The notes under the pieces were generated by a model, which saw only the letters and a list, made by a program, of their open reading frames with translations, was not told the origin of the DNA and searched no databases. Made by a program: the position numbers and the translations under genes. Positions 1 to 37,294 of a stretch of DNA of 37,294 nt are shown in pieces. Numbering within the stretch: the stretch's first letter is position 1; every line of letters begins with the position of its first letter. The stretch comes from Mucilaginibacter sp. (lineage in GTDB: Bacteria; Bacteroidota; Bacteroidia; Sphingobacteriales; Sphingobacteriaceae): the NCBI GenBank assembly GCA_028287975.1, contig JAQBOP010000092.1, forward strand, positions 1 through 37,294, in the 5' to 3' direction.

Positions 1-386
1 CCTTTGGCGATTGGTGATATGACAGAGATTTTACCTGTCTTCATATCGGCTTCGCTCTCGGCTACAAGTTGATAGGTCATTGTAGCGCCGTTGCTTACGT
101 TTTTTATTTTGACAATAGATAGCGCCAATACTTTTGATGCATCCAGCTTTGATTCGTCAAGCAGGCGGGCATTAGCCAAAGTTTCCTGCATTTGCGAAAT
201 TTTAGCCTCGTGCAGGCCCTGTGCTTCTTTAGCCGCGTCATACTCGGCATTTTCAGAAAGGTCGCCCTTATCGCGCGCCTCGGCTATTGCTTTTGATATA
301 TTAGACCTGCCTGTGGTCTTTAATTCCTGTAACTCTTGTTTTAATTTCTCTAAACCGTCTTTGGTAAAATATGCTACCTCTGCCAT
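1..386 (-). CDS. greA: Transcription elongation factor GreA (3' end runs off window)
   Basis: Minus-strand translation from ATG at 386: MAEVAYFTKDGLEKLKQELQELKTTGRSNISKAIAEARDKGDLSENAEYDAAKEAQGLHEAKISQMQETLANARLLD..., a clear GreA N-terminal coiled coil. Not listed in the ORF track because it has no stop within the window. Confidence 0.95.
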   Translation of the reverse strand, partial: MAEVAYFTKDGLEKLKQELQELKTTGRSNISKAIAEARDKGDLSENAEYDAAKEAQGLHEAKISQMQETLANARLLDESKLDASKVLALSIVKIKNVSNGATMTYQLVAESEADMKTGKISVISPIAK

Positions 387-480
387 AACTCACTATTTAA
401 TTTCTTTTATTTATCTTAATTGGGCGCCAAAAAAAACCGCCCTCCCTTTTATAGAAGGACGTAATGACGTTAAAAACAAA

Positions 481-512
481 CAAGACTATAAAGGCATGCC
501 CGTATAGTCTTG
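481..512. terminator. Hairpin upstream of greA: CAAGACTATA-(12 nt)-TATAGTCTTG followed by TTTTAT
   Basis: Perfect 10-bp inverted repeat 481-490/503-512; the loop contains GGCATGCC. The role is inferred. Confidence 0.4.
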
Positions 513-555
513 TTTTATCTAAAACGAAGATAAGTCATTTAAGTTTTAAAATCCA

Positions 556-582
556 AATTTTTGTTGCAAGGCAACAAAAATT
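556..582. terminator. Bidirectional hairpin AATTTTTGTTGC-AAG-GCAACAAAAATT between greA and the serA-like gene
   Basis: 12-bp perfect stem with 3-nt loop and A/T tracts on both sides, downstream of the minus-strand dehydrogenase gene. Confidence 0.55.
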
Positions 583-629
583 AGTGATTAGTTAATTAGA
601 GATCAGAGATTAGGTAAATATCTCAAAAA

Positions 630-1577
630 CTAATCTCTAATCAACTGCTCACTAGTCACTAAACGAAGTTTATTCGCCATCACTTCACTAATTCTGCGGT
701 ATGAATCAAATGTCCAGCCGGCTACGTGGGGGGTTAAAATTACCTTTCCTGATCTTTTCAGGTCGCCAAACCATTCCTGTTCTGCCAGTGCCGGGAATTT
801 TTCTGTCTCCAACACATCCAGTCCGGCCCCTAAGATCTTGCCGTCTTTTATCGCATTCAGTACCGCCCTTACTTTGGCCACCTTACCGCGCGACGTATTG
901 ATAAAAAATATCGGCTTTTTAAAGTGGAACAACATCTCGTCGTTGATCATGCCGTTAGTTTCTTTTGTTAGCGGGACGTGCACGCTTAGCACATCGCTGT
1001 GTTTAACAATTTCTTCCATGCTCACCTCGCGGGCGTAACGGTCGGAGAAACCGGTTTTGTATTTATCATAGGCGATAACTTCAACCTCAAAGCCTGACAA
1101 TTTTTTGGCAAAGCTTTTGCCCATAAAGCCATAACCTATAATGCCTACTGTTTTGCCTTTCAGCTCAAAGCCACGGTTGGCTTCGCGCTTCCATTCGCCA
1201 TTGCGTATTTCGGCGTCAGCAGTATTAAAATGATTCATCAGGGCCAGCAATAAGCCAACGGCATGTTCGCCCACAGCGTCCATATTACCTTCGGACGCGT
1301 TGATCAGTACCAGGTTCTTTTCGGCAGCGTAGGCTTCATCTATATTGTCCATACCCGCACCGGCACGGCAAACAAAGCGCAGGTTTTTTGCGGTATCAAT
1401 AACCCGCTTATCTACATTAAATTTTGAGCGGATAACCAGCCCGGCATACTCGCCAATAATTTGTAAGGCGCCGTCAGGTTTTATGGTCGGCTGATAATCG
1501 CATACATAACCCATGGCTTCTGCTTGTTCAATAAAGATGGGGTGGATATCGTCTACGATGAGAATTTTGTTGTTCAT
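630..1577 (-). CDS. D-isomer-specific 2-hydroxyacid dehydrogenase / phosphoglycerate dehydrogenase-like
   Basis: 315 aa; NAD-binding GIIGYGFMGKSFAKKL, INTSRGKVAKVRAVLNAI, ILTPHVAGWT motifs. Confidence 0.85.
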   Translation of the reverse strand: MNNKILIVDDIHPIFIEQAEAMGYVCDYQPTIKPDGALQIIGEYAGLVIRSKFNVDKRVIDTAKNLRFVCRAGAGMDNIDEAYAAEKNLVLINASEGNMDAVGEHAVGLLLALMNHFNTADAEIRNGEWKREANRGFELKGKTVGIIGYGFMGKSFAKKLSGFEVEVIAYDKYKTGFSDRYAREVSMEEIVKHSDVLSVHVPLTKETNGMINDEMLFHFKKPIFFINTSRGKVAKVRAVLNAIKDGKILGAGLDVLETEKFPALAEQEWFGDLKRSGKVILTPHVAGWTFDSYRRISEVMANKLRLVTSEQLIRD

Positions 1578-1599
1578 TTATTTAATAAAAGGCCAAATA

Positions 1600-1892
1600 T
1601 CAATATTTATTTTTCTTTGGATCCATTCGGTTATCCCAAAACGACAGTAAATAAACTTCGGATTCAAGCACCATGTAAAACAAGGAATTTTGCTTGCCTA
1701 AAACAGCTTTCCGTATTCGTTTATAATCAGATGCTTTAAAAATGTAGGGTTGATGAGAAATTATAGTAATAATGGAATTGGTTTTATTAACAAATCTTTC
1801 AATTTCTTATCAGTCCAATTTGCTCTAAGGTATAATAGTATATTTTCGTACGTGGTTTTGGCTTCCTTTGACCACCTAACTGTTAAGGCCAT
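1600..1892 (-). pseudogene. RelE/ParE-type toxin, frameshifted
   Basis: Minus frame from ATG 1892: MALTVRWSKEAKTTYENILLYLRANWTDKKLKD..., then a frame change near 1791-1796 gives FVNKTNSIITIISHQPYIFKASDYKRIRKAVLGKQNSLFYMVLESEVYLLSFWDNRMDPKKNKY* (stop 1600). The span is 293 nt, one short of a 98-codon ORF. Start overlaps the 3' end of the upstream small gene by 17 nt. Confidence 0.75.
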
Positions 1893-2121
1893 ATTTGCTT
1901 TTAATGTCCTGCATTACCCAGTTATGCTCATAAACATTTCCCTCTTCTATATCTTTAAGGCCGGCCTCTATGCTGTCTTTAACATGTTTTGGCAAATCGT
2001 TATAAAAATCATTGCCCTGCCTTTTAAATACAGCTTTTATCTCATTGATCACTTCACGGCTTTCTGTTTCTAACAGCAGCTTTACCAGTTCTATTTTTTC
2101 TGATTGTAAGTCCATAATCAA
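1876..2121 (-). CDS. Putative antitoxin of a type II TA pair (81 aa)
   Basis: Small protein (SEKIELVKLLLETESREVINEIKAVFKRQ...) immediately upstream of and overlapping the RelE/ParE-like reading frame. Confidence 0.65.
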   Translation of the reverse strand: MIMDLQSEKIELVKLLLETESREVINEIKAVFKRQGNDFYNDLPKHVKDSIEAGLKDIEEGNVYEHNWVMQDIKSKYGLNS

Positions 2122-2137
2122 ATATACAAAACAATAA

Positions 2138-2920
2138 TTACCTCCCCGCAGTAATCAACTGCGTTATCCTCACAAAATCACCAACTGTTAACCGCTCTGC
2201 CCGCAGATCCAATAATGGCTCTTCGGTCATTTTTTCCTTGTTGATTAAAGATGACAGCGCGTTGCGCAAGGTCTTTCTGCGCTGGTTAAACCCGGCTTTC
2301 ACCACCTGCCAGAAAAGCTTTTCGTCGCAATCCAGTTGCGCTACTTCATTACGGGTAAGCCTGATTACTGCCGACAGCACTTTCGGCGGCGGGTTAAACA
2401 CGCCGGCTTTTACCGTAAATAAATATTCGACCTTATAATACGCCTGCAAAAACACACTCAATATACCATATTCCTTACTGCCGGCCTTAGAAGCACAACG
2501 CTCGGCGACCTCTTTCTGGAACATACCCACAACCTCAACCACCTGCTGCCGGTTGTCCAACACCTTAAAAAGTATTTGCGATGATATATTATAAGGGAAG
2601 TTGCCGATGATGCCCAGCGGACCAATAAACCTTGCGGCAAAATCCAGCTCCAAAAAATCAGCATTAATTAATTTACTGCCCAGCTTTGGGTATTTCTTTT
2701 GCAAAAACTCGTACGACTCGGTATCGATATCGATCAATGAAACTTCATAAGCAGCCGTCCGCTCCAACAAAACATCCGACAGGATGCCCATACCCGGGCC
2801 CACCTCGAGTACCTGTTGGTACCTGTTTTCGGGGCGCAGGCTATCAACTATCTTGGTAGCGATGTTTTTATCGGTAAGAAAGTGCTGGCCTAAATGTTTT
2901 TTTGCCCTTACTAATGTCAT
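2138..2920 (-). CDS. rsmA: 16S rRNA (adenine1518-N6/adenine1519-N6)-dimethyltransferase
   Basis: AKKHLGQHFLTD..., VLEVGPGMGILSDVLL, IGNFPYNISSQILFKVL motifs. Confidence 0.96.
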   Translation of the reverse strand: MTLVRAKKHLGQHFLTDKNIATKIVDSLRPENRYQQVLEVGPGMGILSDVLLERTAAYEVSLIDIDTESYEFLQKKYPKLGSKLINADFLELDFAARFIGPLGIIGNFPYNISSQILFKVLDNRQQVVEVVGMFQKEVAERCASKAGSKEYGILSVFLQAYYKVEYLFTVKAGVFNPPPKVLSAVIRLTRNEVAQLDCDEKLFWQVVKAGFNQRRKTLRNALSSLINKEKMTEEPLLDLRAERLTVGDFVRITQLITAGR

Positions 2921-3062
2921 TATTAATCAAATATTTGAGCAAATTAAGTCATATTTGTGCTTTTATCGTGAATTATACGCTTAAAATCTTTTCTTTGCTT
3001 GTTGGCCTAACGGCTAAAGGCAAAAGATTACGATAAGCCATCAGTGAAATCAAAAGAATAAA

Positions 3063-4118
3063 ATGAGTAATAAACTAAAATTAGGCATCAGCATAGGCGA
3101 CGTGAACGGGATAGGGCTGGAGATCATTATTAAAACGCTTGCCGATAGCATGATATTTAACTATTGTACCCCCATTGTTTACGGGCATACCAAGGTAGCA
3201 TCGTTTTACCGCAGGGTAACCGAGGTGGACGAACTTAATTTTAATGTGATAGATCATCCATCAAAAGCGCAACCTAAACGCGCCAACATGATCAACTGCT
3301 GGGAAGAGGATGTAAAAATAGAACCCGGTGTAGCTAATAAGGAGGTGGGCAGATTTGCATTTGCCTCATTAGAACGCGCTACCGCCGACCTGGTAAATGG
3401 CGATATCGACGCCCTGGTTACCGCCCCCATCAATAAAGACACCATACAAAGCGAGAATTTCAACTTTCCGGGCCATACCGAATATTTGCAGGACCGCGAT
3501 GGCGCCCCCGAATCATTAATGTTTTTGGTAAGCGATACCTTACGTGTGGGTGTTGTTACCGGCCATATCCCGGTTTCAAAAGTATCTGAAAGCATCACTA
3601 CCGAAAAGATCCTGGCCAAAATAAAGCTGATGAATAACAGCCTGCGCGATGATTTCTGGATCCGCAAACCTAAAATTGCGGTGCTGGGGCTTAACCCGCA
3701 TGCCAGCGATAATGGCCTTATCGGTACGGAAGAGCAAACCACCATTATACCGGCTATTGAAGAAGCAAGAGCAAATGATATCCTGGCTTTTGGCCCGTAC
3801 GCTGCCGACGGCTTTTTTGCAAACGCTACCTACATGCAGTTTGACGCCGTACTGGCCATGTACCACGACCAGGGGCTGATCCCTTTTAAGCAGATCGCTT
3901 TTGAATCGGGTGTTAACTTTACCGCAGGATTAAAATTTGTACGGACATCGCCCGACCATGGCACAGCTTATGATATTGCAGGTAAGAATGTAGCATCAGA
4001 AGTTTCTTTCCGCGAAGCGATATTTACTGCGCTGCATATTGCAAAGCACCGTAAAGAAGGGCTGGAATTAAATGAGAATCCGTTGCAATTTACCAAACTA
4101 AGCAGGGACCGCGATTAA
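3063..4118 (+). CDS. pdxA: 4-hydroxythreonine-4-phosphate dehydrogenase
   Basis: ISIGDVNGIGLEIIIKTL, APINKDTI, FPGHTEYL, MYHDQGLIPFK, RTSPDHGTAYDIAGK motifs. Confidence 0.95.
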   Translation: MSNKLKLGISIGDVNGIGLEIIIKTLADSMIFNYCTPIVYGHTKVASFYRRVTEVDELNFNVIDHPSKAQPKRANMINCWEEDVKIEPGVANKEVGRFAFASLERATADLVNGDIDALVTAPINKDTIQSENFNFPGHTEYLQDRDGAPESLMFLVSDTLRVGVVTGHIPVSKVSESITTEKILAKIKLMNNSLRDDFWIRKPKIAVLGLNPHASDNGLIGTEEQTTIIPAIEEARANDILAFGPYAADGFFANATYMQFDAVLAMYHDQGLIPFKQIAFESGVNFTAGLKFVRTSPDHGTAYDIAGKNVASEVSFREAIFTALHIAKHRKEGLELNENPLQFTKLSRDRD

Positions 4119-4153
4119 TTACAAACAAAAGAATTACACACATGTTAATATAA

Positions 4154-4178
4154 AAGCCTCTTATTGAGGCTTTTTTTG
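4154..4178 (+). terminator. Intrinsic terminator after pdxA
   Basis: AAGCCTC-TTATT-GAGGCTT followed by a T run. Confidence 0.85.
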
Positions 4179-4231
4179 TTTTTCATATCGTTATATTTGA
4201 AATAACCTGTTATTCACTAAACCCAAATGTT

Positions 4232-4660
4232 ATGCGTAAAGTTTCAGACATACTTGCCCGTAAGGGAGGTAACGTTATTGCCATTGATGCCGATACTTTA
4301 GTTTTGGATGCCTTAAGATTAATGGCCGATAAAAACATTGGATCTGTAGTTATTACTCAAGACGGTGAGTATGCAGGCATCCTTACCGAAAGAGACTATG
4401 CCCGTAAGGTAATTTTAGAGGGCCGGTCTTCAGACCATACCAAAGTGGGCGAAATTATGAGCACCTCGCTGCCTGTATTATTACCTGACAATACCATAGA
4501 CCATTGCATGCATATCATGACAGAAAGCAATATCCGTTACTTGCCTGTTTTTAGCTATAATAAACTGATAGGTATTATCTCTATGAGCGATGTGGTAACA
4601 GAAACCATCCTGTCGCACGAGGATACGATAGAACAATTGAAGAATTATATCCAGTCGTAA
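4232..4660 (+). CDS. CBS-domain protein (tandem CBS pair)
   Basis: 142 aa; VLDALRLMADKNIGSVVITQDGEYAGILTERDYARKVIL and HCMHIMTESNIRYLPVFSYNKLIGIISMSDVV. A TATATTTG -7-like element lies at 4192-4199. Confidence 0.9.
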   Translation: MRKVSDILARKGGNVIAIDADTLVLDALRLMADKNIGSVVITQDGEYAGILTERDYARKVILEGRSSDHTKVGEIMSTSLPVLLPDNTIDHCMHIMTESNIRYLPVFSYNKLIGIISMSDVVTETILSHEDTIEQLKNYIQS

Positions 4661-4671
4661 AAGCGACCGGA

Positions 4672-5628
4672 TTATTTTTTATGCGTACCGAAAGATAACC
4701 CTGCGGCAAGACCGATGTTCATGTACACGTAACTATCCTGGAAATAAATATTGTACTCGTCTTGCCCGCGATAGCCACCGCCTACGGTAAATGCTACGTT
4801 TTGCATAAATGGCAGCTGGTAATAATATTTAAGCCCAATATTCATGCGCTTTTTAACATTTCCGATGCTGTAACCACTGTACTTGTCCATAATGTATTGC
4901 AGATCAAGCTGAACGCGCATCCAATCGTTAAAAATCTTTTTGTCCGGATCTATCGGGTCGTCAGCTCCTTTTGCAAGGCTGTACAGCCAACTGCCTTTCG
5001 CGCGTACCCAGCCGTACCTGCCTTGTAAGGCATGGGCATAACCCAGCCCAACCAATGCCGCGTGCAGCTCTGTACCCGCCGAGATATAATTGTTGATGAT
5101 CAGGTTCTCCTTATCCGTACGCGTGCCGGTATGGTATAAAAACGTATAAAAGTTGGTGGTAAATTTACCGCTATCGACATTTATCGTCCCGTTTAGATTT
5201 TCGGTTGGGCCCTCGATACCGTTGGAATGGTGGTTATAACCGACCGAAAAGAATTTAGGGTTGTATTTGTCGTTATTAGCTCTGAAATATATGGCAAAAC
5301 TGGGCGTATAGCTTGGTGACTTTACCGGTGAGCCTAAAGCAGAGAAAAGGCGGATACTGATCTCGGGCGCCGCTACCACAAAAAACGGCAGCTTGGGCGA
5401 ATTGACCAGCACAAAATTACCGATCAGGTCGGACGTTAGCATGGTTTTATTTGGTCCGCCGTAATCGTTACCAAAAGTGGCGGCCTTTAGGTTTTGTGTA
5501 TAGATGTCGTTAAAGTCGCGATTGATGATGCGTTTGTGAACGGTAGTGGTATCTAAGATTTGAGCCTGTGCATTGTTTAACAATCCGCAGAAAATTAAAA
5601 GGCAAATGAGTTTGGCGCTATAGTGCAT
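4672..5628 (-). CDS. Outer-membrane phospholipase A (OMPLA)-like protein
   Basis: Signal peptide; GYNHHSNGIEGPT matches the OMPLA catalytic His-x-Ser-Asn-Gly segment (E. coli GYNHDSNG); beta-barrel-like alternation; a downstream NFYTFL could correspond to the catalytic Asn segment. Confidence 0.65.
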   Translation of the reverse strand: MHYSAKLICLLIFCGLLNNAQAQILDTTTVHKRIINRDFNDIYTQNLKAATFGNDYGGPNKTMLTSDLIGNFVLVNSPKLPFFVVAAPEISIRLFSALGSPVKSPSYTPSFAIYFRANNDKYNPKFFSVGYNHHSNGIEGPTENLNGTINVDSGKFTTNFYTFLYHTGTRTDKENLIINNYISAGTELHAALVGLGYAHALQGRYGWVRAKGSWLYSLAKGADDPIDPDKKIFNDWMRVQLDLQYIMDKYSGYSIGNVKKRMNIGLKYYYQLPFMQNVAFTVGGGYRGQDEYNIYFQDSYVYMNIGLAAGLSFGTHKK

Positions 5629-5759
5629 TGGGCGGTACGTGTTTTAGCACTTACGGGAATAGGGGTGCTGTGGTTTTAGCGATAATTGACCTTTTGTTGG
5701 TCCGGATAAGTCTACGCTGTATAATTAGAAACCTAAATATCATCGTTAATTATAATATA

Positions 5760-5859
5760 GCGCAAGTCTTAGCGGGCTGGACTGAGAAAAAGGCTTGACT
5801 TGTGATTTGGCAGGTCACAAGTCAGGCCAAGCCGTTGGCCATCACACTAAGACTTGCGC
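5760..5859. repeat. ~100-bp nested palindromic element with 13-bp perfect terminal inverted repeats (GCGCAAGTCTTAG)
   Basis: 5760-5772 is the exact reverse complement of 5847-5859; inner arms 5792-5805/5815-5828 pair with one mismatch; a further GGCCAA/TTGGCC hairpin sits at 5825-5840. Confidence 0.8.
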
Positions 5860-6123
5860 CAGATAGGGGATTTAGCAATTGGCCAAAAGTTTTTAGAAAA
5901 GGCAATCGGGATTGGAGTTATTTGCGAACTTGAAAAATAAATCCAACTTGAAATACTCCGCACTTTTTAAACCGACCTCTTTTTCGTATTTTTGTATTGC
6001 CTGTTACCACTCCGTCAGCACTTGAATCTTCAATTATTTACGAAATAGTTGAAAACAAAAAATCAATCAATTTAATAGCAAAATAAATCAATCAATTGAT
6101 AATCAGTTCTTTGAATAAAAAAC

Positions 6124-6281
6124 TTACTACCGGCATAAGCCCCAATACCCGATAAATGGCAATTTTTACTACCGGTAAAACCACTTATACCCGATAAACG
6201 CCATTTTTTACTACCGGTGTAATGGGTGACACCCGAAAAATGGCAGTTTTTACTACGGACATAAAGCAAATTACCCGTGTG
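6124..6281. repeat. 42-bp tandem repeat, about 3.7 copies
   Basis: TTACTACCGG/TTACTACGGA starts at 6124, 6166, 6208 and 6250 (exact 42-bp period); conserved ACCCGA(T/A)AAA(T/C)GGCA...TTTTTACTACCGG core with a variable ~13-nt segment. Confidence 0.9.
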
Positions 6282-6365
6282 GATTAGTGTCGCTTATGTC
6301 AAGATAACGTGCAAATACTGTTAGCACAACAATTTTTCCTATCTTGTACCACACAAAAAAACAGA

Positions 6366-7577
6366 GTGACATTTCAGGATTTTAATTTTAACGACGAGCT
6401 AACCGAAGGCATTACAAGTATGGGGTACACCACCCCGACACCTATACAGGGAATGGCTATTCCGCTTATCCTTGCCGGCAAGGATCTGATAGCTTGCGCA
6501 CAGACAGGTACCGGTAAAACTGCCGCATTTTTATTGCCGGTTTTAGAACAAATAGGCCGTACCAAAAAGGACCATACCAGCACCCTTATATTAACCCCTA
6601 CCCGCGAGCTTGCACAGCAGATAGACCAGCAGGTTGAAGGGCTTGCCTATTTTACAGGTATCAGCTCCATAGCGGTTTTTGGCGGCGGCGACGGCCATGT
6701 TTACGAACAGCAGCGCCGAGGTATACAGAATAATGTAAACATTATTATCGCCACACCAGGCAGGCTGATAGCCCATCTTTCATCAGGCGTATTAAAGCTT
6801 AATCAGATCAACCATTTGATCCTGGATGAGGCCGACCGGATGCTTGACATGGGCTTCTCGGACGATATTATGCGGATAATAAGCTACCTGCCTAAAGAGC
6901 GGCAAACCTTGCTGTTCTCGGCTACTATGCCGGGGCGCATCCGCAATTTGGCTAAGTCGGTGTTACATAATCCGGAGCAGATCAATATTGCTATATCGCA
7001 GCCGGCTGTCGGTATCGATCAGCAGATCTACCGCCTGCACGATCAGCAAAAAACGCCTTTATTGCAGCATTTGCTAAAGGACGGCAATTATTTGAGCACC
7101 ATTATTTTCGCTTCGCGGAAAGAGATCGTTAAGGCGTTATATAAAGAGCTGAAAGGCATCCAGCTTAAGGCTGAGGCTTTCCATTCGGACCTTGAACAAA
7201 AAGAACGGGAAGAAATTCTGCTCAGGTTTAAGAATAAGCAGCTACCTATTATTATTGGTACCGACGCGCTTTCGCGTGGTATTGATGTGGAGGGGATTGA
7301 CCTGGTGATCAATTATGATGTGCCCGGCGATGCCGAAGATTACATTCACCGTATAGGTCGTACCGCAAGGGCCGAAACCAAAGGTACAGCCATCACCTTC
7401 GTTAATCACCGCGATGAGCGCAGGTTAAAGAGTATTGAGGAATTGATGGACCGGAAAATAACCCAGCACCCGCTGCCCGAACATTTAAACAGCATTGCCG
7501 AGGTTAGACACGAAGCAAAACCAAATCAAAACCGCAATAGCAACAATAGGGGTAAAAAGCGGGTTTGGAAAAAATAG
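6366..7577 (+). CDS. DEAD-box ATP-dependent RNA helicase (RhlE-like)
   Basis: AQTGTGKT, PTRELAQQ, TPGRL, DEAD, SAT, HRIGRTAR motifs. Start placed at GTG 6366 (VTFQDFNFNDELTEGI); the ORF track extends to 6309. Confidence 0.93.
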   Translation: MTFQDFNFNDELTEGITSMGYTTPTPIQGMAIPLILAGKDLIACAQTGTGKTAAFLLPVLEQIGRTKKDHTSTLILTPTRELAQQIDQQVEGLAYFTGISSIAVFGGGDGHVYEQQRRGIQNNVNIIIATPGRLIAHLSSGVLKLNQINHLILDEADRMLDMGFSDDIMRIISYLPKERQTLLFSATMPGRIRNLAKSVLHNPEQINIAISQPAVGIDQQIYRLHDQQKTPLLQHLLKDGNYLSTIIFASRKEIVKALYKELKGIQLKAEAFHSDLEQKEREEILLRFKNKQLPIIIGTDALSRGIDVEGIDLVINYDVPGDAEDYIHRIGRTARAETKGTAITFVNHRDERRLKSIEELMDRKITQHPLPEHLNSIAEVRHEAKPNQNRNSNNRGKKRVWKK

Positions 7578-7613
7578 AGCCTCTTCTAATCTCCCCGAAT
7601 GGGAGACTTTAAA
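7577..7613. repeat. Dispersed palindromic element GAGCCTCTTCTAATCTCCCC-GAAT-GGGAGACTTTAAA
   Basis: Same consensus (reverse orientation) as the element at 30295-30332 and related to 19181-19207. Confidence 0.7.
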
Positions 7614-7623
7614 AATTTACGAC

Positions 7624-8616
7624 ATGAGAAGTACTTTACGTTTTAAATTAACTTTAGCAATACTTACTACATCAATAGGTATTACAGCAGCACAGGACGC
7701 ACCTAAAACCACATCAGGCAACCCGATAGCCCAGGGTTGGTATGCCGACCCGGAAGCCAAGATATTCGGTAAAACTTATTGGATTTATCCTACCTATTCA
7801 GCGCCGTATAACCAGCAGGTTTATATGGATGCCTTTTCATCTACAGATTTGGTGAACTGGACAAAACATCCGCACGTTTTAGATACAGCCAATGTTAAAT
7901 GGGTTAAACGCGCCATGTGGGCACCCGCCGTTACCAAAAAGGGCGGCAAGTATTATATTTTCTTTGGTGCTAACGATATCCAGAACAACCAGCAGGTAGG
8001 CGGTATTGGTGTTGCTGTTGCTAAGCACCCTGAGGGGCCATTTAAAGATTATTTAGGCAAGCCGCTGATTGGCCAGATCATTAATGGCGCGCAACCTATA
8101 GACCAGTTTGTGTTTAAAGATGATGACGGTAAATATTACATGATCTACGGCGGCTGGGGCCACTGCAACATAGTGAGGCTTAAAAAAGACTTTACAGGTG
8201 TTGAACCTTTTGCTGATGGAGAGACCTATAAATCGATCACCCCGAAAGATTATGTGGAAGGCCCGGTAATGTTTAAACGTAAAGGCAAATACTATTTAAT
8301 GTGGAGCGAAGGCGGCTGGACAGGCCCTAACTATCGCGTAGCTTATGCCATGGGCGATTCGCCTACCGGCCCGTTTGAGCGTATTGATGTGATCCTGAAA
8401 CAAGATCCAACCATTGCTACCGGCGCAGGCCATCACTCGGTTATCAACATCCCTAAAACTGATGAATGGTATATTGTTTATCACCGCCGCCCGCTTACCG
8501 AAACCGATGGCAACCACAGGGTAACCTGCATCGACAAAATGTATTTTGACAAGGACGGGCACATCCTGCCGGTGAAGATCACTAATGAAGGTGTATCGGC
8601 AAGGGTGATCAAATAA
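7624..8616 (+). CDS. Glycoside hydrolase family 43-like secreted protein
   Basis: Signal peptide MRSTLRFKLTLAILTTSIGITAAQ; GWYADPEAKIFGKTYWIYPTYS, STDLVNWTKHPHVLD, MWAPAVTKKGGKYYIFFGA, YVEGPVMFKRKGKYYLMWSEG are typical five-bladed propeller GH43 motifs. Confidence 0.88.
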   Translation: MRSTLRFKLTLAILTTSIGITAAQDAPKTTSGNPIAQGWYADPEAKIFGKTYWIYPTYSAPYNQQVYMDAFSSTDLVNWTKHPHVLDTANVKWVKRAMWAPAVTKKGGKYYIFFGANDIQNNQQVGGIGVAVAKHPEGPFKDYLGKPLIGQIINGAQPIDQFVFKDDDGKYYMIYGGWGHCNIVRLKKDFTGVEPFADGETYKSITPKDYVEGPVMFKRKGKYYLMWSEGGWTGPNYRVAYAMGDSPTGPFERIDVILKQDPTIATGAGHHSVINIPKTDEWYIVYHRRPLTETDGNHRVTCIDKMYFDKDGHILPVKITNEGVSARVIK

Positions 8617-8619
8617 ATA

Positions 8620-9540
8620 TTAATTCGCCAGCAAGTTCTGCGGCTCAACTAATATTTGCGAGATCTTGCTTTCGTATTGTGCTAAAAGTTTGGCCTGGAA
8701 ATTCCCGGGGTCAGGTTTAGCATAATGTTTGCCGGCATCCATAGCCATCACGGAACCTTTTGAGTTTACTTTTTTCTGCTCGGTTTTTTTCGACCACCTG
8801 TTGGCTGTTATGTTCATCAGCATATTATCAATGGCGTTGCCTAATCGATTGTTAAAAAGTTTTTCAAACAACGTCTTAAATAACGATGGCTTTAATGGCT
8901 TGGCAGACGAGATGCGCATGATCTTATTGGGCAGGTAATTTCTTGTCCAGCTGTTAGCGGCATAAAACTGCTCGATTATGGTATCACCCTGTAAGGGGAT
9001 AAGCGTAACAACTTCTATAGCGGTATAGATGGTTTTTTCTTTTATCTCAAGCTGTGCTTCGTCTATATAATAGTTCATGCAAAAATAATCCTGCTTATTT
9101 ACCAGGAAAGTTAACTTTTTAAGAGCATGCATTAAAGTACGCGCTATCCATAGGCGATTTTTTGCGGTTATAATAAACAGGTCGATGTCTGAATTTTCAT
9201 CAGCAAAATTCTTAGATAGTGAGCCGGATATAGCAATGCCGCGCACGTAAGGAAACCTGATCAGCATATCGCCAACCGTAGCAGCCACTTTTATCATTTC
9301 AGCGGCTTTTTTATTGCCGTTATAACGGCGGGCTATTAAAGCGTAGTCGTTTTTTAATGTGTAGAAATTATTGAACTGGTAAACCGTGCGCCCGGCTACG
9401 AGGCATTTAAGCGCAAAATCAAAATCATGCTGCTCGTATTTATTCTTCAGAAATAAGTAGATCTCGCCGGCAGTTAACGGATATTTAAATATATCGAAAT
9501 AGGCCAGGGTAGCTAATATGTTTTCTTTTGCGTCGTTCAC
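8620..9540 (-). CDS. Nucleotidyltransferase-domain protein
   Basis: AISGSLSKNFADENSDIDLFIIT matches the GS-x(n)-DxD signature of the Pol-beta-like NTase fold. Confidence 0.75.
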   Translation of the reverse strand: MNDAKENILATLAYFDIFKYPLTAGEIYLFLKNKYEQHDFDFALKCLVAGRTVYQFNNFYTLKNDYALIARRYNGNKKAAEMIKVAATVGDMLIRFPYVRGIAISGSLSKNFADENSDIDLFIITAKNRLWIARTLMHALKKLTFLVNKQDYFCMNYYIDEAQLEIKEKTIYTAIEVVTLIPLQGDTIIEQFYAANSWTRNYLPNKIMRISSAKPLKPSLFKTLFEKLFNNRLGNAIDNMLMNITANRWSKKTEQKKVNSKGSVMAMDAGKHYAKPDPGNFQAKLLAQYESKISQILVEPQNLLAN

Positions 9541-9704
9541 GTTAATGATTACAGGTACGGTACGTTCGTTATGATATAGTCATGACGAAACTATACGGCA
9601 ATAGGTTGCCCCCTGATCTAAATAAAAGCGAAGTATTTTACCAGTGTAACAGGCCGTTTTACAATAGCTATGAAGTTTTAAGAAAAGAAATAGACCTTGA
9701 TCTG

Positions 9705-10301
9705 CTAAACTATACGCTTAGCATTGTCCTTAACAAAGGTATCCCAGCCCGAATAAGATTTTTTGCCGCCACTTTTAGCCGTGCTTATTTTTTGGAACGA
9801 ATGGCAAACCGCAACAGCCAGGCCGTCGGTAGCATCCAGGAAATCGGGCGTTTCTTTAAAGTTCAGGAGCCTTTGCAGCATTGCGGCAACCTGCTCTTTT
9901 GTGGCGTTGCCATTACCGGTTATTGATTGTTTGATTTTACGCGGCGAGTACTCTGTAACCTCAACACTGCGCGACAAGGCTGCAGCCATGGCCACACCCT
10001 GCGCACGCCCCAGTTTTAACATCACCTGTATATTCTTGCCATAAAACGGCGCCTCGATAGCCAGGCAATCGGGTTTGTAGTTATCTATAAGAGCAACGGT
10101 TTTTTCGAAGATGCGTTGCAGTTTCAGCATGTGGTCGTCAATTTTATCCATCTTAACTACCCCCAGGCTGATCAGTTCGGTTTTTGAACCGATTTCTTTT
10201 ATCAACCCATAACCCATAACCGCGGTACCCGGGTCAATGCCTAAAATTATTCGCTCTTTGGTATTTACTGCATTCTGCATTCTGCTGTTAAAGTTAACCA
10301 T
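9705..10301 (-). CDS. ruvC: Crossover junction endodeoxyribonuclease RuvC
   Basis: ILGIDPGTAVMGYGLI, LAIEAPFYGKNIQVMLKLGRAQGVAM, YSPRKIKQSITGNGNATKEQV, DATDGLAVAVCH. Confidence 0.95.
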   Translation of the reverse strand: MVNFNSRMQNAVNTKERIILGIDPGTAVMGYGLIKEIGSKTELISLGVVKMDKIDDHMLKLQRIFEKTVALIDNYKPDCLAIEAPFYGKNIQVMLKLGRAQGVAMAAALSRSVEVTEYSPRKIKQSITGNGNATKEQVAAMLQRLLNFKETPDFLDATDGLAVAVCHSFQKISTAKSGGKKSYSGWDTFVKDNAKRIV

Positions 10302-10926
10302 TTTGCAGCATAGCCATGTATTCTTTTCTGCTGATCATCCTTGCACCCATCGATTCCATGTGATCTGTGTGTACCTGGCAATCCAATAATTTATACTTAC
10401 CGGTTTTAATAAGGCTGATCAACGCGGTCTTTGATGCGTTGCTTACTTTACTAAACATGCTTTCGCCGCAAAAAATAGTACCAACTGCTACTCCATACAT
10501 TCCGCCAACAAGATGGTCATCCTGCCAAACCTCAACAGAATGTGCGTATCCTTGTTCATGCAGCAGGATATAAGCACTCTTCATATCATCAGTTATCCAT
10601 GTGCCATCCTGACCCGGGCGGTCTACAGCGGCACAGGCCCGGATCACATCAGCAAAACATTTATCAAAGGTTACTTTAAAGCGATTAGAATTTAGCACCC
10701 GCTTCATACTTGATGAAATGTTCAACTCGTCCGGAAAAAGCACAAATCGTTCATGCGGCGAATACCATAAAATAGGTGTATCATCACTATACCATGGGAA
10801 GATGCCGCTTTGGTAAGCTAACAATAAACGTTCGGTTGATAAGTCGCCGCCAACGGCCAGCAAACCGTCGGGTTCGGCAAGTGCCGGATCGGGGAATAAT
10901 AAACGTTCGGTCAACCTGAATATCAT
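10294..10926 (-). CDS. aat: Leucyl/phenylalanyl-tRNA--protein transferase
   Basis: FPDPALAEPDGLLAVGGDLSTERLLLAYQSGIFPWYSDDTPILWYSPHERFVLFP, GGMYGVAVGTIFCGESMFS. Overlaps ruvC by 8 bp. Confidence 0.96.
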   Translation of the reverse strand: MIFRLTERLLFPDPALAEPDGLLAVGGDLSTERLLLAYQSGIFPWYSDDTPILWYSPHERFVLFPDELNISSSMKRVLNSNRFKVTFDKCFADVIRACAAVDRPGQDGTWITDDMKSAYILLHEQGYAHSVEVWQDDHLVGGMYGVAVGTIFCGESMFSKVSNASKTALISLIKTGKYKLLDCQVHTDHMESMGARMISRKEYMAMLQNG

Positions 10927-10935
10927 CAGGCAAAT

Positions 10936-12861
10936 TTATGCCTTATGTTTTATTACCAATTTTTTATTTTGGGCTTTTGATACGGCATCAAGATATTGTT
11001 GCAGCTGGGTGTATCTTGCTGCAGGGATAATGCGGTTTGTTATATTAAACTTTGCAGTACTTACAACTTGATTTTTCATTTCATCATAGGCATAATTGAC
11101 CTGATAGCTACCATAAGTGAATTTTAAGCTTTGATTTGCTGGTAATGTTTCCACAGTAAACCCTTCAGGAAGATCAATAGTAGTAACGCATGATTTTTGC
11201 AAAGGTGTAGTAAAATAAAAATCGGTTTTCCGGTCTGTTTCTACCGGTACATTAATATTGCACAGGTCAATCAAATGCGAACTGTAAAATTGCTTATTAC
11301 CCGCCATTATATCGCAAAATTGTTCATAATCTAAACTGATCCTTACCTGCTTGACGCTATCCTCATCTGCCGACAGGTTAAGATTAAAAATATTTGGCTG
11401 TTTAAAATTAAGCCATTTCATAAATTTTTCCTTTTGCTCGTCAAACTTCAAAGCTCCGGCATATACGTAGTCATCCCTGTAAACGCCGGTGCCAATAATT
11501 TTAATATCGGCATTTGCCCCGCCATCCGGTTTTAAGGTTAAATGCACCTCGCTACTAAACCGATTATCTTCAATATTGCTTGCAGGTGTATTAACCAGTT
11601 TTCCCCCATTTTCTGTAATCAATAAGGCGTTGCGGTTTTCTGTAAAGGCTCCCAGCTTGCCAAATGGCTGCGTGCTGCTTGTGCACTCTAACCATGTGGT
11701 ATCATTTTTAAACGGAATACATAAAATGGCATGATTAAATTCATTATAGGGAAATGAAAAATCAGCTGGTTTTTCATTGGTTCCGGCACGTATGATGGCG
11801 TAGTACGAATTAATGTTAACCGCTTTAAGTAACGCTTTCATGTAGTTGGAAAGCGCTTTGCAATCGCCATATTTCTTTTGGTCCACAAATGTGGCTGACA
11901 AAGGTTGATAGCCGCCAATACCCAATTGTATACCTACATAACGCATGCTTTTTTGCATATAGTTATATAAAAATTTAGCTTTTTCCTTATCTGTATTTAG
12001 GTCCTTTGTAAGGTTTTGTATAGCTGTCACCCTATTTGGCGGTAAATTTTCTTCAGGCGCATTAAGGGCTTCGATCCATTGGCCAAAACTTTTCCAGCTC
12101 GAAAAATCACCTGGATAGCCGAAACAATTAAAACTGTTTATGGCAAATGATATATTTGGAATAATAGTCCAAAGCAAAACATTGTCTTCTCTTTTTATTG
12201 CTTTCAGGTTTTTAACATCCCAAGTATAAACATCCTGGCCATCTTTATTTGTTTCTTTTTTAGGTTGTAAATTGGTGTGTTCGTTTTTATACCTGAAACC
12301 CATCAATGGGTTAACGGTTACCGAGTAATTTGCATTTTGTACAGATTGTTCAGGATAAGATTGAATTTGCCATTTGTCTAAACTTATAAAACTGTTTATC
12401 GTCTCTTCAAAGGATGTTTCAATTGTTATCGGGTAGCTGGCTATCGGATGCCTTAAAGCTAAAAATCGCTCATTGGTAACAATTGTTTCATCATCTGCCG
12501 CAGACCCGTCATACATATCACTTTTGTGATATTTTTTTATAACAGCGCCCGCTTCGTTATAAACCCGCATTTCAATACTGCTGTACTCATCATATTTTCT
12601 ATTATACCCCATTTCCATAATGGCCTCGCGATCTGCCTTTTCATTAAGTATGGTAACAATTTTATGCCGCTTAACAATTACCTTATCAGGGCCTTTAATC
12701 AATATTTTATTTTCGGAATAGCGGATAACAGAATTGGTATTATCTTTTAACGAGTCGGGTATGGTAGATGCCTTATAAAATTCGGTTGGTATTTCCTGGC
12801 CAAATGCAATCTTGCCACAACAGACCATTAACAGGCTTAGTAAAAATAGTTTACGATACAT
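10936..12861 (-). CDS. DUF3857 + transglutaminase-like domain protein (catalytic Cys/His retained)
   Basis: Signal peptide; YVGIQLGIGGYQPLSATFVDQKKYGDCKALSNYMKALL with Cys, FNHAILCIP with His. Confidence 0.85.
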   Translation of the reverse strand: MYRKLFLLSLLMVCCGKIAFGQEIPTEFYKASTIPDSLKDNTNSVIRYSENKILIKGPDKVIVKRHKIVTILNEKADREAIMEMGYNRKYDEYSSIEMRVYNEAGAVIKKYHKSDMYDGSAADDETIVTNERFLALRHPIASYPITIETSFEETINSFISLDKWQIQSYPEQSVQNANYSVTVNPLMGFRYKNEHTNLQPKKETNKDGQDVYTWDVKNLKAIKREDNVLLWTIIPNISFAINSFNCFGYPGDFSSWKSFGQWIEALNAPEENLPPNRVTAIQNLTKDLNTDKEKAKFLYNYMQKSMRYVGIQLGIGGYQPLSATFVDQKKYGDCKALSNYMKALLKAVNINSYYAIIRAGTNEKPADFSFPYNEFNHAILCIPFKNDTTWLECTSSTQPFGKLGAFTENRNALLITENGGKLVNTPASNIEDNRFSSEVHLTLKPDGGANADIKIIGTGVYRDDYVYAGALKFDEQKEKFMKWLNFKQPNIFNLNLSADEDSVKQVRISLDYEQFCDIMAGNKQFYSSHLIDLCNINVPVETDRKTDFYFTTPLQKSCVTTIDLPEGFTVETLPANQSLKFTYGSYQVNYAYDEMKNQVVSTAKFNITNRIIPAARYTQLQQYLDAVSKAQNKKLVIKHKA

Positions 12862-12866
12862 AAAAA

Positions 12867-14780
12867 TTAAGATTTTTTTAATACGATCTGTTCGTTAAGC
12901 ATCTCATACATCTTTTTATAAAACTCATGAAAATCCGGGTAATTTTCGTAAAAGAAAAGCGCGGCTTTACGGCTTATCACATATCTGACTACTACAGCAC
13001 CATCTTGTTCGCCCATAAAGCGTTTAAAAGTAATAGTTTTGTCAGGCATAGAAAGGCTAATGTTTTTCGGTAAAGCATCTATCTTATATCCGTCAGGTAT
13101 TTTATAATTACCTGTAATTTGATAGTCATCCAAAAAGCCAAAAGATATATCAGTGGTACGGGTTTCGTTTAAAAAAGGGTTTTTGTGTAGCGAAGTAAAT
13201 ATGTTTGGATTAATATAGATATAATTGCCGTCTGATCCCGCAAGGTCAAAATTAAAATTGATCTTCTGAACCAACGGCTGATCTTCTTTGTCCATATTGT
13301 CTAAAATGAGCGATGATATTTGCAGATTGTTATCGTCGTCCCGCAAATAATCAATGTATTTTTTTTCGCCGTCAGTTTTATATTTGCTTATGGCATTTAG
13401 ACGGTGATAGCTAAAGCTGCTTAATTGTGCTGTACCATTCATTTTTCCGTCAGGTTTAATTTCGGCGTTAACATATACAACTTGTCTTACAGGCTGTTTA
13501 TTAGCGATAAAAAACAAGCTGGACCTTTCATCATCACGGTCGACATATAAACCATAAGAATCTAAAAGATCCTCAGGAATGGTATTGCAGTCTGCAAATT
13601 TATCTGTGGCATCTAATATGTAATACTTTGCACTATCAACCGGTATGTATGTTACTGTTTTGTTGAATTGATATTCGCTGGTATAGGCCGGGTTAACCTT
13701 TCCATGATTTCGCGTGCTCACTAGCATAGGGTATGCTTTAATCCCTGCTTTAGTGAGTAAATGATATACCATTAAATTGATCTCTGTTGAATTGCCTGTT
13801 TTTTTATCCCAGGCAAGTGAGGTGCCGTCATTGGTGTAACGCACATTTATATCATTCCACCTCATACTGTTTTTTACCTCATCAAAAATAACTGCAATCT
13901 TTTCCTCGTCAGTTTTTAAATTTTTTACCTTGGTCAAAATAACATCTTCGCCTGCTAGTTTCCTTTTAAATTGTTCTCCAAAATCCTCGTATTTCACTTC
14001 GTTTTTGCCAAGATCAGGCCAGGTGGAAGAAAAATTTAAAAACAGACCATCGACGCCTGATAGCTGATAAAACATTCTTTCGGCGTTATCTTTTAATGAA
14101 CTCATATATGGCTCAACACGTAACGAAGGAATATTGATCATAGCTTTAGTGGCCTCATTGTTAATTACCAGGGGTAATTTTGTCATTTGCAATGTCCTAT
14201 AATGCAATAGGTTAGGCATATCTGCACTAAACTGGCTATACCGGGTAGGTATTTCTGTTTGAAAATACCAGTCTGGAAAATTGCCGAGGTTTTTTGATGA
14301 TAAGATGTACTTATATTCTACTACAGAACCCGGCTGTACATTTGGGAAAGCAAACACCACTTCAGAACTTATCTTATCTATTCTTTTTCTGTAAATAAGG
14401 CTTCTGTCTATTTTTGTAATTTCGATGTTGCCATTGTTAAGATTAATGGTTTCAGCCTGTACATTATTTATATTTTCAAGGAGATTGATGTCAAAATATG
14501 GAATGTGAATATTAGCAACGCCTTTACCTTTATCATTAAATATCTTAATGCGGACATGTCGTTCAAAACTTAAATTATATGAAGCGTCCATAGATACGTC
14601 GCCTTTATCAAAAAGGACCTCGGCATTTGCATCTTTTTCAAAATCGCAGCTTTTCATTTCAAGATCTTCTTTATTAATCTTGCCATAGGCTTGTGTAGTG
14701 GGGTAATTGGCTTTTGGGGGTTGTGCCCTTAAAAAAATCGGGCATAAAAAAAGTAGTACTACACTAAATAGTTTAATCAT
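12867..14780 (-). CDS. DUF3857 + transglutaminase-like domain protein (catalytic residues apparently lost)
   Basis: Signal peptide; paralog of the adjacent gene; the GDC and FNHA positions read GNS and FNKT. Confidence 0.82.
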   Translation of the reverse strand: MIKLFSVVLLFLCPIFLRAQPPKANYPTTQAYGKINKEDLEMKSCDFEKDANAEVLFDKGDVSMDASYNLSFERHVRIKIFNDKGKGVANIHIPYFDINLLENINNVQAETINLNNGNIEITKIDRSLIYRKRIDKISSEVVFAFPNVQPGSVVEYKYILSSKNLGNFPDWYFQTEIPTRYSQFSADMPNLLHYRTLQMTKLPLVINNEATKAMINIPSLRVEPYMSSLKDNAERMFYQLSGVDGLFLNFSSTWPDLGKNEVKYEDFGEQFKRKLAGEDVILTKVKNLKTDEEKIAVIFDEVKNSMRWNDINVRYTNDGTSLAWDKKTGNSTEINLMVYHLLTKAGIKAYPMLVSTRNHGKVNPAYTSEYQFNKTVTYIPVDSAKYYILDATDKFADCNTIPEDLLDSYGLYVDRDDERSSLFFIANKQPVRQVVYVNAEIKPDGKMNGTAQLSSFSYHRLNAISKYKTDGEKKYIDYLRDDDNNLQISSLILDNMDKEDQPLVQKINFNFDLAGSDGNYIYINPNIFTSLHKNPFLNETRTTDISFGFLDDYQITGNYKIPDGYKIDALPKNISLSMPDKTITFKRFMGEQDGAVVVRYVISRKAALFFYENYPDFHEFYKKMYEMLNEQIVLKKS

Positions 14781-14931
14781 GACATCAAGGTTGGTGCCTC
14801 TAATATAACCTATTTACGGTAAAAATATAGCGACAATTGATTTTAATCTGGTTTTTGGACTAAGTAATTGCAATCGTCATTAAACTATTTATTAAATTAG
14901 CAATCATACCTTTTGTAACAACAACAGGCGT

Positions 14932-16311
14932 ATGGCCAATCTTAAGCAAATCAAACACTTAACATCGCGTGCAGGCTTCGGCATGTGTTTCGATGAATTT
15001 AAGGCTGCCGAAAGCACTCCGGTTAAACAAGCTGTAAAAGATCTTTTTAAAGCATCGGCAGATTATGAGCCCCTTGCCATTGTAAATAACAATGCAGATT
15101 ACAGCATGGTTGTAAAAGGCGACAAATCCACTCGCAAAATGTTTATGCAGGAGCAGCGCCGGGAAGAAAAGGAACTGAACCTGGGTTGGATAAAGCAGAT
15201 GAGCACAACCGAAGCCCAGTTGCGCGAAAAGATGGCTTTGTTTTGGAACAATCATTTTGCCTGTCGCGCTAAACAGGGCGCTTACGCTCAACAGCTTGCA
15301 AATATCCAGCGCAGCAACGCCTTAGGGAATTTTAAAAATATGACGCTGGAGATCGGCAAGTCGCCGGCGATGCTGCAATTTTTAAATAACCAGCAAAATT
15401 TAAAAGGACATCCTAATGAGAACTTCGCCCGTGAACTGATGGAGCTTTTCACCATTGGCCGAGGCAACTATACCGAGCAGGATGTTAAAGAATCGGCACG
15501 GGCATTTACCGGCTGGGGATTTGACCGCAACGGCGAATTTAAATTTCGTCCTTTTGTGCATGATAACGGGCAGAAAACTTTCCTGGGCAAAACGGGTGAT
15601 TTTAAGGGTGAAGATATTATTGATATCCTGTTTGAGAAAAAAGAAACAGCCCATTTCGTCAGCAATAAATTGTACAAATACCTGGTAAATGAAACACCTG
15701 ATCCGGCGCATGTCAGCGCTATGGCGGATGTGTTCTACAATGCCAGCTACGAGATAAAACCTTTACTGGAGCATGTTTTTACCGCTGATTGGTTTTATGA
15801 GGATAAGAACATAGGCAACCTGGTAAAATCGCCAGTCGAATTGATTGTGGGGCTGAACAGGCAATTTAACATTAACTACCAGCGACCCGAAGTGCTGTTG
15901 CAATTTCAAAAAGTATTAGGGCAGGTATTGTTTTATCCGCCAAATGTTGCAGGCTGGCCCGGTGGCCGCAGCTGGATTGACAGCTCGTCATTAATGTATC
16001 GCATAAAAATACCATCGACGGTATTAAATGGCGGAGTTATTGATTTTACAGGCAAGGCCGATCCGGAAGATGAAGCATTTTTAGCAACCATGCATACGCA
16101 GCAGGAAAATGTAAATATGCGCGTACAGGCTCAACCCGACTGGAACAAGTTTTTAGGCGTCATACCAAAGGGTATGACTAAAACAAGCATAGCGCAGTTC
16201 ATGTTAGAACCTAAGTTGAGCAACGCGTTAATGAGCAGTATTAATCAATCAACAGATACAAAGGCGATGGTTATTGAATTGGTGTCTTCGCCGGAGTATC
16301 AGTTGGCTTAG
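14932..16311 (+). CDS. DUF1800 family protein (copy 1)
   Basis: LREKMALFWNNHFACRAKQ, HPNENFARELMELFTIGRGNYTEQDVKESARAFTGW, FYPPNVAGWPGGRSWIDSSSLMYR. Confidence 0.92.
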   Translation: MANLKQIKHLTSRAGFGMCFDEFKAAESTPVKQAVKDLFKASADYEPLAIVNNNADYSMVVKGDKSTRKMFMQEQRREEKELNLGWIKQMSTTEAQLREKMALFWNNHFACRAKQGAYAQQLANIQRSNALGNFKNMTLEIGKSPAMLQFLNNQQNLKGHPNENFARELMELFTIGRGNYTEQDVKESARAFTGWGFDRNGEFKFRPFVHDNGQKTFLGKTGDFKGEDIIDILFEKKETAHFVSNKLYKYLVNETPDPAHVSAMADVFYNASYEIKPLLEHVFTADWFYEDKNIGNLVKSPVELIVGLNRQFNINYQRPEVLLQFQKVLGQVLFYPPNVAGWPGGRSWIDSSSLMYRIKIPSTVLNGGVIDFTGKADPEDEAFLATMHTQQENVNMRVQAQPDWNKFLGVIPKGMTKTSIAQFMLEPKLSNALMSSINQSTDTKAMVIELVSSPEYQLA

Positions 16312-16401
16312 CCCCCTAATCCCCTAAAGGGGGAACGATGGTGGGTATATTTGGATATGAAATAATAAGAATTAAACTCCCCCTTTAGGGGGTTGGGGGG
16401 C
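16311..16401. repeat. Pair of inverted C/G-rich palindromic repeats between the DUF1800 genes
   Basis: GCCCCCTAATCCCCTAAAGGGGGAA (16311-16335) and AAACTCCCCCTTTAGGGGGTTGGGGGGC (about 16374-16401) in opposite orientation. Confidence 0.8.
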
Positions 16402-16403
16402 AT

Positions 16404-17792
16404 ATGAATAATTCGAAACAGATAAAGCATTTATACGCAAGGGCCGGGTTCGGGATTCGGTTTGAGGATCTGCATGACCGTGAGAATTGGTCGATCAAAA
16501 AAAGCGTGCGAAAGCTTTTTAAAGCTTCTGAGAAAATTGAACCACTAAAAGCAGTTTCCGAAAATATAGATCTGAGGCCGCGCGATTATAAGACGATGAC
16601 TGACGATGAAAAAAGGCAGTTAAATCAAGATCGGAACAAGCAGGAAAAGGCCTTGAACGACGCCTGGGTAAAACAACTAAGTAATACCGATGCCCAACTG
16701 CGCGAAAAGATGACCCTGTTTTGGCATAATCATTTCGCATGCAATATTGGCAATTCATACTATCAGCAGGAACTGAATAATATTGAACGGACCCATGCAC
16801 TGGGTAATTTTAAAACCCTGTTGCTACAGGTCTCGCAAACACCTGCTATGCTGCAGTTTTTAAATAACCAGCAAAATCAGAAAGGGCATCCTAACGAAAA
16901 CTTTGCCCGTGAGCTGATGGAGCTTTTTACGCTGGGCCGCGGCCATTACACCGAGCAGGATATTAAAGAGTCGGCACGGGCATTTACCGGCTGGGCCTAT
17001 AATGGCAAAGACGGTACTTACAGCTTCAACCCACGTGCACATGACGACGGAATAAAAACATTTTTAAACAATACGGCTAATTTTTGCGGCGAGGATATCC
17101 TGAATATCATTACTGAAAACAAGCAAACGGCGGTGTTTATCTGCACCAAGCTCTACCGTTATTTTGTTAATGAAGTGCCTGATGAGATCCATGTAACACA
17201 AATGGCCGATGTTTTCTACAAAGAAAACTATGAGATAGCGCCACTATTAAAATTTGTGTTTTTGTCTGATTGGTTTTATGATGAAAAAAACATTGGCAAC
17301 CTGGTCAAGTCGCCGGTTGAGTTTTTGGCAGGGTTGAACCGGCAGTTTTATATCAACTATCAAAACCCTGACGTGCTGATGCAGTTTCAGCGGACACTGG
17401 GGCAAGTATTATTCAGGCCACCTAATGTTGCAGGCTGGCCGGGTGGCCGATCATGGATAGATAGTTCTTCGCTGATGTACCGGATGAAAATACCATCTAC
17501 CATATTAAATGCCGGACTGATAGATTTTACAGGAAAGGCAACGCCCGAGGATGAAGCTTACCTGGCATCGCAACGCAAACAACAGTTAAATGTAATAAAG
17601 CGGGTGCAGGCACAACCCGATTGGGATAAGTTTTTAAAAGACATCCCGAAGGATACAACGCATGAAGAAATTGCCCGGTTTATGCTTGAACCGGATCTGA
17701 ATAAAACAGTAATTGACGAAATAAACAGGCCGGGTGATATTAAATCGGTAGTGATACAGATCGTATCAACGCCGGAGTATCAGTTATGCTGA
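16404..17792 (+). CDS. DUF1800 family protein (copy 2)
   Basis: Extended similarity to copy 1: HPNENFARELMELFTLGRGHYTEQDIKESARAFTGW, RPPNVAGWPGGRSWIDSSSLMYRMKIPST. Confidence 0.92.
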   Translation: MNNSKQIKHLYARAGFGIRFEDLHDRENWSIKKSVRKLFKASEKIEPLKAVSENIDLRPRDYKTMTDDEKRQLNQDRNKQEKALNDAWVKQLSNTDAQLREKMTLFWHNHFACNIGNSYYQQELNNIERTHALGNFKTLLLQVSQTPAMLQFLNNQQNQKGHPNENFARELMELFTLGRGHYTEQDIKESARAFTGWAYNGKDGTYSFNPRAHDDGIKTFLNNTANFCGEDILNIITENKQTAVFICTKLYRYFVNEVPDEIHVTQMADVFYKENYEIAPLLKFVFLSDWFYDEKNIGNLVKSPVEFLAGLNRQFYINYQNPDVLMQFQRTLGQVLFRPPNVAGWPGGRSWIDSSSLMYRMKIPSTILNAGLIDFTGKATPEDEAYLASQRKQQLNVIKRVQAQPDWDKFLKDIPKDTTHEEIARFMLEPDLNKTVIDEINRPGDIKSVVIQIVSTPEYQLC

Positions 17793-17801
17793 AGCAATGA
17801 G

Positions 17802-17901
17802 TGATTGAGTGAGTTGTGAATGAGTGAATGGATAACAAGATTAATGAAAAACTGAGTAACTGGCGAGGAGTAAATCACTCATTCACTAATTCACTCAATC
17901 A
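17802..17901. repeat. 26/27-bp near-perfect inverted repeat flanking a ~47-bp spacer
   Basis: TGATTGAGTGAGTTGTGAATGAGTGA (17802-17827) versus TCACTCATTCACTAATTCACTCAATCA (17875-17901): one mismatch and one gap. Confidence 0.85.
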
Positions 17902-17913
17902 ATAATTAAAACG

Positions 17914-19119
17914 ATGGAACGCAGAGATTTTTTAAAAAACACCGCATTAATATCAGGCGCATTTATGGTGCCTGCGTTTTTGAAACCGCTGGAAGCTATT
18001 GCAAAAGGCGATCTGACCGGGCATAAAAACCTGGTTATCATCCAGCTTTCGGGCGGTAATGATGGGTTAAATACCGTGATACCTTACGGTAACGACATTT
18101 ATTATCAAAAGCGTAAAACCATAGCTATCAATAAGCCGGATGTTATTACACTTAACGATATGCAGGGACTAAATCCCAACCTGTCGGCGTTAAAAGAAAT
18201 TTACGACCAGGGATGGATGAGTATAGTTAACTCGGTAGGTTACCCAAATCCGGACAGGTCGCATTTCCGGTCGATGGATATCTGGCAGACAGGCAGCGAT
18301 TCAAACCAGTTTTTAAGCACCGGCTGGATTGGGCGTTACCTGGATTCAAATTGCCAAACGTGTAAGAATCCATACACTGCTATCGAAGTTGATGATACGC
18401 TATCATTGGCCATGAAAGGCACCAAGATGAAAGGCATTGCTGTGCAAGACCCTAACAAACTATTTCAAACTACCCGTGAGCCCTTCTTTAAAGACCTGGT
18501 ACATGACCACGGTGATGCTAATTTGAACGAGGATAACCTGGGTTACCTTTATAAAACCATGATCGAAACTTATTCATCGGCAGATTATATTCAGAAAACG
18601 TCAAAAACCTATAACGTTACCGCGCAGTATCCCAATACCGCTTTAGGTAACCAGCTTAAAAATGTGTCTAAATTTATTAATTCGGGTTTGGATACGAGGG
18701 TGTATTATGTTTCGCTAAGCGGATTTGATACACACGTTGGCCAACAGAACCAGCAGGGGCGTCAGCTAAAAATTTATGGCGATGCCGTTGCCGCCTTTGT
18801 TAAGGACCTGAAAGGGACAGGCAAGCTGGACGATACACTGGTAATGACCTTCTCTGAATTTGGTCGCCGTGTTGAACAAAATGCCAGCAACGGTACCGAC
18901 CACGGCACGGCCAACAACGTATTTATGTTTGGCGGGAAACTGAAGAAACAAGGCATATTTAATGACGCACCCGACCTGACTACGCTGGATAACGGCGATT
19001 TAAAATACCAGGTAGATTTCAGGGATATTTACGCCACCTTGCTTGATAAATGGCTTGACGTAAGCAACAGCCAGGTGTTAAGTAAGAATTTTGCGGGGTT
19101 GGATTTGATTACTGTATAA
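17914..19119 (+). CDS. DUF1501 family protein with Tat-like signal
   Basis: MERRDFLKNTALISGAFMVPAFL (RRDFLK); LVIIQLSGGNDGLNTVIPYG, TFSEFGRRVEQNASNGTDHGTANNVFMFG. Confidence 0.92.
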   Translation: MERRDFLKNTALISGAFMVPAFLKPLEAIAKGDLTGHKNLVIIQLSGGNDGLNTVIPYGNDIYYQKRKTIAINKPDVITLNDMQGLNPNLSALKEIYDQGWMSIVNSVGYPNPDRSHFRSMDIWQTGSDSNQFLSTGWIGRYLDSNCQTCKNPYTAIEVDDTLSLAMKGTKMKGIAVQDPNKLFQTTREPFFKDLVHDHGDANLNEDNLGYLYKTMIETYSSADYIQKTSKTYNVTAQYPNTALGNQLKNVSKFINSGLDTRVYYVSLSGFDTHVGQQNQQGRQLKIYGDAVAAFVKDLKGTGKLDDTLVMTFSEFGRRVEQNASNGTDHGTANNVFMFGGKLKKQGIFNDAPDLTTLDNGDLKYQVDFRDIYATLLDKWLDVSNSQVLSKNFAGLDLITV

Positions 19120-19180
19120 GCCCTCTCTAAACGGCAGAGCCTTCATGAACATCCTTAATAAAACAAATTAGATTGTGAAT

Positions 19181-19207
19181 AATCTCCCCCTGTTGGGGAG
19201 ACTTTAA
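19181..19207. repeat. Dispersed palindromic element AATCTCCCCCTGTTGGGGAGACTTTAA
   Basis: Reverse complement matches the AAAGTCTCCC...GGGGAGATT consensus at 7577-7613 and 30295-30332. Confidence 0.65.
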
Positions 19208-19227
19208 TTTAAGCATACGCTTTTTTA

Positions 19228-19262
19228 AGCCCTCCCTACCGGGGAGGGTTTGAGTGGGGCTT
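19228..19262. repeat. Dispersed palindromic element AGCCCTCCCTACCGGGGAGGGTTTGAGTGGGGCTT
   Basis: CCCTCCC-TACC-GGGGAGGG palindrome with outer AGCCC/GGGGCT arms; overlaps the end of hisS. Confidence 0.65.
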
Positions 19263-20640
19263 ACAATCCCGTCGTCAACTTCTCTATGATCTCTTTCGCG
19301 GTCAGTTTCTCCTGTATGCCCGATGTCATATCCTTAAAAGTGAGCACACCGCTTTGCATTTCATCGCTACCGATAACTACCGTGTAAGGAATGTTTTTGT
19401 TATTGGCATAATCCAGTTGCTTTTTGATCTTGGCACCGGCGGGGTATAGCTCGGTATTGATATCGTTGTCGCGCAGTTGCTGTAATAACGGCAGGGCAAA
19501 CAGCTCGCCGTCCTTATCAAAACAACAGATCAAAACCTGGGTGCTTTGGTTGGCGTCAGCCGGGAAAAGACCCAGCTCTTCCATTACGTCATAGATCCGG
19601 TCGGCACCAAAGGAGATACCTGCCCCGGTTAACCCTTTTAAGCCAAACATTCCGGTAAGGTCGTCATAACGGCCGCCGCCGCCAATACTGCCCATGGCAA
19701 CCTCATTAGTCTTGACTTCGAAAATTGCGCCGGTATAATAGTTCAGCCCACGGGCAAGGGTAATGTCTAATTCTATAGTCGCGTTTTGTAAGTTAAAATG
19801 ATTGATGTAGTTAAACACGCTTTCAATCTCTTCGCAGCCCTTTAACCCGGTTGCTGATCCGGCCAGGGCCGTGCGCAGGCTTTCCAGTTTGGTGGCGTTG
19901 CTGCCTTCCAGTAAAATAACAGGTTTTAACTGCTCGATATCCTCGGGTGTAAACCCTCTTTCAAGCAATTCTTTTATCACCCCGTCAAGGCCAATTTTGT
20001 CAAGCTTATCAATCGCTACGGTCAGATCAATGATATTATCACTTTTTCCTATAGTCTCTGCTATTCCGGATAGAATTTTTCTATTATTAATTTTTATGGT
20101 AAAATCCTTTAAACCCAGGTTGCTTAAAGCCTCGTCATAGATCAATATAAATTCAGCCTCGTTCAATAACGAATCAGAGCCAACCACATCTGCATCGCAC
20201 TGAAAAAACTCGCGGTAGCGGCCTTTCTGCGGCCTGTCTGCGCGCCACACCGGCTGCACCTGGAAACGCTTGAACGGGAAGGTGATCTCGTTTTGATGTT
20301 GAACTACGTAGCGGGCGAAGGGGACAGTCAGGTCGTAGCGCAGGGCTTTCTCTGAAATATCCTGGGTGATGACTTGTGAATTATGGGTGGTAAGTTTTTG
20401 AGGATCTATCTTTGAAAGATAATCGCCGCTATTCAATATCTTAAACATCAACTTATCTCCCTCATCGCCATACTTGCCGGTTAGGGTTGACAGGTTCTCC
20501 ATCGACGGTGTTTCTATTTGCAGATAGCCATATTTGCGAAAAACAGCTTTAATGGTATCAAAAATAAAATTGCGCTTTGCCATTTCGGCAGGCGAGAAGT
20601 CACGGGTACCTTTAGGTACAGATGGTTTTATAGCAGCCAT
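19261..20640 (-). CDS. hisS: Histidyl-tRNA synthetase
   Basis: PKGTRDFSPAEMAKRNFIFDTIK, RYDLTVPFARYV, FQVQPVWRADRPQKGRYREFFQCDADVVG, ARGLNYYTGAIFEV. Start assigned to the internal Met (MAAIKPSVPKGTRDF). Confidence 0.96.
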   Translation of the reverse strand: MAAIKPSVPKGTRDFSPAEMAKRNFIFDTIKAVFRKYGYLQIETPSMENLSTLTGKYGDEGDKLMFKILNSGDYLSKIDPQKLTTHNSQVITQDISEKALRYDLTVPFARYVVQHQNEITFPFKRFQVQPVWRADRPQKGRYREFFQCDADVVGSDSLLNEAEFILIYDEALSNLGLKDFTIKINNRKILSGIAETIGKSDNIIDLTVAIDKLDKIGLDGVIKELLERGFTPEDIEQLKPVILLEGSNATKLESLRTALAGSATGLKGCEEIESVFNYINHFNLQNATIELDITLARGLNYYTGAIFEVKTNEVAMGSIGGGGRYDDLTGMFGLKGLTGAGISFGADRIYDVMEELGLFPADANQSTQVLICCFDKDGELFALPLLQQLRDNDINTELYPAGAKIKKQLDYANNKNIPYTVVIGSDEMQSGVLTFKDMTSGIQEKLTAKEIIEKLTTGL

Positions 20641-20721
20641 GCGGCAAATGTACAAAAAAGAGAGGGATAGTATAAACTGCTACCCTTTCGGGGGATTAGC
20701 CCTAAAATTTATCTAGTACTT

Positions 20722-20758
20722 TATCATAGCGATGGGTTTGAAACCCATCGCTATGATA
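20722..20758. repeat. 37-bp perfect palindrome TATCATAGCGATGGGTTT-G-AAACCCATCGCTATGATA
   Basis: 18-nt arms are exact reverse complements around a single central base. Confidence 0.9.
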
Positions 20759-20903
20759 TCGTTTCGCAAGATCGTTTACAAAACATTATTGATCAGCAAC
20801 AGATTAACAATTTTTAAATTATGCCGCCCGGAAACAGGTCGTTTTTACCATGTTGTTAATTTTTTAATGACTATTTAAGAATACTATAAATATTTACATA
20901 ATT

Positions 20904-20940
20904 ATAGACATAAACTATAACATATATAGAATAGCAATAT
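20904..20940 (+). promoter_or_regulatory. Candidate OxyR binding site upstream of ahpC
   Basis: ATAG-N7-CTAT-N7-ATAG-N7-ATAT; 15 of 16 fixed positions match the ATAG-N7-CTAT-N7-ATAG-N7-CTAT OxyR motif. Confidence 0.65.
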
Positions 20941-20960
20941 ATTTTCATAGCTAAAACCCT

Positions 20961-20968
20961 TATATTTG
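20961..20968 (+). promoter_or_regulatory. Candidate Bacteroidetes-type -7 element TATATTTG for ahpC
   Basis: Matches TAnnTTTG; sits 29 bp upstream of the ahpC ATG and downstream of the OxyR-like site. No convincing -33 element was verified. Confidence 0.45.
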
Positions 20969-20996
20969 TTCAAAAATTAAAAACACACATCATAAT

Positions 20997-21542
20997 ATGA
21001 TTACAATAGGAGAAAGATTTCCGGCATTTTCAAAGACAGCCGTAGTTAGCTTAGAAAAAGGAAAAGAATTTGAAACAATAACTTCAGACTTTTTAGTTAA
21101 TGATGATAACGTTTGGACAGTAATGTTTTGGTGGCCAAAAGATTTTACTTTTGTTTGTCCTACCGAGATTGCTGAATTCAACAAAAACTTTGGTGAATTC
21201 CGTGACCGCGAAACCCGCTTAATTGGCGCATCAACCGATTCTGAATTTGTACACGCTGCATGGAGAACACATCATGACGACTTGCGCGACCTTAAATTCC
21301 CGATGCTGGCTGATACCTCAAAATCACTGGCAGAAGAGTTGGGGATTTTAGAGCCTACCGAAAAAATTGCTTACCGTGCTACATTCATAATCGACCCTAC
21401 CGGTATTGTACGCTGGGTATGTGTTAACGACCTAAGCGTTGGCCGTAACGTTAAAGAAGTTTTACGTGTACTGGATGGTTTACAAACCGATGAGCTTTGC
21501 CCATGTAACTGGGAAAAAGGCCAGGAAACGTTGACAGCATAA
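20997..21542 (+). CDS. ahpC: Peroxiredoxin, AhpC/TSA family
   Basis: WPKDFTFVCPTEIAEFNKNFGEF (peroxidatic Cys) and C-terminal LQTDELCPCNWEKG, resembling the AhpD-coupled AhpC class. Confidence 0.9.
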   Translation: MITIGERFPAFSKTAVVSLEKGKEFETITSDFLVNDDNVWTVMFWWPKDFTFVCPTEIAEFNKNFGEFRDRETRLIGASTDSEFVHAAWRTHHDDLRDLKFPMLADTSKSLAEELGILEPTEKIAYRATFIIDPTGIVRWVCVNDLSVGRNVKEVLRVLDGLQTDELCPCNWEKGQETLTA

Positions 21543-21549
21543 CAACTTG

Positions 21550-21747
21550 AGGCTGTATCAAAAATAAAATCATAAGAGGCGGACCTCAATTAAATCTTAG
21601 ATAATAAAAGCTCCGTGGTTCTCTGTGTTTTCTTTGCGGGCTTTGTGTTTAAAAATAAACCGCAGAGTGCACAAAGAAGACACGAAGATCACAGAGGCCA
21701 AATATTATTTTGAGTGTTTTTTAGATTTAAGACTTTTGATACAGCCT
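21550..21747. mobile_element. MITE-like element, 198 bp, 14-bp perfect terminal inverted repeats AGGCTGTATCAAAA
   Basis: 21550-21563 is the exact reverse complement of 21734-21747; interior is a long imperfect palindrome around GTTTAAAAATAAAC; no ORF of note. Confidence 0.72.
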
Positions 21748-21776
21748 TTTATTAATTATAAGATCCTACATCTACC

Positions 21777-22361
21777 ATGAGCGAAAGCACAGAAACAATA
21801 AACGAATTATTGCAAAGCATTGGCGTGGATACCGCCTACCGTACCGCCAGCCTTACCTTGCTTGAAAAAGGCGAGTCGCGTTATTTACGCGACCTGAAAT
21901 TAAATTTTACCAGCACCCTAACTTCCGAGCATTTAAGTACCAAAGAATGCGCGTTGTTAGGTTTAAGCATCGCGGTTAATAACAACAATTTGCCGCTAAG
22001 TAACTTTTTCACCAACTACGCCGCAGACCAGGGCGCGACAAATGAAGATATAGCCGAAGCAGCGGCCTGTGCATCATTATTGGCATCAAATAATATCTTT
22101 TATCGCTTCAGGCATTTTACACAAAAAGAAAAATACAGCCAGATCCCGGCACGCATCCGGATGCAGATCATGATGAAACCGGTAACAGGCAAAGAGTTTT
22201 TTGAGTTAATGAGCCTGACCATCTCGGCTGTTAATGGCTGCGAAATGTGCGTTAACGCGCACGAGGACTCTTTAATTAAGCTGGGAACAACCGAAGAGCG
22301 GATCTTTGATGCTGTCAGAATAGCATCATTAATTACATCAACCGGAAAAATTCTATATTAA
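21777..22361 (+). CDS. ahpD: Alkylhydroperoxidase AhpD-like carboxymuconolactone decarboxylase family protein
   Basis: 194 aa; SAVNGCEMCVNAHEDSLIKLG carries the CxxC-x3-H AhpD signature; adjacent to ahpC. Confidence 0.87.
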   Translation: MSESTETINELLQSIGVDTAYRTASLTLLEKGESRYLRDLKLNFTSTLTSEHLSTKECALLGLSIAVNNNNLPLSNFFTNYAADQGATNEDIAEAAACASLLASNNIFYRFRHFTQKEKYSQIPARIRMQIMMKPVTGKEFFELMSLTISAVNGCEMCVNAHEDSLIKLGTTEERIFDAVRIASLITSTGKILY

Positions 22362-22405
22362 TTGATTGTAATTTTCGATATTTATATCTAATTTTAATAA
22401 CATGG

Positions 22406-22438
22406 GCCATTGCTTGTCTAAACAACTTTAGCAATGGC
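22406..22438 (+). terminator. Probable terminator after ahpD
   Basis: GCCATTGCT ... AGCAATGGC 9-bp stem followed by TTGTTATTG. Confidence 0.5.
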
Positions 22439-22475
22439 TTGTTATTGATTAAACAGTTATAAATTTGTGTCCCCC

Positions 22476-22940
22476 ATGGCCGAAAAAAAGATAACGATCC
22501 TTTATGTGGATGACGAAGAAAACAATTTGTTTTCTTTCAAAGCAGCTTTCCGGATAAAATACCAGGTTTATACTGCTATTAGTGGTGATGAAGCCTTAAA
22601 AATGCTGGGCGAAAAGCCGGTACATATTATCATTACCGACCAGCGGATGCCTAACATGACAGGCGTAGAATTCCTGGAAAAAGTTATCGAGAAATATCCT
22701 GACCCAATGCGGGTACTCTTAACCGGCTATGCCGATATGGGTGCGGTTGTTGATGCGGTTAACAAAGGCAAGATCTTTCATTACCTTACCAAGCCATGGA
22801 ACGAAGAAGAGCTTGATATGACTATTACCAGGGCATATGATGCTTACCTGGAAAAATTAAGACTTAAAGAAGAGAATGAGAAGCTGGAAACATCAAATGA
22901 CCAGCTGGAGTTTTTATTAAGGCAGAAACTGCTTTCGTAA
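22476..22940 (+). CDS. Response regulator (single REC domain, C-terminal coiled-coil tail)
   Basis: ILYVDDEENNLFSFKAAF, IIITDQRMPNMTGVEFL, RVLLTGYAD, YLTKPWNEEEL. Confidence 0.9.
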   Translation: MAEKKITILYVDDEENNLFSFKAAFRIKYQVYTAISGDEALKMLGEKPVHIIITDQRMPNMTGVEFLEKVIEKYPDPMRVLLTGYADMGAVVDAVNKGKIFHYLTKPWNEEELDMTITRAYDAYLEKLRLKEENEKLETSNDQLEFLLRQKLLS

Positions 22941-22966
22941 ACGATAAAAAGATTAACTGCCGATCT

Positions 22967-23371
22967 CTATTCTTTACTCACTTTTTTCAACAAAGTTTTC
23001 AGCCCATCGGCAGTTACCGGCTTGGTTACACGGGCTCTGAATGATTTATAAGATTTGATCAAATTAATGTCTGATGCCTCTACAGAAGAAGTAAGCGCCA
23101 CTATGTAGTATTTTTTCCGGATCTTAGGGTCAAGTTTTTCAAATTCTTCAACAAACTGAAAACCATTCATTAACGGCATATAAATATCCAGAAAAATAAG
23201 GATGATCTTAATCCCTTGATCATTGGTATCGTCCGTGATATATTCAAGGGCCTGGGCGGCGCTCAAAAAACTTTCAATATGGAAATCGCTATTTGCATTA
23301 GTGATCACTTTACGGGCAATAAAGTGATCCAATTCAGTATCATCAATAATTATGAATGATAAATCTTTCAT
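22967..23371 (-). CDS. Response regulator (single REC domain)
   Basis: FIIIDDTELD, IFLDIYMPLMNGFQFVEEF, VALTSSVEASD, RVTKPVTADGL. Confidence 0.88.
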   Translation of the reverse strand: MKDLSFIIIDDTELDHFIARKVITNANSDFHIESFLSAAQALEYITDDTNDQGIKIILIFLDIYMPLMNGFQFVEEFEKLDPKIRKKYYIVALTSSVEASDINLIKSYKSFRARVTKPVTADGLKTLLKKVSKE

Positions 23372-23378
23372 GCAAATT

Positions 23379-24464
23379 TTATTTGGTTGGGACAGTAACC
23401 TTAAATGTAGTGCCTTTATTTAAAACAGAATTAACCTCAATCTGGCCATTTAGTTTCAATAAGGCACTTTTTACGTTATATAAGCCAAATCCTGAACCCG
23501 ACTCTTGCGAACTGGCCCTGTAAAACAAATTAAATATCTCACCAAGATGGTTCCCTAATATCCCAATTCCGGTATCGCTTACTATTATAGTAGCAACCCC
23601 CTTATGTACATCAATATTTAACTCAACCAATTTGGCGTCATTATTTTTGCTTTGATATTTAAAAGCATTTGATAATAAGTTATTCAATATTAGTTTTAGC
23701 GGTATGGTATCACTTCTAAAAGGTTCGCGCTGGTTTATGTTTACCTTAAAGCTGATATTGGATGTATTGGAGAAAACCTTATAAATATCTTTAAATTCAT
23801 CCGCCATCTTTCTAAAGTCGATCTCGCAAATTTGCAGTTCGCCGCGTTGCAGGCTGTAATAGTCATGCATGCTCAGAATGTAGGTATCCAGCTTTTTTAA
23901 CGATTTCTCCATTAAAAAAAGCATTTCCTTCATTTCGGCAATATCATACATTTCGCGGGCCACATTTATTGCCCCTAAGATGCCAGACAAAGGCCCACGG
24001 ATATCATGGCTTACACTATAGGCAAATTTATCAAGCTCGCTATAGGCCTTTTGCAGTTCTTCATTTTTAATGGCCAGCATAGAGTTAGCCTGATAAAACT
24101 TATTTGCTTCCTCAATGGCCGAGATCAATTCGGCCTCTACCCATGGTTTCTTAACAAACCTGAAAATGTTACCCCTGTTTATCGAATCAATTACCGCTTC
24201 AATATCTGTATAAGCAGTGATCAAGATCCGCATGGGTAGCGGATGCGTGCTGCGGATCCCCTCAAAAAACTCAACCCCGGTTTTAACCGGCATACGCTGA
24301 TCGCAGAATATCACCCTGATATCGGGATGTTTTTCCAGATGCTCCATGGCGCCCGGAATGTTTACTGCAGTGAATACCTGGTAATCAAGTCTTAAAGTTG
24401 CTTTAAAACCGGTAAGATTATCCATCTCATCATCTAAATACAGTATCTTAATTTTCTCAGCCAT
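23379..24464 (-). CDS. Hybrid REC-histidine kinase
   Basis: REC (ILYLDDEMDN, IFCDQRMPVKTGVEFF, KKPW) followed by SVSHDIRGPLSGILGAI, NNLLSNAFKYQS, VSDTGIGI, SGFGLYNVKSALLKLNGQIEV. Confidence 0.9.
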   Translation of the reverse strand: MAEKIKILYLDDEMDNLTGFKATLRLDYQVFTAVNIPGAMEHLEKHPDIRVIFCDQRMPVKTGVEFFEGIRSTHPLPMRILITAYTDIEAVIDSINRGNIFRFVKKPWVEAELISAIEEANKFYQANSMLAIKNEELQKAYSELDKFAYSVSHDIRGPLSGILGAINVAREMYDIAEMKEMLFLMEKSLKKLDTYILSMHDYYSLQRGELQICEIDFRKMADEFKDIYKVFSNTSNISFKVNINQREPFRSDTIPLKLILNNLLSNAFKYQSKNNDAKLVELNIDVHKGVATIIVSDTGIGILGNHLGEIFNLFYRASSQESGSGFGLYNVKSALLKLNGQIEVNSVLNKGTTFKVTVPTK

Positions 24465-24532
24465 TATTGTGAGTTTTAAGTGCAGTTAGGTTTAATTGGT
24501 TACGTCTGTAAAAGACAACATGTATACGCAAG

Positions 24533-26674
24533 TTAGACAAGTTTTGTGTTGTAAATAATAGGTATTTTCAAAATAAACTCAGTACCCTTACCCACCTCAG
24601 AATTTACTGTTATTTGCCCGTTGTGTTTCTTAATGGTGTTGTAAGCTATACTCATGCCCAAACCTGTTCCTTCACCAACTTCCTTAGTGGTAAAAAAAGG
24701 TTCAAATATTTTTTTCATAGTTGGCTCACTCATACCCGTTCCATTATCAGCTATGGTAATAATTACATTTTCCTCGTCATTTCCAGTCTTAATTATTATT
24801 TCACCGCCTTCCTTTTCGCCAAATCGTTTTTCAACAGCATATATGGCGTTTGACATAATATTCAGGAACACCTGGTTAAGTTTACCGGCATAACATTCAA
24901 TAAGCGGCAAGTCATTGTATTCCTTAATTATTTTTATCCTATTATTTAAAAGGTTATTGGCTATAACCAGTGTTGAGTCAAGCCCCTCGTTCATATTTGC
25001 TCTTTTCAGATCATCTTCATCAAGGCGTGAAAATATTTTAAGGCCCTTAACAATTTCGGCAGTGCGCGACGCACCTTCATAAATGCCTTTTATTAAATGC
25101 TTTATCTCCATCACCAAATAGTCAAAGTCCATTTCTTCCTTGTACTCCTCTATTTGTTTTTTCTTTTCGGCTACAGATGCGTCAGACTGGCTTACACGTT
25201 CGATAGTTGCCATTACATCCAGGATCATTTCGACATCGCGCTTAAGTGGGTTTATGTTTGAGGTTACAAAATTGATAGGGTTATTGATCTCATGTGCTAT
25301 ACCCGCAGTTAACTGACCCAGGGAGGCCATTTTTTCTGACTCGACCAATTGCGATTGGGTTTGTTTCAGATCTTCAAGTGATTCATTCAACTCGTATGTA
25401 CGCTCTTCAACCTTCGATTCCAATATCACGTTCTGCTCACGTACGATGCGCTCATTTTCCTGCAAGGTGCGCAGCACTTCTGCCTGCGAGGCTTCTTTTT
25501 CTCCTTTTAAAATATTGATCTTATTGGCAAGCGCAAAAGACAGGAATACGGCTTCTAAGGCAGAACCGATCTCGACTGAGTGAACCGTGAAAAGGTTATA
25601 TGGAACGATATTAAAATCTTTAAATACAAAGATCAAAATACTGGTAAAGAATATGGACCAGCTTATTAAAAAGAATTTAGCTGATGCCTGTTTTTTACGA
25701 TAAGCGGCCGTTGCTATTACCATAAGCAATATCGAAACTATAGCGGCTGTAGGATTCACCACCTGGAATGCGATAACCCCGTTGCCAGACAATAACAGTA
25801 TCAACGAAATAATATACAGACCTACAGTTACATTAAGCGCGATATTTAGCTTGGGGACTATAGTCTTTGTATGCAAAAATGTTTTGGCAAACATAATAGT
25901 TGCCAGGCCTGACATGGCCCCGCAAAAAATGACCATATTTTTGGATAACCAAACATTGTCCGTCCACAAAAAGCGGTGCGAATAACCCAATAAGGTCATT
26001 TGGGTTAGCGTTACCCAAAAAATATAATGGCAGTATACTATGTAATCCCTGTCTTTTGTGGTAAAGTAAATAAACAAGTTATACAACAGCATTACCATCA
26101 TAATGCCAAGGTATATGCCACTGCGTGTATCGGTGATGCTGATTTCGGGCACTATTGTTTGTGCGGTTTTTAAACTTAACGGGGCAAGGATCTGCTGCGT
26201 GCTTTTAAGTCGTACGTAACAGTCAACAGCTTCGCCTTTTTTAAGCGAAATATTAAAAAGGTAAAATTGATGGCTGTAAGGTTTGTTTTTTAAGGGCAGG
26301 TTATTTGAACTTTTTATGCTGTCAACCTGTGTACCTCTAACTATGTACAGGTCTGCCTCGTCAATTATAGGGTTAGATATGTCTAATATCACCTTATCCA
26401 GCTCGGTATCATTAAGCAACCTAAATTTTACCCAGTTATTATTCGGACTGATACCCAAATTTGGAACGGCCAGGCTATTTGGCTTGAACAATGAGGCCGA
26501 CCGGCTTATTTTGCTGAAATTTAATTTATTGGTCGCGTCCTGGTATAAATAAACATCTTTACCAAAATAGCTCTGCTTTAGCGCGTTTTTAACACTTACA
26601 ACATTCTGCGCATGTACAAGGTTACTTATTATTAAAAATAAGATAGCTAAAGCCGATGTCTTTAAGTATTGCAT
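24533..26674 (-). CDS. Sensor histidine kinase with 7TMR-DISM extracellular and transmembrane domains
   Basis: Signal peptide, DISMED2-like N-terminus, seven-helix segment (IYLGIMMVMLLYNLFIYFTTKDRDYIVYCHYIF...), GQLTAGIAHEINNPINFV, NIMSNAIYAV, IADNGTGMSEPTMKKIFEPFFTTKEVGEGTGLGMSIAY. Confidence 0.9.
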   Translation of the reverse strand: MQYLKTSALAILFLIISNLVHAQNVVSVKNALKQSYFGKDVYLYQDATNKLNFSKISRSASLFKPNSLAVPNLGISPNNNWVKFRLLNDTELDKVILDISNPIIDEADLYIVRGTQVDSIKSSNNLPLKNKPYSHQFYLFNISLKKGEAVDCYVRLKSTQQILAPLSLKTAQTIVPEISITDTRSGIYLGIMMVMLLYNLFIYFTTKDRDYIVYCHYIFWVTLTQMTLLGYSHRFLWTDNVWLSKNMVIFCGAMSGLATIMFAKTFLHTKTIVPKLNIALNVTVGLYIISLILLLSGNGVIAFQVVNPTAAIVSILLMVIATAAYRKKQASAKFFLISWSIFFTSILIFVFKDFNIVPYNLFTVHSVEIGSALEAVFLSFALANKINILKGEKEASQAEVLRTLQENERIVREQNVILESKVEERTYELNESLEDLKQTQSQLVESEKMASLGQLTAGIAHEINNPINFVTSNINPLKRDVEMILDVMATIERVSQSDASVAEKKKQIEEYKEEMDFDYLVMEIKHLIKGIYEGASRTAEIVKGLKIFSRLDEDDLKRANMNEGLDSTLVIANNLLNNRIKIIKEYNDLPLIECYAGKLNQVFLNIMSNAIYAVEKRFGEKEGGEIIIKTGNDEENVIITIADNGTGMSEPTMKKIFEPFFTTKEVGEGTGLGMSIAYNTIKKHNGQITVNSEVGKGTEFILKIPIIYNTKLV

Positions 26675-26719
26675 TGTGTTTTTTTATAAGGTTAGGATTA
26701 ATGACGAGTGTAAATGTAC

Positions 26720-27826
26720 TTACATTTTAAAGATTTCGTCAAGATCAACATAATAACGCCCCGACTGCTGGTGTTCTCCTAATAATATTTTGCGTGCAAT
26801 ATCCGTAGTAATAGCGCCACCAAGCACTACTGACGACGCTAATTGCGGCCATGTATTGATTGTTTTACCTATTTCGGCCATTGATAGTTTCATCCTTTCT
26901 GATAATGAATCAAAGGAAAGGATGGACATCAGTATGCCACGGCGGTTTTCGTCTGTTACTGTTATGCCATTGTTTTCTATAAACGCGTCAAGGTAACCAT
27001 GCATTATACCTCTGTCTTTTTCAAGATCAAACCGTTCCACGTCCAGCATACCGCGGTCATTGGTATCCATTACCACTGGTATTTGCAACTCTTTGGCTTT
27101 AAAACGGCTGTCTAATTTAATGTCGATACCATCACAAACTTCAATAAACAGGTCAAGGTTACCGTCACCTGTAAAAAACTCGTCCATGTTTTGCTGGTGC
27201 AAGCCATCGCTAAATATTTTTACTTTAATAAACGGATCTATTTCAACTATCTCTCTGGCAGCAATCACTGTTTTATTTAAACCCAGGTTGTGTGATCCGG
27301 TGCGGATCCGGTTTAAGTTGCTTAGTTCGGCGGTATCAAAATCTGCCAGGCGCAGCTCGCCGCAAATGCGTTCCATAGCCATAGTTAAGGCAATAGATTG
27401 CCCTACAGATAAGCCAACAATACCAATTGTTTTACTTTTTAATAATAGCTGCTCTTTCCTGGTTATTTTGTTATGGTTACGATTGGTGCGCACCTCGACA
27501 AATTCATCCTCGTCGAGCAAGTGTACCAAACGTTTGGCCCACGGGTAATAAACCCATACGCCATATTCATTTATGTCCTTACCGGCAAGGTGATTGGTTA
27601 TCAGTTCAGGATATTCTTCGTCTTTAATTTTTACGGATGGGCGCTCGCTTTTAACAAGTTCCTGTAGTTGTCCGTATATTTCATCCTGGACAAATATTAC
27701 ATCGCCGTTTTGTATTAACTTATCGATGGTTTGTTTATCCGACGGATTATTCATTCGCAAAATAATTGGCACATAAGCTTGATTTAACTGCGTTGAGCTT
27801 TCCAATAAACTTGCAATATTCCTCAT
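26720..27826 (-). CDS. ThiF/E1-like (Rv1355c-like) adenylation-domain protein
   Basis: TIGIVGLSVGQSIALTMAMERICGELRLADFDTAELSNLNRIRTG, EIVEIDPFIKVKIFSDGL, PVVMDTNDRGMLDVERFDLE: E1 Rossmann and ATP-binding motifs preceded by an ~135-aa N-terminal extension. Confidence 0.82.
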   Translation of the reverse strand: MRNIASLLESSTQLNQAYVPIILRMNNPSDKQTIDKLIQNGDVIFVQDEIYGQLQELVKSERPSVKIKDEEYPELITNHLAGKDINEYGVWVYYPWAKRLVHLLDEDEFVEVRTNRNHNKITRKEQLLLKSKTIGIVGLSVGQSIALTMAMERICGELRLADFDTAELSNLNRIRTGSHNLGLNKTVIAAREIVEIDPFIKVKIFSDGLHQQNMDEFFTGDGNLDLFIEVCDGIDIKLDSRFKAKELQIPVVMDTNDRGMLDVERFDLEKDRGIMHGYLDAFIENNGITVTDENRRGILMSILSFDSLSERMKLSMAEIGKTINTWPQLASSVVLGGAITTDIARKILLGEHQQSGRYYVDLDEIFKM

Positions 27827-27894
27827 TTGTTTAAAAAATTAGTAACGGCCTATACGCAAAAGCGTGTAGAATAGTTAGGTTTTTAGATCAGTAA

Positions 27895-28704
27895 TTAAAG
27901 AAAATCCCACTCTTTGTTCCGGATATTGGGGTTTTGCATATTTCTTTCAGCGTTCGTGATGGTTGCCTGCAAATCCCACTTATCAAGGTTGGGTATCTGG
28001 GTTTCGTAATGTATGGTTATTTTCTTCCCTCGTAATTCTTCAACGCGTACAGTGTTTAAATTATTTCGGATCTTCATGATGGCAACCTTGTCTTCCTCAT
28101 GCGCTTTACTTAATGGCGGCACATCCCTAAGCAGCATGGTTGTAGCGATAAGGTCAAGTTTGGGATAATAAAATGTACCATCGTTACCTATACTGGCTTC
28201 GAGTTGCATGCCTACAGCCTCTACCGGCTTTACCGTATAAGGAGCGCATAGCGCAAAAAGCGATTGTAAACCTATCTGATGAGAAATAGCCACCGCTGCG
28301 CGGATCAAAAAAATACTACCTACGCCGTAGCCGGCAATTTCCCGCGAGTTCCATAAGCCACATAGCTCGCCTGTGCCATGTTGTGCATATTTCCATACCA
28401 GCTCAAATACTGATCTATCCATAGCGTAAGTTGCTGTTTCAAGCGGCAGCAATTCTGTACCGCCGGATACATGAACACGCGCCCCGCCAAAAACTCGCTT
28501 TCCGTCTAACGATTCTACAACAATTACAAACGCTGCAGGATTATTAACCCACTCGTTTTTGCTGTAGGATACTTTAGTAACCCCAATATTTGTTAGTACG
28601 TGCGTATGGCCTTCAATAAAAAGCGCACAGGTTTGGGGCTCATCAATTGCTCTGAACGCCCTAAGTCTTACTTCCGGGTTTTCTTTATTTATAAGGCCAT
28701 CCAT
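27895..28704 (-). CDS. GNAT-type acyltransferase, resembling autoinducer/N-acyl amino acid synthases (LuxI/FeeM-like)
   Basis: FGGARVHVSGGTELLPLE, TGELCGLWNSREIAGYGVGSIFLIRAAVAISHQIGLQSLFALCAPYTVKPVEAVGMQLE fit a GNAT core with a LuxI/FeeM-like arrangement. Family assignment by eye. Confidence 0.55.
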   Translation of the reverse strand: MDGLINKENPEVRLRAFRAIDEPQTCALFIEGHTHVLTNIGVTKVSYSKNEWVNNPAAFVIVVESLDGKRVFGGARVHVSGGTELLPLETATYAMDRSVFELVWKYAQHGTGELCGLWNSREIAGYGVGSIFLIRAAVAISHQIGLQSLFALCAPYTVKPVEAVGMQLEASIGNDGTFYYPKLDLIATTMLLRDVPPLSKAHEEDKVAIMKIRNNLNTVRVEELRGKKITIHYETQIPNLDKWDLQATITNAERNMQNPNIRNKEWDFL

Positions 28705-29105
28705 TAGTTGTTGTTAAAAAGGCAAATCAATAGTATAAATTTCAAAGGGTGAGCCTTAAATTGGTAATTAATCAATAGTGTTCTTTATACAATATACTCA
28801 AGATCAAGCCGATCAGAAAAGCTGACCCTAAAGCATATAGCTTGTAGGTTTAATCACGGAAAATTAACAATTAATTTCAAAAAAATCAGCCAAAAAAATC
28901 ATTAGACAGACTTTGCCGGTTTAACTAAAACACTTGTTTTTAGTATTTTGCTGATTATTATTGATTTAAGTATTAATTAATAGATTGTGATTGTTGATGG
29001 TTTACATAAAGTTAATAATATATTTTTGATATACTGCTATACAGATACGTATAAATTGGCGTTATTGCCTATAATTGAATCATAATACGACCCTAAAACA
29101 TACGA

Positions 29106-30200
29106 ATGAAAAAATGTTACCTGATTTACCTTCCTGCATTGTTTTTCATATTCTTTGCAGCCTCCTGTAAAAAAGATCCTAAAGTCAGCCCGACGGTTTC
29201 ACAACCGGTTAATTATGCAAAACTGGGATTATATGAACAGGCTACCGGAAACAACAGGCGCATATTTATAGCGGCCTCTAAACTGGGCGATATAACTACG
29301 GTAAATTACGGGTTGGTTTTTGATACCGGTTCTACCGGCCTCACCATTGACGCTAACGGCATTATCCCGGCATCTATGATCACATCAACTGGGTTCCAGA
29401 TAACCGGCGACTCTGTTAATGTTAACGGCATCACTATAACGTCGCAAACCGCTACCATAACTTATGGCGGAGTTGACGGCTCTATAAAAGAATATGGTAA
29501 CCTGGCATACGCAACGGTAACTATCGGCGATGGCAACGGCAGTATCACCACACCACGGATCCCTATATTTTTATATTATAAAGTAGTTAATGTAACTACA
29601 GGTAAGCAGCTTGCGGCACATTCGGCTGATATTTTTGGAGTGGGGCCGGGTGTTAGCGCAACCATAAGATCTATTGCAAGTCCGTTAAGCTATTTTAAAC
29701 TTCCGGATAACATTACTAACGGATTTAGGTTAGCTATGCTAAACACAGCAAATTTTAGCGCAACCGCTACGTATACCGCGGGCTTATTGTATATCGGGTT
29801 AGCACAGGACGATTTGAGCGGGTCTAATTTTATTATGCATCCACTTACATACAATGCTATAGTTGGCTATTTGCCAACCATAGCGTCAACTATAACTTAT
29901 AATGGGCAAAGTGTACCCGGCACCATATTGTTTGATACCGGCACTCCCGCTACTATTATTATTGAAAACAGTGCAGCTACTACCAATTCTGCAGCGCTAC
30001 CGGACAATACGGTGGTGTCTATTACTACGGAGCAAGGATTTAACTATCAGTATACTACCAGCAGCAACTTTAATTTAACCGAGGTCCAGAACCCGTCGTA
30101 CTCAAATGACCGGAGGACAATTTTCAGCATCGACTTTTTCCTGAGTAATGAATATCTGCTTGATTATACCAATCACCGCATCGGCCTGAAAAATAATTAA
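29106..30200 (+). CDS. Secreted lipoprotein with pepsin-like (A1-type) aspartic protease motifs
   Basis: Lipobox FFAASC; LVFDTGSTGLTI (D73), TITYGGVDGS (Y120, flap-like), ILFDTGTPATII (D277), C-terminal SIDFFLSNEYLLDYTNHRIGLKNN resembling the pepsin-family terminal strand. Confidence 0.7.
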   Translation: MKKCYLIYLPALFFIFFAASCKKDPKVSPTVSQPVNYAKLGLYEQATGNNRRIFIAASKLGDITTVNYGLVFDTGSTGLTIDANGIIPASMITSTGFQITGDSVNVNGITITSQTATITYGGVDGSIKEYGNLAYATVTIGDGNGSITTPRIPIFLYYKVVNVTTGKQLAAHSADIFGVGPGVSATIRSIASPLSYFKLPDNITNGFRLAMLNTANFSATATYTAGLLYIGLAQDDLSGSNFIMHPLTYNAIVGYLPTIASTITYNGQSVPGTILFDTGTPATIIIENSAATTNSAALPDNTVVSITTEQGFNYQYTTSSNFNLTEVQNPSYSNDRRTIFSIDFFLSNEYLLDYTNHRIGLKNN

Positions 30201-30294
30201 GGTACATTAGCTTTAATGCCTGGAATCGCATAAGCACCCGCATGGAACCTAAAAAGGTGGAAGCGTAAGTCGTTTATTTTTGTGGAATAATCTT

Positions 30295-30332
30295 AAAAGT
30301 CTCCCCTACCGGGGGAGATTTAGAGGAGGCTT
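30295..30332. repeat. Dispersed palindromic element AAAAGTCTCCCCTACCGGGGGAGATTTAGAGGAGGCTT
   Basis: Near-identical in reverse complement to 7577-7613. Confidence 0.7.
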
Positions 30333-30379
30333 ACCGCAATGACATACTATTATGCTATTTTTAAGCCACATTAAGGCTT

Positions 30380-31396
30380 ATGCGTAAAATCAGTTTATTC
30401 TTATTATTTATAACTTCATGCGCATACAGCCAGGTTAAATATAAAAACATCCCCTTCCCTGCCGGGATAAGCAGTGTAAATGAAGAGTTTTCCGGCATGG
30501 CGTTGTGGAATAACCGGGTTTATCTTGAGCCGCAATACGGCGACCATAAAGAAACCAAACTTGATGGCGATTTTAATATTTATAGTATAGCCGCCGACAG
30601 TATTAACCGGGTAATAACCGGTAAAGACACGGCCTTATCTACCTATAAAACATTAAAGGTTTTAAACCTGGATAAATTACCTGACTCTGTAAATAAATAT
30701 TACGAGGGATTCGAGGCAATCACTTTTACAAAAAACCAGGTCTACCTTTCTATAGAAACTAACGACAAGTATGACTATTGTTTCGTTTTAAAAGGATCGG
30801 TCGATACGGTAAACAACCAGATCCGCATTGATCCTTACAATTTCGCAACGTTGAAAAGGCCGCTTTACATTACAAACGCCGGTTTTGAAAGTGTTACCTA
30901 TCTACCCAAAGAAAATAAGTTATTGGCGATGTATGAGTTTAATGCCGCGGATAAAAGCAATACAGGCTTTTTAATCGACACCGCATTTAAAGATCCGCCT
31001 CAAAAAATAAAAACACCCTTTCTTTATTTCAGAATAACCGATATCACTGCTACTAAGAATGACGAGCTATACGGTGTAAACTATTATTACAATGGTGATT
31101 ATAATTCGTACCTGGATAATGGCATTGTAAGCAAGCCCGAAACAGCAATTAAACAAACTATCCCCACTTTGCGCGACAGCCTGGACAAAACCCCGGATTA
31201 TTTAAAGCATCATACCTTTGCCAGGATTGTTATGCGCCGTAATTACAAAGATCTGCAATGGAAACAATTGATAACTTTTGATGGCTATAGAAATAATTGG
31301 GAAGGTCTGACACTTTTTGATAAAGGGGCGTTGATTGTAACCGATGCTAATCGCAGTTCAAAACAGGTATCTGTTTTGGCTTATATTGAATTTTAA
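30380..31396 (+). CDS. Secreted hypothetical protein (possible esterase-like/phytase-like propeller)
   Basis: Signal peptide MRKISLFLLFITSCAYSQ; repeated YEGFEAITFTKNQVYLSIE, NAGFESVTYLPKENKLLAMYE, NNWEGLTLFDKGALIVTD motifs. Confidence 0.6.
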   Translation: MRKISLFLLFITSCAYSQVKYKNIPFPAGISSVNEEFSGMALWNNRVYLEPQYGDHKETKLDGDFNIYSIAADSINRVITGKDTALSTYKTLKVLNLDKLPDSVNKYYEGFEAITFTKNQVYLSIETNDKYDYCFVLKGSVDTVNNQIRIDPYNFATLKRPLYITNAGFESVTYLPKENKLLAMYEFNAADKSNTGFLIDTAFKDPPQKIKTPFLYFRITDITATKNDELYGVNYYYNGDYNSYLDNGIVSKPETAIKQTIPTLRDSLDKTPDYLKHHTFARIVMRRNYKDLQWKQLITFDGYRNNWEGLTLFDKGALIVTDANRSSKQVSVLAYIEF

Positions 31397-31486
31397 CGCT
31401 ATTATTTTTGACGAAATTTAAGCAAACGAAAACATTTGCTTTTTGTTATAGTTATACATAGCTTCACTGCAACACTTTTACCGCCA

Positions 31487-31852
31487 ATGACTAACACCAA
31501 AAGGAAGATCATCATTTTTGATGATGATGAAGATATTCTATCTATCTGTAATTATATATTGGAAGAAAAAGGCTGGGAGGTGCATACCTTTACAGATTGC
31601 AATACAATAACAGAGCGCGTTTCGGGCATAATGCCTGATGTGATATTGATGGATAACTGGATCCCGGATGCGGGTGGCATTATTGCTACGCAAACACTTA
31701 AAAAGACAGATAATTTAAAAAACATCCCGGTTATATATTTTTCGGCTAACAGCGATATTCAGTTGCTGGCCAGCCATGCAGGCGCTGAAACATATCTGGC
31801 CAAACCCTTTGACCTTGACGAACTGGAACGAGTTATAAGCACAGTTTCATGA
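31487..31852 (+). CDS. Response regulator (single REC domain)
   Basis: IIIFDDDEDILSICNYILEEKGWEV, DVILMDNWIPDAGGI, YLAKPFDLDEL. Internal Met chosen; the ORF track starts at 31436. Confidence 0.9.
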   Translation: MTNTKRKIIIFDDDEDILSICNYILEEKGWEVHTFTDCNTITERVSGIMPDVILMDNWIPDAGGIIATQTLKKTDNLKNIPVIYFSANSDIQLLASHAGAETYLAKPFDLDELERVISTVS

Positions 31853-31875
31853 CGCCTTGCTTTATATAAAATAGA

Positions 31876-31906
31876 AAACCCTGCACTTAACAGCGCAGGG
31901 TTTCTT
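31876..31906. terminator. Bidirectional intrinsic terminator
   Basis: AAACCCTGC-(ACTTAACA/C)-GCAGGGTTT followed by CTTTTAT, between convergent genes. Confidence 0.85.
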
Positions 31907-31934
31907 TTATATGTAAATTTAGTGATTCGAATAA

Positions 31935-34889
31935 TTATTGCGGACCGCCGCCATTTCCGCCGCCGCCGCCATTTCCACCGCCGCCATTTCCGCCACCACC
32001 GTTGCCTCTGCCACCACCATTTCCACCTCTTCCGCCACGCTGACCGCCACCGCCATTTCTATAATCGCCATCCGGTGATGCCGGCGGACGGCCCGCGAAT
32101 TTTTGCAGGCGCAACGCAAAGGTCAACATAAAGAAACGGCCAAGCCTGTTGGTATTAGTTTGTACAGTGTTGCTGCCCGTAGTTACTGTTGAAAAACCTG
32201 TGTTTTGGTTAAATATATCATTCACCGCAAACCGTATGGTAGCCTGGTTGTCTTTCAGGAACCTGCGTTCTAAGTAAGCGCTTAGCAGGTTAGGGTTTGT
32301 TACCGGGATATCATAACCGTAATTATACTGTTTACTGTAATCATAGCTAAACGTCCAGTTGCCAAAGTAGTTTTTGCCGGTTAGCCCTAATGTTAATCCT
32401 CTTATGTTGGTGTTTTGATTAAATGCCTGGTCTGATAATGAGTTATTGGTTTTGGCTACCGTATAATTAACACTTGCCTGGGCATCAATCACGTTGGCTA
32501 TGTCTACCCTAAAGCGTGCGTTGGGGCTAAGATTAAGTGTTTTTGCAATATTTTTAAGCATTGGGCTATATACATTATTGCTGTCGACACTTGTTGCAAA
32601 AGCAGGGGCCACTGTATAGTTACCTGAAATACCTAAACCGGCAGTGTATTTACGCTCTTGCCATGGTTTTGAAAAAAACAGCTGTAATCCTGAATTAGAA
32701 TAGCCGTTAGTATTTAAGTACCTGGTAAGGATAGTATTCTGGTAACGTATAAGATTAGGGTCTGCTCCAGGAGCCTGCAATGCTGCTTTGCTAAAATTAA
32801 CGAAAGTTACCTGGTTGGATGCAACGTAATTACCTATTGACTGGTAAGACAAATTAGCAAAGAATATATTTCCTGATGCCAAACCAAATGCACGATAACG
32901 TGCAGATATGTTATTGGTAAACTGCTGTTTCAGATTAGGGTTACCTTCTGTTAAATACAACTGGTTAGAAAAATCTGTTACCGGTTGTAACTGCACAAAT
33001 GTTGGCTGTGTGCTTGATCCGTTATAGTTAAGGTTGAAAGACTCGTTACGTGAAAAATTATAGTTATAATTTGCAGCCGGAATAACGTTAAACCCGGTAG
33101 AGTGGGTATGCAACCCGGTGGTGATGGATTGGCCGTCTAACACAGATGGCTGTACACCAATGCCTAATGTATAATTATATTTAGGCGCTATAACCCGGTA
33201 GCTTAAACCAACCTTGTTAGTGGTAAAAGTAAAGTTGTAATTGTTGCTTAATAACGCGAAGTTATTGACGGCATTAGTTGCTACCGTATCTGTTTCTTTA
33301 TCATTTGAAGTATAAGAATGATTAAACGCGTAGTTAAACTCCAGGTAAGTTATTTTACCGATAGGATGCAGGTAAGAAACATTGCCGCCTACTGTAGTAG
33401 TGCGGTTATCGGTATTGATTTGCTGGTTAGCCGGCACATTTGATGCACCGTCAGTGTTTACCGGGTTGTCATATGAAGTAGTTTGCGCTGTAGTTAGATT
33501 TAAGTTGATACTTAAATTACGGCGCTGCGGAAACCTGTGGTTATATAACGCGTTAAGGCCAAAGGTTGGCGATTGCGAATTGTTAAAATCAACGGTGGTA
33601 TATTTTTTTGTTTCAACGCCGCTGGTGGTTAAAAGCTCATTATCTACCGATGATGAGTTGGTACTGGCATAACTAAACGTTGGCGTTACTTTTAAATAAT
33701 TTATAGTATCCGGCTTATACTCTAAATTGAAAGTAAACCTATGATTGATAGGATTGTCTGTTGAGATTTTATTAGACGTGGTGATCTTGTTTGAACCGCT
33801 GTTACTCGTTGTACTTGTGGTGGTTGTACCGGTTGAATTATCAGAGAAGCTGTAGCTGCCATATACGGATATATCTTTACCCCATTGGTCGCGGTAGTTG
33901 GTACCAATGGCCCTGGCGTTAGTGATACCGTCTTTATTACTTACTAAACTGCTGTTACCCTGGCCACCGCCGCCACCTCTTTGACGGCCGCCCGGCGCCC
34001 CGCCATTGTTACCAAAATTAAATGTGTTGGTATTTATGTTGTTTATATTGCCTAACACCGTTATTTGTCTGTCGCCTTTAAAATTAAAGAAATTGACAGT
34101 CCCCAAATAGCGGTTGGCGTCATCAACACCGGGCTGTGAAGGCAGCAGATCGCGGCCATCGCCCGCGGTTGCCTGTAACGAGTAGCCGTAGTTTTTGTCG
34201 GCCCTGATGGTAAAGTTTAATATTTTATTAGGCTCGCCGGTTTTAATACCGGTTAAATTGGCCTGATCGCCATAATCGTCAATTACCTGTACGCTTTCTA
34301 AGATATCAGCGGGTAGATTTTTGGTGGCCGCCTGCACATCACCGCCCATATAGTCTTTGCCATTAATACGCACCTTAGTAACATTTTTCCCCTGCGACGT
34401 AACGTTACCGTTGGCATCAACATCAAGGCCCGGTATCTTCTTTAAAACATCCTCTACAGGAGCATTGGCGCGCACCGGGTAAGCGGCAATTTTATAGTCA
34501 ACAGTATCTTCTTTAAATTTCACCGGGTTAATACCAACAATTACAACTTCCTTTAATTGCTTGCTTTCGCTTTTTAAAACAATGGGTGGGATAACCAATG
34601 CACCGTTGTCAGCAGGATTAAAACTAAAGTGCTTGATAACTGCCTGGTAACCAAAAGATGAAATATAAAGCGTTATTTTAGAGCCTTTTATATTTGAGAA
34701 ACTAAATTTACCGTCAATGTCTGTTGTTACCAGCGTGCTGTCACCAAGATCTGTTTTTAATTTAATTGCACTGCCGGGAAGCGTTTGTTTTGTCGAGTCG
34801 ATAAGCGAGCCGGTTACATCACGACCCGTTTGCGCATAGCTACTTATGCAGAAAAAAATAAGGATTAAAGGGGTAAAAAGATATTTCAT
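31935..34889 (-). CDS. TonB-dependent receptor-like outer membrane beta-barrel protein with carboxypeptidase-regulatory-like N-terminus and Gly-rich C-terminal tail
   Basis: TGRDVTGSLIDSTKQTLPGSAIKLKTD... N-terminal domain, plug-like PVEDVLKKIPGLDVDANGNVTSQGKNVTKVRINGKDYMGGDVQAATKNLPADILESVQVIDDYGDQA, long barrel, ending in GGGGQRGGRGGNGGGRGNGGGGNGGGG. Confidence 0.88.
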   Translation of the reverse strand: MKYLFTPLILIFFCISSYAQTGRDVTGSLIDSTKQTLPGSAIKLKTDLGDSTLVTTDIDGKFSFSNIKGSKITLYISSFGYQAVIKHFSFNPADNGALVIPPIVLKSESKQLKEVVIVGINPVKFKEDTVDYKIAAYPVRANAPVEDVLKKIPGLDVDANGNVTSQGKNVTKVRINGKDYMGGDVQAATKNLPADILESVQVIDDYGDQANLTGIKTGEPNKILNFTIRADKNYGYSLQATAGDGRDLLPSQPGVDDANRYLGTVNFFNFKGDRQITVLGNINNINTNTFNFGNNGGAPGGRQRGGGGGQGNSSLVSNKDGITNARAIGTNYRDQWGKDISVYGSYSFSDNSTGTTTTSTTSNSGSNKITTSNKISTDNPINHRFTFNLEYKPDTINYLKVTPTFSYASTNSSSVDNELLTTSGVETKKYTTVDFNNSQSPTFGLNALYNHRFPQRRNLSINLNLTTAQTTSYDNPVNTDGASNVPANQQINTDNRTTTVGGNVSYLHPIGKITYLEFNYAFNHSYTSNDKETDTVATNAVNNFALLSNNYNFTFTTNKVGLSYRVIAPKYNYTLGIGVQPSVLDGQSITTGLHTHSTGFNVIPAANYNYNFSRNESFNLNYNGSSTQPTFVQLQPVTDFSNQLYLTEGNPNLKQQFTNNISARYRAFGLASGNIFFANLSYQSIGNYVASNQVTFVNFSKAALQAPGADPNLIRYQNTILTRYLNTNGYSNSGLQLFFSKPWQERKYTAGLGISGNYTVAPAFATSVDSNNVYSPMLKNIAKTLNLSPNARFRVDIANVIDAQASVNYTVAKTNNSLSDQAFNQNTNIRGLTLGLTGKNYFGNWTFSYDYSKQYNYGYDIPVTNPNLLSAYLERRFLKDNQATIRFAVNDIFNQNTGFSTVTTGSNTVQTNTNRLGRFFMLTFALRLQKFAGRPPASPDGDYRNGGGGQRGGRGGNGGGRGNGGGGNGGGGNGGGGGNGGGPQ

Positions 34890-35237
34890 AAGTTTAAATA
34901 ATACGCGGTTTTATCAATAATAAAAGGGGTAAAGAGCAATTTATACAAATGTTCAATTTATATTACGTTTAATAATTATCCTTAATAGCATTGTTACATA
35001 TTTGGTTTGACAATACCACGATTGTTACATTATAGTGCTATAAATCAACTCCATTGCCAAAAAATGCAATTTTTTTCCTTTGAAGGCTTAGTTGGCGCTT
35101 TCAAAATCCTCGATCGGTAGGAAATATAGGTTTTAAATTTCGTTTAGTAGGTACGCAACTTATCTGTAGTACCTGCGGGCACGCCAAATCTTGTTTATAA
35201 TTTGGGCTGTCAACTTTTGCATTTACAATGCGGCTTA

Positions 35238-36650
35238 TCAGTTAAATATCAACTTGACGCGCGTTCTATCGTTCCTTTTTATCTGCTTGGTGATAATGAG
35301 CAACAAAACATAAAACAATGCCGAAACAGGTATTACCGACCAATTATCGCCCAGCAAAGCTTTTGTTCCAAAACCACTGCCCAACGCGCATACGGTGCAA
35401 ATAATAAGCGGCTGCCAGGTCTTTTTTAATTCGGGCAGGGTATTTTTGTTCAGGTAAAACAGGATCTGCGCTATACAGGCCAGCAGAAAAGCCACGGCGG
35501 CGCCTTCATTCTTGTAAATGGGGATCAGAATAATATCGCCCGCAACATTTACCGCAAGTGTGACCATAAATGCGTGTAAGATCATTTTCAGACGGCCCTG
35601 TGCAAAGAATATTGTCCACAAAAAATTTTCCATATACAACAGCGGCAGGCATAGCGAGAGTATAAAAATGGTATTGACATTAACAGCACCGTATTTACCA
35701 TGGGTAAACCAGTCGATAATAGGCGCCCAGTAAATGTTGAGCAGCAATACTGTTAGCGCGGCAACAGCGACCTCAATCCTGATCAAAAAATTTAATCCGT
35801 CGGTATTGATTTCGCCATGCTTAAACATTTTGGTGAACCGGGGGATAAGCAATGGCGCAATGGCCAGTAAGGGCAGCATAGCTATTTCAAAAAGTTTATA
35901 GGCAAAGCTATATTCGGCCAGTTTAATGGCTGATAACATAAAACCAATAAAAATCCAGTCGAACCGGGCCAGGGATGAGGTGATGAGCACAACTCCCATT
36001 TGCGGCAAAGCTTCACGTATTAGTTTCAGGTATTTAGCCTTGTCCCATTTTATAGTTATGGGGATTTGTGCAGACCGTTTAAATAAAGCCAATCCGATTG
36101 TAAATTCTAAAACATCGCCGGCAATAAAAATGGAAATGATGATTGGCAGGTCAAGTTTATGCAATAATAAAAACAGCACAAGGCAAAAACTGCGAACTAT
36201 ATTAGATATGACCGAGAGCCACGCTAATAACTTGAACATTTCCAACCCGTTTGCTGCCTGCTTATAGGGGGTCGAAAAATAGATCATCAGTTTGCCCATA
36301 CCAATGAGCAGGAGGATATGATACACCGCGGACACATTTGGGAACAACAAAAAGCCGATCAGCAATAGCCCGTAAAACCACAGACCGGTAATGGTTGTGT
36401 GGATGATATAAAGTGAGAGTGCCGATTGTTTATCCTCATCAGCTGCAATTTTTTTGACGATCAACTGATCCATCCCACAAGACAGGATGTTGAATGCTGA
36501 CAATAAAATAGCCAGGGCGAGATTAAGCTGGCCAAAAGCATCTTTGCTTAACCCGGTGGATAGTACATAAAAAATAACTAAACCCAAAAGCTGGTTAACT
36601 ACAAGCTGCAGGGCATTGGCTGAAAGGTTTTTAAAATGAACTTTGCTCAT
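35238..36650 (-). CDS. Polysaccharide biosynthesis / flippase (MATE/Wzx-like) membrane protein
   Basis: 470 aa with about 12-14 hydrophobic helices; ANALQLVVNQLLGLVIFYVLSTGLSKDAFGQLNLALAIL N-terminus typical of oligosaccharide flippases. Confidence 0.85.
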   Translation of the reverse strand: MSKVHFKNLSANALQLVVNQLLGLVIFYVLSTGLSKDAFGQLNLALAILLSAFNILSCGMDQLIVKKIAADEDKQSALSLYIIHTTITGLWFYGLLLIGFLLFPNVSAVYHILLLIGMGKLMIYFSTPYKQAANGLEMFKLLAWLSVISNIVRSFCLVLFLLLHKLDLPIIISIFIAGDVLEFTIGLALFKRSAQIPITIKWDKAKYLKLIREALPQMGVVLITSSLARFDWIFIGFMLSAIKLAEYSFAYKLFEIAMLPLLAIAPLLIPRFTKMFKHGEINTDGLNFLIRIEVAVAALTVLLLNIYWAPIIDWFTHGKYGAVNVNTIFILSLCLPLLYMENFLWTIFFAQGRLKMILHAFMVTLAVNVAGDIILIPIYKNEGAAVAFLLACIAQILFYLNKNTLPELKKTWQPLIICTVCALGSGFGTKALLGDNWSVIPVSALFYVLLLIITKQIKRNDRTRVKLIFN

Positions 36651-36665
36651 CAGCCTGTTAAATAG

Positions 36666-37294
36666 TTAATATTCAACAGCTAAATTAGGTTTTATGTATT
36701 GCTTTTTCTTGTTGCTTTTTTCTAAACGGCTTAAGTAGTGATATTTTAGCCATTTGTTTTTATAAGTGATCTTAGCTATGGTTAGTCCCTCTTTACCATC
36801 TAAAAAACCGCCAAATACCAGGTAGCTTTTAACAAAACTAAATATAGGTGAGATATACAGGTTAACCACACTTGCTTTTTTACCAGCCGTTAAATATTTT
36901 TCGGCACTCAGGCGGGCATAATAAAGAGCCTTGCTGTTGCACTCCTTTCTGTCTTTAACCGAATAATGATGGATAGCGCCATCCAATCGCTGCATATTTG
37001 TCTGGTCGGGCAGCACCAAAGTTTCATGTACGTTTGCCTGCGACCATTTTACCCTTGTACGATTAAACAAACGGATGTGGTGATCGCGGCCCCAACTACC
37101 GTAGCGGATCAGTTTTTTACCGAAGTACGAATTAAATTTGATATCATAAACCATAGCCGGATCATCCAGCTTCAGGCTATGCAATGACAGGGCCAGTTCA
37201 AGGTCGGCAATTTCGTCGGCATCAAGACTCAGGATCCAGTCGTACTTAGCCAGCTCAATGCCTTTATTTTTATTGCTGCCGTAACCGTCCCATA
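36666..37294 (-). CDS. Glycosyltransferase family 2 (5' end runs off window)
   Basis: Reading frame continues past the track start to the window edge: WDGYGSNKNKGIELAKYDWILSLDADEIADLELALSLHSL..., with the GT2 DAD motif, then RHDH-type GSWGRDHHIRLFNRTRVKW and VHETLVLPD. Confidence 0.88.
   Translation of the reverse strand, partial: WDGYGSNKNKGIELAKYDWILSLDADEIADLELALSLHSLKLDDPAMVYDIKFNSYFGKKLIRYGSWGRDHHIRLFNRTRVKWSQANVHETLVLPDQTNMQRLDGAIHHYSVKDRKECNSKALYYARLSAEKYLTAGKKASVVNLYISPIFSFVKSYLVFGGFLDGKEGLTIAKITYKNKWLKYHYLSRLEKSNKKKQYIKPNLAVEY

Follow-up and report, generated by a model that had tools for sequence, protein, structure and literature searches.

A predicted pepsin-fold lipoprotein family in Mucilaginibacter

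Introduction

To our knowledge, bilobal pepsins were long thought to be eukaryotic, and the few bacterial ones described are either cytoplasmic or mycobacterial. The mycobacterial PecA (PE_PGRS35) has been proven to act as a surface protease; it cleaves both itself and PE_PGRS proteins, dependent on its first Asp (PMC6819658). PecA and PE_PGRS16 (PDB 4ehc) are exported to the cell surface and have a two-lobed pepsin fold that contains a DTG/DSG pair. Among Proteobacteria, shewasins A and D and further pepsin homologues (MEROPS A1) are likewise bilobal with two DTG/DSG motifs, and lack a prosegment (PMC2761423, PMC4814920). Rlo proteins of Pseudomonas and APRc of Rickettsia are further bacterial aspartic proteases of clan AA, some of them exported or linked to the surface (PMC12239564, PMC4140852).

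A bilobal pepsin-type fold with a DTG/DSG pair, the absence of a prosegment, and export are also predicted for the product of a gene in the genome of a soil bacterium of the genus Mucilaginibacter. We analyzed this gene within a 37,294-nucleotide stretch of DNA, the window. The protein is probably an exported, lipid-anchored aspartic endopeptidase with a pepsin fold (clan AA, bilobal). None of the papers searched describes a pepsin-like protein from Mucilaginibacter or a pepsin-like lipoprotein from Bacteroidetes.

Results

The gene and its product

The open reading frame lies on the + strand at positions 29106-30200 of the window, with its ATG at 29106 and a stop codon ending at 30200, and encodes 364 amino acids. 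Relatives of the gene occur in other genomes, and with a dN/dS of about 0.06-0.09 against three close relatives it is under purifying selection. It is a solitary gene, with a gap of 401 bases to a divergent gene (start at 28704, - strand) and of 179 bases to the following gene on the + strand (30380). Scans for a promoter and a terminator gave scores no better than those of shuffled sequences.

The protein begins with a predicted lipoprotein signal peptide (29106-29168) that ends in the lipobox AAS-C, with Cys21 at 29166-29168. Residues 22-36 (29169-29213) form a short linker from the lipid anchor to the domain, as judged from low AlphaFold2 pLDDT and from secondary structure, and the first β strand of the model begins at residue 38. 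The distance from Cys21 to this strand is too short to leave room for a pepsin-type prosegment, so a zymogen of the pepsin kind is not expected. As the only Cys residues are at positions 4 and 21, the mature domain would have no disulfides.

Three other groups of genes in the window were recorded. A ThiF-family ORF of 368 amino acids (26720-27826, - strand) has orthologues of 768-770 amino acids at loci L032, L034, and L038. Their extra C-terminal half is nitroreductase-like by eye and is absent in the window ORF, L031, and L033; a histidine kinase gene starts about 45 bases downstream. Two adjacent paralogous ORFs of about 460 amino acids (14932-16311 and 16404-17792, + strand), DUF1800-like by eye, are followed by a DUF1501-like ORF (17914-19119). 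Two adjacent large transglutaminase-like ORFs, DUF3857-like by eye, are found at 10936-12861 and 12867-14780 (- strand).

Predicted fold

AlphaFold2 predicts a fold of the bilobal pepsin type with both lobes in one chain, whether run with 70 family sequences (pLDDT 92.0, pTM 0.87) or on the mature domain with 74 sequences (pLDDT 95.7, pTM 0.92). In the two models the N-terminal lobe covers approximately residues 37-200 (29214-29705) and the C-terminal lobe about residues 205-364 (29718-30197). The protein ends in FFLSNEYLLDYTNHRIGLKNN, and its modelled C-terminal helix and strands, IDFFLSNEYLLDYTNHRIGLKNN (30129-30197), with F345 and G360 conserved, are the counterpart of the C-terminal segment of pepsin.

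Foldseek searches of the PDB with the two models gave 540 and 539 matches at E<=0.001, with best E-values of 2.2e-11 and 5.6e-12. The best 50 of the approximately 540 matches were in both searches all pepsin-type aspartic proteases aligned over both lobes, in agreement with the bilobal pepsin-like protease fold claimed in an earlier note on this DNA. These 50 are eukaryotic enzymes and one bacterial structure, 4ehc, the C-terminal domain of M. tuberculosis Rv0977/PE_PGRS16, which has the top target-normalised TM-score among the matches listed (0.70, rmsd 4.7, 18% identity). TM-scores to eukaryotic pepsins are moderate (about 0.5-0.64, rmsd 6-8 Å), indicating a match in fold and topology with shifted lobe packing or loops. 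Since a TM-score of 0.70 to 4ehc, a two-lobed target of 280 residues, should need both lobes superposed together, the two candidate catalytic residues, D73 and D277, would be apposed in the cleft.

The protein could instead be a pair of retropepsin-like (A2-type) domains fused in a single chain, with no particular kinship to pepsin. The sole echoes in Pfam are of this kind, with PF13650 and PF13975 matching the C-terminal lobe below threshold (14.4 bits against a cut-off of 24.3), and the clan AA model TIGR02281 matched once at E 0.21. The best 50 fold matches, bilobal and aligned over both lobes, make such a fusion very improbable. Viral retropepsins match the fold weakly, over about 100-160 columns, and the sequence around the flap can be aligned with that of pepsin. 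The viral fold library searched gave weak matches only, one of them to a Pandoravirus protein (E 8e-6, TMq 0.48).

Sequence kinship with pepsin

Neither the window protein alone nor a profile of 29 members nor a distant member found anything relevant in sequence searches of the PDB, and no Pfam or NCBIfam model reached its cut-off for the window protein. PF00026, which scores human pepsin at 435.8 bits, did not match the window protein at E<=10 or any of 29 members at E<=1, so that by sequence the protein is not a formal member of family A1. The PecA model NF038019 had no match in the window genome. Four weak NF038019 matches elsewhere in Bacteroidota were rejected as chance, with no DTG protein nearby. 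Judged by these thresholds, the family is neither A1 (PF00026) nor PecA (NF038019). Being invisible to the standard family models, it is left unnamed by annotation pipelines. PF00026 found nothing in 396 Bacteroidota genomes, but control genomes also gave no signal, so absence is not established by this search.

A profile of 70 members aligned with human pepsin (sequence checked against PDB entry 1psn) at E 0.0016, with the first DTG on the first DTG, the flap TYG on TYG, and the second DTG-T on DTG-T in register. A broader 36-member profile reached E 1.5e-4, over the first lobe only; for this profile the best control values were 0.021 among 30 shuffled pepsins and 0.047 among 19 unrelated window proteins. 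The profile of the N-terminal lobe also matched that of the C-terminal lobe in the region of the DTG motifs (E 2e-4), as an ancient duplication would lead one to expect.

Conservation of the predicted active site

The first catalytic motif, D73-T-G-S (29322-29333, D73 codon 29322-29324), and the second, D277-T-G-T (29934-29945, D277 codon 29934-29936), read FDTGS and FDTGT in the ORF, and the two Asp residues are 204 residues apart. Between them lie the modelled flap β-hairpin, residues 109-136 (29430-29513; strands 109-122 and 125-136), and the first psi-loop motif, D-I-F-G, residues 175-178 (29628-29639), at the start of DIFGVGPG (175-182). The flap includes TITYGG with Y120 (29463-29465) and aligns with the TYGTGS flap of pepsin. 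A second psi-loop motif, I-F-S, residues 339-341, is encoded at 30120-30128. The ORF coordinates and the motifs given in the earlier note (FDTGS at D73, FDTGT at D277, TITYGG, and DIFGVGPG) are exact.

We counted conservation over 106 distinct family members. Both D73 and D277 are found in 105 of them, while T74, S76, and G178 are invariant (106/106) and G75, G121, and G279 are each conserved in 105. At the flap position 90 members, the window protein included, have the Tyr expected of A1, 15 have Phe, and one has His. Residue 280, after the second DTG, is Thr in 88 and Asn in 12. At the last position of the second psi-loop Ser predominates (82), with Gly in 19 and Ala in 4, a relaxed form of the hydrophobic-hydrophobic-Gly pattern. 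The family therefore carries the two DTG/DSG motifs, each with a psi-loop, that mark clan AA, the second psi-loop being relaxed. At L082:3974-5074 (+) the second motif is FDTST instead of FDTGT, with the Asp retained and the Gly replaced.

The single member without either Asp is a second copy at L163:2866-3981 (+) in genome G177, next to an intact copy. Its motifs are LSTISAG and FSTGYT, and with Ser at both positions it should be non-catalytic, a natural pseudo-enzyme. Joint loss of the two residues is what is expected if both Asp work as one dyad.

Non-enzymes with a pepsin fold are known (PMC2761423), and the Ser/Ser paralogue belongs to this very family. The window protein might thus bind peptides or glycans without cutting them, comparable to the pregnancy-associated glycoproteins and the plant xylanase inhibitors (TAXi). 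We regard this as improbable, given that known binders of the pepsin fold have lost the dyad whereas here it is retained almost throughout, together with the invariant T74, S76, and G178.

Distribution of the family

A homologue is encoded in 25 of the 36 congeners examined. A 26th listed match, L026, is false, consisting of a lipoprotein N-terminus only; L140, a non-member, was drawn in solely by the same feature, and the remaining weak N-terminal matches appear to be of this kind too. A scan of genome contigs found 80 loci, all from Mucilaginibacter, Sphingobacteriaceae, or Bacteroidetes MAGs, and a wider profile added homologues in two further genera of Sphingobacteriaceae, g26 and g37. In 396 genomes sampled across the phylum, no homologue was found in any other bacterial family. 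As far as searched, the protein family thus appears restricted to Mucilaginibacter and two neighbouring genera.

Some genomes have two or three copies. In the tree, a fully supported split sets the g37 type and L025 apart from the other members, but long branches come together there. Lipoproteins make up most of the family; the g37 members and L139/L164 carry instead an ordinary signal peptide without a Cys. L156-L161, all from g37, combine DTGS and DTG/DSG motifs with an ordinary signal peptide lacking a lipobox, and are a deeply branching sister group to the lipoproteins. A tblastn search of plasmids with a distant member found none. No conserved gene neighbour pointed to a substrate; only orthologous blocks within small clades were seen.

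Predicted export and anchoring

The Cys of the lipobox is present in 98 of the 106 members and Lys at +3 in 103, so the lipobox proposed earlier is real and conserved. After the lipobox the window protein starts C-K-K-D, with a single acidic residue following C-K-K. The start C-[KST]-K-(D/E) is found in 83% of the lipoprotein members examined and in 30% of other lipoproteins from the same loci, a background that itself contains a few family members. SusD proteins are a class generally taken as surface-exposed. A C-K-K start is present in 25 of the 30 SusD proteins of the same genome, compared to about one third of other lipoproteins in related loci, where C-K-K lipoproteins include many of unassigned membrane side. 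Read from these N-termini, anchoring in the outer membrane is likely and an outward orientation plausible.

The protease could also be anchored in the outer membrane facing the periplasm, where the same chemistry would process or degrade envelope proteins. Capnocytophaga lipoproteins carry a K-(D/E)2 export signal behind the Cys, with an optimum of C-X-K-(D/E)2-X, and K-D alone was insufficient for surface export (PMC5080379). The start of the window protein differs from this optimum, and several relatives, as noted above, have an ordinary signal peptide without a Cys. Most members, however, begin C-K-K-(D/E), similar to the C-K-K of SusD proteins in the same genome, and we consider a periplasmic orientation unlikely, though a serious alternative.

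Discussion

Proposed mechanism

In pepsin-type enzymes one Asp serves as the general base that activates a water molecule, the other Asp serves as acid, and the flap closes over the substrate. For the Mucilaginibacter protein we propose Sec export via the signal peptide, lipidation of Cys21, and transport to the outer membrane, where it would most likely face outward. Two lobes of similar fold would each supply one Asp at the bottom of the cleft, and D73 and D277 would activate a water for attack on the peptide bond of a substrate held under the flap, with Y120 at its tip. The protein very likely works like a pepsin and would be a new form among bacterial pepsins.

With no room for an inhibitory prosegment and no disulfides, the enzyme should be made in active form and be restrained by pH or by limited access to its substrate. 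A mildly acidic pH optimum is our favoured guess, as the second motif ends in Thr like that of the acid-acting pepsins and not in Ala as in the shewasins. Such an optimum would fit the acidic peat and tundra soils in which the genus lives; acid soils and Sphagnum peat are among the Mucilaginibacter habitats given in PMC12074574 and in the 2007 description to which it refers. Candidate roles are to shed or trim proteins of the cell envelope or to digest soil protein.

We tentatively suggest, at slightly less than an even chance, that the family is a separate lineage of bacterial pepsin-type proteins, distinct in sequence from A1, the shewasins, and PecA, acting outside the cell as surface-anchored sheddases or digestive enzymes in acid-soil Bacteroidota and including both catalytic and pseudo-enzyme paralogues. 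If true, it would offer an independent case for studying the origin of bilobal pepsins. Natural variation in the flap (Tyr or Phe), in the residue behind the second DTG (Thr or Asn), and in anchoring (lipoprotein or soluble form), together with one double Asp-to-Ser change, offers a test set for the pH dependence of pepsins and the origin of the two lobes. A lipid-anchored Bacteroidota family without prosegment or disulfides extends the known occurrence of the pepsin design as well as its possible modes of control.

Comparison with known systems

The protein had been compared to the shewasins, but the best bacterial comparison is the PE_PGRS16/PecA domain. Shewasins have no signal peptide and reside mainly in the cytoplasm (PMC2761423, PMC4814920), whereas the Mucilaginibacter protein has a lipoprotein signal. 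They have Ala after the second DTG (PMC4814920), compared to Thr (or Asn) in this family, and are detectable by ordinary A1 similarity, which the Mucilaginibacter family is not. The Rlo proteins and APRc are of the retropepsin type, unlike the two pepsin-like lobes predicted here in one chain.

The modelled protein shares its fold and the order of its C-terminal strands with pepsin, chymosin, plasmepsin II, and rhizopuspepsin of eukaryotes, and has their catalytic motifs, flap, and psi-loops as well. It differs from the eukaryotic pepsins in having only 12-17% identity to them in fold alignments and in lacking a prosegment, disulfides, and a Trp shortly after DTGS. PecA and PE_PGRS16 belong to another phylum and use type VII secretion with a PE domain instead of a lipoprotein anchor, and the Asp residues of PecA are 177 residues apart (293 to 470, PMC6819658) versus 204 in the Mucilaginibacter protein. 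The family suggests that an enzyme design found mostly in eukaryotes occurs in bacteria too, in the form of an exported lipoprotein.
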